A stretch of 64,000 nucleotides of DNA from Singulisphaera sp. GP187 (lineage in GTDB: Bacteria; Planctomycetota; Phycisphaerae; Phycisphaerales; SM1A02): assembly GCA_945862215.1 (NCBI GenBank), contig CAMAXY010000002.1, positions 62,001 through 126,000 on the forward strand, given 5' to 3'. This document shows positions 1 through 64,000 of this stretch, piece by piece (the stretch's first letter is position 1; the number at the start of each line of letters is the position of its first letter). A model generated the notes under the pieces. The model was given only the letters and a program-made list of their open reading frames with translations. It did no database searches and was not told the DNA's origin. Position numbers and translations under genes: made by a program.

Positions 1-116
1 AACGACTTGAAGCGACTGCGGAGGACATCATTTCGACTGTGCATGCGCATCCGACAATGCATGAGGCGATTCACGAAGCGGCGCTTGCGACCGAAGGTCG
101 CGTGATTCACGGTTGA
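1..116 (+). CDS. lpdA: Dihydrolipoyl dehydrogenase, C-terminal fragment
   Basis: Only the last 37 codons lie in the window, read from base 3 to the TGA at 114-116. The tail contains [18 protein letters not shown], which matches the C-terminal dimerisation-domain signature of lipoamide dehydrogenase (HAHPTxxE). In that family the His-Glu pair completes the active site of the partner subunit. The enzyme is the flavoprotein E3 component that reoxidises dihydrolipoamide of 2-oxo-acid dehydrogenase or glycine-cleavage complexes in the cytoplasm. The N-terminal FAD/NAD domains lie outside the window, so the particular complex cannot be told. A strong hairpin follows 61 bp downstream. Confidence 0.85.
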
Positions 117-176
117 TACTCTGAAACCTGTCCAAGAAAAGTCGACTCACGAAACTTGGCGTGCAGAAATGAAAGC

Positions 177-214
177 AGCACTCCCCGTATGAAATCGTTC
201 ATACGGGGAGTGCT
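177..214. terminator. Perfect 17-bp hairpin between convergent genes
   Basis: The arm 177-193 is the exact reverse complement of 198-214, with loop ATCG (194-197). It lies between the end of lpdA (+) and the end of the small secreted-protein gene (-). No uninterrupted T tract follows on the plus strand. The minus-strand exit is moderately T-rich. A bidirectional terminator or transcript-end stabiliser is the likeliest role. Confidence 0.65.
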
Positions 215-276
215 TGATACTGTGACGGCATTGGCGGTGACACGTCACAGCAATGATGAATCAGTGTGAAGAACCT

Positions 277-582
277 CTATCGATCTTTCTTCTCTGTGGG
301 CTTCACGTAGTTTTTAGCACACCAAACTGTGTACATACGTCGAACAACTCGTTCTTGGACGGTGTGCATCCACGCGCGTCCAAAGTTGTCGTCCATAAAT
401 GTGACAAATGCTTGCGGGTACGCCTGCGCACGAAGTGACCAGCCAGGCGGTTTGCAAAATGCGTTGTTCGTCTGCAAGCAAAGTGCTCCAACTGCGATCA
501 ATGAGAAAGTAAGAAACGAAAACGAAAGCCGTTTCGTTGATTTGCGAATGAACGACATTGTAAATTTGTGGGTAAATTTCAT
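277..582 (-). CDS. Small secreted protein of unknown function
   Basis: It encodes 101 aa. The ATG at 582 was chosen because AGAAAGGAAA precedes it at Shine-Dalgarno distance. A longer in-frame start at 645 would overlap the upstream gene. Residues 1-35 form a basic n-region (KFTHK, RKSTKR) and a hydrophobic core (FLTFSLIAVGALCL), followed by a probable cleavage zone, so export is likely. The mature part is short and rich in aromatic and basic residues, with Cys-Lys-Pro-Pro near the cleavage zone. No family is recognised. It lies 20 bp downstream of the HTH/TPR gene on the same strand and may be cotranscribed with it. Confidence 0.6.
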   Translation of the reverse strand: MKFTHKFTMSFIRKSTKRLSFSFLTFSLIAVGALCLQTNNAFCKPPGWSLRAQAYPQAFVTFMDDNFGRAWMHTVQERVVRRMYTVWCAKNYVKPTEKKDR

Positions 583-602
583 GTGGTTTTCCTTTCTGCC
601 TT

Positions 603-1856
603 TTAGGCTGTGTGCAAAGAGCGAGCGCTCTCGAGGATTCGCCATCCTGTTTCGCGAAATGATGGGAAGCGCCCCATTGTGCCAGTCACAGTTCGAACAT
701 CGTCATCGTCCAGCAACCATTCGGTTGCATAGCCCAGTGATTCGTTCATCCTTTGTCGACGTAAGTGCTCGAATGTGAACGCACGTTCTCGCATTGACCA
801 ATTTTCCATGCGCTCTGCGATTTCTGCGGTCTTGTTCGAAAACACCGCCATGTGTCGGTGCATTTCTGGCCCACTCAATCCGCGCAAAACAACATTGCAA
901 CCGAAGATCGCCCACCAACCATAACTCTCCAACCAATCGCCTGGTGGATAGTTCACAACATCGACAACTTGATCCAATCCTGCAGAGAGTGCTTCTGCCG
1001 CACGCAGTGGATCGATCACTCCAAGTGCGGCATCGCATTCGAAAATCGCGCCTGTGCAAGTATTTGCGATACCTGCATACGACGCATCATCGAACTCCTT
1101 TGCCAGGGCTGAATATGACGTCAAGGCAATCTGTAAATCTTCTCGAGCGCGCTGTGCGTGCGAATTTCCGCTGAGTGGATCGGTTTCGATCAATCGGCGC
1201 TCAGATTGTCCTCGAACATAATGCCCAAACGCTTGGACAACTCGCTCGGTGCGGGTTTCCGCTGGGCGAGATTGAAATCGCTCGACAAGCGAATTCGCAA
1301 CAGAACAAGCTTCGACAAGATGCCAAAGCGCATAGTGCGCGTTGGCAAGATTGACTTCAAGCATCATCCGGACATGTGAGGGGACTCCAGGTTCTGCGAG
1401 ACCGCGTTGCAAAGCTGCGAGAGCTTTCGTGTACCGCCCAAGTCCGTCATACGCTCCTGCGAGACGATTTGCCGCTGTCGCGCGTTCACTTCCAGTATGC
1501 GCGGCAAGAAATAACGCGCGCGACAATTCTGTCATGCGACGATATTCGCCTGCACGATGTGCTTCAATCGCTTCTCGATCGAGAATCGCGAATCCGCGTT
1601 CAGCCATCGTTTCGATTTCTCCATAGGCCTCTGCTTCGTCGCGCCAAATGCCTTCCGCAACATCACCAACATCCCAATCAAGCGCTTCTGCGAGTCCCAC
1701 GACTAAATCAAGCTTTGGATTTCCGCTTTCTGGAACCACTTTCGAAGGCTCGCGCCCAAGCGCTTGAGCCGTTTGGATTTTCGTCCACCTGCGATAAATA
1801 CGGGCAAGGTCGACAAACTGACTCAGACGATCCCGCCGAACTTCATCTCGAGACAT
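603..1856 (-). CDS. HTH-like N-terminus plus TPR-repeat protein
   Basis: It encodes 417 aa. Residues ~10-70 read like an XRE-type helix-turn-helix (TKIQTAQALGREPSKVV...GLAEALDWDVGDVAEGIW), with the alternating helices of a lambda-repressor fold. Residues ~90-400 are helical and TPR-like (AANRLAGAYDGLGRYTKALAALQRGL; MLEVNLANAHYALWHLVEAC). Such HTH-TPR proteins are often peptide- or growth-phase-responsive regulators. DNA binding here is inferred, because the HTH match is weak. It is divergent from gmk across 150 bp that contain palindromes (1875-1889 and 1901-1912), which are candidate operators. The C-terminus has an acidic run (LLDDDD). Exact ligand or target is unknown. Confidence 0.75.
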   Translation of the reverse strand: MSRDEVRRDRLSQFVDLARIYRRWTKIQTAQALGREPSKVVPESGNPKLDLVVGLAEALDWDVGDVAEGIWRDEAEAYGEIETMAERGFAILDREAIEAHRAGEYRRMTELSRALFLAAHTGSERATAANRLAGAYDGLGRYTKALAALQRGLAEPGVPSHVRMMLEVNLANAHYALWHLVEACSVANSLVERFQSRPAETRTERVVQAFGHYVRGQSERRLIETDPLSGNSHAQRAREDLQIALTSYSALAKEFDDASYAGIANTCTGAIFECDAALGVIDPLRAAEALSAGLDQVVDVVNYPPGDWLESYGWWAIFGCNVVLRGLSGPEMHRHMAVFSNKTAEIAERMENWSMRERAFTFEHLRRQRMNESLGYATEWLLDDDDVRTVTGTMGRFPSFRETGWRILESARSLHTA

Positions 1857-1874
1857 AGATACCCCACTTTCTCA

Positions 1875-1912
1875 CGGACTTCGTGTCCGAAACCGCCGCC
1901 TATGCATGCATA
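1875..1912. promoter_or_regulatory. Two palindromes between divergent HTH/TPR gene and gmk
   Basis: CGGAC-ttcgt-GTCCG (1875-1889) and the perfect 12-bp palindrome TATGCATGCATA (1901-1912) lie 18-56 bp upstream of the HTH/TPR start. They are plausible binding sites for a dimeric regulator, possibly the HTH protein itself. That assignment is inference from position and symmetry. Confidence 0.35.
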
Positions 1913-1994
1913 GAAGGAGTGATCGACGGATTTTCTTACATCTGATTTCTGATTTTTCTTCGTCGCACAGCGAAAGCGCTATCAACAAACTCTT

Positions 1995-2000
1995 TACACT
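1995..2000 (+). promoter_or_regulatory. -10-like TACACT of gmk, leaderless spacing
   Basis: TACACT ends 6 nt before the gmk ATG, and no Shine-Dalgarno is present. Transcription would start at or next to the A of the start codon. The same hexamer at the same distance precedes the genes at 5927 and 12484. Confidence 0.5.
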
Positions 2001-2006
2001 TCGAAT

Positions 2007-2624
2007 ATGTCGAACGAACGAACTTCTGGATTCTCATTGAATGGATTACTTTTGGTTCTCAGCGGACCATCAGGCGTTGGAAAAACATCCATCGTCCACG
2101 AACTTCTTCAACGGTTTGATGGCGTCTTTAGTGTTTCAGCGACAACGCGTCAAGCTGGTCCTGGCGAAGTAGATGGTCGCGACTATCAATTCATCACGGA
2201 ATCTCAATTTCAGAACATGATTAATGAGGATCGCTTTCTTGAATATGCGCAAGTCTTCAGCCGCTCTTGGTATGGTTCGCCGCGTGAGCCAATCGAGGCT
2301 GCGCTGCAGAATAGTCGCCTGGCCATATTGGATATCGATGTGCAAGGTGCAGAAATTGTTCGTGCGAAATATCCGCAGATGTATGGCGTCTTTGTGCTTG
2401 CACCTTCAGAAGAGGAGTTACTTCATCGACTTCGACTGCGCGGGCGAGAAGATGAGGCGGCGATTCAGCGACGATTCGCTGCAAGCACAAAAGAAATTGC
2501 GCGCGCGCGCATCGGAAAAACATACGACGACTTTGTTGTGAACGACGATCTTGCGCGTGCGACTGACACGATCTGCACGCTTGTCGCCAAACGAATGGGC
2601 GTTACGGTTCCGTATTCAATTTGA
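2007..2624 (+). CDS. gmk: Guanylate kinase
   Basis: It encodes 205 aa, the usual length. It transfers phosphate from ATP to GMP or dGMP, giving GDP or dGDP, in the cytoplasm. The P-loop GPSGVGKT is at residues 20-27. The GMP-binding region SATTRQAGPGEVDGRDY at ~43-60 carries the family's R-x(2)-R/G-E-x-D-G-x-DY pattern. The lid region LRLRGREDEAAIQRR (~132-146) is intact, and YDDFVVNDD (~172-180) matches the C-terminal YDYVVVND motif. The start is fixed by the TACACT hexamer 6 nt upstream and the lack of another in-frame start near the P-loop. It faces tmk, another nucleotide kinase, tail to tail. Confidence 0.95.
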   Translation: MSNERTSGFSLNGLLLVLSGPSGVGKTSIVHELLQRFDGVFSVSATTRQAGPGEVDGRDYQFITESQFQNMINEDRFLEYAQVFSRSWYGSPREPIEAALQNSRLAILDIDVQGAEIVRAKYPQMYGVFVLAPSEEELLHRLRLRGREDEAAIQRRFAASTKEIARARIGKTYDDFVVNDDLARATDTICTLVAKRMGVTVPYSI

Positions 2625-2638
2625 TTATTAAAATTGAG
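2616..2638. terminator. Weak AT-rich inverted repeat between gmk and tmk
   Basis: TCAATTT and AAATTGA flank a short A/T loop in the 31-bp gap between the convergent gmk and tmk ends. The A and T runs on both sides would suit a weak bidirectional terminator. The stem is only about 7 bp and AU-rich, so confidence is low. Confidence 0.3.
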
Positions 2639-2655
2639 CGAAAATCAGCTTCTTA

Positions 2656-3372
2656 TTATCGATTTATTCGATCGATGATTCCCGCAGTCAACGCAGCAAA
2701 TACTGCTTCCGGCTGCGCTGTTGAATCAACCACCAGATATTTGTCAGGTTGAGAACGCGCCTGCTCTAAATATCCCTCGCGAACGCGTCGGTGATACTCC
2801 GCGTCTTTCTGCTCCATTCGATCAAGTGCGCGAACCATTCGAGATTGTGCGGTCTTCCAATCAACGTCGAAAACCACAACAAGGTCAGGCCATCGTCCAC
2901 CGATTGCGATATCGCCAACAGAAAGAATGTCTTGTCGCGCCAATCCACCAGCACTTCCTTGATATGCAAGCGTCGACGAGATGAATCGATCCGCCAAGAC
3001 GAATGCGCCACGAGCAAGGGCAGGAAGAATTCGTTCTTCCATCAACTGTGCGCGGCTTGCCATATACAGCAGCATCTCGCAGCGAGTGACCATTTCCGAG
3101 TTTGCAGGATCAAGCAGCAGAGCGCGAATCTTTTCGCCGATAGGCGTACCGCCTGGTTCTCGCACTTCAACGGTTTCAACTCCTGCAGCTTGTGCAACTT
3201 TCGCTACCGCTTGAAACTGCGTGCTCTTTCCGCTGCCATCGGGGCCGTCAAAGACGATGAATCGCCCAGGAAGAAGTGATGTCCATGTCGAAGCATCCTG
3301 CATAGTCGCGGATTCTAGTCTCGCGCAAATTCGCCGAGTGTGCTCATCAATTTCAATCTGCGAAGGAATCAT
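2656..3372 (-). CDS. tmk: Thymidylate kinase
   Basis: It encodes 238 aa and phosphorylates dTMP to dTDP for DNA synthesis. The P-loop GPDGSGKST is at ~43-51. EPGGTPIGEKIR (~74-85) is the family REPGGT motif, and DRFISSTLAYQG (~130-141) matches the DRYxxSxxAYQG signature. The start at 3372 overlaps the stop of the upstream PLP-protein gene as ATGA, which supports translational coupling. It gives an N-terminal extension of ~35 residues beyond the usual kinase core. An internal ATG at 3303 would give the usual length but has no evident ribosome-binding site. Confidence 0.92.
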   Translation of the reverse strand: MIPSQIEIDEHTRRICARLESATMQDASTWTSLLPGRFIVFDGPDGSGKSTQFQAVAKVAQAAGVETVEVREPGGTPIGEKIRALLLDPANSEMVTRCEMLLYMASRAQLMEERILPALARGAFVLADRFISSTLAYQGSAGGLARQDILSVGDIAIGGRWPDLVVVFDVDWKTAQSRMVRALDRMEQKDAEYHRRVREGYLEQARSQPDKYLVVDSTAQPEAVFAALTAGIIDRINR

Positions 3373-4172
3373 GCGATCTCAGTCTCCGTGTCAGATTCTG
3401 ATGAGGTCTCGGATTCACTTGCGCCAAAGATCGCAGAACCAACTCGAACAATGTTTGCTCCAGCAAGGATTGCTTCTTCAAAGTCACCAGACATTCCCAT
3501 CGAAAGTAAATCAAAGGTTTTTCCGCCTTGACCACTCTGCCGAACATCAGTGAAAAGTTCGAATCCACGATCAAATGTTTCACGCGCTACAGATGTTCCG
3601 CCAACGAGTGGGGCCATACACATCAAGCCTCTGACGCGAATGTTGACCATCGTGTCCAACTGTTGCACGACATGTCGAACTGCAGCGCCAGTAATTCCAT
3701 GCTTTGATATTTCGCCAGAAACATTCACTTCCAATAAAATGTCGATGGGCTGTTCACGCCGTGCTGCTTGAACATGAATTTCTTCTGCCAGGCGCAAACT
3801 GTCCACGGACTGAATCAAGCGCGAGAATTCGACAGCCTTGCGGACCTTGTTGCGTTGAATCGTTCCGATCATGTGCCATCGAACCTCTGGCGCTTGACCT
3901 CGCAATTCCCGCAAGCGCACCAAGTGTTCGTCGATCTGCGCAACGCGCTGGATCAACTGCTGAACACGATTTTCTCCAAAGTCCTGCTGACCAAACGAAA
4001 TCAATTCTCGAATTTGCTCAATTGTCCCCGACTTTGAAACAACAACAAGCATGATTTGCTCTGGCTTGCGGCCGCTGCGAATAGCAGCCGCTGCAATTCG
4101 TCGCTTGACTTCGTCGTATCGTTCTTTGAGTGTTCCGTCCATAGTTTCTACTCTGGCGATCGCGTCCTGCAT
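3369..4172 (-). CDS. YggS/PLPBP family PLP-homeostasis protein
   Basis: It encodes 267 aa. It is a TIM-barrel protein that binds pyridoxal 5'-phosphate and buffers the cellular PLP pool. LVVVSKSGTIEQIRELI contains the PLP-binding lysine (VSKS, where VSKT is common). FGENRVQQLIQRV and RWHMIGTIQRNKVRKAV (family WHFIGxLQxNKxR) follow. Near the C-terminus are LSMGMSGDFEEAI and VRVGSAIFG. The ATG at 4172 is chosen because GGAGGT lies at 4179-4184, at ideal spacing; an ORF start at 4235 lacks this. The C-terminal tail is Ser/Glu-rich. The stop overlaps the tmk start by 4 bp. Confidence 0.92.
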   Translation of the reverse strand: MQDAIARVETMDGTLKERYDEVKRRIAAAAIRSGRKPEQIMLVVVSKSGTIEQIRELISFGQQDFGENRVQQLIQRVAQIDEHLVRLRELRGQAPEVRWHMIGTIQRNKVRKAVEFSRLIQSVDSLRLAEEIHVQAARREQPIDILLEVNVSGEISKHGITGAAVRHVVQQLDTMVNIRVRGLMCMAPLVGGTSVARETFDRGFELFTDVRQSGQGGKTFDLLSMGMSGDFEEAILAGANIVRVGSAIFGASESETSSESDTETEIA

Positions 4173-4178
4173 TGCCGA

Positions 4179-4199
4179 ACCTCCAATTTCCCAAGAGTA
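4179..4199 (-). promoter_or_regulatory. -10 box and strong Shine-Dalgarno for the yggS-type gene
   Basis: Reading the minus strand, TACTCT (4199-4194) is followed by GGAGGT (4184-4179), then 6 nt and the ATG. This is one of the few textbook Shine-Dalgarno sequences in the window, and it decides the start at 4172. Confidence 0.6.
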
Positions 4200-4252
4200 T
4201 CCGACTGCTCGACGAAGTGCGACAAGGAATTCCACCCTGCTTGTGAATGATC

Positions 4253-4258
4253 TATTCT
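4253..4258 (+). promoter_or_regulatory. -10-like TATTCT upstream of gpmI
   Basis: TATTCT ends 7 nt before the GTG start at 4266, and no Shine-Dalgarno lies between. The spacing implies a leaderless or nearly leaderless gpmI transcript. Confidence 0.4.
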
Positions 4259-4265
4259 GTATGTT

Positions 4266-5879
4266 GTGAAATCGACCATTTCAAATACCCCATGCGTTCT
4301 GATAGTGCGGGATGGCTGGGGGCGAAATCCGCATCCTTCACACGACGCGTTCAATGCACTGCTCTTGGCGAAAACCCCAGTCGATGACCGATTGACGCGT
4401 GAATTCCCAACGGTTCTGATTCGGACAAGCGGCGAGGATGTTGGATTGCCGATCGATTCGAGCGGGCCAGTGATGGGAAATTCCGAAGTCGGCCATCAAA
4501 ATATTGGAGCAGGAAGAATTGTCGACCAAGAGCTCATGCGAATCTCGCGCGCCATTCGCGACGGCCGCTTCGCATCCAACACGACTATGCGTGAAGCATT
4601 CAATCGCAGTAAGGAAAATGGTCGGGGCGTTCACTTGATGGGGTTGGTCAGTGATGGACAAGTTCACAGCGATCTTTCGCACCTCATTGCACTGTTGGAA
4701 TTAGCGCGAGAGTGTGATTTTCCCAAGGAGCGGCTCTTTGTGCATGTCTTCACTGACGGCAGAGATTGTCCACCGAAATCAGCGCTTGGATTTATTGCAA
4801 CGCTCGAATCTGCGCTCAAAAAAAATGGCGGAAGAATCGCAACAGTCACGGGACGATTCTTTGCGATGGACCGAGATCATCGCTGGGATCGTGTCGCGCA
4901 AGCGTGGGAATGTTTGCTTGGAAGGAGTCCCCGAAGTTGCGACAGCGCAGCGAATGCAGTGGAACAACACTATGCCCATCCAGTTTCGGTAAGTCAGACC
5001 AGCGACGAATTTATTCCCGCAACTCGAATCTCTGGAGTTGACGGAGCAATCCGCGATGCCGACAGTGTGATCTTTTTCAATTTTCGTGGCGATCGGCCTC
5101 GAGAGATCGTGAAAACATTTCTCTTCTCAGAGAGCGCATTTCGCGCGCTTGCAAATGGTGGATTCGATCGAGGAGCAATTCCAAAGGACTTATTTTTCTG
5201 CACGATGGCGGAATACGAACGAGGCTTGCCAGTTCACGTGATTTTCCAACGACCCGCACCGATGAAAGATATTTTTGGTTCGTGGCTTGCCGATCATTCG
5301 ATTCGGCAGTTTCGCTGCGCAGAAACTGAAAAGTTTCCGCATGTCACATTCTTCTTTAATGATTATCGAGAAGAACCATTCGTGGGTGAGACTCGCACAA
5401 TCATCCCCAGCCCGCGTGATGTTGCAACATACGACCTGAAGCCCGAGATGAGTGCGGCAGGCGTGCGTGATGCTGTTTTACCCAGAATTGCAGCGCCAGA
5501 CTGCGAAGATGTGATTATCGTCAACTTTGCAAATTGCGATATGGTTGGACATACAGGAAGTTTGCCTGCGGCAATTCAAGCGGTCGAAGTTGTGGATGCT
5601 TGCGTTGGCATGATCGTTGATGCAGTCTTGGCGCGCGGAGGATCGTTGGTCATCACTGCGGATCATGGCAATGTCGAGCAGATGAAAGACCCAATCACCG
5701 GCGCACCGCACACCGCACATACAAATTATGACGTGCCGCTGATGGTCGTCGGTAATGCATTTCAAAGACGTTCGCTACGTACGGATGGAAGGCTTGCTGA
5801 TATTGCTCCCACGATGCTCGACATGATGGGAATGCCTGCTCCCAATGCAATGACTGGCCGTTCTCTCTTGTTGCCATAA
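4266..5879 (+). CDS. gpmI: 2,3-bisphosphoglycerate-independent phosphoglycerate mutase
   Basis: It encodes 537 aa with a GTG start. It interconverts 3- and 2-phosphoglycerate in glycolysis and gluconeogenesis through a phosphoserine intermediate and two Mn ions. The metal-site Asp is in VRDGWG (~14-19; the family usually has xLDGWG). The catalytic Ser73 is in VMGNSEVGHQNIGAGRIV. HVFTDGRDCPP and TGRFFAMDRDHRWDR are conserved substrate-site blocks. NFANCDMVGHTG and ITADHGNVEQM with HTAHT carry the C-terminal metal ligands. The length is slightly above the usual ~510 aa. It is divergent from the yggS-tmk pair. Confidence 0.95.
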   Translation: MKSTISNTPCVLIVRDGWGRNPHPSHDAFNALLLAKTPVDDRLTREFPTVLIRTSGEDVGLPIDSSGPVMGNSEVGHQNIGAGRIVDQELMRISRAIRDGRFASNTTMREAFNRSKENGRGVHLMGLVSDGQVHSDLSHLIALLELARECDFPKERLFVHVFTDGRDCPPKSALGFIATLESALKKNGGRIATVTGRFFAMDRDHRWDRVAQAWECLLGRSPRSCDSAANAVEQHYAHPVSVSQTSDEFIPATRISGVDGAIRDADSVIFFNFRGDRPREIVKTFLFSESAFRALANGGFDRGAIPKDLFFCTMAEYERGLPVHVIFQRPAPMKDIFGSWLADHSIRQFRCAETEKFPHVTFFFNDYREEPFVGETRTIIPSPRDVATYDLKPEMSAAGVRDAVLPRIAAPDCEDVIIVNFANCDMVGHTGSLPAAIQAVEVVDACVGMIVDAVLARGGSLVITADHGNVEQMKDPITGAPHTAHTNYDVPLMVVGNAFQRRSLRTDGRLADIAPTMLDMMGMPAPNAMTGRSLLLP

Positions 5880-5914
5880 ATCATTTTCTCACTGCGCCGT
5901 ATTCATTCATGAAT

Positions 5915-5920
5915 TACACT
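5915..5920 (+). promoter_or_regulatory. -10-like TACACT deciding the start at 5927
   Basis: TACACT ends 6 nt before the ATG at 5927 and lies downstream of another in-frame ATG at 5909. If it is the -10 box, only the second ATG can be the start. Confidence 0.45.
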
Positions 5921-5926
5921 CGCACC

Positions 5927-6514
5927 ATGCCGAAGTCACATGGCGTGTTTTGCCTCGAAGCTGATTGGTTTGGATTGGTGCGTCCAATGTCCATGCGACC
6001 TGCACTCGACTTGATGGAAAGCAGCGATGCACGAATTCCATATGTTCTTCGGGATGTTGTGACTCGTGCCGAAATCGAGTTCTATCTTCGCCGATCATTT
6101 CAGGCGCGATACCGTCGATTCGATTTGCTTTGGTTTGCAATTCATTCTCGTCCTGGCGAACTTCTGCCCGGCGATATGCGAGTCCCACTTGAACGTATCT
6201 CGCTTGATGATTTGGAAAAAATGCTTGCGGGTCGATGTCGAGGTCGGATCTTGCATTTTTCTGGATGTCGTTTTCTGAAAATTCCTCCAGCGCGACTGAC
6301 GAAATTTATAAAGCGTACAAAAGCGCTTTGTGTCAGTGGATTTTCGCGCGAAGTCCCTTGGCTCGAGTCAACCATCTTTGAAACATATTGGCTGACACTG
6401 CTGCACTATGAATCTCGATCACGAATGGGTGCGAAACGAGCCGTCGCACTCATGCGCCGCGAGCAAAAACCACTTTGTAAGAAATTTGGATTCGTCATGC
6501 GCGTTCAAGAGTGA
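5927..6514 (+). CDS. Conserved hypothetical with CHAT/caspase-like His and Cys motifs
   Basis: It encodes 195 aa. The start at 5927 is preferred to 5909 because of the -10-like TACACT between them. It reads HGVFCLEADWFG near the N-terminus, then IPYVLRDVVTRAEIEFYL, then RRFDLLWFAIHSRPGELL, and later RGRILHFSGCRFLKIP. A hydrophobic strand ending in His-Ser/Gly and a second strand ending in a Cys resemble the His-Cys dyad layout of CHAT and caspase-like (clan CD) folds. It recalls the DUF6642-type conserved hypotheticals, which share the FCLE and strand-His-G patterns. No neighbouring partner suggests a substrate. The enzymatic function is inference, and the protein may be a degenerate, non-catalytic member. 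Confidence 0.6.
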   Translation: MPKSHGVFCLEADWFGLVRPMSMRPALDLMESSDARIPYVLRDVVTRAEIEFYLRRSFQARYRRFDLLWFAIHSRPGELLPGDMRVPLERISLDDLEKMLAGRCRGRILHFSGCRFLKIPPARLTKFIKRTKALCVSGFSREVPWLESTIFETYWLTLLHYESRSRMGAKRAVALMRREQKPLCKKFGFVMRVQE

Positions 6515-6567
6515 ACCGATATCGCGTTGGGTGAATTGTCGACGAACGACTATGATCCAATTCTCCA

Positions 6568-7995
6568 ATGTTGCCAGTCATCGCTATCGTCGGTCGCCCC
6601 AATGTGGGCAAATCCAGTCTGTTCAATCGGCTTGCTGGCGAACGCATATCAATTGTCGACCCAACCCCTGGTGTGACTCGAGATCGGATTTCGACCATCA
6701 TCACCATCAATCCACCAAATGACACCGATGAAGCAGATGCATTGCCTCGCGTTGCCGAGGTTTGCGACACAGGTGGTTTCGGAATCTATGTGGCCGAAGG
6801 AAAAAGATTCGACGATGCTGGCGAAGATTTGTCTGCGCTTGCTCCCGATATCGAAGCACAAATTTTTGCGGCGGTTGAAGGTGCAACCATTGTGCTTTTC
6901 ACCATCGACGCGCAATCTGGGATCACCGCCCTCGACGAAAAAATCGCTCAACTTTTGCGACGCACGGGAAACACAGATCGTGTGATTCAAGTCGCCAATA
7001 AAGTGGATGGACCTTCTTGGGAAGTTCACGCACTTGATGCGGCGAAACTTGGCTTTGGCGATACGTTGTCTGTCTCAACAAAGGCGGGTTCTGGAATTCG
7101 ACATTTGATGGAAGCACTGTGGACGCGACTGGGATCGCGACCCGATGAGCCGCCAGCATCGCCAGAAATGAAAGTCGCAATCGTCGGTCGACGCAATGCA
7201 GGCAAGAGCAGTCTTGTCAATGCACTCGCCGGTGCGCCGCGCGTCATCGTCAGCGAAATCGCAGGAACCACCCGCGACTCTGTTGATGTTCGGTTCGAAT
7301 CTGATGGTCGAATTTTTATTGCGATCGATACGGCTGGAATTCGTAAACGTAAATCTTGGGCTGATGACGTTGAGTTTTATTCCCACAACCGCACCGAAGT
7401 TGCACTTCGCCGAGCCGATGTTGCGCTCTTGCTGCTCGATGCAACAGAGCCTGTTTCACAAGTCGAAAAACAACTTGCTGGCGAATTGGTTGAAGCGTTC
7501 AAACCAACGGTCATTGTTGTAAATAAATGGGATCTCGTTGAAGCAAAGCAAACTCCCAATGACTACTTGGAATATTTAACGCAGGAATTGCCGATGCTCA
7601 GCTTTGCGCCACTTGTTTTCATCAGCGCAAAGAATGGCGATGGAACTTCGGACGCAATCGCAATGGCTTTCAATCTGCACACCCAGGCAAGTCACCGAGA
7701 AACAACAGGCAAGCTGAATGCTCTCGTGCAAAAAATCCTGACTGAGCGCGGGCCATCTTCGAAACTCGGAACAATCGCCAAGATTTATTACATCTCGCAA
7801 ATCGAAACGAATCCACCGACAATTGCGATGGTGGTCAACAAGCCAGAACTCTTCGAAGGTGCGTATGAGCGATATCTCCTCAATCGATTGCGAGAAGAGT
7901 TGCCATATTCAGAAGTGCCGATCAAGTTGATCTTCAGCGCGCGCCGCAGAGATCCAGATGATGTCAAAAACCGCCGATCCGCTGGACGCGCCTGA
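6568..7995 (+). CDS. der: Ribosome-assembly GTPase Der (EngA)
   Basis: It encodes 475 aa with two tandem G domains and a C-terminal KH-like domain, the arrangement unique to Der, which is needed for 50S maturation. Domain 1 has G1 GRPNVGKSS (~9-17), G2 around GVTRDR, G3 DTGGFG and G4 NKVD. Domain 2 has G1 GRRNAGKSS, G2 GTTRDS, G3 DTAGIRKR and G4 NKWD. The KH-like part ends with FSARRRDPDD. G3 of domain 1 is followed by a longer switch-II segment than in E. coli. TATGAT (6551-6556) lies 11 nt upstream, so the leader would be very short. ricT follows after 11 bp. Confidence 0.96.
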   Translation: MLPVIAIVGRPNVGKSSLFNRLAGERISIVDPTPGVTRDRISTIITINPPNDTDEADALPRVAEVCDTGGFGIYVAEGKRFDDAGEDLSALAPDIEAQIFAAVEGATIVLFTIDAQSGITALDEKIAQLLRRTGNTDRVIQVANKVDGPSWEVHALDAAKLGFGDTLSVSTKAGSGIRHLMEALWTRLGSRPDEPPASPEMKVAIVGRRNAGKSSLVNALAGAPRVIVSEIAGTTRDSVDVRFESDGRIFIAIDTAGIRKRKSWADDVEFYSHNRTEVALRRADVALLLLDATEPVSQVEKQLAGELVEAFKPTVIVVNKWDLVEAKQTPNDYLEYLTQELPMLSFAPLVFISAKNGDGTSDAIAMAFNLHTQASHRETTGKLNALVQKILTERGPSSKLGTIAKIYYISQIETNPPTIAMVVNKPELFEGAYERYLLNRLREELPYSEVPIKLIFSARRRDPDDVKNRRSAGRA

Positions 7996-8006
7996 CCAAC
8001 CAAACA

Positions 8007-9023
8007 ATGTCCATCCAACCCCTTCCAATTTTCGAACGAGATGCGGATCCAAGTTTTCGTTCGCTTGAAACTGATGCAGAGGCGTATGCAAAACTGAAGT
8101 CGCCCACCTCGATTGTCGTCCGAGGCGGACGGATGAAATGGATCGCCGAGTATCCATATGAAGGCGGAGCGAAGCCAGGATGCGGAACGCGAATGATCGC
8201 TCATACGCATCGCGGTACAGAACTCGTGGAGATGCTGACGACTGTCTGCTCCAACTCTGGGTGCTCTAAGAGTGTCTCGCGCCAAGAGGTGTTGGAGTAC
8301 ATCGAAAATTCAGGCGGTCGTGATTATCCATTTCATCAAGAAGGACGAATTCTGCGCGTCGCAACAACCGAAGACATTGCTCAGTGGAATTCAACGCAGT
8401 CCGAGGCTGCAGCGCTTGGCCCAGTGGCAAAAGAACTCTTGCGAAACAGCGGCCTGCCAATGAAATTTGTCGCCGTCGAACCAATTTTCGGTCGTGAAGT
8501 GATGACGATCTATTACTTGAGTGAAGAACGAATCGATTTCCGCGACTTGCTCAAGATTCTTGCCGCTCGTTTTTCAGCACGAATCGAGCTGCGGCAGGTT
8601 GGAGCGCGCGACGAAGCGCGTTTGGTGGCGGATTATGAAAAATGTGGGCAACACTGTTGCTGCAAAAATTTCTTGAAAGTGCTGAAACCTATTTCAATGA
8701 AGAGCGCCAAATTGCAAAAGGCGACGCTTGATCCAATGAAAATCAGCGGTCGCTGCGGACGTTTGATGTGCTGCCTGCGATATGAAGATGAAACATACGA
8801 GACACTTTCAAAGCGGATGCCGAAAGTGAAGGCTCGAGTCGAAACACCAGACGGTCCGGGCATCGTGTTGGAAGCGCGCATTCTGGTGCAACTTGTCCTG
8901 ATACGGCTTGAATCCAACGGCCACGAATTTGCGTATCCAATCGAAGATGTCAAAGTGATTCCTCGGCTAGACGAAACGGGGAAAAATCCTCCGGCGCCAC
9001 CCCAAAATAATTCAAAGTTGTAA
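8007..9023 (+). CDS. ricT: PSP1-domain protein, RicT/YaaT-like
   Basis: It encodes 338 aa. The PSP1 core is clear: EPIFGREVMTIYYLSEERIDFRDLLKILA, then RIELRQVGARDEARLV, the Cys cluster EKCGQHCCCKNFL (~210-222), PMKISGRCGRLMCCLRYE (~244-260) and VETPDGPG. In Bacillus, RicT works with RicA and RicF in an Fe-S-containing complex that promotes RNase Y processing. The conserved cysteines here suit metal or Fe-S binding. The N-terminal ~120 residues contain additional cysteines (GCG; CSNSGCSK), which may be lineage-specific. The gene sits between der and lepB, probably in one operon. The precise role in planctomycetes is inferred. Confidence 0.88.
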   Translation: MSIQPLPIFERDADPSFRSLETDAEAYAKLKSPTSIVVRGGRMKWIAEYPYEGGAKPGCGTRMIAHTHRGTELVEMLTTVCSNSGCSKSVSRQEVLEYIENSGGRDYPFHQEGRILRVATTEDIAQWNSTQSEAAALGPVAKELLRNSGLPMKFVAVEPIFGREVMTIYYLSEERIDFRDLLKILAARFSARIELRQVGARDEARLVADYEKCGQHCCCKNFLKVLKPISMKSAKLQKATLDPMKISGRCGRLMCCLRYEDETYETLSKRMPKVKARVETPDGPGIVLEARILVQLVLIRLESNGHEFAYPIEDVKVIPRLDETGKNPPAPPQNNSKL

Positions 9024-9035
9024 GATGCTGCGGCA

Positions 9036-10649
9036 ATGAATGCCACTCGCGCGAGCGAACACGCGCCCCAGACAACGAGCGGCATCATCGACACAATACA
9101 GTCGCTGATTGTCGCATTCGTTTTCGCAATGGCATTCCGTGGATTTATTCTTGAGGGATTCGTGATTCCAACTGGGTCGATGGCGCCGACTTTGATGGGC
9201 GCTCATGTTCGTCTGCGAAGTCCAGTGACTGGATATGAATATGCCACCGATAGCGCCGAACTCATTATGGCGGCGATGAGCAAAATGCAGGGACCTCGGC
9301 CGATCTTTGATCCGATGATCACTCGGCAGCTCCCTGTGCAGATGATGCCAAACGAAGAGCTTGCGACAGAAAGTCGAATGGGCGATCGCGTGTTGGTTCT
9401 GAAATATCTCTTTCCATTCACCGCTCCAAAGCGCTGGGATGTTGTGGTTTTCAAGAATCCAACGGATCCAGTTGGTGACGCGGTGTATTACATCAAGCGC
9501 CTCGTCGGAATGCCAGATGAAACACTTTTGATTTCCGATGGTGATATTTTTACTGGCCCAATCTCTGCAAGTGCGGACGAAATGCGCGTTCAGCGAAAGC
9601 CGGAATACATCCAACGCGCAGTTTGGCAGCCGGTTTATGACAGCGACTTTCAGCCGACAGATATTCCGCGACTTGAATCTGTCTTGCGTCGCAGTTGGGC
9701 GGGTGCACCATGGACTGCATCAGAAGGATGGAAAATTCGTGGCGAACGCGCGTGGACTTGGGATAAAAAAACTTCCGCAAGCTTGACATGGTCAAATGAC
9801 GTTCTCGCACTCGATGATTGGAACGCGTACAACATCTATCGCCGAGAAATTGCACTCTTTCCTACAGCGGATCTCAGTATCGCCGCCGCACTCGATGTAT
9901 CTGATGCAAATGATTTTCACACAACACTCAACTTAACAGCGCGTGGAATGCTTTATCAGTTCGACTTTGCCAATGGCCAAGTTGTTCTCTCGGTACAACA
10001 AGCAGAATCGCACGAAGTGATTGCAACCGTCACGCGGCCATTCATTCCAAAGTCGAATACGCCGCTTTGGTTGGAGATGTGGCATGTCGATCAAGAAATG
10101 TCGGTGTTTGTCAATGGCGAACGCATCGCTGATCTGCGATATGACTTCGGCGGTCCCATCAAAAGAATTCTTGCCTCACACTTTGGGCGATCTCTCGAAC
10201 AAGTGCTTGCAAATCCCATGGGGCAACGTCCAACTCCAACTGGAATCCATTGGACATTCGATGGAGCGCCTTTCACTCTGCGTCGAGTCGAAGTGAAGCG
10301 TGATCTGTACTACCGCCCAGATTTTTTGAGTGCGAACAATCAGTTTCCTACAAATGGACCTTCACTTGCAGGACTTGCGTTTGCGACGGATCCGATGAAT
10401 CTTTCCAGAGTAAAGCCAGGCGAATATGTCATGTTTGGCGACAACAGTGGAGCGAGTAAAGATTCGAGATTATGGGGTCGACCACATCCGTTGGTCGTGC
10501 GAGAACTCGATATTGAAAGTCCATTCATCGTTCCAAGTCAAATGGTTATTGGGAAAGCTTGGTCGGTGTATTTTCCAGCGCCACTTTCACTGACTCCTGG
10601 CGGAAGATCATTTATTCCTGACTTTGGGCGCGTGAGATTTATTCGCTAG
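9036..10649 (+). CDS. lepB: Signal peptidase I with a large internal insertion
   Basis: It encodes 537 aa, about twice the usual size. It cleaves signal peptides from exported preproteins at the outer face of the inner membrane. One N-terminal membrane helix (~17-40) is followed by VIPTGSMAPTL with nucleophile Ser48, RMGDRVLV (~114-121), and YYIKRLVGMP with general-base Lys154. The C-terminal box GDNSGASKDSRLWG is near residue 468. Between Lys154 and that box, ~260 residues (~175-440) form a beta-rich segment (LSIAAALDVSDANDFHTTL; LWLEMWHVDQEMSVFVNGERI) resembling a concanavalin/LamG-like sandwich. A shorter insertion also separates the Ser and RMGD boxes. Catalytic residues are intact. TAAGAT at 9021-9026 suggests a very short leader. 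Confidence 0.9.
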   Translation: MNATRASEHAPQTTSGIIDTIQSLIVAFVFAMAFRGFILEGFVIPTGSMAPTLMGAHVRLRSPVTGYEYATDSAELIMAAMSKMQGPRPIFDPMITRQLPVQMMPNEELATESRMGDRVLVLKYLFPFTAPKRWDVVVFKNPTDPVGDAVYYIKRLVGMPDETLLISDGDIFTGPISASADEMRVQRKPEYIQRAVWQPVYDSDFQPTDIPRLESVLRRSWAGAPWTASEGWKIRGERAWTWDKKTSASLTWSNDVLALDDWNAYNIYRREIALFPTADLSIAAALDVSDANDFHTTLNLTARGMLYQFDFANGQVVLSVQQAESHEVIATVTRPFIPKSNTPLWLEMWHVDQEMSVFVNGERIADLRYDFGGPIKRILASHFGRSLEQVLANPMGQRPTPTGIHWTFDGAPFTLRRVEVKRDLYYRPDFLSANNQFPTNGPSLAGLAFATDPMNLSRVKPGEYVMFGDNSGASKDSRLWGRPHPLVVRELDIESPFIVPSQMVIGKAWSVYFPAPLSLTPGGRSFIPDFGRVRFIR

Positions 10650-10663
10650 CCCGCGGAACCGCC

Positions 10664-11554
10664 GTGCGCATTTCCGTTCCAGTCGCAGATGGATTTCTTC
10701 TCGTATGCGCTGTGCTCTGGGGCGCCGGATTTGTTGCGCAAAGAATCGCGACGCAAGAAATGGGCGATACTCCATTCACATTCAACGCAGCACGATTTCT
10801 GCTGGGTGCGATACTTTTGTTTCCATTCGTCGTGCGCCGAACATCTGCACGCACCAAAGTGACTGTGGTTGGTGGCCTTGGTGCAGCGTGTGCGATGTTG
10901 CTCGCTGCATCACTCCAACAAAAAGCAATGGCGACAGTCACCGCTGGAACAGCAGGATTCATCACTGGCACATATGTGATTTGGACGCCGTTGCTTGGAT
11001 TATGCTGGGGGCAACGAGTCACTACTCGAGTGTGGGTTGGCGCAGCACTTGCTCTGGTTGGACTTTGGTTTCTCACAATGCAAGGCGGCGGAGAATTTTC
11101 TCTGGGAGATCTCTATCTTTTGGGATGCGCAATAGCTTGGGCGATGCACGTTCATGTGATTGGATGGGCTGCAACGCGTGGCGATGCGCTTGGGATTGCA
11201 TTTGTACAATTTGCAGCAACTGGAATTCTTTCTGGGGTCATTGCCCTAGGAATCGAACCCGTTTCGATCGATTTACTACGGATGGGTTCTGGCGCGATCG
11301 CGTTTTCCGCAGTCTTCTCTATTGCCATCGCATTCACACTGCAAGTTCTTGCACAAACTGCAGCGCCACCCGCACATGCTGCGGTGATCTTGTCGCTCGA
11401 ATCGCTCTTCGCTGAAATTTCGGGTTCTCTGTGGCTGAAGGAATCATTCGATCCAAGAAAATGGATCGGCGCGATTCTGATGCTGATCGGCGCACTTGTG
11501 GCAACCGTAACTGGACTCCGCGGAAAGGCCCCTCTTCGCCCATCGAATCCTTGA
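10664..11554 (+). CDS. DMT-superfamily EamA transporter
   Basis: It encodes 296 aa with a GTG start. About ten hydrophobic segments in two halves give the EamA duplication. The first half starts FLLVCAVLWGAGFVAQRIA and contains FTFNAARFLLGAILLFPF. The second half starts GDLYLLGCAIAWAMHVHVIG and ends ESLFAEISGSLWLKESFDPRKWIGAILMLIGALVATVTG, typical of drug/metabolite exporters of amino acids or nucleobases. The substrate cannot be predicted. It lies 14 bp after lepB on the same strand and may be read through from it. A 236-aa ORF in another frame over this gene is a shadow. Confidence 0.9.
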   Translation: MRISVPVADGFLLVCAVLWGAGFVAQRIATQEMGDTPFTFNAARFLLGAILLFPFVVRRTSARTKVTVVGGLGAACAMLLAASLQQKAMATVTAGTAGFITGTYVIWTPLLGLCWGQRVTTRVWVGAALALVGLWFLTMQGGGEFSLGDLYLLGCAIAWAMHVHVIGWAATRGDALGIAFVQFAATGILSGVIALGIEPVSIDLLRMGSGAIAFSAVFSIAIAFTLQVLAQTAAPPAHAAVILSLESLFAEISGSLWLKESFDPRKWIGAILMLIGALVATVTGLRGKAPLRPSNP

Positions 11555-11597
11555 GAATAGGAACGTAGAAGAATTGCAAGTTGCTTGAGAAAAAACA

Positions 11598-12428
11598 ATG
11601 ATTGAAATAGTTCTTCAATGTCTCTTCTTTCCAGCTAGTGTGGCAATAATAATTTTTCTGTTGCCAAGATCGTCTTGGTCCGTAGAGACTGGACATCGAA
11701 TCGATGTTTGGACTGCTGCGCCTGCCATGGCAGCGGCAACTCTTTTGTCTTTGTATGCAGTAGAAGGTTCTGAGATTTGGCATCTCACTCAAAAGTGGTA
11801 TTCACTCTGGATAAGTGCAATCATTCTTGGATTCGGAGGTGTGGTTGCAACAGTCAATTTCAAACAAATTGAGAAGCCCGAACGCGCCATAGGAAGCGAA
11901 AAAACTTTCGTACTCGCTTGCACAGCTGCGATTGCAATATTTGTTTTCAAAATGCCAGACAATAATAATGTTCTCCTGCGTCTTTTATTTGGCGCAATTG
12001 CAGGTATTGCGACCTATTTACTGAGCAAGCCATCCGGTCGTGCGCCAGTTGTCATGCCCCTTTCATTTTCTTTCGTACTTTGCATGCTTGCAATTCTCTT
12101 CGTGGTCAGCGGATCACTCAAGATGGGGCTCATTGCTGCATCTCTCTCAATCACTTCTGCTGCTTGCGCAATTTTTGCATCTTTGACACGAGGTTTTTCG
12201 GGTGGAGCGTCGTTTTCTATGGCGGGAATCACGATCGGCATTGCGATGGCACTCTATGGAATGTCGTATCACAAAAATTCTGATGTCCCAACAGCTGGCT
12301 GGTGGATCATGGCACTCGCACCTCTCTTGCTCTGCGTTGCGAATTGCTTTCAATCAAGAAGAGCGATGATTCTTGGTTTTGTGGCGGTTCTCCTCGTGTG
12401 TATTCCACTAGTTGTTGCCAGTATTTAA
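11598..12428 (+). CDS. Polytopic membrane protein of unknown function
   Basis: It encodes 276 aa. It contains about eight to nine hydrophobic helices (for example VLQCLFFPASVAIIIFLL, SLWISAIILGFGGVVATV, GAIAGIATYLL, ILGFVAVLLVCIPLVVAS) joined by short loops. No charged motif, nucleotide-binding site or known transporter signature was recognised. GAGAAAAAAC before the ATG gives at best a weak ribosome-binding site. It lies 43 bp after the EamA gene and 55 bp before xylA. Codon use resembles the neighbours, so it looks native. Confidence 0.7.
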   Translation: MIEIVLQCLFFPASVAIIIFLLPRSSWSVETGHRIDVWTAAPAMAAATLLSLYAVEGSEIWHLTQKWYSLWISAIILGFGGVVATVNFKQIEKPERAIGSEKTFVLACTAAIAIFVFKMPDNNNVLLRLLFGAIAGIATYLLSKPSGRAPVVMPLSFSFVLCMLAILFVVSGSLKMGLIAASLSITSAACAIFASLTRGFSGGASFSMAGITIGIAMALYGMSYHKNSDVPTAGWWIMALAPLLLCVANCFQSRRAMILGFVAVLLVCIPLVVASI

Positions 12429-12470
12429 AAATCGTAAGTCTGCAAATATGCAAGTCAAAAATTGACGCCG

Positions 12471-12476
12471 TACACT
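12471..12476 (+). promoter_or_regulatory. -10-like TACACT of xylA, leaderless spacing
   Basis: TACACT ends 7 nt before the xylA ATG at 12484, with no Shine-Dalgarno between. It is the same hexamer as at gmk and at the 5927 gene. Confidence 0.45.
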
Positions 12477-12483
12477 TCATGCA

Positions 12484-13815
12484 ATGACGATCGAACATTT
12501 CAAAAATATTCCTCACGTACAGTTTGAAGGGACGCAATCAACTCATCCGCTGTCGTTTCGGCAATACGATGCAAAAGAGAAAATCGAGGGGCGTTCGATG
12601 CAAGACCATCTGCGCTTTGCTGCATGCTATTGGCACACGATGCGCAACGGACTCTCGGATCCATTTGGCTCCGCGACAGCGCAAACACCTTGGGATGACG
12701 GAAGTCAATCCATCGAGAATGCCAAAAATCGAGCCGATGCTTTCTTTGAATTTATGGAAAAGTGTCAAATTGGCTATTGGTGTTTTCACGATCGCGATCT
12801 TGCTCCAGAGGGAAATTCCATAGCTGATTCAGAGAAGATCCTTGATTCTCTGGTGACTCATGTTTCGGCTTTGCAGCAACGAACTGGCGTCAAACTTCTT
12901 TGGGGAACTGCAAATTTGTTTTCACACCCTCGATACATGCATGGTGCTGCGACGAGTCCATCAGTCGACTCATTCCTATGTGCTGCAGCACAAGTGCGAA
13001 AAGCGCTGGAGGTCACGCTGACACTTGGTGGAAGCAGTTATGTTTTCTGGGGTGGTCGTGAGGGATACACCACCTTGCTCAATACTGACCTCGCACGCGA
13101 GCGCGAACACCTTGCGAGATTTCTGCATCTTGCCGCTGATTATGCGCGACATATTGGGTTCACTGGCGCTCTCTTGATAGAGCCGAAGCCACATGAACCG
13201 ACAACCCACCAATATGACAGCAATGCAGAAGCAACCTTAAATTTTCTAAGAGAGTTCAACTTGTTTGGAAAGTTCAAATTAAATATTGAAACCAACCATG
13301 CAACGCTCGCGGGTCATTCGATGGAGCACGAACTCTCGGTCGCAATTGCTGCGCATTCGCTGGGATCTATTGACGCCAATATGGGTACACCTGGACTTGG
13401 ATGGGATACAGATCGATTTCCAACAGATTTGTATTTGACGACGCACGTCATGCTTGCAGTCTTGGGAATGGGTGGATTCCAAGCAGGCGGACTGAACTTC
13501 GATGCGAAACGAAGGCGCGAAAGTTTCGAGCCAATTGATTTATTTCATTCGCATATTGCAGGAATGGATGCATTTGCGTTTGGATTGAAAGCTGCTGCAC
13601 GAATCCGTGCCGATGGGCGCTTCGCACGATTCATTCAAGATCGATACGCATCTTGGTCGACTCCACTTGGAATAGAAGTCGCTTCAGGAAAACGATCACT
13701 GTCGGAGTGTGCAGAGTTGGCGTCTCAAATTTCGCAACCATCTCTTGTTTCAGGGCGCCAAGAAATGCTTGAAGCGATTCTGAATGAGATCATTCTGCAG
13801 CGAGGCGGGGCTTGA
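12484..13815 (+). CDS. xylA: Xylose isomerase
   Basis: It encodes 443 aa, the length of class II enzymes. It interconverts xylose and xylulose (also glucose and fructose) with two divalent metals. [13 protein letters not shown] is near the N-terminus. [11 protein letters not shown] carries the catalytic His-Asp pair. [17 protein letters not shown] is the WGGREGY signature. Metal ligands are in [14 protein letters not shown] (Glu, Lys), [10 protein letters not shown] (Glu, His), [16 protein letters not shown] (Asp residues) and [16 protein letters not shown]. No xylulokinase or xylose transporter is adjacent, so this is an isolated xylA. The following minus-strand YceI gene is convergent. Confidence 0.96.
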
Positions 13816-13889
13816 TGGCTTTTGTCAGTAACGAAGCTTGAGCGCAAATCCAATATTTGTGCTGAAAGAGAATGATGTTTCCAAACAAA

Positions 13890-14573
13890 TCATTCCTTAC
13901 TCTTCGGCGCACTCCCGGGCTCGATCCCTTCAAGCGACACAATAATCCTCGTTTCATCGCCCAGCATTTTTTTCTCAACTCCATACGACACACCAAAGTC
14001 ACTGCGCTTTATTTCGAAGGAGGCTTCAAATCCAGCGCGAGTTTTACCGCCGAGTTTAGAAATTGATGAGCACTCGATAGGCACGGTGATGCGTTTCTTT
14101 ATGCCATGAATAGTCAGATCTCCAACAACTTCGAATCGACCACTTTCGATATGTTTGGCACTGATACTGGCAAAGGTCATTTGCGGAAATTCAACTGAGT
14201 TAAAAAAGTCTGGACTTTTTAAATGCCGGTCAAGCTGTTCATTGTTGCTATCAACGCTTTCGGTGTGAATCGTGATGTTCAGCGACAAAGATTTCTCGGG
14301 GGTGTACTGAATAGTTCCGCTGACATCATTGAAGATTCCCCAGAATCTTCCAGCGCCCATGTGCTGCACGCGGAACAAAGCCATCGAGTGCACGTCGTCG
14401 ACTTCGAAGGTCGGCGGGGTGTCCGAGCTTTTCGTTTCTGTCGCTGACTGTGCAGATGGCTCCTGCTGAGAAAAGCCAGCAGCAACGACGAGGAATGTGG
14501 TGATGACAGCCACGGATAACGCGTGGCGAAACGAAGAGTTTTTAAATACCTGGATGGGAAAATTATTTGTCAC
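13890..14573 (-). CDS. Exported YceI-family lipid-binding protein
   Basis: It encodes 227 aa with a GTG start preceded by GAGAAG. An N-terminal signal peptide (RHALSVAVITTFLVVAAGFS, ~17-36) is followed by a Ser/Thr/Gln-rich linker and the YceI beta-barrel from ~53: TFEVDDVHSMALFRVQHMGAGRFWGIFNDVSGTI, SVDSNNEQLDRHLKSPDFFNSVEFPQMTFAS, VVGDLTIHGIKKRITVPIE. YceI proteins are periplasmic lipocalin-like barrels that bind polyisoprenoids or related lipids and are often stress-induced. The ligand is not predictable. The minus-strand -10 is unclear. It is convergent with xylA. Confidence 0.88.
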   Translation of the reverse strand: MTNNFPIQVFKNSSFRHALSVAVITTFLVVAAGFSQQEPSAQSATETKSSDTPPTFEVDDVHSMALFRVQHMGAGRFWGIFNDVSGTIQYTPEKSLSLNITIHTESVDSNNEQLDRHLKSPDFFNSVEFPQMTFASISAKHIESGRFEVVGDLTIHGIKKRITVPIECSSISKLGGKTRAGFEASFEIKRSDFGVSYGVEKKMLGDETRIIVSLEGIEPGSAPKSKE

Positions 14574-14678
14574 GAGTGTTCTTCTCTTTCAGATTTCTGG
14601 AATTGATGGGACGAGCCACAACTATGAAAGGACTATCATAAGTCCGCAGCGATGTCATTGGGGTTGCTTCAAAGGGAG

Positions 14679-14966
14679 TCAATCGGCATCAGAAAATGTA
14701 GAATTGTGCGTAGAAAAATCAGCGCACCACATAGGAACGATCCTGTCGCAACGGCGGAGTTCAAGAAGCTCACAACCCCAACCCCCAATCGATAGCTGGG
14801 CTTTTCGAAGAAGTTGCCCCCACTCTGTTTCTGCACTCAAGGGCGAAGTGAGCATTTGCGCCGCTCGAAGTGTGGCAGACTTCACGCCATAAGGAATGGA
14901 AGTTCGCGATCGTGTGATTTGATGCTTCGTTGCGGTGGCGAGACTGTTCTTCGATTTAGGGTTCAT
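14679..14966 (-). CDS. Small basic protein, unknown, with a hairpin-presented SD
   Basis: It encodes 95 aa. The start at 14966 is supported by a full AAAGGAG Shine-Dalgarno 8 nt upstream (14975-14981). The protein is basic at the N-terminus (NPKSKNSLATATKHQITRSR) and has LLRKAQLSIGGWGCELLELRR in the middle. There is no signal peptide and no family is recognised. It follows parB on the same strand but after a terminator-like hairpin, so it probably has its own transcript. Coding is supported chiefly by the ribosome-binding site, and the protein itself looks unremarkable, so it could be spurious. Confidence 0.45.
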   Translation of the reverse strand: MNPKSKNSLATATKHQITRSRTSIPYGVKSATLRAAQMLTSPLSAETEWGQLLRKAQLSIGGWGCELLELRRCDRIVPMWCADFSTHNSTFSDAD

Positions 14967-14969
14967 CGT

Positions 14970-14987
14970 GTGCGCTCCTTTGCGCAC
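14970..14987 (-). promoter_or_regulatory. Hairpin presenting the Shine-Dalgarno in its loop
   Basis: On the minus strand GTGCGC-aaagga-GCGCAC forms a 6-bp GC-rich stem whose six-base loop contains nearly the whole AAAGGAG ribosome-binding site of the small gene starting at 14966. Such a structure could expose or hide the site. Regulation is inference. Confidence 0.45.
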
Positions 14988-15036
14988 AACCCATCGAACT
15001 CAATTGGAGCCGACTTCAATGAACCGCTAGTATTTA

Positions 15037-15066
15037 GAAAAAATAAACCGTTATTGACCAATAACT
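15037..15066 (-). terminator. Rho-independent terminator of parB
   Basis: On the minus strand GTTATTG-GT-CAATAAC (15065-15050) is followed by GGTTTATTTTTT, a T tract. It begins 5 bp after the parB stop. The stem is AU-rich but its placement is right. Confidence 0.6.
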
Positions 15067-15070
15067 CGCA

Positions 15071-16222
15071 TTAATATGTCAAGTTGTTTGGATCAAAACC
15101 CATTTTCTGCAAAATACCATCGAATTGATCGAGTGTAAAGAATTGAATGGTAAGCGTACCAGTTCCGGCCTTACGTCCCTTCTTGATCTTAACCTTCGAT
15201 CCAATGTGAAGCCCAACACGCTTTTCTAGGTCTCCGACCTGGGCAGATCCTTTGCGAGGCGGGAGCGATGCAGGAGTGGATGTCAGTCCAGATGCAGTCT
15301 TAACTCTCTGAACTTCACGCTCGATCTGGCGAACTGACCATTCGTCATGTAACGCCTTCTCCGCAATAGAGCGCCTAGCCTGAAGATTTTCAATTGCTAA
15401 TAGAGCTTTCGCATGTCCTTGCGAAAGACGACCCTCTCGAACACATCCAGCGGAGAATGGGTCAAGATCATTCAGCCGAAGTAAGTTCGCAACGGTAGCC
15501 CGATCGAGCCCAACCTTCTCTGCAGCCTGCTGTTGAGTCCATGAAAACTCAGTTATTAGCCTCTGTAATGCCTTAGAACGCTCTAACGGGTTTAAATCCT
15601 CACGCTGGACGTTCTCAATTAGCGCAAATACTGCTGACTGGGCCTCATCTGCATCTCTAGTAATTGATGGTATAGCAGTCCGCCCAAGAGATTCGAAGGC
15701 TCGCAATCGCCTTTCGCCAGCGATCAATTCGTGGGTCTTTCCGCCATGAGGAATGCGTAATTTACGAATGACAACAGGCTGCAGCAGGCCGTGTTGTCTG
15801 ATCGATTCAGCGAGACTCTGGATTGCTCTGTCGTCAAATTTTTCTCGTGGTTGCCGAGAGTTTCTAGCAATGAAGGAGATGTTCATTTCAACTACGGCAG
15901 TTCCTGGAATTGCCTGGGTGGCAACTGGAATGTTCCCCGTGGAACGCTCTAAACCTTGAATGGTTGGATTGGTCTGTGGTGACTGAATAGCCACCGGGGC
16001 ATTCAAAGCGGGAGGCACTTTTAATGGCGTGCCTGAGAGAGATGGGTTTTTACCGCTTTCTTGTTTAATCGCAGGCAACGCAGCCTGCTGAAATTGTTGC
16101 TGCGGAGCTGCTGGAATCAGAGACCCAAGGCCGCGACCAAGCCTAGAGGTCGGTACTTGCTTTCCAGTGGCTGACGTGCTCGATTGTGAATTTGATGCTG
16201 AATCCATGCGATTCTCATTCAT
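15071..16222 (-). CDS. parB: Chromosome-partitioning protein ParB
   Basis: It encodes 383 aa. ParB is a CTP-dependent clamp that loads at parS and spreads to segregate origins. It starts with the family block RLGRGLGSLIP (~27-37) after a Ser-rich lead. The CTP-binding domain has DDRAIQSLAESIRQHGLLQPVVIR and ELIAGERRLRAFESLG (GERRxRA motif), then ALIENVQREDLNPLE. The HTH region reads FSWTQQQAAEKVGLDRATVANLLRL and LSQGHAKALLAIE, and the C-terminal dimerisation part follows. The linker before the CTP domain is long and Gln/Pro-rich. AAAGGAA supports the ATG. Unusually, parA is not adjacent: the upstream gene is a divergent STAS protein. A parS site lies 18 bp upstream and a near-copy lies inside the gene. 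Confidence 0.95.
   Translation of the reverse strand: MNENRMDSASNSQSSTSATGKQVPTSRLGRGLGSLIPAAPQQQFQQAALPAIKQESGKNPSLSGTPLKVPPALNAPVAIQSPQTNPTIQGLERSTGNIPVATQAIPGTAVVEMNISFIARNSRQPREKFDDRAIQSLAESIRQHGLLQPVVIRKLRIPHGGKTHELIAGERRLRAFESLGRTAIPSITRDADEAQSAVFALIENVQREDLNPLERSKALQRLITEFSWTQQQAAEKVGLDRATVANLLRLNDLDPFSAGCVREGRLSQGHAKALLAIENLQARRSIAEKALHDEWSVRQIEREVQRVKTASGLTSTPASLPPRKGSAQVGDLEKRVGLHIGSKVKIKKGRKAGTGTLTIQFFTLDQFDGILQKMGFDPNNLTY
15932..15945. promoter_or_regulatory. parS-like site inside parB
   Basis: GTTCCCCGTGGAAC differs by one base from the perfect palindrome GTTCCACGTGGAAC found upstream of parB. It lies within the linker-coding part of parB. parS inside or beside parAB is common in bacteria, so a second ParB loading site is plausible. 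Confidence 0.6.
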
Positions 16223-16240
16223 AACGATTCCTTTCGTTGT

Positions 16241-16254
16241 GTTCCACGTGGAAC
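16241..16254. promoter_or_regulatory. parS: parS centromere site
   Basis: GTTCCACGTGGAAC is a perfect 14-bp palindrome and, with its left T, matches 15 of 16 positions of the TGTTCCACGTGGAACA parS variant known in other bacteria. It lies 18 bp before the parB start, so ParB binding could also repress parB. Confidence 0.8.
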
Positions 16255-16331
16255 GATTGTAAAATTATTATAGCGTCCCATTCGAATATGCAAATAAATT
16301 ATCTTTGTGTTATAGGACTATAAAGCCGACA

Positions 16332-16337
16332 TATAAT
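16332..16337 (+). promoter_or_regulatory. -10 box TATAAT of the STAS gene, leaderless spacing
   Basis: A consensus TATAAT ends 7 nt before the ATG at 16345, so the predicted +1 coincides with the start codon. No good -35 hexamer is visible 16-18 bp upstream. Confidence 0.55.
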
Positions 16338-16344
16338 TTGTGGC

Positions 16345-16680
16345 ATGAATGATGCAGAACCAGTTCTCAAAGCTTCGACATCTGGAGCCGTTCTCACTCT
16401 CGCCATTCATCAGGCAACGATAAACACTGAAGATGCTTTACGAATGCAAAATGAATTTCGAGCTCTACTTCTTTCACTGCCTACGAAAGTTCAGGCAGTT
16501 CATCTGGAAATCTCTGAAGTCCTTGCCATGAGCAGCCGTGGATTCGAGACGTTGTTGCTTATCCATCAAAGTTGCCAAGAGCGGAAAATTTCTCTTACCG
16601 TTTCAAATTTAACGCCAATTTTTCACAGGCTAATTTCGAGAATGGGATTCCTTCGACTCTTAAAAATCGAAGGCGCTTGA
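16345..16680 (+). CDS. STAS-domain protein (anti-sigma-factor antagonist-like)
   Basis: It encodes 111 aa, a single STAS domain. VLTLAIHQATINTEDALRMQNEF is the first strand and helix. AVHLEISEVLAMSSRGFETLLLIHQSC contains the loop where SpoIIAA-type proteins have D-S-S-G, with the phosphorylatable Ser likely in MSSRG. ISLTVSNLTPIFHRLISRMGF is the last strand and helix. Proteins of this type switch partner kinases or anti-sigma factors. No cognate kinase or sigma factor lies in the window. The promoter predicts a leaderless mRNA. It ends 10 bp from the convergent beta-CASP gene. Confidence 0.78.
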   Translation: MNDAEPVLKASTSGAVLTLAIHQATINTEDALRMQNEFRALLLSLPTKVQAVHLEISEVLAMSSRGFETLLLIHQSCQERKISLTVSNLTPIFHRLISRMGFLRLLKIEGA

Positions 16681-16690
16681 TTCTTCGAAA

Positions 16691-18157
16691 TTAATTGACG
16701 TGCAAAGAATCGCCAAGCCTTGGAAGGCGAACTTCGCTTGAAACATTTTGTCGCAAGATTGCCGCGAATTCTTCGCGAGCTTCAACAGCTCCGTGAACGA
16801 GCGCAATAGTCTTCGGTGAACCTGGCATGCGCTTGACCCACGCTAAAAGATCGTCCGCATCTCCATGACCAGAGATACCCGCAATGCGATCAATTTTTGC
16901 GTTCACATCAAGCGCCGCGCCATTGATCTCCACACGAGTCGCGCCATGCAACAAACCATGGCCAAGCAATCCATCGAGTTGATGTCCAGTAAACAAGATT
17001 CTCGTGTCGGGTTGATCGATCGCCAGTTTGACGTGGCGCAGAATTGGACCTGCGTCACAAAATCCAGAGCCCGCCATAATCACGCATGCTGTCTTGATCC
17101 GATCAATCGATTCTGATTCACGCCGCGACATCAGCGTATGGAGCTCTGGAAAGTGAAGTGGATTTGTTCCGCGCATACAAGAATGATGCAATGACACTTC
17201 TAGCAAATTGGGATGCCGTGCGTACAACTCGCTTGCACGAACCGCCATCGCTGAATCAAGATAGACCGGCATCCCCTGAAGAACGCCGTCGCGCGAAGCG
17301 CGAGCAAGTAATTGCAGAATCGTCTGTGCGCGACCGAGTGCAAAAACAGGGGCTAAAACACGTTGGTTTTTAGCTTTTGCTTCTTTCAAAATTCCGACGA
17401 GTAATTGATATTGATCAACTTGTGGAAATTTTCTGGCGCCGTTTGTCGATTCCATCACCAATAAATCTGGCGCGCAATCTGACCACTGATGCGGTGCAAG
17501 CAGGGGATTCTCCATCGGCCCAACATCACCAGAAAAAAGAACTCGCGCAGGTTCCATCCCATTCGTTCGTTGGACTCGCAATTCGATACTTGCAGCACCA
17601 ATCACATGCGATGCGTGCAAGAATCGCATTTCTACTCCTTCGGCGATCGATTCCCATTCCATGAAAGGGATCGCACGCACAGCTCTTGCGACTCTCTCTG
17701 CATTGCGATGGGTAAACAAAATCGGTGGAGGCTCGCTTCGAATTGGAATTGCAGATGCAAGGTGCGCAGGTTCAAGCACACGAGATGACGGCGAAGTCCC
17801 CGCGCGATTTTCCTGAATACGCAATTGTTGCAGAGTTGCAGAACTTGTCAGAACCCGCGGTAGCAATTCTGCAGTTGGCTCAGTCGATAAAACTGGTCCT
17901 TGAAAGCCAAGCCCAGGAAGCATTCCCAATCGACCACAATGATCGATGTGGGCATGCGTGACCAACACAGCATCAAGTGATGCAAAATCAAGTTCTGGCG
18001 CCTTTGTATTGCGCATCTCTTGCTCAGTACCACCTTGAAACATTCCAAAGTCGACAAGCAAGTGCGCGTGAGGAGTCGTGACTTCATAGCACGACCCAGT
18101 CACTTCTCCAGCCGCTCCATGAATGCGAACGCTGACACACGGAACAACTTCACTCAT
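16691..18157 (-). CDS. Beta-CASP metallo-beta-lactamase-fold nuclease
   Basis: It encodes 488 aa from the ATG at 18157, which has TACACA 7 nt upstream. It is a CPSF/Ysh1-type RNA-processing metallohydrolase. VSVRIHGAAGEVTGSCYEV is the GAAxxVTGS opening. DAVLVTHAHIDHCGRLGMLP is the HxHxDH zinc motif. LHASHVIGAASIEL and LFSGDVG give later metal ligands. VLAPVFALGRAQTILQLL begins the beta-CASP cap. IMAGSGFCDAGPILRHVK, ILFTGHQ and GISGHGDADDLLAWV supply the distal motifs. Homologues are RNases or mRNA 3' processing factors, and the exact substrate is unknown. The gene is divergent from the cupredoxin gene with overlapping promoter regions. Confidence 0.88.
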   Translation of the reverse strand: MSEVVPCVSVRIHGAAGEVTGSCYEVTTPHAHLLVDFGMFQGGTEQEMRNTKAPELDFASLDAVLVTHAHIDHCGRLGMLPGLGFQGPVLSTEPTAELLPRVLTSSATLQQLRIQENRAGTSPSSRVLEPAHLASAIPIRSEPPPILFTHRNAERVARAVRAIPFMEWESIAEGVEMRFLHASHVIGAASIELRVQRTNGMEPARVLFSGDVGPMENPLLAPHQWSDCAPDLLVMESTNGARKFPQVDQYQLLVGILKEAKAKNQRVLAPVFALGRAQTILQLLARASRDGVLQGMPVYLDSAMAVRASELYARHPNLLEVSLHHSCMRGTNPLHFPELHTLMSRRESESIDRIKTACVIMAGSGFCDAGPILRHVKLAIDQPDTRILFTGHQLDGLLGHGLLHGATRVEINGAALDVNAKIDRIAGISGHGDADDLLAWVKRMPGSPKTIALVHGAVEAREEFAAILRQNVSSEVRLPRLGDSLHVN

Positions 18158-18164
18158 ATCAGCG

Positions 18165-18174
18165 TGTGTACCAT
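18165..18174. promoter_or_regulatory. Overlapping divergent -10-like boxes
   Basis: TACACA on the minus strand (18170-18165) lies 7 nt before the beta-CASP start. TACCAT on the plus strand (18169-18174) lies 9 nt before the cupredoxin start at 18184. The two share bases 18169-18170, so the promoters would be mutually exclusive. Confidence 0.35.
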
Positions 18175-18183
18175 TCTTCTCCC

Positions 18184-18990
18184 ATGCTTGTCGCCACAAT
18201 TGTTTGTATTGCCATGACAAGATTCACGAATCCAAGCGCAGATTGCGCTGGACTCGACACTGCGAACGCATCGCAAAGCGAAAGGCGATCCGCGATTGAT
18301 GCATGCGCTGCAGAAGCAAAGCAGAAACCACTTGACTATTTTCTTGAACGAGTCGAACAACTCAGAATGCACGACTCACGATCGGACAGCTATGGCGACC
18401 TCATCACGGCTTGGAGCCTAGATGAACTTTGCCAAACCGCTATCGTCGCAAAATTATTCGCGATCTATAAGAATGAAGGAACTTCGGCCGATGCACGGGT
18501 CGTCGCTTTGAGAGCCCTCGCAGCACTCCCAGCAAACAAACGCCCAACTGAAATGTTGCCGATCCCGCAAGTCACGGTTGAAATCAGCACGATTCCATCG
18601 CAAATGACCTATGACCGCAAAGAATTCTCGGTCGCACCCGAAAGCCTCGTTCATTTGATTCTTCATAATCCGGACGCTTTAGAACACAATTTGTTGCTCG
18701 TCTCGCCAAATGCACTCGCGGAAATCGGACTTGCGGGTGATCGAATGGGACAGACTCCAGAAGGCAAAGTGAAAGAGTTTGTTCCCGATTCTAAAAAAGT
18801 TATTGCCGTTCTAGGCTTGGTCGCCCCTGGGAAATCCAGATCGCTCTGGTTTATTGCGCCTTCAAAGCCTGCCACATATCCATATGTTTGCACCTACCCA
18901 AGCCATTGGCGAACGATGAATGGCAAAATGAAGGTCGTTGCGCAAGTTACTGCTCCAATTCCTGCGCAACCAAGTGGGATGAATCAATAA
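18184..18990 (+). CDS. Exported cupredoxin (azurin/plastocyanin-like) protein
   Basis: It encodes 268 aa from the ATG at 18184; another ATG at 18166 lies before the -10-like box. A short signal peptide (MLVATIVCIAMTRF) is followed by a helical region of ~100 residues containing VVALRALAALPANKRP. The C-terminal cupredoxin domain from ~130 has VHLILHNPDALEHNLLLV with the first copper His, and YPYVCTYPSHWRTMNGKMKVV with Cys, His and Met, i.e. the H...C-x(4)-H-x(4)-M type 1 copper site. It is probably a periplasmic electron carrier or a domain of a heme-type dehydrogenase system. No redox partner gene is nearby. Confidence 0.82.
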   Translation: MLVATIVCIAMTRFTNPSADCAGLDTANASQSERRSAIDACAAEAKQKPLDYFLERVEQLRMHDSRSDSYGDLITAWSLDELCQTAIVAKLFAIYKNEGTSADARVVALRALAALPANKRPTEMLPIPQVTVEISTIPSQMTYDRKEFSVAPESLVHLILHNPDALEHNLLLVSPNALAEIGLAGDRMGQTPEGKVKEFVPDSKKVIAVLGLVAPGKSRSLWFIAPSKPATYPYVCTYPSHWRTMNGKMKVVAQVTAPIPAQPSGMNQ

Positions 18991-19090
18991 TTCGACGATG
19001 CTGTGTGAATCAGAATCGTCGCGAGTCAGCACTTGACAGGCTCAATTGCATATCAACTCCTGATACCCTTCTCAACCAAAGGAAAATCAA

Positions 19091-20482
19091 ATGACTTCAA
19101 CGGATTCACCGCATTCACCTGAGATCAAAAAATCTGCGCAGCCATCAATTCATAGCGCAATCGCTCAAGCTTTAATGCAGAAAATCGAAGCGAAAACCGC
19201 GACGATCGCCATTGTCGGCTTGGGGTACGTGGGACTTCCTCTTGTCCAAGCGATTCGAGACAGCGGATTCCCCGTAATCGGATTCGATGTCGATCAAAAG
19301 AAGATCGATGCCTTGAATAGTGGCAAGCGATACATCTTGCATCTTGGGGATGATTTTTTCAGCAATCTGAAAGCGGACAAGCAATTCACCCCAACTTCTG
19401 ATCCAAAGGATCTTGCCAAAGCAGATCTCGTGGTGCTCTGCGTACCAACTCCACTTGGCCCACACCATGAACCAGATCTGACGTATGTCTTTGAGAGCAC
19501 GAAGACCGCCGCAGCATCTCTGCGAAAGGGGCAACTTGTCGTTCTTGAGTCCACCACATACCCAGGCACAACCCGCGACGAGATGAAACCGATTCTTGAT
19601 AAGAGCGGACTGAAATGCGGTGACGAATATTTTCTCGCATACAGTCCAGAGCGTGAAGATCCTGGAAGCGCTGGGCGCAGTGCGCAACACATTCCAAAGT
19701 TGGTCGGTGGAGTCGATGATGTTTCGACGGATCTTGCGATGGCTTTCTATACGAGAGTTGTCAAAGCAGCCCATCGTGTTTCCTCTGCTGAAATTGCAGA
19801 GAGTGCAAAGCTTCTTGAAAATATCTATCGCGCAGTGAATATCGCGCTCGTCAACGAGATGAAGGTTGTGCTGACGGATATGAATATCGATGTGTGGGAA
19901 GTCATCGCCGCCGCGAGCACAAAACCATTCGGATTTCAAGCGTTTTATCCGGGCCCTGGCCTCGGCGGACATTGCATTCCAATCGATCCTTACTATCTGA
20001 CGTGGAAAGCAAAAGAAGTTGGACGCAATACGCGATTCATCGAACTTGCTGGAGAGGTCAATACTTCGATGCCACACTATGTCATCGAACGAACGCAACA
20101 TGCGCTGAACGAACACTCAAAGTCTATCAAGGGCTCGAAGGTTCTTGTGCTCGGAATTGCATATAAGAAAAATATTGATGATCCGCGTGAAAGCCCTTCG
20201 GCCGAGATTATTGAACTACTCCGAGACCGTGGTGCAGATGTTTCCTATCACGATCCGCATCTTGCAAAGTTCCCAGCGATGAGAAAATATCGCGTCGATC
20301 TCTCGTCCGTTGCTTTGACTGCCACCACACTTTCGTCAAGCGATTGTGTGCTGATTCTGACCGACCACGATGCTGTGGATTATTCTTTGATTGGACAGCA
20401 TGCAAAGATTGTGGTCGACACTCGAAACGCAATGGCAAATGTTCCCGCGAATTGTGTCAAGTGTGAAGTGATCAAGTCGTAG
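19091..20482 (+). CDS. UDP-N-acetylhexosamine/UDP-sugar 6-dehydrogenase
   Basis: It encodes 463 aa. It oxidises C6 of a UDP-sugar to the uronate with two NAD+. The Rossmann motif IVGLGYVGLPL is at ~40-50. PTPLGPHHEPDL, VLESTTYPGTTRDEM and YSPEREDPG follow. SAEIAESAKLLENIYRAVNIALVNE is the central-helix signature. The catalytic Cys is in GPGLGGHCIPIDPYYL. VLGIAYKKNIDDPRESPS starts the C-terminal domain. The length and YSPEREDPG-type motif fit WbpA-like UDP-GlcNAc/ManNAc dehydrogenases of surface polysaccharide synthesis. AAAGGAAA supports the ATG. No polysaccharide cluster adjoins it. Confidence 0.9.
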   Translation: MTSTDSPHSPEIKKSAQPSIHSAIAQALMQKIEAKTATIAIVGLGYVGLPLVQAIRDSGFPVIGFDVDQKKIDALNSGKRYILHLGDDFFSNLKADKQFTPTSDPKDLAKADLVVLCVPTPLGPHHEPDLTYVFESTKTAAASLRKGQLVVLESTTYPGTTRDEMKPILDKSGLKCGDEYFLAYSPEREDPGSAGRSAQHIPKLVGGVDDVSTDLAMAFYTRVVKAAHRVSSAEIAESAKLLENIYRAVNIALVNEMKVVLTDMNIDVWEVIAAASTKPFGFQAFYPGPGLGGHCIPIDPYYLTWKAKEVGRNTRFIELAGEVNTSMPHYVIERTQHALNEHSKSIKGSKVLVLGIAYKKNIDDPRESPSAEIIELLRDRGADVSYHDPHLAKFPAMRKYRVDLSSVALTATTLSSSDCVLILTDHDAVDYSLIGQHAKIVVDTRNAMANVPANCVKCEVIKS

Positions 20483-20523
20483 GTGTTGTAAAAACTTCCG
20501 CATACAATTATTTAAAAATACAA

Positions 20524-20790
20524 TTGAAAATAAAACTCGCAAATTTCATACAACTTCAGCCCATAAGAAGACAACTTTCCAAGGCGTTTGTTGCGTTTCT
20601 TGTTGTGGTGCTTAACACAGTGCCTGCGCTTGCGCAGGAATCAGCAGCAACAACTAGTAATGCGCCCCGTCAGCCAGGGGTTCGTCTATTGTCATCAGCG
20701 TGGGTTGGATATGCAGCAATGGCCCTCATCTTTGCGTTAATTCTGCTGATCAGCCTGCGGGGTTCGGTCCGTGGACAACAGAAACTATGA
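20524..20790 (+). CDS. Small membrane protein, first of a trio
   Basis: It encodes 88 aa with a TTG start; no better start or clear ribosome-binding site is visible. A signal-peptide-like segment (SKAFVAFLVVVLNTVPALAQ, ~20-39) ends in a canonical ALAQ cleavage site. After a short Ser/Thr/Pro linker a second hydrophobic helix (WVGYAAMALIFALILLISL) ends in a basic tail. The product would be anchored in the membrane by its C-terminal helix. The stop overlaps the next start as ATGA. No family is recognised. Confidence 0.6.
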   Translation: MKIKLANFIQLQPIRRQLSKAFVAFLVVVLNTVPALAQESAATTSNAPRQPGVRLLSSAWVGYAAMALIFALILLISLRGSVRGQQKL

Positions 20791-21095
20791 CCATTCGTCG
20801 CTCACGAATTCTGGTGCTGACAATTCTCAACTGTGCACTTCTGGTTGCGATCATTGCGCTCCCGTTCACAAGTGAAGCTGTAGGTCAGGAAGCTCGCACA
20901 ATGCGATCACATGCGACATATTCAATGGCCGGAGGAAATGTTGGAGGTTTTGCAACCGGCGCGATTTATATCGTCGACGAAACGCACGATGAAATGATCA
21001 GCCTGATGTGGAATGATAAATCCAAAGTCTTGACTTCCATCGGCTACAGGAATCTCGCCGCAGATAGTGGCGCATCAATGAGACCCCAACCGTGA
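20787..21095 (+). CDS. Small secreted/anchored protein, second of a trio
   Basis: It encodes 102 aa. The ATG at 20787 lies in an ATGA overlap with the previous stop. A longer start at 20700 would overlap extensively. One N-terminal hydrophobic segment (ILVLTILNCALLVAIIALPF) leads into a short beta-rich domain with AIYIVDETHDEMISLMWNDKSKVL and IGYRNLAAD. The same pattern (xYxxDxxxExxxxY...LxxR) recurs in the next gene, so the two are likely paralogues. Function is unknown. The tight packing of three small genes suggests an envelope-associated complex. Confidence 0.65.
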   Translation: MTIRRSRILVLTILNCALLVAIIALPFTSEAVGQEARTMRSHATYSMAGGNVGGFATGAIYIVDETHDEMISLMWNDKSKVLTSIGYRNLAADSGASMRPQP

Positions 21096-21105
21096 GAAAC
21101 ATTTC

Positions 21106-21432
21106 ATGAAAGCAAATCGACTCGAATGGAGTTTGGCAACTTCTGCTTGCGTTCTAGGAACAATCTTGGTGATGTTGTGTTTATTCCAACCTATTGATCC
21201 AAGCGCGCACGCTGGAGAATCCACTGGACCCGCAGCGAATGGAATCGGAGTCATGACGCTTTCAAATGGCGAAGGACCAGAAAATCGACCAAGCGAATGC
21301 GTTTATCTACTCGATAATCGAAATGAAATGCTCATGATCTATTCGGTTGAAGTGATCAGTGGCAATCGAACTCTCGCTTTGCGCACAGCGGAAAAGTTGC
21401 CGAATCTTTTCCGCGCCGCAAGGCCGCGATAA
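21106..21432 (+). CDS. Small secreted/anchored protein, third of a trio
   Basis: It encodes 108 aa. The N-terminal segment WSLATSACVLGTILVMLCLF is a signal anchor. The body carries GIGVMTLSNGEGP and CVYLLDNRNEMLMIYSVEVISGNRTLALRTA, paralogous to the central part of the preceding gene. It starts 10 bp after the second gene and ends 4 bp before deoC, so all four may be cotranscribed. Function is unknown. Confidence 0.65.
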   Translation: MKANRLEWSLATSACVLGTILVMLCLFQPIDPSAHAGESTGPAANGIGVMTLSNGEGPENRPSECVYLLDNRNEMLMIYSVEVISGNRTLALRTAEKLPNLFRAARPR

Positions 21433-21436
21433 CGCG

Positions 21437-22411
21437 ATGCGCGCTCGCCCTGTCGAGACTGTCACTGCCATCTCGCGTGCTGCGCGATTCACAAAGCGAT
21501 CGATCAAAGCTGGCTCGAAGCGACATGCGTTACGGCTCACGTTGTCGATGCTCGACATGACGACCCTCGAAGGAAAGGATTCCACAGAGAAGATTCGTGC
21601 GCTTTGCCAGAAAGCAATCTCTCCAAGCGAGTTGTTTTTCAATCCGCCACTTCCAAGCGCAGCCGCTGTTTGCGTCTATCCCACACTTGTGCCGATTGCA
21701 CGTGAAGCAGTTGCTGGAACGAATATTAAAGTGGCATCTGTTGCGACAGGATTTCCCAGTGGACAATATCCCCTCGATGTTCGACTAGATGATTGTCGAA
21801 AGGCAATTGAAGCCGGTGCAGATGAAATTGACATGGTCATTTCGCGAGGACTTTTTCTTGCTGGACGATACGACGATGTTCGACGTGAGATCCGCGAAAC
21901 GCGCGCAGCGTGCGCAGCGGCATCAAAGTCAATCGGCCGCGATCAAGTCCATCTGAAAATCATTCTCGAAACCGGTGAGCTTGGGACGCTTGACTCCATT
22001 CGATTCGCAAGCGATCTTGCGATCGATGCAGCAACAAGCGTTTCGGGATTGCCAGATCCAACTGATGGAGAAGTTTTCATCAAGACTTCAACTGGAAAAA
22101 TTCAGCCAGCTGCCACAATGCCCGTCACTCTGATCATGCTCGAAGCGATTCGAGATCACTTTCTTGCAACTGGTTTGCGAATCGGAATGAAACCAGCAGG
22201 GGGCATCCGGACTGCAAAGAGTGCTATTTCGTATCTCGTGATGGTGAAGGAAACTCTTGGCGAAGAGTGGTTGACGCCGTCGCTCTTTCGATTCGGTGCA
22301 TCCACACTGATCAATGATGTTGTACGGCAATTGATTCGATTGGATATGCCGCGCGCATCGCCAGTCGTAGGCGCTGTGCGATATGCGGCGTCATATGATC
22401 CGACGGAATAA
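21437..22411 (+). CDS. deoC: Deoxyribose-phosphate aldolase
   Basis: It encodes 324 aa. It cleaves 2-deoxyribose 5-phosphate to glyceraldehyde 3-phosphate and acetaldehyde. LDMTTLEGKDSTEKI (~38-52) is the N-terminal D-x-T-x-L motif. VCVYPTLVPIAREAV and VASVATGFPSGQYPLDVRLDDCRKAIEAGADEIDMVI hold the phosphate and substrate residues. LKIILETGEL carries the proton-relay Lys, and FIKTSTGK the Schiff-base Lys. KPAGGIRTAKSA closes the barrel. The ATG at 21437 is chosen because an upstream ORF start lies inside the previous gene. The acetaldehyde product is the natural substrate of the ALDH pair found 13 kb downstream. A repeat array follows the stop. Confidence 0.94.
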   Translation: MRARPVETVTAISRAARFTKRSIKAGSKRHALRLTLSMLDMTTLEGKDSTEKIRALCQKAISPSELFFNPPLPSAAAVCVYPTLVPIAREAVAGTNIKVASVATGFPSGQYPLDVRLDDCRKAIEAGADEIDMVISRGLFLAGRYDDVRREIRETRAACAAASKSIGRDQVHLKIILETGELGTLDSIRFASDLAIDAATSVSGLPDPTDGEVFIKTSTGKIQPAATMPVTLIMLEAIRDHFLATGLRIGMKPAGGIRTAKSAISYLVMVKETLGEEWLTPSLFRFGASTLINDVVRQLIRLDMPRASPVVGAVRYAASYDPTE

Positions 22412-22417
22412 TTTTTT

Positions 22418-22490
22418 TGCTTGATTCCCCAGCTCGATTCTTTGTGTTGCAATGGTGTGCCGTGGACTGATTTGCCCTAAGGGCTCAAAC
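22418..22490 (+). repeat. Fragments of the interspersed repeat after deoC
   Basis: TGCTTGATTCC and AGCTCG at 22418-22436 resemble the 3' tail shared by the copies at 34.5 and 34.7 kb. The stretch 22461-22490 (CGTGGACTGATTTGCCC, GGGCTCAAACATG) repeats a motif found inside full units. This looks like the remnant of a further, partly deleted copy. Confidence 0.5.
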
Positions 22491-22853
22491 ATGCATGGAC
22501 TCAAAAGTGGTTCGTGCAGATTTTGGCAGTGGAATGATTTGCCCCCGGGCTTTGACATGCTGCGCGCTGAAATCCAGCGCGCCCTCCGGCGCGCGCCAAG
22601 ACAACTACGCGGACTCCGGCTCGGCTTGCAAACTCGCCGGGATCAAATCATTCCGCTGCCTATGCGAGCGAATCAAATTCTCGCTCGAACGTTTTTCAAA
22701 TTCCGTCTCGCATCCGTTTGCGTATCCAGCAGTTGAAAAATTCTGCCGGGCGAGTTCCGCAGGCGGCCGACTGAACTTGCAAACAAATTCGTTCAAACGG
22801 ATCGTGTCGGTCGCCGAGGACTGTCTGAGCCCGGCGGGATCTTTTCACGGCTG
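22491..22853 (+). repeat. Interspersed ~360-bp repeat, copy A
   Basis: Begins ATGCATGGACTCAAAAGTGG and ends GATCTTTTCACGGCTG. It matches copy B along its whole length with scattered substitutions and small indels. Conserved blocks include TTTGCCC(n)GGGC, CTTGCAAACTCGCCGGG, ATTCTGCCGGGCGAGTTCC and GTGTCGGTCGCCGAGGACTG. Three GCGCGC elements at about 22563-22599 can form alternative hairpins (GCGCGCTG/CAGCGCGC or GCGCGCC/GGCGCGC). ORFs through it shift frame between copies, so it is not protein-coding. Confidence 0.85.
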
Positions 22854-22860
22854 ATCTCTT

Positions 22861-23222
22861 ATGCATGGACTCAAATATGTTTCTTGCAGAATTTGGCAGT
22901 GGACTGAGTCGCCCTCGGGCTCAAACATGCTGCGCGCTGAAATCTAGCGCGCCCTCCGGCGCGCGCCAAGACAACTGCGCAGACTTGCTCGGCTTGCAAA
23001 CTCGCCGGGGTTCAAATCATTCCGCTGCCTATGCAAGCGAATCAAATTCTCACTCGAACGTTTTTCAAATTCCGTCTCGCATCTGTTTGCGTATCCAGCC
23101 GTTGGAAAATTCTGCCGGGCGAGTTCCGCAGGCAGCCGACGACACTTGTAACAAAATTTCGCAAACCGGATCGTGTCGGTCGCCGAGGACTGTTTGAGCC
23201 CGGCGGGATCTTTTCACGGCTG
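22861..23222 (+). repeat. Interspersed ~360-bp repeat, copy B
   Basis: Direct tandem neighbour of copy A, separated by 7 bp, same orientation and the same block order. The GCGCGC hairpin is kept with a C-to-T change that turns one pair into G-U (AGCGCGC arm). It ends 65 bp before the metalloprotease stop. Confidence 0.85.
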
Positions 23223-23287
23223 ATCACTTATGCATTTCCGCGGCTGTATCAGTATCAGTATCTGTATCCGTTGCTGTATCCATAACT

Positions 23288-25912
23288 CTAAGGCGTTCCC
23301 CATGATGCAAGCAAACTGGCGAGATCAGATCCATCAACAATTCCATTCAAATCAATATCGGCAATCGAATTCTGAGTGCCCCACGCAGCAAGCAATGTAG
23401 CGAGATCCAATCCATCAACATCTCCATTCAAATTCAAATCTCCATACGCACGTTCACATCGATCCGCCTTGCTGTCTGAATCTGTATCTCTGAAATGTAT
23501 TTCCACTCGCGCATCACCAACAAGAATTCCAGATCGTGCTTCTCGGTACGCACCAACCGCTGCGTACTCACCATGAACAGCGACGGCGAATCCAGCACGA
23601 ATCGGTCCACGATTCTCCCATCCCGATCCCGTCTGAACAAAATATTCGTGCGAACCATTACTCTCTGGAGTTGCCCATGAGCCGACAAACAATGCATCTC
23701 CATCAATCGCTACACGCGCACCAAATTTTCCATTATTGATTGACGATGCAGATAGAATTGTCTGCGTAAGTTGCCATTGCGAACCGCTCGGTTCAAAAAC
23801 AAAAGTTGCGCTTCCGCTGAGTGAAGATTGAAGTCCAGCGCCTGGCGCGCCAACAATTATTCGATTTCCACCGATCGCAACGGACGATCCCGCACGTCCG
23901 GCATTTGCGGGAATACCTCCCAGTCGCTCTGGATTCTGCCATCCAGTTCCTGTTCGCTGTGAAATATAGACGGCTCCAGTTTCGAAGCCGCCTTCGAGCG
24001 TGACATACGGCGCGCCAATCACGATGATTCCGTCTGAAACTGCAACTGATAATCCGAAATTGCCTTGGTTTGTTCCATCAAGAGGCTGAAGAATTTTTAC
24101 CATTTGCCAAACAGAATTGATCCGCTCAAAAACATAAGCGCGGCCGCGCTGAATAGCTCCACTATTCACAACTGTCTCAGGAGAACCAACAACAATCACA
24201 TCGCCTCGCATTGCAACAGATGCTCCAAATCGTCCCGCTGTTGTCGGGTTAGGAGAAATCAAAGTCGCTGTCAATTGCCAAGGTGCACCCGTTAATGACT
24301 TTGCGAAAACCGAAACATCTCCAGCGGCATTCAAACCCTGCACATCACGCGTCTCGCTACCAACCGCAATGAACGCGCCATCGACAGCAACTGATCGCCC
24401 AAAGAGATCCATTGAATTGGGATTTGTATGGCGCAGTGTCGTGACAAATTGCGTCGTGCTTCCAACAATTGAAAAGACGCTTGCACTTCCTGCAAAGTTG
24501 CCGCCAATATCATCGCCGTATGCACCGACCACTACGGTGTGTCCATCTGTATCCACGGCGTATCCATAAAAATTATCTGCGACGATGGCTTGCGATGGCA
24601 ATCCTGCGATCACACCACCTGGGCAGAGAAATCGAGAAGGGTCGTTGCAAATCGTCGTAGAAAGTAAATCGCATCGATCCAAAACTCCGTTTTCATCGCA
24701 ATCGCTTGCAGAACCATCTGCCAATTGCATGATGTCCACTCGACCATCTTGATCACAATCTCCAAATGAACCAGGCGGTGCGGAGCAACGAAATCCGCGT
24801 ATTGCTTGGTTGGTCAAGACGATTGATCCAGCATTGTCTCTCCCAGCATCTGAACCGCTCGGCGCAATTCCTGTTGGCGTGTTATCAAAATTGACTAGCG
24901 GATTTGAAAAATTATCAATTCGAGCTCCTGGGGAGTAAGCCATGACGGTTCGGTATTGCGTGCCACTCGATCCATTAAAGCGATGGCCAACTGATTGAGG
25001 AAAAAGTCCGCCGGTCGTGCAACCACCGCCATCGTTTGGTGCGTGGCAACATCCCATGTTGTGACCAAGTTCATGTGCGAATGTTTGACTCGACAAACAA
25101 CTCCACGCAGTCACACTGAAACCGATTCCAGAAACCGATGGATCATTCGCAGGCATCAAATATGCAATACCGCAATACTCGCCATTCGAACGAACCATTG
25201 CAACAAGATCTGCGCCTGACGCATCTCGGAGTTGATGAATCTCATCAAGAATTCCATCCCCTCCGCTGGCGAGCGTGTTGAGATCCGTTCCAAAGCTGAC
25301 TTCGGTGTATGGAATTTCAGTGTCGAAAACGACCCGAATGCGTGGCGCAATTTGGCTATTGGAATACGCTGCATTCGCACTTGTTTCTGCAAGATCGACG
25401 AGTGCTGCAAGCGGGCCAACTCCGCCGGCTTGTTCGCGCGCTGCGGGGGTGGTGATCACCAAGACATCGACCGTTGGAGCGTCGATACATCCTCCGGCGA
25501 TTCCGCCTTCAGCTTGACCATGCAATCCATTCCCAAGAAGTTCTTTGGGAGCTTCGACTGCTCCGGCACAATCTTGCATCGCTTCTGGCGGAAGAATTTC
25601 GAATTGCAATGGTTTTCCAGCCAAGCCGCGCGCTCCCCAGCGGATTCCAGACCCATCAACAAGAGTTGCGGCAAGAAATCCACTGCGCTCAACAACGATT
25701 GCTTGAATCGGTCCATCTTTATCGTTGCCAGTCAGAACGCAAGACCTTCGGCCTACGGAACGCTCGGTCACTTTGGAAGATGTGAAGTCAATTGCCCGAG
25801 GCCACTGCGCTTGGAGTCCATCCCACCCGGCAGCAACCTGAGGTGCTGAGGTATTTGTTTTCCCTGTCGCCTCCAAGCCCAAAACAAATAGGAGAGCGAA
25901 AGGAACAAACAT
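23288..25912 (-). CDS. Secreted metzincin protease with FG-GAP repeats and dockerin-like tail
   Basis: It encodes 874 aa. A signal peptide (MFVPFALLFVLGLEATG) starts the protein. The protease domain contains HELGHNMGCCH (~278-288), a full HExxHxxGxxH metzincin zinc site, and VMAYSPG as the Met-turn (~320), so reprolysin-like zinc peptidase activity is expected. Seven or so repeats with the pattern FGxSVAxxGxxIxVGSP (~450-800) form an FG-GAP beta-propeller. The C-terminus (~823-874) holds two dockerin-like calcium loops, DLNLNGDVDGLDLATLLAAWG and a second copy. The N-terminal ~120 residues are a probable propeptide. The start lies 2 bp after the stop of the glycine-rich gene, implying coupling. 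Confidence 0.88.
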   Translation of the reverse strand: MFVPFALLFVLGLEATGKTNTSAPQVAAGWDGLQAQWPRAIDFTSSKVTERSVGRRSCVLTGNDKDGPIQAIVVERSGFLAATLVDGSGIRWGARGLAGKPLQFEILPPEAMQDCAGAVEAPKELLGNGLHGQAEGGIAGGCIDAPTVDVLVITTPAAREQAGGVGPLAALVDLAETSANAAYSNSQIAPRIRVVFDTEIPYTEVSFGTDLNTLASGGDGILDEIHQLRDASGADLVAMVRSNGEYCGIAYLMPANDPSVSGIGFSVTAWSCLSSQTFAHELGHNMGCCHAPNDGGGCTTGGLFPQSVGHRFNGSSGTQYRTVMAYSPGARIDNFSNPLVNFDNTPTGIAPSGSDAGRDNAGSIVLTNQAIRGFRCSAPPGSFGDCDQDGRVDIMQLADGSASDCDENGVLDRCDLLSTTICNDPSRFLCPGGVIAGLPSQAIVADNFYGYAVDTDGHTVVVGAYGDDIGGNFAGSASVFSIVGSTTQFVTTLRHTNPNSMDLFGRSVAVDGAFIAVGSETRDVQGLNAAGDVSVFAKSLTGAPWQLTATLISPNPTTAGRFGASVAMRGDVIVVGSPETVVNSGAIQRGRAYVFERINSVWQMVKILQPLDGTNQGNFGLSVAVSDGIIVIGAPYVTLEGGFETGAVYISQRTGTGWQNPERLGGIPANAGRAGSSVAIGGNRIIVGAPGAGLQSSLSGSATFVFEPSGSQWQLTQTILSASSINNGKFGARVAIDGDALFVGSWATPESNGSHEYFVQTGSGWENRGPIRAGFAVAVHGEYAAVGAYREARSGILVGDARVEIHFRDTDSDSKADRCERAYGDLNLNGDVDGLDLATLLAAWGTQNSIADIDLNGIVDGSDLASLLASWGTP

Positions 25913-25914
25913 AA

Positions 25915-26385
25915 CTACATTCTAGGTGGGAAATCACGAGGTGCAAATGGTTTCGGCGGGAATTTCAATCTTTCTATAGCAACGCATGCACGCTCGACAT
26001 CTGCGAGTGCTGCACGGACTCTCCGCCACGGCGCAAAAATTGCATCAAGATCCAATTCTTTTGTGTGTTCAAGCACGCTTGTCGCTGGAATCTTTACACC
26101 TGGAGCTGATAACGCTTTTGTCGCATCTTCTAATTCACGAATCATTCGCTCGAGATCAGCACGAGCTGCGGCCAATCGCAAAGCAGTAGGCCGTGCGCGA
26201 GGCTCTCCATCTGTCTTCTTCCAAGAACCTGTTCGAGATGTATTGCCGCGTGGTGCACCACGACCGCCGCGTGATCCGCCAAATCCACCGCCGCGTGGTC
26301 CACCGCTCGAGCGGTCATCACCAGGCCCATCATTGTTGTTGGGATTTCCTTGCGGATAAAATGGACGATTTGGCGGGAGAGGCAT
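25915..26385 (-). CDS. Glycine/arginine-rich (RGG) N-terminal protein, unknown
   Basis: It encodes 156 aa from the ATG at 26385; a longer ORF start at 26448 adds a Cys/His-rich lead and collides with the divergent promoter. Residues ~1-20 are Pro/Asn-rich. Residues ~25-55 are a GGPRGGGFGGSRGGRGAPRG low-complexity RGG segment. The rest is helical (ALRLAAARADLERMIRELEDA; RVRAALADVERACVAIERL). There is no signal peptide. RGG tracts often bind RNA, but in planctomycetes such proteins are uncharacterised. The stop TAG is 2 bp before the metalloprotease ATG. Confidence 0.65.
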   Translation of the reverse strand: MPLPPNRPFYPQGNPNNNDGPGDDRSSGGPRGGGFGGSRGGRGAPRGNTSRTGSWKKTDGEPRARPTALRLAAARADLERMIRELEDATKALSAPGVKIPATSVLEHTKELDLDAIFAPWRRVRAALADVERACVAIERLKFPPKPFAPRDFPPRM

Positions 26386-26439
26386 AAAGAGCAATCGTAG
26401 AGACTCGCACCCAACTGTGGTATGACACTTCCCGTGAGA

Positions 26440-27354
26440 ATGACACAAACAACAATTGCGAAAATTGCGGTTGCGGGTTCTGTAGTCATTTTGGGGGTGA
26501 AACTGACGGCGTGGTGGCTAACTCGGTCTGATGCCGTGCTGTCGGATGCCCTCGAATCAATTGTGAATGTCGTTGCGAGCGTCATGACTTTGGGTGCAGT
26601 TCAACTTTCTGCGAAACCACCTGACGAAGATCACCCATACGGCCACGGACGGGTTGAATTTGTCAGCGCCGCAGTTGAAGGGGGGATGCTCATCGCAGCG
26701 GGAGCTTTTATTTTGATTCACTCAATTGGGTCGCTGATTGATCATTCACCACCGATTGAAAATGCACCTTGGGGAATTGCGCTTGTCGTCATTGGGGGAT
26801 TGATCAATCTGAGTCTTGCGTGGATGATGATTTCTATTGGGCGCCGCACAAACTCTGCTGCGTTGTTGGCGGATGGTGTTCACATTCTTTCTGATTCGCT
26901 GACCACCGCCGCGGTCATCGCTGGCCTGGTCATCATTCACTTCACAGGAATATGGTGGATCGATCCAGCGATTGCATTCATTCTGGGATGTCTGTTGATT
27001 TATATGGGATGGCATGTGGCAAGAAGTTCAGTCAATCGACTGATTGATTGCCAAGATGACGGCGACATTGAAAAGCTCCAGACACTTTTGAAAAGTCATT
27101 TGCCCAGCGGCGCAAACTCTCCGAAAATTTGCTCGTTTCATAAAGTTCGTTGCCGCCATGATGGAAGCATGCACTGGATTGATATGCATATTCAGTTGCC
27201 TGGAGAAATGAGTGTCGCGCAGAGCCATGACATTGCAACCGTGCTGGAAGTAGAAGCAATCGCCGCGCTTGGTGGCGCGGGGAATGCAACAGCTCACTGC
27301 GAGCCGTGCGAAGATTGTTCGTGCGATCTCAAACGATCTGCAAGTACGTCATAA
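26440..27354 (+). CDS. Cation diffusion facilitator (CDF) metal exporter
   Basis: It encodes 304 aa. It is a six-helix zinc/iron/cobalt proton antiporter of the inner membrane. LSDALESIVNVVAS (TM2 metal-site region), HPYGHGRVEFVSA (family HPxGHxRxE), LADGVHILSDSLTTAAVI (TM5 HxxxD) and the C-terminal cytoplasmic domain with CSFHKVRCRHDGSMHWIDMHIQLPG are diagnostic. The last residues are Cys-rich (CEPCEDCSCD), an unusual possible metal-binding tail. The start could be ATG 26422, GTG 26434 or ATG 26440; the last fits best. The 3' end overlaps the convergent membrane-protein gene by 61 bp. Confidence 0.88.
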   Translation: MTQTTIAKIAVAGSVVILGVKLTAWWLTRSDAVLSDALESIVNVVASVMTLGAVQLSAKPPDEDHPYGHGRVEFVSAAVEGGMLIAAGAFILIHSIGSLIDHSPPIENAPWGIALVVIGGLINLSLAWMMISIGRRTNSAALLADGVHILSDSLTTAAVIAGLVIIHFTGIWWIDPAIAFILGCLLIYMGWHVARSSVNRLIDCQDDGDIEKLQTLLKSHLPSGANSPKICSFHKVRCRHDGSMHWIDMHIQLPGEMSVAQSHDIATVLEVEAIAALGGAGNATAHCEPCEDCSCDLKRSASTS

Positions 27355-28196
27355 GAACCGCAAAATAGACCGACAAATTCTGGGAGGCCGCGGGTGAAGA
27401 GACCGATCAGATATCCGAAAATCGTTCCCCGAATCAATGCCCATGTTGCATAGAGCGCAACGACAGAGAGTGGCCCATTCTGCCGTCGAGTCATTCGCCA
27501 CGACTTTGCAATTGCGGGAAAAGCTCCCATTCGACCCGAAGCTGGATCGATGATTGCGATCCCTGCATAGACCAATCGAAACTGAAAATAGATACTGAGA
27601 AAAATGAACGGTATCCCAACGACCAGCACTGTCAACATGATCGTGACGATTTGACCTGTCGGATCGCCTTCATTCATTACTGAAATCAAGCTGACGACAA
27701 ATGACACAATGATCGCAACGACAATCCAAATCAAGAGCGGAATGAATCCAGACAGAATGAGAACGATCGAGAAGATTGAAAAATCCCAAGCGCGAAGATA
27801 TGGCGCAAAGAGATCGGATCGCTTGGGGGACTCGTTTCGAATCGCGCGCAATCCGATGAGTCCAGCTCCGTACGAAAATGGAAGAGCGACCAAAAGAAAA
27901 ATTACGACGCTGAAAAAAACATTTGAGATCGCCCCGCTCATCAAACCAGAAAGTTCTGTGATTGATTGCTCGCCAGAAAGATCAATTCCTTTGGTTGGAT
28001 CCGCCAAAAGATCTGCGAATGCAGCGTAAATTGCCATGAATGCTGGAACACCAGTCATGATCGCGGTGATCACTCCAGACCAAATCAGCGCAGCGCTCGG
28101 TCGAACGAGCGTGCCGCCAATTCGCTCTTGAATTTCACGAAGGAGCGTCGGTGGGTGGGTTGGCAAATTGATTGTTGTATTGATCTGTGAATCCAT
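27294..28196 (-). CDS. Polytopic membrane protein, paralogue of its upstream neighbour
   Basis: It encodes 300 aa with about six hydrophobic segments (ALIWSGVITAIMTGVPAFMAIYAAF, VFFSVVIFLLVALPFSYGAGLIGL, FSIFSIVLILSGFIPLLIWIVVAIIV, IVTIMLTVLVVGIPFIFL). The order, and the sequence YAGIAIIDPASGRMGAFPAIAKSWRMTRR, parallel the neighbour's LLVVVDESISARGPLACIEMSWKMTRGR, so the two are paralogues. This pattern recalls bacterial DUF975/DUF4013-type membrane proteins. The start overlaps the upstream gene by 62 bp, implying coupled translation. Function is unknown. Confidence 0.75.
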   Translation of the reverse strand: MDSQINTTINLPTHPPTLLREIQERIGGTLVRPSAALIWSGVITAIMTGVPAFMAIYAAFADLLADPTKGIDLSGEQSITELSGLMSGAISNVFFSVVIFLLVALPFSYGAGLIGLRAIRNESPKRSDLFAPYLRAWDFSIFSIVLILSGFIPLLIWIVVAIIVSFVVSLISVMNEGDPTGQIVTIMLTVLVVGIPFIFLSIYFQFRLVYAGIAIIDPASGRMGAFPAIAKSWRMTRRQNGPLSVVALYATWALIRGTIFGYLIGLFTRGLPEFVGLFCGSYDVLADRLRSHEQSSHGSQ

Positions 28197-28995
28197 CTCT
28201 ATTCAGCAACATGTTGTACGCCAATCCATACATCGTCAATGCGAGGGGATAGCCCAAGCCGATCACAGGCAGACAGCAAGCGAAAAAGGTCGCAAACGTC
28301 ATAATTCCCACCGTGATGAAAAGTCCTAGAAGAGAAAGTGCGCGACCTCGCGTCATCTTCCACGACATTTCAATACAAGCAAGTGGGCCACGCGCAGAGA
28401 TCGATTCATCGACAACGACAAGCAGTGCAAAGGATGTTCGCAGTCCGATCCAATACGTCAAAACCAAGCAAATTAAAGTCCAAGCACCAGCGCCGAGAAA
28501 GGCGGCCAAAGAAAAACTATCGAAGTCCTGTTGTTGAATGCCATCTTTAAATATTTCAAATCCAACCCCAAAGAAAATGATGGCTGCAAAAACGGCAAGC
28601 GCAAGTATCAAGGGGATCAGTATCAATATGTGAACCAACACGTATGTCCCCAAGACTGTTGGAAAACGGCGATACCCACGCAGAATATCCCCAATCGTCG
28701 GACTCTGTCCTCGCGCGGCGCGTAAGCCCATCCAAATCAGTCCTGCGAGAAGGGGAAGAAGAACAAAGATCGAATAAATCAATATGAAACATCCAACCCC
28801 CCCAGAAATTGCCGACCATGCCGGCTGGTCCGGATTTTTCTGCTGGCCAAAGAGCAGACCGTTCTGCGCGAGATTGCTGATTTGTGTTGGAATATTTGCG
28901 ACTAAAAAAATTACGACCCCAGCAGTCAGCATCAGCCAAGACTTCTTGTACATCACCCAGCTTTGGCCCCAGACATTTGTGAATGAATATTCCAT
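28135..28995 (-). CDS. Polytopic membrane protein (paralogue pair)
   Basis: It encodes 286 aa preceded by CTGGAGAA at ribosome-binding distance. It begins MEYSFTNVWGQSWVMYKKSWLMLTAG, with an amphipathic lead and then a first helix. It continues with FILIYSIFVLLPLLAGLIWMGL, YVLVHILILIPLILALAVFAAIIFFGVG and a late pair around LGLFITVGIMTFATFFACCLPVIGL. MSWKMTRGRALSLLGLF matches the paralogue below. The two likely form a heteromeric membrane unit of unknown role. The 28.1-29.0 kb pair lies 18 bp downstream of the ThuA gene and may belong to the same transcript. Confidence 0.75.
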   Translation of the reverse strand: MEYSFTNVWGQSWVMYKKSWLMLTAGVVIFLVANIPTQISNLAQNGLLFGQQKNPDQPAWSAISGGVGCFILIYSIFVLLPLLAGLIWMGLRAARGQSPTIGDILRGYRRFPTVLGTYVLVHILILIPLILALAVFAAIIFFGVGFEIFKDGIQQQDFDSFSLAAFLGAGAWTLICLVLTYWIGLRTSFALLVVVDESISARGPLACIEMSWKMTRGRALSLLGLFITVGIMTFATFFACCLPVIGLGYPLALTMYGLAYNMLLNRDGFTDQYNNQFANPPTDAPS

Positions 28996-29013
28996 TGTGT
29001 TCTCCAGAATTTA

Positions 29014-29793
29014 TTACTGAGCGGCCTTGCTTTGAATCGCCGCAGGCTTGACGGGTTTTTCTAATTTCGCGGCCCAAAGAATGCCTTGTTTCATGTGTTC
29101 ACGAAAGAGTGGATCTGCAAAAGATTCTTTTGTGTGACCCCCTGCGGTGTACCAACATCGTCCAGTTTTCATGTTGCGCCACCACATACAAGGATGATCG
29201 CCATCCATGCCGCCCCCTTCGAATGTCGATTCGTCCAATCGTGCAAGCACATGAATACCATCAACTTTGCGCGGATTTCGCTTGAATCGATACCACTCAT
29301 CGGTGCGTTGCCACTTCTCTGGCAACACTACGGTTGAAGGGTGCGAGCGATCTTCCACGATCACGGTTGCTTGTTGAATCGCTGGATGCCCAGCGAAATG
29401 CGCGCCAATCATTTCGTCATACCAAGCCCAATCATGCTCGGTATCACTTGCCGCATGGATGCCGGCAAAGCCGCCACCTGATTCGATGAATTCTTGGAAC
29501 GCTGCCTGTTGTCCATCATTCAACACATCGCCTGTGGTTGAAAGAAAAACAACGGTTCGATATTTCGCGAGGTTGTCCTTTGTGAAGAGTGCGCTGTCTT
29601 CGGTTTGATCGACATCAGCATCCTGTGCCATAACTTCGCGAACACATTTGATTCCATCTGGAATTGAATCGTGACGAAACGTTGCTGTCTTTGTGAATAC
29701 CAAAATTCGCGGCTTCGCCGTGGCATCATCAGCGCGCAAGGCAACGAAAGAAATCCCAGCAAGAATGAAAAGTGAAAGCGCGACTCGCAACAT
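29014..29793 (-). CDS. Exported ThuA-domain protein
   Basis: It encodes 259 aa from the ATG at 29793, chosen because GATACT lies 7 nt upstream and a signal peptide follows immediately (VALSLFILAGISFVALRA). The ThuA (trehalose-utilisation, GATase-like) domain reads ILVFTKTATFRHDSI, YRTVVFLSTTGDVLN, FQEFIESGGGFAGIHAASDTEHDW and HPCMWWRNMKTGRCWYTAGGH, the standard order of motifs. ThuA proteins are very abundant in planctomycetes, mostly of undefined sugar-related function; one class converts 3-keto-trehalose. It is 45 bp after the adaptor gene. Confidence 0.88.
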   Translation of the reverse strand: MLRVALSLFILAGISFVALRADDATAKPRILVFTKTATFRHDSIPDGIKCVREVMAQDADVDQTEDSALFTKDNLAKYRTVVFLSTTGDVLNDGQQAAFQEFIESGGGFAGIHAASDTEHDWAWYDEMIGAHFAGHPAIQQATVIVEDRSHPSTVVLPEKWQRTDEWYRFKRNPRKVDGIHVLARLDESTFEGGGMDGDHPCMWWRNMKTGRCWYTAGGHTKESFADPLFREHMKQGILWAAKLEKPVKPAAIQSKAAQ

Positions 29794-29800
29794 GCTTGCA

Positions 29801-29806
29801 AGTATC
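29801..29806 (-). promoter_or_regulatory. -10-like GATACT deciding the ThuA start
   Basis: On the minus strand GATACT ends 7 nt before the ATG at 29793, and a longer in-frame start lies upstream of it. The same hexamer at the same distance precedes the ALDH start at 37149. Confidence 0.4.
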
Positions 29807-29838
29807 GCACGAATGACTGAGGGCGACAAATGAAATGA

Positions 29839-31566
29839 TCAAGAACCAGTGACTGGTGAGTTTGCGATGGGTGGGACCACCTGCGTTTGATTCGTAGCGC
29901 CAGCCGGCTTACTTTTGGGTGCTCCACTGGTTTTCGTTGGGTCTTGTTCCTTCGGATTCGTCACTTCCGAAGGCAAACGAGAAACCACTTCTTCGGAAGT
30001 TGGTTCGCGTAGCAAAACTTGATCGCCTTCTTCGAGGCCGGTCATAACTTCGACATCCATTTCGCTTGATCTTCCTAGGGTGACTTGGCGCTGACTGAAG
30101 CCTTCGCTGTCTGGCACATAGACAAAGCTTGCGATGCCTTGGCGAAAGACAGCTTGCACTGGAATACTCAGCACATCAGTTGCTCGCCCAAGGAGAATCG
30201 AAGCTTTGCATCGCATGCTGGGCTTGAGACCAAGAGACTCGACATCATCGAGCAGCACGCGCACTTTGTAATCGCGACGATTTGGATCACGCCAACCACC
30301 ACTCTCTGCGAGCACGCTGACATTCATAACAGTCCCGCGAATTGGAACTGTTGGATTTGCATCACTGAAAATTGTCACTTCCTGATCTGGCTTAATCCGA
30401 CCGGAGAGTGCTTCGCTCACTTTCAAATACGCAACCATCTGCGAGACATCTGGAATGATCATCACTAATTCATTCGGTTTCAGTTCTGTTCCGATCGCTG
30501 GAGGTGGTGCATCACCACCACGACCCCAACCACCAGATTCCAAACTGCTTGAATAAACAACCAGGCCGTCGGTGGGAGAAATGATTGTTGTGTTTTCAAG
30601 TTGTCGTTGACCTTGGGTCAATCGCTCAAGCGCTGTCTTCGATCTGAATTGCGAACTCTCTAAATCAGATTGCGCTTTGACGATCTCTGAATTCTTTTTC
30701 TGTTCGGTTCGCTTTCGTTCAGCGAGAGCCTGCTCGACATCTGACATCTTCTTCGCTTCATCTTGAGGGCGTTGGAATTTTTCATACACCTCAATATCAA
30801 GCGCAGATTGCTTGACCTTCGCATCCGCTTGAATGAGGGCGATGCGATCCTTCTCGTATTCGTCGCGGCTGATGAATCCTTTCGCGACGAGCGATTCCGA
30901 TTCACCAAATCTTTTGCGTTGGCGATCCGCATCGATTGTCGCTGCTTCGATTGCAGTCGCCAAGAGTTGGCGCTTGGAGACGAGTTCTCCGTTTGTCCAT
31001 CCTTCGAGCGCCAACTGACTCAACTTCACCTGCAATTCTGCTTTTTCAATTTCACTTAAACGTTCATTCTGTTTGATTGCAAGTGCTTGCTCATTTGCGA
31101 CAGCTTCTGCCTGCGCGGTTTTCAACTTATCTTGCATGTCCTTGATCTTGTCAGTCGATTCTTCGCTGGCAAACTTCACCAAGACATCGCCCTTCTGAAC
31201 ACGTCGGCCTTCTGCAACAAGCTCGGTTATAACCGAACGCCCTTCGAGCAAATTGCGAACTTCAACTTGACGAAGCGCGGCGAGTTCTCCCGAGACAGGA
31301 ATGATCATGTCGAAATCCATTCGGTCCACCGCGTGCAATTCAAGACCATTAAAATTTCCACTGACAACTTCTGTTGCGCGTCGGGTCGACTTTGGAATCA
31401 ACATCCAAGTTGCGAGTGCTGCGATGACTACAGCGAACGAAATAAAGACCACTCGTCGACTCTGTCGCGCCTTCGTTGGTTTCCCCACGGGAGCATCCAG
31501 AGAACCATCGCCATTGGCAACTTCGCCAACCGATCCTTCTGGAGGTTGTTCAATCTCATTGGACAT
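29839..31566 (-). CDS. HlyD/MacA-type periplasmic adaptor protein
   Basis: It encodes 575 aa. A cytoplasmic lead of ~35 residues precedes one membrane helix (RRVVFISFAVVIAALATWMLI). MIIPVSGELAALRQVEVRNLLEGRSVI and VQKGDVLVKF form the lipoyl-like half. Long alpha-hairpin segments (~125-320; KIKDMQDKLKTAQAEAVANE, ERKRTEQKKNSEIVKAQSDLES) form the coiled coil. TTIISPTDGLVVYSSSLESGG completes the lipoyl domain, and beta-barrel and membrane-proximal domains follow. The C-terminus is Pro/Thr/Lys-rich. It lies 17 bp after the TolC gene. No ABC or RND inner-membrane pump is encoded next to it. Confidence 0.86.
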   Translation of the reverse strand: MSNEIEQPPEGSVGEVANGDGSLDAPVGKPTKARQSRRVVFISFAVVIAALATWMLIPKSTRRATEVVSGNFNGLELHAVDRMDFDMIIPVSGELAALRQVEVRNLLEGRSVITELVAEGRRVQKGDVLVKFASEESTDKIKDMQDKLKTAQAEAVANEQALAIKQNERLSEIEKAELQVKLSQLALEGWTNGELVSKRQLLATAIEAATIDADRQRKRFGESESLVAKGFISRDEYEKDRIALIQADAKVKQSALDIEVYEKFQRPQDEAKKMSDVEQALAERKRTEQKKNSEIVKAQSDLESSQFRSKTALERLTQGQRQLENTTIISPTDGLVVYSSSLESGGWGRGGDAPPPAIGTELKPNELVMIIPDVSQMVAYLKVSEALSGRIKPDQEVTIFSDANPTVPIRGTVMNVSVLAESGGWRDPNRRDYKVRVLLDDVESLGLKPSMRCKASILLGRATDVLSIPVQAVFRQGIASFVYVPDSEGFSQRQVTLGRSSEMDVEVMTGLEEGDQVLLREPTSEEVVSRLPSEVTNPKEQDPTKTSGAPKSKPAGATNQTQVVPPIANSPVTGS

Positions 31567-31583
31567 ATATAAAGCCTATCGGT

Positions 31584-33368
31584 TCAGACCGATGGAATCC
31601 CTACTGGTTGTGCAAGAATTCCAGATCCGCGTCTATATCGGACCTCCATGCCGTCTGGAGCGATAATTTCCCCATCATCAGAGACTCGCAATTGACCAGT
31701 TTGCCGTAAAAATTCCAATATTGCGATCTGAACCTCGCGAAGAGCCCGAGCCTTTTCGTTTTCCGCAGAATTGAGAGCGTCAACTGCTTCCGTGCGATCA
31801 CGGGGAGTCGCACGATCTGGAGCAGCATCAATGCTGCCCTGACGATTACGGGCGATATCAATATTTTTGTCCTGCAACGAGAGGGTGTACAGCGCGCGAT
31901 CGATACGTCTGATTGCTTGTCGAACTTCGACCGCGGCAGTGTTCTTTGCAAAAACAAATCGCCGATCATTCTGTTCGAGAATCACTTGTGCTTTGCGGAC
32001 ATTCACTTCTTCGATCGTGCGATCGAGCGGAAGATCGATCGCGATTCCAATTGTGTAATTGCCAAAAGAATCGTCTAACTGAATACCGTTGAAAAAATCT
32101 GGGTTCTTTAATAGTGATGCAGTCGCAAAGATGTCTGCACCTGCAAGAACCAAATTGCGCGCGTTGTCAACTTGACGCCGTGCATCTGCGACTAAGTCGC
32201 GCGTATTTTGTAAGTCGAGGCGCCACTCGAATGCATTCGCAATTGATCGTTCATTGTTGATGATCGGCGGATCGAGGTCGAGCATTTCGGTATCGATGAC
32301 AACTGGCGCGTCAGTCTGATATCCAATTCGCAACTTGAAACGATCGACAGCCAGTTTGTAGGTTTCTTCGAGTGAAGCAAGTCGATCGATGACGAAGAGG
32401 GCGCGCTGCTTTGCTAAGTCAGCTTGAAAGGCAACTTGCCGACCGCTGGACACTAATGCGTCTTCGCGGTCGACAATTGATCGCAGCCCATTGATTTGAT
32501 TTCGTGTATTCGAGATAACTTGTTGCTGAACCACCAAATCGTGAAAATCACTGAAAATTGCGACATAAAAGCGGCGACGGAACTCTTCGAATGCGCGGGC
32601 ACCATAAACCAAATTTCGCTTCGCTTGAATCAAACCTTCTTGCGCGATCAAGCCCGCACCGCGAAGCAGGGGGATGTCCAAAGAAAGCGCAATATCCAAA
32701 GAACTTGCTTGGCCCGTTTGAACAGCGTTACTCAGTTCGTTTGATGCTTGGGCGAGAATGTTTGCGCTGACTTGACCTCCATACGGAAGTTTTTGACTCA
32801 CATTCAGATCATTCACTAACTGAAGTGCTGTTGATTGTGTTCCGTTCAGCGAGACGCCTTGAAATTGTGGAGAAACGGTATTAAAAATTCGCGGGCTCCA
32901 GATGTGCTGCTGAATGAGCAGGTCAAGCGCAAGTAATAAATATGTTTCTTCCGCGACGCGATATTCCAAACTTTTCTTTATGGCGAATTGCACGCTCTTG
33001 GCAAGATTGAAGTGCTCTGCGTTTGTCGGTGGAGCGTATGCTTTCGTCACATCGGCGATGACTTTGTCGACATCGAGTACCGCGCGAGGACGAGCCTGAT
33101 ACTTCAGATCCTCCGGCTTTGGGTTTGCCGTTGGTGGTTCATTGAGACCTGGATAATCGGGAGTGAAATTCTGACCTTGATATTGCGATTCCGATTTACT
33201 TATCGTGGGAACGCTTGAGGGTTCGCCGATAGATTCACTTGTTGTGCGCAGACGATCTTCCGCATTGCTATCGATGACATGAAATTCCTGCTCTTGGCAG
33301 GCGATCGGGATGATCGCCAGCAGTGCAAAAATTGCGCAGGCCAGGATTGAATTGATGTGGCGAGACAT
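31584..33368 (-). CDS. TolC-family outer-membrane efflux lipoprotein
   Basis: It encodes 594 aa. The ATG at 33368 starts a lipoprotein-type signal: ILACAIFALLAIIPIAC ends in the acylated Cys (~25). Its own -10-like TACTCT lies 11 nt upstream. The mature part has two helical-hairpin repeats of the OEP family (LDLLIQQHIWSPRIFNTVSPQF; NDLNVSQKLPYGGQVSANI; LSLDIPLLRGAGLIAQEGLIQAKRNL; IGIAIDLPLDRTIEEVNVRKAQVILEQND). It would provide the outer-membrane channel for the HlyD adaptor encoded 17 bp downstream. A longer ORF start at 33452 is disfavoured because it precedes the lipobox. Confidence 0.86.
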   Translation of the reverse strand: MSRHINSILACAIFALLAIIPIACQEQEFHVIDSNAEDRLRTTSESIGEPSSVPTISKSESQYQGQNFTPDYPGLNEPPTANPKPEDLKYQARPRAVLDVDKVIADVTKAYAPPTNAEHFNLAKSVQFAIKKSLEYRVAEETYLLLALDLLIQQHIWSPRIFNTVSPQFQGVSLNGTQSTALQLVNDLNVSQKLPYGGQVSANILAQASNELSNAVQTGQASSLDIALSLDIPLLRGAGLIAQEGLIQAKRNLVYGARAFEEFRRRFYVAIFSDFHDLVVQQQVISNTRNQINGLRSIVDREDALVSSGRQVAFQADLAKQRALFVIDRLASLEETYKLAVDRFKLRIGYQTDAPVVIDTEMLDLDPPIINNERSIANAFEWRLDLQNTRDLVADARRQVDNARNLVLAGADIFATASLLKNPDFFNGIQLDDSFGNYTIGIAIDLPLDRTIEEVNVRKAQVILEQNDRRFVFAKNTAAVEVRQAIRRIDRALYTLSLQDKNIDIARNRQGSIDAAPDRATPRDRTEAVDALNSAENEKARALREVQIAILEFLRQTGQLRVSDDGEIIAPDGMEVRYRRGSGILAQPVGIPSV

Positions 33369-33379
33369 GGCGAAGTCAA

Positions 33380-33385
33380 AGAGTA
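33380..33385 (-). promoter_or_regulatory. -10-like TACTCT upstream of the TolC gene
   Basis: On the minus strand TACTCT lies 11 nt before the ATG at 33368, predicting a leader of only ~4 nt for the TolC-HlyD(-ThuA) transcript. It matches the box upstream of the yggS-type gene. Confidence 0.35.
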
Positions 33386-33452
33386 CGCTGAGGAGCGATT
33401 GGATTTTTAGTTGGAAGAAAACAAGATTTGGATTGAAATGGTGATTCAGCAT

Positions 33453-34182
33453 TGTCTGCGATATGTCACAGATAACGATCTACACTTCACAATTTATTTT
33501 CGGCGAAGTTTAATGTCATTTTATGTATTTTTATTGATTTTCGGCGAAAATGATTAATAAGAACTCTAATTTATGTCGACAACTGGCAAGAGTGATCGAA
33601 TTTCGCAGAAGTTTGGCTATATATCGACCACAAACAAGGTAAAATCGTTTTTGTTCGTCTATCTTCGGTGAAATTGTATCGATAGTGGTTAAAAACTCAA
33701 AAAGCACAAAGCCCCGCAATCGCAGGGCCTTGAGCCGTAATCCCCAATCCATTTTGGTGCCGTCACGCGCACCGTGTTCCATTTCCTTCCCATCAATCCC
33801 GTTCCACACTCCAAATCCTTTTCCTATCCTCCTAAATGTCCATTTTCCTATCCTACAACCCTTACTTCCCGATCTCCGAATGGTGGGGCTCCGAGAAAAC
33901 TCGCCCAGCCCATTCATTCGTCAGAACCGGCTCCGAACTACTCGCCTAGCCGGCTCTATCCCAACGAGTTCGAGAATGTCAGGGGGTTTCCCCGTTCCTT
34001 AATGCGGTCGGATGTAAGCGCTTGGCGCAATCTCGTCTGCTGAACGGGGCGCCTCTTGGATTCTCTAACACAATAAATATCAATTACAAAGCGACGCGTT
34101 GCAAGTCAAAGTCCACATTTTTTAAAAATGGCATTGCTGGAGTAATAGAGTGGATTTTGAAGCAAATCAGGTGGGCTCAAAC
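33453..34182. other. Non-coding accessory stretch without recognised genes
   Basis: No ORF here has convincing protein character. It holds an AT-rich part (33453-33690), a terminator-like hairpin (33708-33731), a pyrimidine-rich tract (33775-33870) with TTTTCCTATCCT present twice, and GC-richer sequence up to the repeat at 34183. Base composition changes abruptly along it. It looks like eroded mobile or duplicated DNA at the edge of the repeat block. Confidence 0.6.
33708..33731 (-). terminator. Terminator-like hairpin left of the repeat block
   Basis: On the minus strand AAGGCCCTGC-GATT-GCGGGGCTTT forms a 10-bp imperfect stem and is followed by GTGCTTTTTGAGTTTTT. It would stop transcripts coming from the repeat block or from the ALDH pair about 1 kb upstream. 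Confidence 0.5.
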
Positions 34183-34525
34183 ATGCATGGACTCAAAAGT
34201 GGATGGACTCAAAAGTGGTTCGTGCAGGATTTGGCAGCGGACCGATTTGCCCCCGAGCTCAAACATGCTGCGCCGAGCTGCGCAGACTTGCTCGGCTTGC
34301 AAACTCGCCGGGGTTCAAATCATTCCGCGGCCCACGTTGGCGAATCAAATTCTCGCTCGAACGTTTTTCAGATTCCGTCTCGCGTCTGCTTGCGTGCCCA
34401 GCCGCTGGAAAGTTCTCTCGGGCGAGTTCCGCAGGCGGCCGACGGAACTTGTAATCAAACTTCGAAACCCAGATCGTGTCGGTCGCCGAGGACTGTCTGA
34501 GCCCCGAGAGGACTTTTCACGGCTG
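34183..34525 (+). repeat. Interspersed ~360-bp repeat, copy C
   Basis: Same block order and orientation as copies A and B, 11 kb away. It begins with a tandem duplication of ATGGACTCAAAAGTGG and lacks the GCGCGC hairpin block, which is replaced by CTGCGC-cgagct-GCGCAG. The later blocks (CTCGCTCGAACGTTTTTCA, GTGTCGGTCGCCGAGGACTG, TTTTCACGGCTG) are well kept. After it comes CCAACAAAATGCTGC, shared with copy D. Confidence 0.85.
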
Positions 34526-34586
34526 CCAACAAAATGCTGCTTGATTCCGTGGCTCGAATCTGTGGCTGATGCCGTCGCACTTCAAC

Positions 34587-34721
34587 TTGCGTATCCAGCC
34601 GTTGAAAAATTCTGCCGGGCGAGTTCCACAGGCGGCCACGGCACTTGTAACAAAACTTCGTAAACCAGATCGTGTCGGTCGCCGAGGACTGTCTGAGCCC
34701 GGCAGGATCTTTTCACGGCTG
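34587..34721 (+). repeat. Interspersed repeat, copy D (3' third only)
   Basis: Contains only the 3' part of the unit, from TGCGTATCCAGCCGTTG to TTTTCACGGCTG. It is followed, as copy C is, by CCAACAAAATGCTGC, TGATTCCGT-like and GCTCG sequence. It ends 64 bp before the stop of the second ALDH gene. Confidence 0.8.
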
Positions 34722-34784
34722 CCAACAAAATGCTGCTCGATTCCGTCGCTCGATTCTCGCTTAACCTCGCAATCAAAACGAGCC

Positions 34785-35666
34785 TCACAATCCAACCGTA
34801 TGCCAAACCGTCTTCACTTCAGTGACAGCCTGAAACGCGCTTGGACTGGACCAAGCCAAATCTTCCAAGAATTTCGCTTGTGGATCGACAAGCCTTACCC
34901 TCTTCAGATTTTCGGCAACCCCTAACTGCAGAATCTTCGCCATTTCAGGCTCAACACTCGCAACAACTGCATCAATATCGCGGTGGGCGGCAACGACCGG
35001 GACCAGCTCCTCACGCAATCCAGTCAATACATTCAGAACGCCAGGAGGAATATCCGCGCTTGGCGCACATTCTGCGACGATCAACGCGGGAATTGGTTCA
35101 ACCGAACTCGGCATTGCGATCACCGAACATCCACACGCGATCGCAGGCAACACCAAAGTCAAAAATCCAATCAATGGAAATTCTTCTGGAGCAAACACCG
35201 CAACAACTCCAGTCGCTTCGATTTGTGAGAAGCAGTGGAATGGTCCAGCAACTGCATTACGACCACCAACCACGCTATCCAATTTATCACACCATCCTGC
35301 GAAGGAAAGCGTTCGATCAATTGCGACTTCAACTTCAGTACGAGCCTTACTTTTTCCAACTCGTCCACTCATCCGCACAGCTTCAATTAATTCTTCTCGG
35401 CGACCATCGAGTAACTCTGCCAATCGATAGATAATCTGACCTCGCAAATATCCGCTTGATGCAGCCCACTTTTCTTGCGCTGCTCGCGCGGCTTCGACTG
35501 CATCTCGTAAATCTTTTCGAGAGGCCTGAGCGGCATATGCCAATGCTTTTCCGCCAGATCGATCGGTCAAATCTTTCACTGGTGCGACGCGTCCAGATTC
35601 GCTGCGCGGAAATGCGCCGCCTATAAAAAGTTTCCAAGTCTTTGTGATTTCAGATCTTTCTGTCAT
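34785..35666 (-). CDS. Second half of a split ALDH16-type aldehyde dehydrogenase (non-catalytic)
   Basis: It encodes 293 aa with GGAG 8 nt before the ATG. It opens like an aldehyde dehydrogenase (LFIGGAFPRSESGRVAPV; AVEAARAAQEKWAASSGYLRGQIIYRLAELLDGRREEL; GVVAVFAPEEFPLIGFLTLVLPAIACGCSVIAMPS). It stops before the region that would carry the catalytic Cys, and its Glu is also absent. It is therefore a truncated, non-catalytic domain. Together with the 483-aa upstream enzyme the total (776 aa) approaches the two-domain ALDH16 class, in which the second domain is also non-catalytic. It probably pairs with the upstream subunit. Repeat copy D follows closely. Confidence 0.8.
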   Translation of the reverse strand: MTERSEITKTWKLFIGGAFPRSESGRVAPVKDLTDRSGGKALAYAAQASRKDLRDAVEAARAAQEKWAASSGYLRGQIIYRLAELLDGRREELIEAVRMSGRVGKSKARTEVEVAIDRTLSFAGWCDKLDSVVGGRNAVAGPFHCFSQIEATGVVAVFAPEEFPLIGFLTLVLPAIACGCSVIAMPSSVEPIPALIVAECAPSADIPPGVLNVLTGLREELVPVVAAHRDIDAVVASVEPEMAKILQLGVAENLKRVRLVDPQAKFLEDLAWSSPSAFQAVTEVKTVWHTVGL

Positions 35667-35697
35667 CGTATTTCTCCAAGTTCTGTTTCAACAAATT

Positions 35698-37149
35698 TCA
35701 TGCGCAGTACGCAGACAATCCCGAGCGACCGCCTTCACGACCAAATCCAGATTCGCGATATCCACCGAATGGTGCGGCGGGATCGAATTGATTGAATGTG
35801 TTGCACCAAATCACGCCAGCTTTAATTTGTCGAGCGATCTCATACGCCTTCGATCCGCGACTTGTCCAAATACCAGCGCTCAATCCATACATCGTGTTGT
35901 TTGCGCGTGCGACAGCTTCGTCTGGCGTTCGAAACGTCATGACGGCGAGAACTGGACCAAATATTTCTTCGCGCGCGATTGTGTGTGCGGGCTGAACTGC
36001 GGTGAAGAAACATGGCTTGCACCAAAATCCTTTTGACGGTAACGCGACATCTGAAATATCGTGTCGCTGCGCTCCTTCTGCAACGCCGAGTTTGATGAAG
36101 CTTTCAATGCGATCAAGTTGCGCGCGACTGTTGATCGCGCCAACATCTGTATTCTTGTCGAGCGGATCTCCGACTCGCAAGCTTCGCATTCGCAGACGAA
36201 GTTTTTCGATCACTTCATCCGCGACAGATTCTTCAACAAGCAGTCGACTTCCCGCACAGCAAACCTGACCTTGATTGGCCCAGATCGAAGAAACAATTCC
36301 TTCGACAGCTTGGTCGATCGCTGCATCTGCGAAAATAATATTTGGGCTTTTTCCGCCTAATTCAAGCGTTAATCTCTTCTTTGTGCCTGCAACAGTTGAT
36401 GCGATCGCGCGTCCGACATCGGTCGATCCAGTGAATGCGATCTTGTCGACATCGCCATGAGCAACAAGTTCTCGTCCTGTCTCTCCTGCACCAGTGATGA
36501 TGTTGACGACGCCTGGAGGCAAATCAATTTCTTGCAATATCTCGGCAAGGTGTAATGCTGTCAATGATGTCGTTTCGGCTGGCTTGAGCACAACGGTGTT
36601 TCCACACGCAAGCGCGGGCGCGATTTTCCACGCAGCCATCATCAAAGGAAAGTTCCATGGAATGATCTGTCCACAAACTCCAATTGGCTCCGGCGCACTT
36701 CCATTGGATGTGGGGCACGCCCAACGCAATTTATCGCACCATCCAGCGTGATGAAAAAAGTGTGCGGCCGCTTGCGGAACATCTTCATCGCGTGATTCAC
36801 GAATGGGTTTTCCGTTATCCATCGTTTCAAGCACAGCAAGTTCGCGCGCCCTCTCTTGAATACGGCGCGCAATTCGATACAAATACTTTGCGCGTTCGAG
36901 CGCTGGCACACGACGCCAATTCTTTAGCGCCTTGCGTGCTGCGACGACTGCAAGATTGACATCCATCGCATCAGCCTCGGCAATTCGCGATAAAGAAGAT
37001 TCGGTCGCGGGATTGATCGTCTCAATCGATCTGCCAGATCGGGGCTCTCGAAATGCACCATCAATAAAAAGTCCATATTGAGTTTTGATTTCCACCTTTG
37101 TCGACTCTGGTGCGGGCGCATAATCCCAATTTGTGCTCGGCGTCGTCAT
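35698..37149 (-). CDS. Aldehyde dehydrogenase, catalytic half of an ALDH16-type pair
   Basis: It encodes 483 aa. It is an NAD(P)+-dependent aldehyde oxidiser. The nucleotide-binding segment reads PWNFPLMMAAWKIAPALACGNTVVLKPAE. AFTGSTDVGRAIAS is the GSTxVG box. LTLELGGKSPNIIFADA carries the catalytic Glu, and GQVCCAGSRLLVEESV the catalytic Cys. EEIFGPVLAVMTF and PFGGYRESGFGREGG close the fold. The ATG at 37149 has GATACT 6 nt upstream and no Shine-Dalgarno. The partner gene follows after 31 bp. In actinobacteria such pairs sit beside deoC, suggesting acetaldehyde as substrate; here deoC is 13 kb away. Confidence 0.92.
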   Translation of the reverse strand: MTTPSTNWDYAPAPESTKVEIKTQYGLFIDGAFREPRSGRSIETINPATESSLSRIAEADAMDVNLAVVAARKALKNWRRVPALERAKYLYRIARRIQERARELAVLETMDNGKPIRESRDEDVPQAAAHFFHHAGWCDKLRWACPTSNGSAPEPIGVCGQIIPWNFPLMMAAWKIAPALACGNTVVLKPAETTSLTALHLAEILQEIDLPPGVVNIITGAGETGRELVAHGDVDKIAFTGSTDVGRAIASTVAGTKKRLTLELGGKSPNIIFADAAIDQAVEGIVSSIWANQGQVCCAGSRLLVEESVADEVIEKLRLRMRSLRVGDPLDKNTDVGAINSRAQLDRIESFIKLGVAEGAQRHDISDVALPSKGFWCKPCFFTAVQPAHTIAREEIFGPVLAVMTFRTPDEAVARANNTMYGLSAGIWTSRGSKAYEIARQIKAGVIWCNTFNQFDPAAPFGGYRESGFGREGGRSGLSAYCA

Positions 37150-37155
37150 TTCTCT

Positions 37156-37161
37156 AGTATC
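37156..37161 (-). promoter_or_regulatory. -10-like GATACT of the ALDH pair
   Basis: On the minus strand GATACT ends 6 nt before the ATG at 37149. Initiation would be leaderless. It decides this start over an upstream in-frame ATG at 37170. Confidence 0.45.
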
Positions 37162-37201
37162 CCATGCCAATCAAACACATGCTTGATGAAACGGATTACA
37201 A

Positions 37202-37963
37202 ATGGAGCCACTCTCAATCAACATTCTTGTCTCGCTCGCAGTGATTCTTTTTCAAGGTTCTCCGCAAGCGCGTCTCAGCGTGCTCCCTGCGGTTGGAAAG
37301 TGCGTACGACTTGGAACTTTCGGCAGTGGACCTGCTGCCGAACCAACGCAAGTCGGAGAATTCTGGAAGTGCGGACGTTGCGAAATCGAAGCGCCACTGC
37401 CAATTGGATATCCCGCACCAACTCCGCCAGGCGCAATCGAATTGAAGTCATATCCCTCGGTTCGCCGTGCCGAAATTTCTTCGACTGGCAGCACTGCAAT
37501 GGGAATGTTTGCATCATTTTGGCCGCTTTTCAATCACATCAAGTCGCGCGAAATTGCGATGACCAGTCCGGTTGAAATGGATTATCGGGGGATGATGGAA
37601 CCGAATTCAAATCAACTCAACGAAAAAAATGGTTCGTGGACGATGTCATTTTTATATCGCGAAAGTGATATGGGGCCAACGGGCAAAGACGGCACGATCA
37701 CCGTTGTGGACACAACTCCGATTACAGTTCTCTCTGTGGGATTGAAGGGGGCGTATGGATTGAAGAAAACCAACGAGGGTTTGAAAATTCTCAACGAATG
37801 GATTGTGGCACATCCCGCATGGCGCGCGGTTGGCGACCCAAGAACTTTCTCATATAACGGCCCTGCAGTTCGAAATGGAGACAAATGGAGCGAAGTCCAA
37901 CTGCCAATTGAACTCAAGTCTGTTGTACTCTCAAGCAATGGATTTGAAAATATTAGTGATTGA
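37202..37963 (+). CDS. Exported SOUL-family heme-binding protein
   Basis: It encodes 253 aa. A signal peptide (INILVSLAVILFQGSPQA, ~5-22) is followed by a Cys-containing N-terminal segment (CVRLG; FWKCGRCEIE) not typical of the family. The SOUL domain runs from ~80 to 250: IELKSYPSVRRAEI, HIKSREIAMTSPVEMDY (the conserved AMTxPV box), GSWTMSFLY, and VLSVGLKGAYGLKKTNEGLKILNEWI. SOUL/HEBP proteins bind tetrapyrroles. The in vivo role in bacteria is unsettled. The last 26 bp overlap the ROK-kinase gene, so the two are coupled. Confidence 0.82.
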   Translation: MEPLSINILVSLAVILFQGSPQARLSVLPAVGKCVRLGTFGSGPAAEPTQVGEFWKCGRCEIEAPLPIGYPAPTPPGAIELKSYPSVRRAEISSTGSTAMGMFASFWPLFNHIKSREIAMTSPVEMDYRGMMEPNSNQLNEKNGSWTMSFLYRESDMGPTGKDGTITVVDTTPITVLSVGLKGAYGLKKTNEGLKILNEWIVAHPAWRAVGDPRTFSYNGPAVRNGDKWSEVQLPIELKSVVLSSNGFENISD

Positions 37964-38627
37964 TATTGGCGGAACGAATGTCAAAATCCGAGTTGATTGC
38001 GATCCGGAGAAGAGATCGTTTCCTTCCGGGACCTCGCTGACTCCACAACAAATGGTTGAAGGTGTGTTGAAGTTGGCGCAAGGTTGGACATTCGACGCAG
38101 TCTCGATTGGATTGCCAGCGCCAATCAGCAAAAACCAACCAACGCATGATCCGGCGAATCTCGGCAAGGGATGGGTCAACTTTGATTATGACAATGGATT
38201 TACGAAAAAGGTGAAGTTGGTCAATGACGCTGCGATGCAAGCGGTCGGTTCGTACGACGGTGGGCGCATGCTCTTTTTGGGCTTAGGCACTGGCTTGGGA
38301 TCGTGTCTGATTGCTGACCACGTGATCGTCCCAATGGAACTTGCGCACATGCCTTTTCGCAAGGGGAAAAGTTTCGAAGACGCTGTTGGTGTAAGGGCGC
38401 TAAAAAAGCACGGGAGAAAACGTTGGGAGAAGGAAGTTCATGAAGTGATTGAGATCCTTTCGGCTGGACTTCTTCCTGATTATGTCGTTCTTGGCGGCGG
38501 AAATGCTGTGCGCTTGAAAGACATTCCTAAGAATTGCAGGCTTGGTGATAATGCGAACGCATTCATTGGTGGATTCCGGCTATGGGCTCCTGAGTGGGCG
38601 AAGTCTGTTGCGGTTTATCACAAATAA
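37938..38627 (+). CDS. ROK-family sugar kinase, polyphosphate glucokinase-like
   Basis: It encodes 229 aa. It starts at the ATG at 37938 inside the SOUL gene; the N-terminus ILVIDIGGTNVKIRV is the ROK phosphate-1 motif. AVSIGLPAPI is the phosphate-2/sugar-site region, NLGKGWVNFD and LVNDAAMQAVGSYDG carry the catalytic Asp, and MLFLGLGTGLGSCLI is the adenosine/GxGxG motif. PDYVVLGGGNAV closes the fold. The VNDAA and LGLGTGLG motifs resemble actinobacterial polyphosphate/ATP glucokinases (PPGK). The zinc-binding CxCGxxGC of repressor-type ROK proteins is absent, as in PPGK. Glucose phosphorylation is therefore the best guess. Confidence 0.8.
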   Translation: MDLKILVIDIGGTNVKIRVDCDPEKRSFPSGTSLTPQQMVEGVLKLAQGWTFDAVSIGLPAPISKNQPTHDPANLGKGWVNFDYDNGFTKKVKLVNDAAMQAVGSYDGGRMLFLGLGTGLGSCLIADHVIVPMELAHMPFRKGKSFEDAVGVRALKKHGRKRWEKEVHEVIEILSAGLLPDYVVLGGGNAVRLKDIPKNCRLGDNANAFIGGFRLWAPEWAKSVAVYHK

Positions 38628-38650
38628 TTCGAAATCGAAAAATTTATTTA
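38622..38650. terminator. AT-rich inverted repeat between convergent genes
   Basis: AAATAATTCGA and TCGAAAAATTTATT form an imperfect palindrome across the 16-bp gap between the ROK-kinase and lgt stops. The A/T runs on both sides fit a weak bidirectional terminator. Confidence 0.35.
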
Positions 38651-39636
38651 TGAGAAAGCAATCCACCCATTGGTTTGATTGCTTGGAGTGACGCCCACAC
38701 AATCAGCGCGATTCCCCCGGCAATCATCGCGAGCGAGAGCAACATTGGAAGCGTCAACAAACCGATCATGAACACGCCATCATCGATTTGTCGGAACTGT
38801 TCACTTGTCGTTCGAGCCGCGCCATACGTCACCAGAAAAACTCCCGCGATGACACCTGGGCGCCGAGGTTTCAACCAGACGACTGTCATGACAAGAAGCA
38901 AGATTGGCCCGTCGGTAAAAGCTTGAATAAAGTTGCTGGGGTAATACGCGGTCAACAGTGGTTCAAGTTTTGCAAGGACATCTGTGCGGTGCAAATATGC
39001 GGCGCGATAGACGGCTTCGGGGAGTGGTTCTGCAGGATTCACGAGTGATTGAAGTGGAGCGAGTTTCGCAACTGGAAAGTTAGACTCGAGAATTTCTGCT
39101 GGATACTTCACGGCCCACCAAGGAGGATTCGCCTGCATTGATTCTGGAAGTGGCTTGCCCCACAGTTCGCCGTTGACCCAATTCGCCAAGCGACCAAAAC
39201 ACAAACCAAATGGAGCGACGAATGCGACGCAATCAAAAAGATGAAGAATTGGAAGTCGAACGCGACGCGCGAAAAGCACACTTGCAATCATCGAACCGAT
39301 AATGCCTCCGTGGCTAGACATTCCGCCTTTATGAATGTCGAGCAATCCCCACCACGGAAGCGAAGAGTGAAATGTGATCAAGAGATGCGGTTCATAGAAA
39401 ATTACGTGGCCAACGCGACCGCCGATGACGACACCCATAATCAAAAAGGTCATCAAGTCGCTCACTTGCAACATTGTCAAACCAATTCGCTCGCGTCGAG
39501 CGAGCTCGCGCAAGAGCAACCAACCAAGAAAAAATCCTGCAGCATAGGAAATTCCATACCAGCGGATTCCAAAACCAGACGAGATCTCTATGGCGAATGG
39601 ATCGAGCGTGTGAACAATAACGGCGAGCATCCGCAT
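38644..39636 (-). CDS. lgt: Prolipoprotein diacylglyceryl transferase
   Basis: It encodes 330 aa. It transfers diacylglycerol from phosphatidylglycerol to the lipobox Cys of prolipoproteins in the inner membrane. Seven hydrophobic helices are visible. GFGIRWYGISYAAGFFLGW starts the core. GGRVGHVIFYEP and DIHKGGMSSHGGIIGS carry the conserved His region, and FGLCFGRLANWVNGELWGKP is the signature with the essential Arg (family GRxxNFINxELWG). A ~70-residue periplasmic segment follows the signature (VKYPAEILESNFPVAKL). The start at 39636 is chosen because a longer start overlaps the divergent trpD. The TolC-type lipoprotein above is one likely substrate. Confidence 0.93.
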   Translation of the reverse strand: MRMLAVIVHTLDPFAIEISSGFGIRWYGISYAAGFFLGWLLLRELARRERIGLTMLQVSDLMTFLIMGVVIGGRVGHVIFYEPHLLITFHSSLPWWGLLDIHKGGMSSHGGIIGSMIASVLFARRVRLPILHLFDCVAFVAPFGLCFGRLANWVNGELWGKPLPESMQANPPWWAVKYPAEILESNFPVAKLAPLQSLVNPAEPLPEAVYRAAYLHRTDVLAKLEPLLTAYYPSNFIQAFTDGPILLLVMTVVWLKPRRPGVIAGVFLVTYGAARTTSEQFRQIDDGVFMIGLLTLPMLLSLAMIAGGIALIVWASLQAIKPMGGLLSHK

Positions 39637-39653
39637 AGCATCCCCGACTTGTG

Positions 39654-40748
39654 ATGGATGCGCCACCCACCCATGGAAGTCTCAGCGAATTCGCTCGACC
39701 CGAGCGGCCGGGTGATTTGACGCCTTTCTTGAAATTGCTGATCCAGGGCAAGTCACTGACATTCGACGAATCGCGCGCAGCATTTGGTGAAATCATGACT
39801 GGTTCTGCTCATCATGCAGAAATGGGCGCCTTTTTTGCGCTTCTCGCGCGGCGTTTGCCAACCGTCGATGAGCTTGCTGGTGCCGCAACCGTGATGCGAA
39901 AACACGCCACAACATTTTCGACTTCGATCGACACCGCAAAGATTCTCGATACTGCGGGGACTGGTGGAGCGCCAAAGACATTCAATGTCAGCACGCTTGC
40001 AGCAATAGTTGCAGCATCAGCCGGTGCGTTCGTTGCGAAACATGGAAATCGATCGCGCACTGGTCGAGGATCGGCCGAGGTCTTGGATGCACTTGGCGTG
40101 AAAGTTGATGCAACTGGATTGATTCAGCGACGGTGCCTGGAAGAAGCACATATTGCATTTTGCTTTGCTCCAAATCATCACCCAGCTGCACGGCACGCAA
40201 TGCCTGTTCGGAAGGCGCTTGGATTTCCGACAATTTTTAATTTACTTGGACCGCTGACAAATCCCGTGAATGCGCGCAGACAAGCGATCGGTGTTTATGA
40301 CCGTTCGTTTGTTCCGATTATTGCAGAGGTGCTGCGAGAACTCGGTGCGGTGCGTGCGGTGGTCTATCACGGCATGGATGGATTGGATGAAATGACAACG
40401 GGCGCAGCGACATTGGTCGCAGAAGTGAAGCATGATGCGCATGGTGGATCTGTGCGGGTTTATGAAACAACACCGGAACTCTTAGGGATCACACGAGTCA
40501 ATCCTCTTTCGATTGCAACAGAAAATCTCGATGCGGCAACAAAACTTTTCATGGATGTCCTTGAAAATCGCGCGCCGCGCGCCGCGCGAGATATGACCTT
40601 GATAAATGCAGCGGCAGCCTTACTTGCCGCGGGTATTGTGGATGATTTGCGTGGGGGAGTTGTAGTCGCACAATCCGTACTGACGACTGGCGCGGCACGA
40701 GAAACTCTTGCCAACCTTGTTCGGATTTCTAGTGAAAGTGCTAGCTAG
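39654..40748 (+). CDS. trpD: Anthranilate phosphoribosyltransferase
   Basis: It encodes 364 aa. It joins anthranilate and PRPP in tryptophan synthesis. The N-terminal helical domain has SLTFDESRAAFGEIMTG and MGAFFALLARRLPTVDELAGAA. LDTAGTGGAPKTFNVSTLAAIVAASAG is the PRPP-site block; the family normally has GTGGD, and here the Asp is Ala. VAKHGNRSRTGRGSAEVLDALGV, FCFAPNHHPAARHAMPVRKALGFPTIFNLLGPLTNP and HGMDGLDEMTTG (usually GxDEL/I) are normal. No other trp gene is nearby, so it is an isolated copy. A GTG three bases upstream (39651) is an alternative start. It is divergent from lgt. Confidence 0.92.
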   Translation: MDAPPTHGSLSEFARPERPGDLTPFLKLLIQGKSLTFDESRAAFGEIMTGSAHHAEMGAFFALLARRLPTVDELAGAATVMRKHATTFSTSIDTAKILDTAGTGGAPKTFNVSTLAAIVAASAGAFVAKHGNRSRTGRGSAEVLDALGVKVDATGLIQRRCLEEAHIAFCFAPNHHPAARHAMPVRKALGFPTIFNLLGPLTNPVNARRQAIGVYDRSFVPIIAEVLRELGAVRAVVYHGMDGLDEMTTGAATLVAEVKHDAHGGSVRVYETTPELLGITRVNPLSIATENLDAATKLFMDVLENRAPRAARDMTLINAAAALLAAGIVDDLRGGVVVAQSVLTTGAARETLANLVRISSESAS

Positions 40749-40772
40749 TTTTTGTATCTTTCAAAGCGCACT

Positions 40773-41591
40773 ATGACAACCACATCTAAAACTATTCATA
40801 TGACATCCCAAGAATGGATTGATCTCGGAATTCAATATGGGGCGCCGGCCCTCTGGTCGTGCGTCATCATCATCGTCGCTTTCTTTGCTGCGAGTTGGGT
40901 CCGGCGCTTGGTCGTGAACGCTTGCGAACGAGCGGAAATTGAACCGACTCTCGCTCGCTTCTTTGCGAAATTGACACGGTGGGCGATCTTGTTGATCGCG
41001 GGATCGTTTGTACTGAACAAATTTGGATTTGAAACCGCAAGCTTCTCTGTATTAATCGGAGCTGTTGGATTGGCGGTCAGTCTTGCATTCCAAGGAACGC
41101 TTTCCAACTTTGCGTCTGGAATCATGTTGATGATCTTTCGTCCATACAAGATTGGCGATTCGATTATTGCAGCGGGACAAACTGGCATGGTCTATGAAAT
41201 TGATTTGTTTTCAACGACGTTAGACACGGTCGACAACAAACGAATATTTATTCCAAACACAGCAATCTTTGGTGCGGTCATTACGAATATCAGTTTCCAT
41301 GAAAGACGGCGAGTGGATGTGGTGGTTGTTTTGCACCACGGTGCGAGTATCGACAAGACGCGTGCGGCACTCACCGAAGCGGCGATACGCGTCCCTGGAT
41401 GTCTGCCAGAAAAACCAGAGATTGTTCTTGTGGAAATGAACGCTGCTGGAATCTCTTGGCAAGTTCAGGTGTGGTGCCAGTCAGCAGATTTTATCGCGGT
41501 TCGTCAGGCGACGATTCGAGAGGTCAAGATTGCGCTTGATGCGGCTGAAATTGCATTTGCTGTGGCGCCGCCTGTTGACGTGAAACGTTAA
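40773..41591 (+). CDS. Small-conductance mechanosensitive channel (MscS)
   Basis: It encodes 272 aa, the length of core MscS. It releases solutes on hypo-osmotic shock. Three membrane helices: LWSCVIIIVAFFAASWV, WAILLIAGSFVLNKFGF and the pore helix SVLIGAVGLAVSLAFQGTLSNFASGIMLMIFRPYKIGD, with the conserved AVGLAxSLAFQGxLSNFxSG pattern. The cytoplasmic beta domain has VYEIDLFSTTLDTVDNKRIFIPNTAIFGAVITNIS. The ATG at 40773 is preferred to a TTG at 40752. It lies 24 bp after trpD and may be read from the same promoter. Confidence 0.92.
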   Translation: MTTTSKTIHMTSQEWIDLGIQYGAPALWSCVIIIVAFFAASWVRRLVVNACERAEIEPTLARFFAKLTRWAILLIAGSFVLNKFGFETASFSVLIGAVGLAVSLAFQGTLSNFASGIMLMIFRPYKIGDSIIAAGQTGMVYEIDLFSTTLDTVDNKRIFIPNTAIFGAVITNISFHERRRVDVVVVLHHGASIDKTRAALTEAAIRVPGCLPEKPEIVLVEMNAAGISWQVQVWCQSADFIAVRQATIREVKIALDAAEIAFAVAPPVDVKR

Positions 41592-41603
41592 GTCGTTTGA
41601 CTT

Positions 41604-43088
41604 TTATGGACCAACCCAAAGTCCATTGACTTGGCGATATCGCGGGGCGCGTGGGATATTTGTCGCAACGCTATCTCGATTCCAAATAACGGCGCCAGAT
41701 GTGTTCACCTCGAAAATTCTGCCGCTATTGGTCAGAGTGATCAACGTCGTGTTGTCGAGAGTTCGAAAAGCTCCACACTGAACAGCTCCGCCATATATCT
41801 GATTTGGTGATCCATATGTCCACGTGGGAGCGCTTGGACCAAATGCAAGCGTGGGGTCAATGACATAATTCCCAGACGAATCACGCGGCGGAATGATTTC
41901 CATCACTGTGGAATAATCATTCGCGGTTCCAGTGCGATCGCCATTGCAGAAGGCCATAATGTTGCCAGCTCCAGGAAGTCCTGTATCGATCCACGTTGCG
42001 CTGTGAACGACAAAGAAAGTTTGATTCGTCGTTGTGCCGCGATCATATTGTGCAGGATTTCCCCAGCGATACAAGATATCTCCGCCACGCCCTCTCGCGC
42101 CACCAGTGTGCGTTGCTGCTTCTGCGGTCGTCGTCGAATGATCGATCACCCAAAGTTCACTGAATGTGCGAGAACTGACAACGATCTGATCCAATGTTGG
42201 ATTGTAATCAATGGAATTCATGTGAGTCCAACCGCCAGTTCCCTGTGCATCGACCGATCCCGCATTTATATTTACAAGTTCCGGCTTTGTACTCACGACG
42301 GCATAATTTGGAAACGCAGCATTCGTATCTTGCACAAGATGATTCCAAAGATTCCAACGCCACACAATGTTGTAAGTGCTATATCCGGTTGGTTGAATTT
42401 CAAGAATTGAATCGGACCATATTGCCGACGTAAGATTCACACGGCCCATCGCAGTTCCTTCGGCCTGTGTGTGACCCTCCCACACAATGCAAAGAATATT
42501 TCCGTTTGGCATCAGTCGAATGTCATGGTGTTGTGCATATTCAGCATTTGAAACAATCAGATCATTCACGATTGCCCCAGCAGCATTAAAAACCTGTATG
42601 CGGCCACCGCGAGCAGCGCCGTTATAAATCCCTGCGGAATAAATAGTCGGGCGAACAAGCGTTCCATCGCCTCGCAAATATGCGACACTCGCACCACCAG
42701 CAGCACCGACCCAAGTCTTCGCTACAAGGCCGGCCGAGTCATACGCGGTTGTTGTCGTCGTGTTCGTCGAAGTAACAATCAACCATTCAGGAGCCGGGGC
42801 AGGGCATGGTCCCCAACTACTAAGAACTGATGCGAGATCAGTTCCGTCGGTCAATCCATCACCCGTGATATCTCCGCCGGGTCCGCCCCAATTCGAGAGC
42901 ATGCTTGCAAGGTCAACGCCATCAACAATATTGTCGCCGTTCAAATCTGGAGGGCAGGCCGCATGGACACTTTGGCCAATATCAATAAAGTGATTTGCTG
43001 AACAGATGGCAATGACTGCAGCGGTAAAAATCCGCTCTTGGGATTGCTTGCGAATGCTTCGTGGAATTCTTTGTGGTTGAATTTTCAT
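41604..43088 (-). CDS. Secreted ASST-like beta-propeller protein with N-terminal dockerin-like repeats
   Basis: It encodes 494 aa from the ATG at 43088. A signal peptide (IFTAAVIAICSANHFIDIGQSVHA) is followed at once by two dockerin-like loops, DLNGDNIVDGVDLASMLSNWG and ITGDGLTDGTDLASVLSSWG (~45-90). The rest resembles arylsulfotransferase/aryl-sulfate sulfotransferase-type propellers: HHDIRLMPNGNILCIVWE, IVWRWNLWNHLV, GGWTHMNSIDYNPTLDQIVVSSRTFSELWVIDH, and ILYRWGNPAQYDRGT. The tryptophan- and His-rich blades fit that family. Whether sulfotransferase activity is kept is uncertain. It is convergent with mscS. Confidence 0.75.
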   Translation of the reverse strand: MKIQPQRIPRSIRKQSQERIFTAAVIAICSANHFIDIGQSVHAACPPDLNGDNIVDGVDLASMLSNWGGPGGDITGDGLTDGTDLASVLSSWGPCPAPAPEWLIVTSTNTTTTTAYDSAGLVAKTWVGAAGGASVAYLRGDGTLVRPTIYSAGIYNGAARGGRIQVFNAAGAIVNDLIVSNAEYAQHHDIRLMPNGNILCIVWEGHTQAEGTAMGRVNLTSAIWSDSILEIQPTGYSTYNIVWRWNLWNHLVQDTNAAFPNYAVVSTKPELVNINAGSVDAQGTGGWTHMNSIDYNPTLDQIVVSSRTFSELWVIDHSTTTAEAATHTGGARGRGGDILYRWGNPAQYDRGTTTNQTFFVVHSATWIDTGLPGAGNIMAFCNGDRTGTANDYSTVMEIIPPRDSSGNYVIDPTLAFGPSAPTWTYGSPNQIYGGAVQCGAFRTLDNTTLITLTNSGRIFEVNTSGAVIWNRDSVATNIPRAPRYRQVNGLWVGP

Positions 43089-43255
43089 GTCAATCAAACT
43101 CTGAAATATTTGATTACGGCGCCGAGTTGGACAATTGTAAACAGAATGTTGCTTTCCGTGAATTCTTTGGAGATTTGAACTCTTGGGGGACAAACAAATC
43201 TATGAAATCGGTTGGATCGAGAGGGTATTTTGATAGATAAGTTGGCTCACAGGAA

Positions 43256-44542
43256 GTGGATTTCGATCTTCGAACGAAACGCCAATTTTCAAGATGGGGA
43301 TATCCTCCAATTATTCATACAAGAGAAGCGAATTCAGATGAGGACTCGACGGTTCAAATCAAGCCGACGATATTCATTTGGTACGAAAATCCAGTATGGA
43401 TTTGGATTGCACTTGGCGCGTGGATAGTTGCCCTTGTTGTCATAAGTGTGATGGTCGCAATCAATCCACACGACCGAACGGTCACGGGCCTGTATCACGA
43501 TGCGAGTCATAACTGGTTTCAACAGAAGCCACTTTATGCTGGTCCTGGTGGCATGAATTATTTCCCACAGTTTGCGCCAAGCTTTGTCTTGTTTCATTGG
43601 CTTCCTGTACCAATTGGCGATATTGCGTGGCGTTGGCTGTCTGGATTCGTCTTGGTGTTTGGTATATGGAGATTGGCTAAAACTCAATTCGCTTCAAATT
43701 CTGCGTGGGTTTTGCCTTGGATTCTGCTTCTCACGCTACCCATATCACTTTCAGCGCTTCGATATGGTCAAGCAAACGCTTTGTTTTCTGGTCTGCTGGT
43801 AAATGTTGTCGCCTCAATTGCGCAGCGACGATGGACTGGAGCAACTCTATGGATGATGCTTGCCGTGATCGTGAAGCCACTCGGGTTGGTGATTTTATTG
43901 CTTGCCCCATTCGTTTATGCGCCATTGCGGTGGAGAGTGCTCTTAATTGCACTCATTCTCATACTCAGTCCGTTTCTAATTGCCAACATTGATTATGTGT
44001 TGTCACAATATTTTGCCTCGTTTGCAAATCTCCAATCGTGTTCGGTTGTCATCGAACACCGCTTTGCAGACTTTCATGGAATCATTCGAACACTTGGCGG
44101 TGAACTTCCAGCTCAATGGGCACTTGTCATTCGCGCCGTTGCAGCCATTGTTGTACTTGGTCTGTGGGTTGTTGTAGGTCGACGATTTGATGAACCGCTG
44201 CGAGCAATTTGGCTTCTGGCGTTCACGACAATTTTTTTGATGCTCTTTAATCCAATGACTGAATCCAACAGTTATGTGATTCTCGCTCCAGCATTATCCT
44301 TTTGGGGCTTTACACTCTTGACGACAACTCGGTATCGAACTCTCGGATGGTGTTTGGTTTCGATCGCGCTCTCAATCGGCTTGCTGAAAGAACCTTTGCG
44401 CCCAATTTTCAGAAATAACTTTGCTCTGATCTGGAATCCGATTATGGCACTCGTGTTTTTCGGTGTGCTCCTGCTGATTCTTTGGCAGATACAAAGATTA
44501 AAATCGTTTCCAATACCTATCAAAGATTTGAATCAATCATGA
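43256..44542 (+). CDS. Membrane glycosyltransferase, GT87/DUF2029-like
   Basis: It encodes 428 aa with a GTG start; the first ~40 residues are hydrophilic, and the true start could be later. About ten membrane helices start at WIALGAWIVALVVISVMV. HDASHNWFQQKPLYAGPGGMNYFPQFAPSFVLFHWLP lies in the first periplasmic loop. RYGQANALFSGLLVNVVAS and MLAVIVKPLGLVILLLAPF are the GQxN and KP motifs typical of polyprenol-phosphate-sugar-dependent GT87 mannosyltransferases. The stop overlaps the GT2 start as ATGA. The GT2 product probably makes the lipid-linked donor that this enzyme uses. Confidence 0.82.
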   Translation: MDFDLRTKRQFSRWGYPPIIHTREANSDEDSTVQIKPTIFIWYENPVWIWIALGAWIVALVVISVMVAINPHDRTVTGLYHDASHNWFQQKPLYAGPGGMNYFPQFAPSFVLFHWLPVPIGDIAWRWLSGFVLVFGIWRLAKTQFASNSAWVLPWILLLTLPISLSALRYGQANALFSGLLVNVVASIAQRRWTGATLWMMLAVIVKPLGLVILLLAPFVYAPLRWRVLLIALILILSPFLIANIDYVLSQYFASFANLQSCSVVIEHRFADFHGIIRTLGGELPAQWALVIRAVAAIVVLGLWVVVGRRFDEPLRAIWLLAFTTIFLMLFNPMTESNSYVILAPALSFWGFTLLTTTRYRTLGWCLVSIALSIGLLKEPLRPIFRNNFALIWNPIMALVFFGVLLLILWQIQRLKSFPIPIKDLNQS

Positions 44543-45507
44543 CTTACCCCTCAAATCAAATATCTGTCGCACCATATGTAAGTTTTTTATTACCGTGCTT
44601 CAACGAAAGTGAAGTCCTTATCGAAATGCACCGCCGTGTGAAAGAGGTTGGTGAAAAACTTTCGAAGCCATACGAAATTGTTTTTGTAAACGATGGATCG
44701 ACCGACGACACGTTTCATAAAATGGTTGCACTCACCGAGAGAGACCCAATGCTTGTAATCGTTGATCTTTCCAGAAACCACGGGCACCAACTTGCGCTTT
44801 CTGCAGGACTGCAATGTTGCGCAGGAGAGCGAGTGCTTGTTCTGGACGCAGATCTGCAAGATCCACCAGAATTACTTCCACAAATGCTTCAATATATGGA
44901 TCAAGGTGCTGATGTTGTGTTTGCTCAAAGGCGAACAAGGCTCGGTGATGCGCCTCTGAAACGTTTCGCTTGCGCTGTCTTTTATCGACTACTGCAAAAA
45001 TTGTCAGACACACCAATCCCACTCGACACTGGGGATTTTCGATTGATGTCTCGCAGAGTTGTGAACCAAATTTTACAGATGCCAGAGCGACATCGATTCA
45101 TTCGTGGAATGGTGAGTTGGGTTGGATATCGTCAGGTTCCATTTTTCTATGACAGAGAAAAACGCTTCGCAGGAGAGACGAAGTATCCATTCTTCCGACT
45201 GCTGGCTCTTGCGCTAGACGGCATTGCTGCATCATCAACAAAGCCTTTAAAGTTGGCCAGTTATGCGGGTGCGCTCTTCGCGTTCCTGTGCCTTGGATTT
45301 ATCGGTTATGCAATCTATTCATTACTGTTTGTTGGTCAAACGCCTCAGGGTTGGACGAGTTTAATGATCGTTGTCACCCTGATGGGCAGCGTGCAACTTT
45401 TCGTTCTGGGGATCATTGGGCAATACCTTGGCAGAATTCACGAGCAGGTGAGGGGAAGACCCATCTTTATCATTCGAGATATTGTGCGTGGTCGCTCCCT
45501 ATCGTGA
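44539..45507 (+). CDS. GT2 polyprenyl-phosphate glycosyltransferase (GtrB/DPM1-like)
   Basis: It encodes 322 aa. FLLPCFNESEVLIEMHRRV opens the GT-A domain. YEIVFVNDGSTDDTFHKM is the nucleotide-sugar motif. VLVLDADLQDPPELLPQML carries the DxD/QDPPE signature of polyprenol-phosphate sugar transferases. GDFRLMSRRVVNQILQMPERHRFIRGMVSWVGYRQVPFFYDREKRFAGETKYP matches the DPM1/GtrB class. Two C-terminal membrane helices (ALFAFLCLGFIGYAIYSLLF; LFVLGIIGQYLGRIHEQV) are as in GtrB. It transfers glucose or mannose from NDP/UDP to a polyprenol phosphate. The start is set by the ATGA overlap. Confidence 0.92.
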   Translation: MTYPSNQISVAPYVSFLLPCFNESEVLIEMHRRVKEVGEKLSKPYEIVFVNDGSTDDTFHKMVALTERDPMLVIVDLSRNHGHQLALSAGLQCCAGERVLVLDADLQDPPELLPQMLQYMDQGADVVFAQRRTRLGDAPLKRFACAVFYRLLQKLSDTPIPLDTGDFRLMSRRVVNQILQMPERHRFIRGMVSWVGYRQVPFFYDREKRFAGETKYPFFRLLALALDGIAASSTKPLKLASYAGALFAFLCLGFIGYAIYSLLFVGQTPQGWTSLMIVVTLMGSVQLFVLGIIGQYLGRIHEQVRGRPIFIIRDIVRGRSLS

Positions 45508-45594
45508 CCTGGCTGATTCAATCCACAGCTGATTCTCAAAAAGAAAAAGGGGCAGACTTTCAGAATGTCCTCGGCGCACTCATAGCGTGCGCTC

Positions 45595-48573
45595 ATGCCG
45601 CGCAGGACGGGCGGTGACAAAGCAACGCGACACGCCTTCCTTCCTTGGATCGCCGGTGCAATGGTCGCCGGTGCAGCAAGTGCTGGAATTGCCGTGGGGC
45701 TGGTGGAGCCAAACGATGCTTTGGATGAACGTGGTCGACTTGTCATTGTCACCGCGTTGATCACTGTCGCCATCGCCGCGCACGGAATAGCGCTGGCGTG
45801 GCGGCGGTGGTCCTTTGCATCGGCACTTTGCCTGCTGATCGCAGCTGCAGCGTTTGGCGCATTCCGAGTCGCTGTCGTCAACCATGAGTGGCACGCGTTA
45901 TTGAAATCGCTTCATGTCGCCGCAGATCATATTGATACAAAAAAAACCACTTCTTCTGTTGACTCAACTCGCAAACTTGTATGCGTAGAGGGGATTGTCG
46001 TATCAACTCCACGCACCGATGAATTTGCATATCGCGATGCGCTGATTCGATGTGATTCGCTCGAGGAAGACACGCTTGCGAGTTTCGTGCCGCGCACGCC
46101 ATCGATTCGTTTCAATCTTGAAGTCGATTCGGTCATCGACAGTTATGGTGAACGTCATGAAATCGATGCGACAATGCGCGTGATTATTGAAGGAACAATC
46201 GCGGGGTGTGTGGCTGGTGATCGAATACGAACAAAAGGTTGGTTGAGTGGATTTGATCTCCCAACAAATCCCGGTGGTTTCAATTCGATGGCATGGAGTC
46301 GCATGCGCGGCATCGCAGGTTTGTTGTCGATACCAAGCGAACATCTGATTCAGCATCCAGAAACTTCGCAGTTTTCTGTGACTTCGTTTCTTGCTCGATG
46401 GCGATCTGGTGTTGATGCAAGTTTGCGTGATGCGCTCGGCGATCAAATCAGGCTTGATGCGACGGCTCTCATTGCGGCATCAACAACGGGTGCGAATTGG
46501 CCTGGCTTGCGTTCTGTTTCGAAAGCTTTCGCATCGAGTGGGGTTCAGCATCTCGTTGCAATTTCTGGGTTCAACTTCGGCATTCTTGCTGCTTGTGCTT
46601 TATGGTGCATTCGACGATTGCGATTGGCGCCTCGCATTGGAGGAATCGTTCTGATCCTTCTTGCAATTCTGTTCGTTCTTTCGATCGAGTCGGAAGTTTC
46701 TTCGGTGCGGGCAGCGTTGATGGGCGGAACCGCAGCAATTGCGCTTTCATTTGGTCGTTCAATTCAGTTTGGATCATTGATCGGACTGACAGCGATGATT
46801 ATTGTTGCTTGTGATCCGCTCGCCGCATCTCAACCAGGATTTCAACTCAGCTTTGGGGCGATCTTTGGACTTCGATACATCTCGCCATTGATTGCACGCT
46901 GTTTGAATTGTGCTGTGCGTGGATATGGACTTTTCGCAACACTTTTTCGTCGCGCACTCGAACCTCTTGCGGCAGGACTTTCTGCGTGGGTAGTGACCAC
47001 GCCGATCATTGCGTTGCACTTTGGAACTTGCCCTCTTTGGTGCGTCCCTTGCACACTTGCACTTTCACCAAGTTTCGCCATGATGGTCATCTCTTCAAAT
47101 GTTGCCGTTGCGGCACAACCAATCTGTCCACCAATCGGATTTGCGGCTGGTTGGGTTTCGGTCATCAATGCTCGAATGATTCTTTGTGTCGTGCGATTTT
47201 GCGCAACACTGCCGGGAGCTCTGCCCCCCAACGCATCTGTGCGAATCGTCGCCGACCCAGAAGATTGGCGCACACGAATCGACATGATTGATGTTGGAAA
47301 CGGCTCTTGTTATCTGATTCGTTCTGAATCATCTGCAGTTCTGTTCGATTGTGGGAGTCTTGGTGCGGCGGCGGTGGGTTCGCAAACTATTGTTCCAACT
47401 CTGCGAGCGCTTGGAGTTTATTCGCTCGATGCTGTTGTGATATCCCATCCGAATCTGGATCATTATGGCGCATTGCCGGAAGTAGTCAGAGCGTTTTCTG
47501 CTCCTCGTGTCTTCGTCACTCCACAATTTATTGAATGGGCTCGACGTGGTGCTGCGCGCGAAGCGCTCCGTGCGGCACAAGCAGGTGGAGCATCCATTGA
47601 GGAATTTTCTAAGGGTGATGAAAGCCAATTTGGATTTATGAGCTGGCGCGTGCTTCACCCTCCCGCGAAAAGTCTCTTCGCAGATTCGAATGATGGAAGT
47701 CTCATTATTCGTATCTCCTGCCAAGGTTTCTCGATACTTCTTGTTGGTGATGCTGCACGAGAAGCATGTCGTGCTGTTCTTGAATCTCCACACTCAGAAG
47801 ATCTTCGTGAAATCACCGTGTTTGAACTGCCGCATCACGGAAGTTTTCGCCCTGATGCGGCTGCTCTTGCAGAGCGTGTTGCAAGTCAGATAGTTCTTCA
47901 ATCAACTGGGCCAATCAGACTTGTAAAAGACAAGTGGGAGGGAGTTCTTGTTTGTGAGCAAAGACTGGTGACTGCTCGTGATCATGCGTGTGCCGTTTTG
48001 TGGAAAAACGATGGAGCTATTTGGATTGGTCGCTGGAATGGATTGCGATATGAATGGAGCGATTCTGGATTGCAGCGAGAGGTTCCACGAGAGATCAAAG
48101 AATTTGATTTGCTCGAATCACAAGCATTGAACACACCCGAATCATCCACCGACAGCGAGGTCGATCAAGATCGCTCTGCGCAAGATGACCGTGTCACCAA
48201 CAGGGCCGCCAGCAGCTTCCTCGATCTCGATTTCGAGTGGACCAGGTTGAACCACGACGCGAATTCGCGCTTTCGAATTTTTTGCATTGAGCGAATAACG
48301 TCCGAGCTCTTGACCATTTTGTCGAATGACAAAAACACAATCAGCCCAAGCAAGTACAGATGTTGGGATCTCTACATCCGCACTGAAGACGGAGAAGCCC
48401 TTGGGGATTTCGTAGACGAGCCGTTCCGGCCCCCTGATCTCAATTGCGGTTGCCCCCAAAGGAGCTTCGATTGTGCTCACGATTGGCATGGGATATTCCG
48501 CACGTGGAAGCGATGTAGAAATTGGCGGAAAAACTTTTGGCTTGAACTGCGAGAGAGGAACCATTCGCTTTGA
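45595..48573 (+). CDS. comEC: ComEC/Rec2-family DNA-uptake membrane channel with antisense-overlapping tail
   Basis: It encodes 992 aa. It transports single-stranded DNA across the inner membrane. The N-terminal part has membrane helices and an OB-like region. GVQHLVAISGFNFGILA (~319) begins the Competence domain. RIDMIDVGNGSCYLIRSESSAVLFDCGS and VVISHPNLDHYGALPEV (~560-620) belong to a metallo-beta-lactamase domain. LPHHGS supplies a further ligand region. Residues after ~850 lie opposite a minus-strand gene (432-bp convergent overlap). That tail has no ComEC similarity and is probably a run-on. TAGCGT lies 6 nt before the ATG. Confidence 0.88.
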   Translation: MPRRTGGDKATRHAFLPWIAGAMVAGAASAGIAVGLVEPNDALDERGRLVIVTALITVAIAAHGIALAWRRWSFASALCLLIAAAAFGAFRVAVVNHEWHALLKSLHVAADHIDTKKTTSSVDSTRKLVCVEGIVVSTPRTDEFAYRDALIRCDSLEEDTLASFVPRTPSIRFNLEVDSVIDSYGERHEIDATMRVIIEGTIAGCVAGDRIRTKGWLSGFDLPTNPGGFNSMAWSRMRGIAGLLSIPSEHLIQHPETSQFSVTSFLARWRSGVDASLRDALGDQIRLDATALIAASTTGANWPGLRSVSKAFASSGVQHLVAISGFNFGILAACALWCIRRLRLAPRIGGIVLILLAILFVLSIESEVSSVRAALMGGTAAIALSFGRSIQFGSLIGLTAMIIVACDPLAASQPGFQLSFGAIFGLRYISPLIARCLNCAVRGYGLFATLFRRALEPLAAGLSAWVVTTPIIALHFGTCPLWCVPCTLALSPSFAMMVISSNVAVAAQPICPPIGFAAGWVSVINARMILCVVRFCATLPGALPPNASVRIVADPEDWRTRIDMIDVGNGSCYLIRSESSAVLFDCGSLGAAAVGSQTIVPTLRALGVYSLDAVVISHPNLDHYGALPEVVRAFSAPRVFVTPQFIEWARRGAAREALRAAQAGGASIEEFSKGDESQFGFMSWRVLHPPAKSLFADSNDGSLIIRISCQGFSILLVGDAAREACRAVLESPHSEDLREITVFELPHHGSFRPDAAALAERVASQIVLQSTGPIRLVKDKWEGVLVCEQRLVTARDHACAVLWKNDGAIWIGRWNGLRYEWSDSGLQREVPREIKEFDLLESQALNTPESSTDSEVDQDRSAQDDRVTNRAASSFLDLDFEWTRLNHDANSRFRIFCIERITSELLTILSNDKNTISPSKYRCWDLYIRTEDGEALGDFVDEPFRPPDLNCGCPQRSFDCAHDWHGIFRTWKRCRNWRKNFWLELRERNHSL

Positions 48574-49287
48574 TGATTGAGAAACACACCGAATTTCATC
48601 TGTAAGGATTGGCTGTGACGAACGGCTCATGCCCAACGACATACCTTGTAGGACAAATCCACCACCAAACCCACCCGTGATTGATGTTCCGTCAATGATT
48701 GATCCATCCGACAACCAGACGCGCACTGCTGCGACTTTGGGTTGTGCGGAAACAAGCGCAATTCCTGCAACTCGCTCGAGCGGAATTTCTCGTTTGACGC
48801 CAGCGGTTTCGATGATGATTGGCTCTTCAAACGACTCGATAAACCCACCGATTCGATCTCCGTTGCGAAGAACAATCTCATCGGAATTCGACGCGACTGG
48901 TGGTTGTTCCATTGGTTGCATCTGAATGAATGAAGTGCGATCAACAGAAATATCCATCATCCCCATCCCAGGATGCTTCCATCGGACAATGGTGCCGGGT
49001 GGCTCAATGTGAAATCCACCGAATGTTGCGATGATGACCTGGCCATCGGTCAGCTTTGTCATTGAAAATGGACGGCGCTCGATTGTTCCAACACCGTCAC
49101 TCTTTGGAATCCACGCAAGGGCCGTCGATCCAAGATCGATTCCGTCCTCGCTATGAATTGTTCCATTCTCATCAATCAATGCATCAACCCACTCACCTTG
49201 TGGAGTTAAAACTTCAACAGTTGATGTCTCGGTGGTTGCAGAGAACAGAAGAGAGAGGATTGATGCGGTTACAAACAAATTGCTCAC
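48142..49287 (-). CDS. Exported protein with NPCBM-like C-terminal domain
   Basis: It encodes 381 aa. A signal peptide (MSNLFVTASILSLLFSA) precedes a beta-rich N-terminal part (VEVLTPQGEWVDALIDENG). ASNSDEIVLRNGDRIGGFIESF and SDGSIIDGTSITGGFGG are repeat-like 'rng' strands. The C-terminal ~120 residues (AEYPMPIVSTIEAPLGATAIEIRG, FSVFSADVEIPTSVL, CVFVIRQNGQELGRYSL, LEIEIEEAAGGPVGDTVILRRAIL) fit the NPCBM/NEW2-type sandwich of planctomycete envelope proteins. It is the last gene of the 48-61 kb operon; its ATG overlaps the previous stop as ATGA. Its 3' third is also read by comEC on the other strand, but the domain fit shows this is the real product there. Confidence 0.82.
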   Translation of the reverse strand: MSNLFVTASILSLLFSATTETSTVEVLTPQGEWVDALIDENGTIHSEDGIDLGSTALAWIPKSDGVGTIERRPFSMTKLTDGQVIIATFGGFHIEPPGTIVRWKHPGMGMMDISVDRTSFIQMQPMEQPPVASNSDEIVLRNGDRIGGFIESFEEPIIIETAGVKREIPLERVAGIALVSAQPKVAAVRVWLSDGSIIDGTSITGGFGGGFVLQGMSLGMSRSSQPILTDEIRCVSQSSKRMVPLSQFKPKVFPPISTSLPRAEYPMPIVSTIEAPLGATAIEIRGPERLVYEIPKGFSVFSADVEIPTSVLAWADCVFVIRQNGQELGRYSLNAKNSKARIRVVVQPGPLEIEIEEAAGGPVGDTVILRRAILIDLAVGG

Positions 49288-50507
49288 CGCTGAAAAATTG
49301 GAAGATATCTATTTGGCATTTGAAGCACAATAAGCGCCATTGCTGTGGCGTAGGACTCGCCAGCCTGATGATCAATCCAAGAACCGTCGTCACTTTGTAT
49401 CGCAATCAATTCGTCTCGGACTCGCGACCACCATTGTTCCCAACGGTCGCCACCCGCGAGATACATCGCTTGTGTGGAGTAATACTGACCATAAAAATAA
49501 TGCGCCTGCATTTGTGGACCGCCGGTGTTCGCGATGGTCGAATTGCTACTCAGATACTCCAACCCTCGTTCAATCGAATCGTCTTCGTACACACCAGCAT
49601 AAAAAAGACTCGCGACTCCAGCAGCTGTTCGAGGCCACGCGCTTGATCCTGGTTGACGCATATATCGAAAGCCTCCATCTGCATTCTGGCAATCACGAAC
49701 ATAACGCACGGCGCGATCAATCGTGTCCTTTGGAATCTTGATGCCAGCATTTCGTGCGCTTCGCATAGCCATCACCTGACAAATCGTGACGGAAACATCG
49801 GCGTCGTATGGAACTGGGTTGTAACGCCAACCACCTTCGTCATTTTGACTGTTCAAGATCAAATCAATTGCACGCACAAGCGCGTCGCGAACGCGAGAAT
49901 CGTTTGGGTTCATTCCATAAATTTCACCCAGAAAAAGCGTGGCGAATCCATGACCGTACATTGGACCAGTTGTACTTTCCGCAGCAAGAAGTCCGCTCTC
50001 GGATTTGTTTGCGAGAACAAATTCGAGCGCACGCGTAACTTGTTCACCATAACGACCGCGACCAGGAAGATTTCCGTCAGCCATAAACGCTAACGCAGCG
50101 AGAGATGCGATGCCAACATGCCGACCATAGCGACCTCTTCCAAATGATCCATCGTCATTTTGCGATGACGCTAGGTATGCAAGTCCGCGTTCCACAGACC
50201 GGGTCATTTCAGGAGTGATCTCATTTTTCGCAGGCTTGTTTTCCGCGCCGGCAGTTATTGGATTGGGTTTCGTTTTTGCAACGGCGACTGGAGAGGGTGA
50301 AACGATAGGATTCGCTGGAGGATCGACCTTCTCTGGGGATTCAACTGCCTGCGCTTGTGCTGGAGACTTTTCTGCAGCGGGAACTGGCAGTGATTGTGCG
50401 AGGATGAGTGCGATTGCAAAGATCATGATGAGTTGGTGTTTGGATTTGAAACTTGTTTTTATGGCTTCGATTCTTCTGCGATTCGTCTGTAATACGCTTC
50501 GGTCCAT
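49284..50507 (-). CDS. Terpene-cyclase/prenyltransferase-like alpha-toroid protein
   Basis: It encodes 407 aa. A basic n-region and hydrophobic core (HQLIMIFAIALILAQSLPVPAA) suggest export. A Pro/Ala/Lys linker follows. From ~105 the QW-like repeats characteristic of squalene-cyclase/prenyltransferase toroids recur: YLASSQNDDGSFGRGRYG, LILNSQNDEGGWRYNP, VRDCQNADGGFRYM, ELIAIQSDDGSWIDH. The cyclase DxDD acid motif is not seen, so it is probably a toroid scaffold and not a cyclase. The start is uncertain: 50507 overlaps the upstream gene by 49 bp, and an ATG at 50426 is the alternative. It is coupled to the NPCBM gene by ATGA. Confidence 0.8.
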   Translation of the reverse strand: MDRSVLQTNRRRIEAIKTSFKSKHQLIMIFAIALILAQSLPVPAAEKSPAQAQAVESPEKVDPPANPIVSPSPVAVAKTKPNPITAGAENKPAKNEITPEMTRSVERGLAYLASSQNDDGSFGRGRYGRHVGIASLAALAFMADGNLPGRGRYGEQVTRALEFVLANKSESGLLAAESTTGPMYGHGFATLFLGEIYGMNPNDSRVRDALVRAIDLILNSQNDEGGWRYNPVPYDADVSVTICQVMAMRSARNAGIKIPKDTIDRAVRYVRDCQNADGGFRYMRQPGSSAWPRTAAGVASLFYAGVYEDDSIERGLEYLSSNSTIANTGGPQMQAHYFYGQYYSTQAMYLAGGDRWEQWWSRVRDELIAIQSDDGSWIDHQAGESYATAMALIVLQMPNRYLPIFQR

Positions 50508-51274
50508 CGACGATACACCGAAGACATTTTTTCTCGAACACCCTGACGAATGATCTCACGTGTTCTTGGTGGCAAACCTCCCCATTCTTCATCGGTCTCT
50601 TGAATCACTCCGCCTTCAATTGCGTCAACGGTTGGTGGTAATTCTCCTGGACGATCTCCAGTTGGTTGTGATTTTGATGGGCCAGATTTATCACCTTCTT
50701 TTTGAGAGGCTCGTTGCTTTGCTTCTTCGCGACGTTTTTCTTCGGACGCTGCAGACTCGGATTGTTTTTTGTCTTTTCCACCCTTTGGTTGCTGTGAGCC
50801 TTTCGATTTCTCGCTAGATGAAGAGGATGAACTCGACGAAGATTGTTGCTGCTGTTGCTGTTGTTGGGCAGATGCGATCAATGCATCAAGTCTGGCAAGC
50901 ACATCTTCTTGAACCCTTTGAACGGCTGTTCCAGAATCTTTTTCGCTCAGAAGTGTTGCGCTTCGTCGCATGCCTTCGACTGTTTCTTCAAGTGTGTTCT
51001 TTGCTTCTTTTTCACTCAAGATTCTTTGGAGTGTTTCCTTCTGTGTACGACCACTTTCTGCGCTTGCCTTCTTTGAATCTGACTCGCCAATACCAAGAAG
51101 GTCATCAAGTGATTTTTCTTCGTCGCCCGCCAGTTTTCCTGTGGTGGTCCCATTTGAGGCTTGGGCTTGTGGGGGAACTGGGGTTGTGGTCTTTGGGTCT
51201 TGGGAACTACTTGCACATACAGATCCAGTGACTATAAAAACAGTGAAAGAAGAAAATTTAAATATTGTTTTCAA
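50459..51274 (-). CDS. Secreted low-complexity protein with poly-Gln and poly-Ser runs
   Basis: It encodes 271 aa. A signal peptide (FSSFTVFIVTGSVCASSS) is followed by Thr/Pro/Gln-rich sequence and an acidic helix (KSLDDLLGIGESDSKK). Residues ~137-155 are a pure Gln run and then a Ser run (QQQQQQQQ, SSSSSSSSSS), encoded by a CAA/CAG and TCN microsatellite at about 50810-50866. A Lys/Glu-rich coiled segment follows. The conserved C-terminus GGLPPRTREIIRQGVREKMSSVYRRWTEAYYRRIAEE is shared in kind with planctomycete proteins of this operon. Its ATG overlaps the upstream stop as ATGA. Function is unknown. Confidence 0.75.
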   Translation of the reverse strand: MKTIFKFSSFTVFIVTGSVCASSSQDPKTTTPVPPQAQASNGTTTGKLAGDEEKSLDDLLGIGESDSKKASAESGRTQKETLQRILSEKEAKNTLEETVEGMRRSATLLSEKDSGTAVQRVQEDVLARLDALIASAQQQQQQQQSSSSSSSSSSEKSKGSQQPKGGKDKKQSESAASEEKRREEAKQRASQKEGDKSGPSKSQPTGDRPGELPPTVDAIEGGVIQETDEEWGGLPPRTREIIRQGVREKMSSVYRRWTEAYYRRIAEESKP

Positions 51275-54200
51275 GATGGATCCTTCGCTTCTGGTTTCAA
51301 CTTGATTGGTGGCTCACCTTCGGGAGGAACTAATACTGGGGCTCCAGCTTTTTCCTTTTCTGCCATCTTTCTTTCGAGTTCTTTGCGAAGATCGTCGGCA
51401 ATTTTTGCGATGGAATCCTGTCGTTGCGACAAACTATTCAGCACATCAACAGGCATTTGAGTACTTTCAACAGCCTTTGTTCGTTCATAAATCCGCTGTT
51501 GAAGCGAACGTATGACTTTCAATTCTGCAAGCGGGGGGATTAGTGGTTTTTCTTCTTGACCACCACCACCACCGCCGCCGCCGCCACTGGCATCTTCGCT
51601 TGGATCTGCAAATGGATCATCTGGCTTCTTAGTAGCTTCACCGAGCGCGTTCACCAAACCTCTGAGAATTTCCATAACTTCTCTTTCCATTTCAACTGTT
51701 GCTTGTGTTGGTGGCCCACTGCGCAGATCAGTCGAAGCGCGCATAGCAGCATCAAGTGCAAGGGCGGTTGCTTCGGTAAATGTTGGAGACTTCTGAACAT
51801 CTGGAGAACCTTCTGAAATTGCCGAGATCTCCAGGCGGATACTTTCTTGATCAACACCTAATCTGCGAGATTCAACAAGTAATCGCCGATCTCCAGCTTT
51901 GTTGACGAGTGTTCCTGTCGCCGTCAACAAACCTTCTTGTCGATCACAGAGATTTTTATATAACTGCGCAAGTTCTTTTGCTCGTTGCTGGCGTTCTTGC
52001 TCATCATTCTTTTCCTCTTGTTTGCGAACAAGTTCCAGCGCCTCTTGAAAAAGAGCTGTTGCGCGGACAAGACTTTCGTGACCAAGAGCAATTTGAGGAG
52101 CCGCCGCGCTCAGTGCGCTTGCCGCACGACCCTCTGCCTCTGCTCCACGCTCAATGAGGCGAACGACCCGTTGCGCACTTGGGCCAGCCGCACGACCCTC
52201 GTCCGCCACACCAGATGCATTCAATGAGAGTGTTGCTGCTTGTTGCGCAACCCCTGGTGATGACTTCGTGACCTCAGCTCCTTCAGCTGTCACAAGTGCA
52301 AGACCAAGTTCTTCTGTGCTCTCCGCTTGGCGAACCAACTGTTCAAGCGCATCAACCAGAGTGGCGAGACGACGACGAAGTGTTTCGGTTCTCGCCTTTT
52401 CATCATCGGCGAGATCTTCAATCATTTTTTGAACAGTCTTCTGAGCCGACGCTGATGATTTTTGCGCTTCATCAAGTCGATTTTCTCGCGTCGCCTGCTC
52501 GGCTTGATCCATTCGCGCAGCGAGTGATTCGTTGTCGCCACGCTCTGCCGCTTGACGAAGATTTTCAGCTCGTGTGGGATCTTCCTTCTGAACTTTTTCC
52601 GCACGCTGTTTGAGTTCTTCGATTGTTTCGCGCGCTGCTTGTGCGGCATTCTTTGCGCTATCAGCCGCACGATCAAGATTGGCTGATTCTTCCGCTGATA
52701 AATCCTGGGGACTTCGTCCAAGAGTTTTTGCTCCAGCCTTCGTTCGATCTTTTTCTGCTTGTGTTATGGCCGCGGCAACCTTCTCCAACTTCCGAGCTGC
52801 CATCCACGAATCTTTATCTTTATCGAGTAGTGCTGCAAGATCATTGAGTTCGCTACGAACCTCGCTTTGCGCACCTTTCGCGTCTTCTGTTTTTTGCTTG
52901 CTTTTTGTGAAATCTGGTTTCTCCGCACCATCTGCCTGCATTTGTGCGGCTTCCTGCAGGTCGTTGCGCGCTGATTCACTTTGTTTTTGTGCGGTTTCAA
53001 GTATGTCGTTGGCAGCGTCAATCAGGCTGCGAGTCGCATCGTCTTGAATCTCATTTCTATCAAGTCTTTTTCCAAGTCCATCCATCATTGATCGAATATT
53101 TGAAATTCGCTCACTAATTTCTGTTTGTGGGCGCACTTGAGTTGAGGGAGATTCTTCGCGTGACATCAAATTTGCTTGTCGCTCATTCGTTCGTATGGCA
53201 CCTTGACGAATTGCAGCGATTGAGTTGCGTGTTTCTTCTTCAAACTGTGGACGTGTCAACACACGCAATCGACGAGGGGTAGAACGCGTTCCTTCACGTG
53301 CGACACCATTCAAGCGAAATACATCATCCGCAACAAGAGTGATTTCAAAAACCTCTCCCGGCTGTGCGTTTGTTGTAGAGAGATCAAAGATCGTTTCTGC
53401 CTCCGCTTCTCGAGCCCCTTTGGCATCAACAGAAAGTAAATCCTTGCGCCAAGTAGTTGATCGGTTCGCTTGAATAGTGATGCGATCAAGTCCAACATCA
53501 TCTCGACCCAAACCCTTGAGTGGAATGCGAGCGGTTGCGAGAACGGTTTCATCTGCGCTTGGTTCAGCTATAAGTGCTTCGGGAGGAATATCTGCTGCGA
53601 CATCGAGAACAACCTGAATATCGTCGATGTTTTGAACTCCATTGTTGTCCTTCAATCGAATTGTGATTGACCGTGATCGGTCTGCGAGCCAATCAATATG
53701 CCAAAGTCCGTTTGATTCTGTAAAAACAAAGCGGGCATCGTCCGATTGATCACTCTTCTTATTGTCCGACCAATTGAAAGTTGCTCGAAGCCATTCATCA
53801 CGCTGTGGTCCTTCGGGTGGAACAACAATGGTTGTTGTTGGCAACATATCAAATCTAACAGTGGAGCTTTCAAGAATAGAAATTGGAATACGACCTCGAT
53901 TGTTTGTGCCGTTTCCAAGTTCAAAGTTTTGAGGTTGAATCATTGTGGCATACTGTGGTGCTGTAACCACGGCTTTTATTGATGCGAGTGTGGGAGCTTC
54001 GACAAAATCAATTCGCTGGATATTTGTTTCGACATCGCGCGTCATAAACTGGAATTCAACTGCGTCAGAGCCGGCTTCGAGCAATCGTTCAAATCGTGTT
54101 TCGCCCTGATGAATGAGCGGGATCTTTTCCCAAGAGCCGACGTTTTCTCCAGTTATGCGGCGCAAACGAACCCAAACGGGTTCTGTTTCTGGATTGCCCC

Positions 54201-54840
54201 GAAACAAATCCGCCTTCAGAGCAATCGCTGTTTGTTTGGGGTGATGTGTCGCAAATATTGTGCTGCGAATTCCCGTGTGTGCTGGCCAATCAACTGTCAC
54301 CCAAGGTGTGAGTGTTCTTAAAATTCCCGTGGTGGCAAGGGTTGGAAAAAAAACAAAGAAACCAACCCACAACAAAATAACTCCGGCGAGAAACCCGCCC
54401 TCTTTTTTCGTTTGTGTTGTTGACAACAATCTAGAAATTGCTTGGGGACCGACCAGTGAAATAGCGTCACTCTCAACTTTTTTGGCAAATGGGTTGCCTT
54501 TATAATTTGGATCCGCGGCGAATTCAACTCCAGACGCAAGACGACCCGAAGCGTGTGGATTTCTTTTTTCCACCTCGAGTGCTAATTGAACGCGGGAAGA
54601 TGCTGGCGCTAATACAGGGAGAAATTGCCGTCGAAAAAGCCAGGCTATAAAAAGTGATAGCCCCAACAATATCAACCAGCGCAGTGGTGATGGGAAGCGA
54701 ATGATTGCGTCAACTGCGATACAACCAGAAAGTAAGAGGATGAACGTGCGCCCCAGAACGATTGATCGCTCAGTGATACGTGTTGTTCGCAAACTTCGAC
54801 CAACATCATCAAATTCTTTGGGTAGATTTCGACTAGTCAC
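51271..54840 (-). CDS. Very large membrane-anchored coiled-coil protein (DUF4175-like)
   Basis: It encodes 1189 aa. Two N-terminal membrane helices (TFILLLSGCIAVDAII; LRWLILLGLSLFIAWLF) and a third at ~150-170 (GVILLWVGFFVFFPTLA) anchor it. Residues ~180-560 are extracytoplasmic beta-rich, Ig-like segments (RIPLKGLGRDDVGLDRITI). Residues ~560-1080 are Ala/Glu/Gln/Lys-rich coiled coil (AAQAARETIEELKQRAEKVQKE). A Gly9 run precedes QEEKPLIPPLAELKVIRSLQQRIYERT. It resembles DUF4175-type proteins of MoxR/VWA operons. It probably forms the structural partner of that membrane complex. The upstream gene is 21 bp away and the downstream gene overlaps by 4 bp. Confidence 0.8.
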   Translation of the reverse strand: MTSRNLPKEFDDVGRSLRTTRITERSIVLGRTFILLLSGCIAVDAIIRFPSPLRWLILLGLSLFIAWLFRRQFLPVLAPASSRVQLALEVEKRNPHASGRLASGVEFAADPNYKGNPFAKKVESDAISLVGPQAISRLLSTTQTKKEGGFLAGVILLWVGFFVFFPTLATTGILRTLTPWVTVDWPAHTGIRSTIFATHHPKQTAIALKADLFRGNPETEPVWVRLRRITGENVGSWEKIPLIHQGETRFERLLEAGSDAVEFQFMTRDVETNIQRIDFVEAPTLASIKAVVTAPQYATMIQPQNFELGNGTNNRGRIPISILESSTVRFDMLPTTTIVVPPEGPQRDEWLRATFNWSDNKKSDQSDDARFVFTESNGLWHIDWLADRSRSITIRLKDNNGVQNIDDIQVVLDVAADIPPEALIAEPSADETVLATARIPLKGLGRDDVGLDRITIQANRSTTWRKDLLSVDAKGAREAEAETIFDLSTTNAQPGEVFEITLVADDVFRLNGVAREGTRSTPRRLRVLTRPQFEEETRNSIAAIRQGAIRTNERQANLMSREESPSTQVRPQTEISERISNIRSMMDGLGKRLDRNEIQDDATRSLIDAANDILETAQKQSESARNDLQEAAQMQADGAEKPDFTKSKQKTEDAKGAQSEVRSELNDLAALLDKDKDSWMAARKLEKVAAAITQAEKDRTKAGAKTLGRSPQDLSAEESANLDRAADSAKNAAQAARETIEELKQRAEKVQKEDPTRAENLRQAAERGDNESLAARMDQAEQATRENRLDEAQKSSASAQKTVQKMIEDLADDEKARTETLRRRLATLVDALEQLVRQAESTEELGLALVTAEGAEVTKSSPGVAQQAATLSLNASGVADEGRAAGPSAQRVVRLIERGAEAEGRAASALSAAAPQIALGHESLVRATALFQEALELVRKQEEKNDEQERQQRAKELAQLYKNLCDRQEGLLTATGTLVNKAGDRRLLVESRRLGVDQESIRLEISAISEGSPDVQKSPTFTEATALALDAAMRASTDLRSGPPTQATVEMEREVMEILRGLVNALGEATKKPDDPFADPSEDASGGGGGGGGGQEEKPLIPPLAELKVIRSLQQRIYERTKAVESTQMPVDVLNSLSQRQDSIAKIADDLRKELERKMAEKEKAGAPVLVPPEGEPPIKLKPEAKDPS

Positions 54841-54861
54841 GTTTTTTTATCCAAAGAAATA

Positions 54862-57150
54862 CTACGCAAGCCGAAGCCATCTTCGGCCAATCCACTCCAA
54901 CAAAAGAAGTAAAAGAATTACAAAGAGCGCTGCTGGGCTGTTCCAAATAGGGTCAAGAATGGAACGTTCTCGACTTATGGCGCGTTTTGGCAAAAGTTGG
55001 CGCAGTTTTTCAATATCCTTTGGCGCGACAACAACTCCACCTGTTCGAGTTGCGAGATCGATGAGTTGTGGATGGTCTGACTCTGGATGAGATAACTCGG
55101 TGTCATTTCGAATGACTTTGACAATTTGTTCCATGTTGCCCGTGCGCGAAGAATCAATGTGAATGCGCCATGTGCCTGGGTTCTCTGGTGACCACAGACC
55201 AACCCAGCCAGATGGTTCGTGGGTGAGTTGAATGGTTTGTTCTGTTGAAGTTCCAGTAATATCGATTGGTTGAATCTGAACATCAAGCGGACCATCACCG
55301 GCAACACTTGTGGCTTTAGGGTCTTGAATATCAACACGAATCATTGCGGGTGACCCAACTTCTGGTTGTTTGGGTTCGACAACCAACCGAAATGGATTTC
55401 CATCGGATTGTGCTGCGCCACGAGAAAGATAGCGAATGAATTGGATCCAGAATCTCTCTTGATATGTCTCACCAATACCGTGACGCCAGCGCCAAGTTTC
55501 ATCTGTCGCTACATACACAATCAACCCAGCGCCATATCGCATTGAAAGAACGATTGGAGACGAGGTTTTTCCAGAGAGGGTTCGAGCACGTGCAAGAATT
55601 TCTGTTGTTGGCTTGAGAGATTCTTGTTCAATCCGTTGTGCCCATTCCAGGCGACCACGTTCACCAGATGCAGAAAGTGTATTTGGCCACCGTTCTTTTG
55701 CTGATTCACCAAGTCGCATCACACCCGCTCGCAAAGCGTTTTCTGTTGGTTCGACAAACACAGCTTCATCAAATCGTTCTGGTGTCCCACGCATTGGTAG
55801 AAGATCTTCCAGATCGGTTCCACGCCAAGAGTTTGGTGTTGATCGTTCACCGCCAATCCACAACAATCCCGCGCCACGCTCACTGACAGATTGTTTGATT
55901 TGTGCAATTTGTGTTCCCGACAAACTTCCAGATGGCACATCACCAATAATAAAGAGATCAAATCTCAAAAACTCTTCTTCGGTTTGTGGTAATCGTTCTA
56001 GAGGTGCGTTTCCTTCTTGGGCGAAATCACGATCCGCAGACAAAAGCATCACCGAACTCTCGAACGATGATTCGCGAACCAATAAATTTTTGAGATATCT
56101 GAACTCCCACCTTGGATATCCCTCAATATAAAGAACGCGAAGTGGACGATCAATAAATTCGACTTCGACCGCTTGTTCGTTGTTCGCGCGAACAAGGTCA
56201 TCTTGACCAGCAGTGACACGCACAATCCAACGCGCCAAGCCTGCTTCAGATTGAACTCCTGTCAATACGGCTTCACCTTGTTGGTTGGCGAACTCCTCTG
56301 GCGTGACGTCGACCGTATGAATAACCCTTCCTGTTTTTTCGTCAATGAGATCAACTCGAACCGTTGTCTGTGGTGTGCCACCAACACACTGCAATTTCGC
56401 AACAACAGGAACTTGGTCGCGAGTGAATGCGCGGGATGGCGCTTCTGCTTCTGTTACCGCAAGATCGGTCATCGCCTCCGCTGATCCCAGTGGCACAACA
56501 AACACAGGTACAGCACGAGCTTGAAGGGCACGCAACACGCTTCGATCTATTGGACGTGTTGTACGGCCATCAGAAATAACCACAATGCCACTTGCTGGTC
56601 GACCAGCAAGTTTACGAAGCGCTGTTTCAATTGGAACTGTCAATTCTGTTGACCATCCATCCGCTTCTGGAATATTTTGTGAATCAATTTCAAATGCAGA
56701 TGCGTGAAAACCAAGCCATATAATTTCGCGTTCCTGTTTGATCTCAGACCAAACATCACTCTTCAACAACTCGGCAATCACGTCATCTCTCGACTGCAAA
56801 GAACCATCTTGTTGGCGATTATCACTCACCGACATACTTTTGCTTCTGTCGATCAACACCGCAACCCAATCTGGTTGATTCTCGACAATTGGAAGTCGAA
56901 GTTGCGGACCGGCGATCAATGCACATACAAAAACGAGAAGTGTTCCACGAATGGTTGCGAGTATGGTGCGTGTAGATTTTGCGCCGACCATTCTTCTATA
57001 ACTCCAAAGAACAATAATTATTGCGCTCACAAGAATGATGAACCAACCCCAAACTGCTGGTGGGTATTGCCACGCCAACTGAAGTCCCTCAGCACCTTCT
57101 GGAATCACATCAAGGCCAAACAACCAACGTAAAATTTCGGAAGATGTCAT
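54862..57150 (-). CDS. Membrane protein with VWA domain and GATase1-like domain
   Basis: It encodes 762 aa from the ATG at 57150, which overlaps the upstream stop as ATGA. Two N-terminal helices (WGWFIILVSAIIIVLWSY; ATIRGTLLVFVCALIAG). WVAVLIDRSKSMSVSD is a VWA MIDAS (DxSxS), and SGIVVISDGRTTRPID is the second MIDAS-like strand. LRVLYIEGYPRWEFRYLKNLL and ERGAGLLWIGGERS form the GATase1/DUF1355-like domain of this family. A C-terminal helix (ALFVILLLLLLEWIG) and a basic end close it. Such proteins display a metal-dependent ligand-binding face outside the membrane and work with MoxR ATPases. Confidence 0.85.
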   Translation of the reverse strand: MTSSEILRWLFGLDVIPEGAEGLQLAWQYPPAVWGWFIILVSAIIIVLWSYRRMVGAKSTRTILATIRGTLLVFVCALIAGPQLRLPIVENQPDWVAVLIDRSKSMSVSDNRQQDGSLQSRDDVIAELLKSDVWSEIKQEREIIWLGFHASAFEIDSQNIPEADGWSTELTVPIETALRKLAGRPASGIVVISDGRTTRPIDRSVLRALQARAVPVFVVPLGSAEAMTDLAVTEAEAPSRAFTRDQVPVVAKLQCVGGTPQTTVRVDLIDEKTGRVIHTVDVTPEEFANQQGEAVLTGVQSEAGLARWIVRVTAGQDDLVRANNEQAVEVEFIDRPLRVLYIEGYPRWEFRYLKNLLVRESSFESSVMLLSADRDFAQEGNAPLERLPQTEEEFLRFDLFIIGDVPSGSLSGTQIAQIKQSVSERGAGLLWIGGERSTPNSWRGTDLEDLLPMRGTPERFDEAVFVEPTENALRAGVMRLGESAKERWPNTLSASGERGRLEWAQRIEQESLKPTTEILARARTLSGKTSSPIVLSMRYGAGLIVYVATDETWRWRHGIGETYQERFWIQFIRYLSRGAAQSDGNPFRLVVEPKQPEVGSPAMIRVDIQDPKATSVAGDGPLDVQIQPIDITGTSTEQTIQLTHEPSGWVGLWSPENPGTWRIHIDSSRTGNMEQIVKVIRNDTELSHPESDHPQLIDLATRTGGVVVAPKDIEKLRQLLPKRAISRERSILDPIWNSPAALFVILLLLLLEWIGRRWLRLA

Positions 57151-59360
57151 GGTTTTTCTCGTGCGATTTGTGTGGTGATCGCCCCCATTGATGAACGCCT
57201 TGCGAGCCACGTTTCGCCCAACAACAACAAAAGAAGCGCGCTAAAAAACCACACCGCCAACGATGTTCCTTGAAACGCACGCGCGACTGGTGTGTCTTGT
57301 TTAAAGAGGTTGGCTTGGTCTGTTGTTTGTGTTGGGTTGCTTGGTGTTAAGGTGACGCCATTCACAAAATTTGTATCGCCAGAAATGATGTTCGAGTTCT
57401 TAAATTCACCCGTGATCTCTTCTGGAGATGTTGGTTGGGTTGATGCTGCGCTGGGATCAATGTTGGCAACAATCCAACCAATTGGCTTGTTTGATCCGTC
57501 AATCGCTGTGTAAACACCAGGAAGCGTGATGGGTTGTGAGAGTGTTCCGTTTGGATCAACAGAAATAACGCGCTGCTCATCAGCGATAATGCCTTCTCGA
57601 CCAAGAACAATTTTTAATCCAATCGCTCCAGGAATGGTGTTTGGTATGCGATCGCTCCCAACACTCATTTGCCTGCCTTGCTCAACTTGTGTGACAGATT
57701 GGCGTATCAATTCCTGAAACAAGGGGACCATGAGTGGTTTTGCGGGAAGATTGGTCCAACCAAGTTCTGGTGGCGCAACAAAAAACAAAACTGAACCACG
57801 GGATCCATCTGTTGTTCCCCGAATGAGAAATGGAGCGTTGTTTTCCATTTGAAAAATGGTTTCACCACGATTTATAGGAATAGAAACATTGAACCACTGG
57901 CTCACACTGACTGGTTGGATGAGTTCTTGTAATTCTGATGAGAGTTGTAAAAGAAGTTTGTGTGGAGTCTCGGATTGGCGGAGTGTGAGTGGTGGATCAC
58001 TTTGAATTGGCTCACGTGAAATACTCCAACCCAAATCGAACGCTCTTAAAAATATATCTTGCCACACTCCACTACTTGGTTGTGGTGGTGGAACAACAAC
58101 AACAATCAACCCGAGTTTTACCGCTTGTAATAAAACAGCCCACCCTGCGGAATCGATTGCGTCTGGTCGTAGGACGATCGCAGCATCCAACCCGTGACAT
58201 CGTTGTGTGGTTATTGCTGTTGGCTCTATCAGTTCTGTTTCGATACCAGCATCGCTCGTTGGACGCAACGCTCGTTGAACCCAAGCGCCAACCGCGACAT
58301 CTGATCCGAGTGTTTCCTCACTTCCGTTGATTGGTGTGCGGTCAATAATCCCAACGGTAATTGTGTTTGTTGTGGCAATAATTGTGAATCGAGAATTATC
58401 TGCTGGTTGAGCGTCCTTTTGAATAATTTCTGCGCGAACAGCAACTTCGGTTCTTCGATCAGCTTGAATTATTTTGGTTCCATCCAAGACCGCTTCTACT
58501 TGACCTTCTTTCCAATCGTAAGAGAGAGAGAGAAGGCTGTTGTCATCTGAAATAACTGAGATTTGTGACTGGGTGGCACTCAGACGTCCACCTTCACGGC
58601 GAAGTTTGATTCGAAGTGGGGCTCCATTCTTGGGTGAGAGTGGACCTTTGGCTTGTGACTCAAACGAAAGTATTTGTATGTTGTTCACCTCGGTTTGGCT
58701 TGGGGGTGTCAAAAGAATTTTTTGTTGCTTTCGTGTGCTGATATTATTTTTTAGATTTTGAGCGATACTCCCACGCCTAAATTCGCTTACGACGCCTAGG
58801 GAACGTGTTGCATCGCTCGTAATCTCGATTGTGCCAGCAATATCCGATGGCGTATCAGAAACTTGAGTTGCAACAAGTGTTGACCTTGCTGCTGCAATAT
58901 CCGTGGTTGGTGGCCAAACGAGCTGTCGGGCTCCAGCCGCCAAAAGAAGGCCAACCCTATCCCCTGGTTGTAATTCATCAATCGCCGCAATCGCGTTTGC
59001 TCGCGATATTAAAAACGATTCCTTTCCTTCGCAAACTGTCTGTTGAGAGATCCCATCATCAATAATTAACACCAGTTCGCGAGAAGCATTTAGGGTAAAT
59101 AGATCCTTCTTGTTGTCATTCTGAAGGAGTGGTCCAGCAATTGCTATCCCAGCCAATACAACAACAAGGCAACGCAAAACCAGGAGGGTAAGTTTCTCTA
59201 AACGTCTTCGTCGTGTTGTTTGCCGAATTGCTTGCAACAACAAATCCATTGCTGCCCATTCGATTGGTTTTTTTCTTCTCCGAAAGAAAAAATGCATTGC
59301 AATTGGAATGATTGTTGCGAGTAAGCCGGCGATTGCGATGATTGGTGTTGCGAAAATCAT
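57147..59360 (-). CDS. BatA-like protein with aerotolerance-regulator N-terminus
   Basis: It encodes 737 aa. The start is a double-helix membrane module (FATPIIAIAGLLATIIPIAMHFFFRRRKKPIEWAAMDLLLQAIRQTT), the BatA/aerotolerance-regulator N-terminal signature. A second helix around LTLLVLRCLVVVLAGIAIAGPLL follows. ELVLIIDDGISQQT is a degenerate VWA-like strand. A second extracytoplasmic domain (VVVPPPQPSSG; GSVLFFVAPPELGWTNLPAKPL) and a C-terminal helix (SLAVWFFSALLLLLLGETWLARR) complete it. In Bacteroides, Bat proteins form an envelope complex with MoxR. Both ends are ATGA overlaps with neighbours. Confidence 0.85.
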   Translation of the reverse strand: MIFATPIIAIAGLLATIIPIAMHFFFRRRKKPIEWAAMDLLLQAIRQTTRRRRLEKLTLLVLRCLVVVLAGIAIAGPLLQNDNKKDLFTLNASRELVLIIDDGISQQTVCEGKESFLISRANAIAAIDELQPGDRVGLLLAAGARQLVWPPTTDIAAARSTLVATQVSDTPSDIAGTIEITSDATRSLGVVSEFRRGSIAQNLKNNISTRKQQKILLTPPSQTEVNNIQILSFESQAKGPLSPKNGAPLRIKLRREGGRLSATQSQISVISDDNSLLSLSYDWKEGQVEAVLDGTKIIQADRRTEVAVRAEIIQKDAQPADNSRFTIIATTNTITVGIIDRTPINGSEETLGSDVAVGAWVQRALRPTSDAGIETELIEPTAITTQRCHGLDAAIVLRPDAIDSAGWAVLLQAVKLGLIVVVVPPPQPSSGVWQDIFLRAFDLGWSISREPIQSDPPLTLRQSETPHKLLLQLSSELQELIQPVSVSQWFNVSIPINRGETIFQMENNAPFLIRGTTDGSRGSVLFFVAPPELGWTNLPAKPLMVPLFQELIRQSVTQVEQGRQMSVGSDRIPNTIPGAIGLKIVLGREGIIADEQRVISVDPNGTLSQPITLPGVYTAIDGSNKPIGWIVANIDPSAASTQPTSPEEITGEFKNSNIISGDTNFVNGVTLTPSNPTQTTDQANLFKQDTPVARAFQGTSLAVWFFSALLLLLLGETWLARRSSMGAITTQIAREKP

Positions 59361-60337
59361 CTGGATGATCTTCTCCGTGCGAATGTTTGGCGTTTCGCAA
59401 GAAGGGCTGAAAGAATTGGACCAACAGATTCGTGGGTGTTAAACACAGCGCAGTCAAATCCAAAACTTCGGCTCATTTTGTCGAGTTCAAGAAGGTGTTT
59501 TTGAAGTGCGTCGAGATATGCGGCACGCACTGCACGAGAGTCAACTTCTAGGGTTGGTTCCCCTTCAAGTCCCAAGAATGGTGCGTCAACATCGAGGTCA
59601 AATTTTAATTCTGAGTTATCGAGCGTGGCAAAAAGGATGACGTCGTTTCCTCGGTGACGTAATCGAGCAAGGGCGGCGCGAATTTGGTCAAGTGGTGCAA
59701 GAAAGTCTGAAATAATTACAAAGAGTGTGTGTCCTTGATTTTGATTTATCGCTTGCTCAGAAACTTTGGACCAATTCGCCTTTGTTGCAACAGGTTCGGC
59801 GGCGAGACATCGAACGACGGCTCGCCAGTGATCTGATGTGCTTGAACGTCGTACGCCTCCACGAATTCCATCTGAAAAAATTCCAAGGCTTACTCGGTCG
59901 CGTTGGCTTAAGGAGAGAAAAGAAATTGCTGCTGCGACCGCGGTTGCGTGGTCGTATTTCGTCCAGCGATTACTGCCGAGTTGGGCTTTCGTTCCGCCCC
60001 AACCAGACTTTGCATCGAGTGTTCCAAATTTCATTGAGGCAGAGCCGTCAACAAGAATAGTGACGTTCAGATTTGTCTCTTGTTGATATTGCTTGATATA
60101 CAGTTTGTCGTTTCGCGCAAAAACTTTCCAATCCAAATGGCGAACACTGTCACCTGTTGTGTATTGGCGATGCGAAGCAAACTCGACAGCTGCACCCTGT
60201 CTGGGAGAAACATGAAGACCGTTCATCGCCCCCTCAGCAACCATTTTCGCTCGAAGCTCGAAGGATGCGAGCTGTGAGAGTGTTTCTGGGGCGAGATATT
60301 GCTCTGCCCGCAAGGGAGTCGTTGGTCCCTCTGTCAT
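59357..60337 (-). CDS. DUF58-domain protein
   Basis: It encodes 326 aa. EFASHRQYTTGDSVRHLDWKVFARNDKLYIKQYQQETNLNV is the DUF58 signature (family ExRxYxxGDxxRxIDWxxxAR). VTILVDGSASMKFG is a VWA MIDAS-type loop, and TLFVIISDFLAPLDQIRAAL is the later VWA strand. DUF58 proteins are constant partners of MoxR ATPases and von Willebrand-type membrane proteins. It is probably cytoplasmic, with no membrane helix visible. It is 3 bp after the moxR stop and overlaps the BatA-like gene by ATGA. Confidence 0.9.
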   Translation of the reverse strand: MTEGPTTPLRAEQYLAPETLSQLASFELRAKMVAEGAMNGLHVSPRQGAAVEFASHRQYTTGDSVRHLDWKVFARNDKLYIKQYQQETNLNVTILVDGSASMKFGTLDAKSGWGGTKAQLGSNRWTKYDHATAVAAAISFLSLSQRDRVSLGIFSDGIRGGVRRSSTSDHWRAVVRCLAAEPVATKANWSKVSEQAINQNQGHTLFVIISDFLAPLDQIRAALARLRHRGNDVILFATLDNSELKFDLDVDAPFLGLEGEPTLEVDSRAVRAAYLDALQKHLLELDKMSRSFGFDCAVFNTHESVGPILSALLAKRQTFARRRSSR

Positions 60338-60340
60338 GTT

Positions 60341-61366
60341 TTATGCCGCGCTATCGATTGGGGTGTTTTTGATGAGATCACCAACAAGTCGATCGGTGTC
60401 GATTCCATCTGCCTGAGCATTAAAATTCAACATAATTCGATGCCGCATAACCGGTAAAACAACAGCGTGAAGGTGGTGTGGCATGACGTGGTGATCACCA
60501 GATATCAAAGCCTTTGCCTTCGCTGCGAGAATTAAAAACTGACTTGCGCGTGGGCCAGCACCCCACGAAACATAATCACGGATGAACTTTGGTGATCTTT
60601 CATCAAGGCGAGTTGATCGCACAAGACGCAATGCGTATTGAACAACATGATCTGCAACAGGAATGTCTCGCACAAGTTGCTGAATACGCAAACATTCTGG
60701 GGCGCCAATAACGGGGGTTGGTTCTGATTGTAAGCCACTTGTTGTTCTTTTCACGATTTCAAGTTCTTGGTTTTCTGTTGGATATCCAATGCGAACAAGA
60801 AACATAAATCGGTCGAGTTGTGCTTCGGGAAGTGGATACGTGCCCTCTTGTTCAATTGGATTTTGTGTTGCCAACACGAAAAACGGTTTGGGAAGTGCGT
60901 GCGTATATCCACCAACCGTTACCTGACCTTCTTGCATTGCTTCTAGAAGTGCGGCCTGTGTTTTAGGTGGCGTTCTATTGATTTCATCTGCAAGAATGAC
61001 ATTTGCAAAGACTGGGCCTTTCACAAAGTGCAGATTTCGCATCCCGGTTTGTTTGTCTTCTTGAATCACCTCGCTGCCAGTTACGTCGCTCGGCATCAGG
61101 TCGGGTGTAAATTGAATTCGAGAAAATCCAAGAGAAAGTGTTTTTGCAACGGTAGAAATTATGAGGGTTTTTGCTAATCCTGGAACACCTTCAACAAGCG
61201 TGTGGCCTCCACAAAACATCGAAAGTAAAATTTGGTCAAGAATTGCGTCTTGTCCAACAATAACTTTGCTGATTTGTTGACGAATAGCGTTGGCGGTTTC
61301 ATGAACCGCCGCTGCTGCTTTGATTGAGTCGGTGCAATGAAGGTCAGTAAGAAATTCAGAAGACAT
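60341..61366 (-). CDS. MoxR-family AAA+ ATPase
   Basis: It encodes 341 aa, the first gene of the operon. GGHTLVEGVPGLAKTLIIS is Walker A (GxxGLAKT). VILADEINRTPPKTQAALLEAMQE is Walker B plus sensor helix, and VLATQNPIEQEGTYPLPEAQLDRF is sensor 1 with the arginine finger region. YVSWGAGPRASQFLILAAKAKALI is the C-terminal lid. MoxR ATPases act as chaperones that insert metal cofactors into, or assemble, partner VWA proteins. GAGGT lies 9 nt before the ATG, and TATACT (61386-61391) is a clear -10 on this strand. Confidence 0.93.
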   Translation of the reverse strand: MSSEFLTDLHCTDSIKAAAAVHETANAIRQQISKVIVGQDAILDQILLSMFCGGHTLVEGVPGLAKTLIISTVAKTLSLGFSRIQFTPDLMPSDVTGSEVIQEDKQTGMRNLHFVKGPVFANVILADEINRTPPKTQAALLEAMQEGQVTVGGYTHALPKPFFVLATQNPIEQEGTYPLPEAQLDRFMFLVRIGYPTENQELEIVKRTTSGLQSEPTPVIGAPECLRIQQLVRDIPVADHVVQYALRLVRSTRLDERSPKFIRDYVSWGAGPRASQFLILAAKAKALISGDHHVMPHHLHAVVLPVMRHRIMLNFNAQADGIDTDRLVGDLIKNTPIDSAA

Positions 61367-61385
61367 ATGAAATTACCTCGTACGG

Positions 61386-61393
61386 AGTATAGG
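61386..61393. promoter_or_regulatory. Shared divergent -10 boxes of moxR and mutM
   Basis: On the minus strand TATACT (61391-61386) serves the MoxR operon. On the plus strand TATAGG (61388-61393) ends 8 nt before the mutM ATG. The two genes therefore compete for one 35-bp intergenic region. Confidence 0.45.
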
Positions 61394-61401
61394 GTTGACG
61401 T

Positions 61402-62262
61402 ATGCCAGAACTGCCAGAAGTCGAGTGTATTCGTTTGTGTTTACAAAGAGAGTGTGTTGGTTCAACCGCAACCCTTCACAAATTGGCCCGTGACGATATT
61501 GTGGGATCAATTCAATCACCACGCGGTAACCGTGTGGGAGTTGGACCCAAGACACCAAAGATTTCTTTGCTGGATGGGGCGACATTGGTGGAATTCGAGC
61601 GAAAAGGAAAGCAACTTGCATTCAAAGCTGCTTGCGGGCGATCATTAATTGTCCGGCTCGGAATGTCTGGACAGGTTTTGCTTGTGGATGAGATTGATTT
61701 AGAAATGAAACACGTTCACGCTGTTTGGTTACTGAAATCAGCCAAGAAATCTCAATTCTTGCTCTTTCGCGACCCGCGACGGTTTGGATCAATTTTGCCG
61801 TGTGAAAACACCGAAGAGTTAAATAATCATTGGTATCGCTTAGGTCCGGATGCGCTCACGCTTTCGCCTCTTGATTTGTCGCATATTGCAAAAAACAGAT
61901 CCGTTGCTATTAAGGCCCTTTTGCTGAATCAAGCAAAAGTTTGAGGACTTGGAAATATTTATGTTGATGAATCGCTTTTTATGGCTAAAATTCATCCTAA
62001 AAAAACATCTGCAAATTTAAACAAAAAACAAATTCAAACACTCGCGCTTTGCATTCGCAAAATATTGTCGCGCTCAATCAAAGCTGGTGGCACAACATTG
62101 CGCGATTATTGCGTGCCCGATGGGTCGTTTGGTTCTTTCCAAAAAAACCACTTGGTGTATCGGCGTCAGGGACTCTTATGCACATTGTGCCAATCGGTGA
62201 TATTGGGTGATGTCATAGCTGGTCGTACAACAGCCTTTTGTCCATCCTGTCAGATTTTGTGA
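61402..62262 (+). pseudogene. mutM: Formamidopyrimidine-DNA glycosylase interrupted by one in-frame TGA
   Basis: Reading one frame through gives 286 codons with a single TGA at 61942-61944. Before it: the catalytic MPELPEVE N-terminus (Pro at position 2), VEFERKGKQL with the conserved Lys, LIVRLGMSGQVL, LFRDPRRFGSI, and AIKALLLNQAKV. After it: GLGNIYVDESLF, the H2TH region SRSIKAGGTTLRDY, and the intact zinc finger CTLC...CPSC. The stop sits exactly where most homologues have Ala, Val or Ser, immediately before GLGNIY. There is no other frameshift or stop and no sign of erosion in the 106 codons downstream. The options are a recent nonsense mutation, a sequencing error, or readthrough. The encoded enzyme would excise 8-oxoguanine. 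Confidence 0.9.
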
Positions 62263-62557
62263 CAATCCCAAGTTTGACTTTTGTTGGATAATGTCTTGCT
62301 TCTTTATAAGTAAATCTATTCCTCCTCCTAGTAAGGGTGTTTGTCGATTGTGGACAAACCCACCAGAAAATACATAAACACATGTGGGACATGCTTTTAT
62401 AAACCAAAAAAGCCCACGAGAAACTGTCAACAAAGAGAATACCCCTGTTTGTGTTGTTTTTCAATTTGAATACTCGGGCCCGTTCACACAAACACAACCA
62501 CCAAACCAAAATCAAACCAAGAGAGAAAAGAAAGGTTGTCCACAATAAACCAACCAC
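62263..62557. other. oriC: Candidate replication-origin region beside dnaA
   Basis: This 295-bp gene-free stretch lies directly 3' of dnaA. It contains two DnaA-box-like nonamers one base from the consensus: TGTGGACAA (62349-62357, reverse) and TTGTCCACA (62536-62544, forward), facing each other. The left one sits in the inverted repeat GTTTGTC-gattgtg-GACAAAC (62342-62362). The right part of the + strand is extremely C/A-rich. No clear AT-rich unwinding block was seen and only two boxes are convincing, so the call is tentative. Confidence 0.45.
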
Positions 62558-63919
62558 TCAACCGACAGGCGTTTGTCGCACAAACGCGCTCTCAATTCTG
62601 TCAACCGCCTTAGAAATATCAGGATCTTCATCACGCCGCGTCCCAATTGTTCGCACTGCGTGCAGAACCGTGGTGTGATCTCTGCCCCCAAAGTATCCAC
62701 CTATCTCTTCCAGGCTGTACCGCGTGTGCTTGCGAGCAAGCCACATGCAAACTTGGCGCGGAAGAGCCACAGATTTGTGCCTGCGTTTGGACATGAGATC
62801 AGAAAGTTTAATGTCGTAATACACAGTGACCGCATCAATAATCATTTGTATAGATGGTTGGTTTGATCGACTGGTTGAAACCCGATCATCAGCAAGCGCT
62901 GTTTTTGCGACATCTAAAGTGATGGCAACCTTGTTCGCCATCGCATATCCACGAACCTTGGTGAGTGCACCTTCGAGCTCTCGAATATTCGAATCGATTC
63001 GTGCTGCAACATAAGCACAAACATCTTCCGGTACATCAAGGTTAATGAGTGCAGCTTTTGATTTCAATATCGCAACGCGAGTTTCATAACAAGGTCGATC
63101 CACTCTTGCGACAAGCCCACAATTGAATCGACTTACCAAACGTTCTTCCAAATCAGGAATATCGTTTGGAGAAGCATCAGAAGAAAGAATGATTTGTTTT
63201 CCAGATTGATAGAGCGTGTTGAACGTGTGAAAAAACTCTTCTTGACTCTGTTCGCGCTTCGAGAGGAAGTGAATGTCATCAATAACCAACACATCTAAAT
63301 TTCGAAATCGATGTCGGAAATCTTGCATGCGGCCAGACTTGACGCAAGCCATAAACATTTCAGCGAAGCTTTGGCAGGAGAGGTACCCAATTCTGGTTGT
63401 CGGTTTTTGTTTCAAAACCAGTTGGCAGACCGCTTGGAGAACGTGAGTTTTTCCTAGTCCAACCCCACCATGCACGAAGAGTGGGTTGTACGCACCACCA
63501 AGGTTGGCACCAACAGCAACCGCCGCAGCGTGTGCAAGCCTGTTTCCGGGCCCAACAACAAATGTTTCAAATGTGTAATCCGGGGAGAGAATCAGTTGTT
63601 CTTCCAATTCTATGGTTGCAGAATCAGACCCCAAATCCCCCGATGGTTTTACTCTATCTATATTTTCATCCCCAACAAACCGAACCGCCAAAAGGCGCCC
63701 CGTGATTGCTTGTGCGGCTTCGGTGAATTGAACCAGACAAGTCCGCTGTAGGTATTGTCGCCGAACAGGTTCTCGAACCAACAAACTTAAAGTTCCAGCA
63801 TCAATACCAACAGGTTCAATCTCATCAAACCAATGGCGACAAATCTCTGGATGGTTTTTTCGCAGGTACGCGTCCAGCTGCACCTTTGTTTCGTTGGATG
63901 TTTGTGTTGTCTTTTTCAT
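62558..63919 (-). CDS. dnaA: Chromosomal replication initiator DnaA
   Basis: It encodes 453 aa from the ATG at 63919; the longer ORF begins with TTG at 63979. Domain I is KVQLDAYLRKNHPEICRHWFDEIEPVGIDAGTLSLLV. AAA+ motifs: NPLFVHGGVGLGKTHVLQAV (Walker A), LDVLVIDDIHFLSKREQSQEEFF (Walker B), and RLVSRFNCGLVARV (box VII/sensor). Domain IV has KSVALPRQVCMWLARKHTRYSLEEIGGYFGGRDHTTVLHAV, the DnaA-box-binding signature. It binds the origin and starts replication. It lies near parB/parS and comEC, consistent with an origin-proximal window. A GC-rich hairpin lies 8 nt before the chosen start. Confidence 0.95.
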   Translation of the reverse strand: MKKTTQTSNETKVQLDAYLRKNHPEICRHWFDEIEPVGIDAGTLSLLVREPVRRQYLQRTCLVQFTEAAQAITGRLLAVRFVGDENIDRVKPSGDLGSDSATIELEEQLILSPDYTFETFVVGPGNRLAHAAAVAVGANLGGAYNPLFVHGGVGLGKTHVLQAVCQLVLKQKPTTRIGYLSCQSFAEMFMACVKSGRMQDFRHRFRNLDVLVIDDIHFLSKREQSQEEFFHTFNTLYQSGKQIILSSDASPNDIPDLEERLVSRFNCGLVARVDRPCYETRVAILKSKAALINLDVPEDVCAYVAARIDSNIRELEGALTKVRGYAMANKVAITLDVAKTALADDRVSTSRSNQPSIQMIIDAVTVYYDIKLSDLMSKRRHKSVALPRQVCMWLARKHTRYSLEEIGGYFGGRDHTTVLHAVRTIGTRRDEDPDISKAVDRIESAFVRQTPVG

Positions 63920-63926
63920 GAAGCAA

Positions 63927-63944
63927 CTCACCCGAACGGGCGAG
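63927..63944 (-). promoter_or_regulatory. Hairpin overlapping the dnaA ribosome-binding site
   Basis: On the minus strand CTCGCCC-GTTC-GGGTGAG forms a 7-bp stem (one G-T pair). Its 3' arm GGGTGAG is also the only Shine-Dalgarno-like sequence before the dnaA ATG. It could lower dnaA translation. If the true start is 63964 or 63979, this would instead be coding. Confidence 0.35.
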
Positions 63945-64000
63945 CACCCCAAGTTAGAAGACATAGATTGATCAGTCAACCAATTTCTGTGTTTTCCGCC

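Follow-up and report, generated by a model that had tools for sequence, protein, structure and literature searches.

A paired-hairpin repeat with a conserved internal-loop core, probably a non-autonomous mobile element, in a planctomycete genome and in other phyla

The ~360-bp repeat analyzed here is probably a non-autonomous, structured mobile hairpin, which is REPIN-like but not a REPIN. Its copies share one structure and a conserved core, show wobble pairs biased to one strand, reach high copy numbers, fill gaps between genes that are nearly empty in relatives, and form inverted pairs in several phyla. A mobile element is argued for by the amplification, the near-empty and filled sites, the inverted pairing and the patchy distribution taken together. 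The original prediction, made for a window of 64,000 nucleotides (the whole stretch of DNA that was analyzed), was partly supported.

Anatomy, position and copy number of the repeat

Four copies, A to D, with a common block order and one orientation had been described in the window, and comparison with unit A confirmed all of them. Unit B is 90% identical to A in the same order and orientation, and copy C (34200-34525) is 76% identical to A. Copy D (86% identity) is indeed partial and corresponds to no more than the right-hand 154 bp of A, and it starts at about 34569, not at 34587. The right-hand block T (positions 237-363 of A) is a single palindrome, CAGCCGTTG...CACGGCTG, which folds at -59 to -63 kcal/mol. 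In its stem, CAGCCGTTGGAAAGTTCTCTCGGGC pairs with GCCCCGAGAGGACTTTTCACGGCTG; beyond this come an asymmetric loop and a short helix, then another loop and a third helix, and finally a tip that varies. A second T subfamily has CTGCC/GGCGG in place of CTCTC/GAGAG. The hairpin H on the minus strand carries the same core as T. The two are thus related hairpins, which the ~360-bp unit combines in inverted orientation: H (minus strand, ~138 bp), a spacer of ~65 bp, and T of 127 bp on the plus strand. The core common to both, GCGAGUU-n4-AG ... CGAG-n2-4-UGUYUGAGC, forms an internal loop. The units and their parts in the window are as follows.

22418-22490, plus strand: left fragment, an unrelated start followed by a partial 70-bp left module (GGACTGATTTGCCC..GGGCTCAAAC), assigned from the sequence and from tandem 70-bp modules at other loci
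22491-22853, plus strand: unit A, consisting of H hairpin, spacer and T hairpin; fold of -158.5 kcal/mol, z = -5.95 relative to dinucleotide shuffles
22524-22661, minus strand: H hairpin of unit A, whose variable tip bears the GCGCGC stems; detected with covariance model R2 run with filters off (E = 3.8e-4 in 13 kb)
22727-22853, plus strand: T hairpin of unit A; R2 80.4 bits and predicted fold
22750-22762, plus strand: 5' side of the conserved core, GCGAGTTCCGCAG, in T of unit A; (nearly) invariant in 45 aligned copies
22815-22830, plus strand: 3' side of the conserved core, CGAGGACTGTCTGAGC, in T of unit A; (nearly) invariant in the same 45 copies
22861-23222, plus strand: unit B, consisting of H, spacer and T; from comparison with A
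22894-23030, minus strand: H hairpin of unit B; R2 16.9 bits, E = 0.042, weak alone, with the core GCGAGUUUGCAAG..UGUUUGAGC readable
23096-23222, plus strand: T hairpin of unit B; R2 77.0 bits
23223-23281, plus strand: tail in which short repeats akin to (TATCCGTGGCTG)n run to the stop of the convergent gene; from a 3'-end listing of all copies
34183-34525, plus strand: unit C, consisting of H with a shortened tip, spacer and T; from the sequence and comparison with A
34232-34333, minus strand: H hairpin of unit C; R2 28.7 bits, E = 7.6e-5
34399-34525, plus strand: T hairpin of unit C; R2 83.8 bits
34569-34721, plus strand: unit D, T hairpin (34596-34721) and a short left flank only; comparison with A, R2 79.3 bits

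This anatomy revises several details. A terminal inverted repeat had been reported missing; T on its own is a palindrome, and H, a hairpin of the same family, lies inverted to it, so that inverted repeats are the main feature. The GCGCGC stems, whose loss in C was correctly recognized, are the variable tip of H, and TTTGCCC(n)GGGC, described as a hairpin of its own, belongs to the H stem. No reading frame is open across all copies, in agreement with the view that the repeat is not protein-coding. Besides H and T, the loci contain a GCCGCGGGACGC module, 70-bp left modules in tandem, and tails made up of a 12-bp repeat. Some elements contain a separate hairpin module, GAAATGGGCAAC..GTTGCCCATTTC (loci L014, L017, L019, L029, L037, L040), and T is flanked by runs of the 12-bp repeat that resemble the hairpin's own end (window 23223-23281 and the tails of many copies).

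The four copies are those of the window; the family is much larger. Within its own genome (112 contigs, 2.79 Mb in total), unit A had 80 BLAST matches, which merge to ~40 loci, and at least 57 copies of the core are present. The fetched loci hold 56 full T copies and a partial one, to which a later covariance model added one more; this count is a lower bound because several contigs end inside copies. Using codon-scored ORFs, whose calls are heuristic, 24 of 32 element-bearing gaps were classified as convergent compared to 8 of 76 element-free gaps (Fisher p = 8e-11). Stop codons are often only tens of bases away from an element.

Conservation of the fold and occurrence across bacteria

The prediction of a structured element was borne out by covariation. 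Both sides had changed in 20 of 32 pairs in alignment A3, 23 of 28 in A4 and 24 of 28 in A5 (99 sequences), and 92-97% of the cells were paired compared to 27-51% after sliding the partners. The fitting of these alignments to the models favors structure. In a check independent of such fitting, the 22-nt arms flanking the core pattern paired at a median of -33.2 kcal/mol, compared to -13.2 kcal/mol with partners swapped between loci. The first pair count had shown no double changes because close relatives had been aligned without structure; the wider alignments show them. While the stems are rewritten, the internal loops stay fixed. G-U cells outnumbered A-C cells by 48:8, and by 79:11 in well-aligned pairs, with a weaker excess in the unfiltered A5 alignment (119:69). 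This excess indicates that one strand folds, namely the plus strand of the hairpin, and the data fit an RNA and a folded single DNA strand alike.

BLASTN and covariance searches, as proposed originally, revealed further copies in the genome and in relatives. Of 41 related genomes, 13 had BLASTN matches to the unit, and these belong to two genera only. Covariance model R1, derived from 45 copies of T, detected up to eight copies above threshold in one other genus of the family, and model R2 extended the hairpin to three further families of the phylum, with nine copies in one genome. The majority of the ~800 genomes searched with the models contained no copies. A pattern of the core alone matched at least 120 stretches in public genomes, nearly all of which score with R2. 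By record title, and among the matches listed, they come from Coriobacteriia, Lachnospiraceae, Myxococcales, Vicinamibacteraceae, Omnitrophota, Planctomycetota, Krumholzibacteriota, Chloroflexi, Gemmatimonadetes, Bdellovibrio and a betaproteobacterium, which on the same basis places the hairpin in about ten phyla besides its own. Many of these records are metagenome-assembled genomes that may be misbinned; Adlercreutzia, Senegalimassilia, Olsenella and Plesiocystis are named strains. The idea that the repeat is typical of its lineage is therefore wrong for the core, and the 360-bp two-hairpin version alone is genus-restricted. IMG/VR pattern matches (L254, L305, L306) were considered as a sign of phage carriage and rejected, since they had neither the outer stem nor a model match.

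Adlercreutzia genomes contain 36, 49 (A. caecimuris) and 32 (A. equolifaciens) copies. No replication-strand bias was evident by eye from the listed strands in A. hattorii. A palindrome like CTCAACCATGGTTGAG often comes before the hairpin in Adlercreutzia (L292, L297, L290 of A. hattorii). Hairpins less than 1 kb apart outside the window were oriented (-,+) in seven cases and (+,+) in two, never (+,-) or (-,-). In a Myxococcales metagenome-assembled genome, an apparent acetyltransferase-like gene lies inside an inverted hairpin pair (L153:1990-2862).

Filled and nearly empty sites, and a possible host function

Mobility, also proposed originally, is supported in its apparent form by the copy number and by orthologous gaps that are either filled or nearly empty. 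The gap between deoC and a dockerin gene measures 18-50 nt in seven sister species and 843 nt in G000, 884 nt in G012, 557 nt in G002 and 297 nt in G016, with a different mix and order of modules in each of these four; in G015 it contains a diverged hairpin and is 255 nt long. In Adlercreutzia, for example, a filled site measures 241-265 nt (L135, L140, L286) and its unfilled counterpart 68-76 nt (L225). Some Adlercreutzia copies occupy the same site in five species, where their stems have been rewritten. Five Coriobacteriia loci that share an orthologous site show compensated stem changes around a fixed core. The hairpin tip comes in two interchangeable kinds in A. hattorii (L285-L304), and one site bears different tips in different species.

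The main rival to a mobile hairpin is a structured RNA that serves the host at gene ends or between genes, by stabilizing mRNA, ending transcription or binding a protein. The retention of Adlercreutzia copies with compensated stems fits such a function and counts against mobility; the conservation of core and structure across phyla, the wobble pairs favoring one strand and the preference for convergent gene ends agree with it as well. However, close sister species do not have the element at the same gene pair, the hairpins are in mixed orientation relative to the adjoining genes in Adlercreutzia, and the arrays and the turnover of modules count against it as well. A standard terminator is contradicted by the T-run, which in the genus lies inside the stem and not 3' of it. 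We consider a host function rather unlikely. Against the mobile hairpin stands that neither an excision product, an autonomous partner nor a linked transposase was found and that no target-site duplication, which a MITE of a DDE transposon would show along with a parent transposon, was evident by eye in the flanks, consistent with the original observations on duplications and transposases. A recurrent neighboring gene was not evident either, the protein clusters being mostly ORFs that overlap the repeats.

Relation to known elements and implications

The repeat shares with REPINs and BIMEs (PMC3116915) the intergenic position, the inverted pairs of palindromes, the many copies, the tandem clusters and the non-autonomous nature. 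Together with Y1 genes in 8 of 19 tested hosts, these features would suit an ordinary REP/REPIN family that owes its mobility to a RAYT (Y1) transposase. It differs in its conserved internal-loop core and in units of 95-190 bp instead of 20-40 bp (model-matched length 95-145 bp, longer with the outer stem). Neither G000 nor any of the 18 further genomes of the genus has Y1_Tnp (PF01797). The family is also missing from 11 of the 19 tested hosts, and A. caecimuris and A. equolifaciens lack it despite their 49 and 32 copies. The tags GTAG and CGTC each occurred at the hairpin feet in 13 of 183 rows, with ~14 expected by chance. Thus, three hallmarks of REPs (Y1, tag and length) are missing, whereas inverted doublets are present, as H(-)/T(+) in the window and in seven of nine close pairs elsewhere. 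The RAYT reading is largely refuted and very improbable, and a RAYT/IS200 Y1 transposase is unlikely as the mover in this genus.

Like attC sites and the attC-like OTH-22-1 (PMC8632094), the repeat forms imperfect, strand-specifically folded hairpins with unpaired conserved bases in several phyla. Two of the three hairpins of G930 lie within 2.3 kb of an integron integrase on either side of one gene, which would suit recombination sites of integrons. Yet the boxes RYYYAAC/GTTRRRY were found at both feet in 0 of 183 rows, 18 of 19 hosts had no integron integrase above the cut-off (G930 being the exception), and this genome has no cassette arrays, so that we see scarcely any prospect for an attC-like identity. 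At G930 C24:7718-10941 (L201, L206), same-orientation hairpins flank a porin-like gene next to a full integrase, a possible cassette-like layout. Neutral palindromes of no selected function could stay perfect through template switching between their arms. Such switching could rewrite both arms together and would suit stems that vary freely between orthologs, but it would also erase the mismatched, asymmetric loops, the most conserved part, so that this reading is disfavored and most improbable.

Rfam contained no match at gathering or relaxed E-values, and the core sequence had no match in paper texts. ERIC sequences are ~127-bp imperfect palindromes, intergenic and with no known transposase, like the repeat here, but enterobacterial, unlike it. 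BOX elements have a modular make-up, as seen here. BOX of Streptococcus pneumoniae (PMC3049150) likewise consists of small interspersed structured repeats, which are probably parasitic and can affect co-transcribed genes; by what was compared it is unrelated, and it is nearly confined to pneumococcus and S. mitis, whereas the core described here spans phyla. The repeat also resembles the MRSC class of Narunsky et al. (2024; PMC11109978), above all MRSC-65-2, a single long covarying stem found in diverse phyla with dozens of copies per genome and regarded as selfish, but the conserved UYCCGG repeat of MRSC-65-2 occurred twice on one strand in only 1 of 183 rows here. The paper lists 250 mobile or repeat candidates, and our repeat may already be among them.

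For the mobile hairpin, we envisage two inverted hairpins, H on the minus strand and T on the plus strand separated by the spacer, each of which would fold single-stranded and present the same fixed internal-loop core. A trans-acting protein would probably recognize this core, the folded form would be used for movement, and amplification would be transposition. Copies would have been inserted into intergenic DNA, in the genus mostly between convergent genes, where their modules would subsequently be shuffled, duplicated and lost. Tentatively, the hairpins might even represent a multi-phylum selfish class whose fixed core is read by an enzyme that is neither Y1/RAYT nor an integron integrase. 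The structured hairpin with its near-invariant loop core recurs in many phyla and multiplies within genomes, and it provides a defined sequence bait, with Adlercreutzia, Plesiocystis and Olsenella as cultured hosts, for finding the protein that would read it. The analysis also accounts for a repeat that breaks the assembly of these planctomycete genomes.
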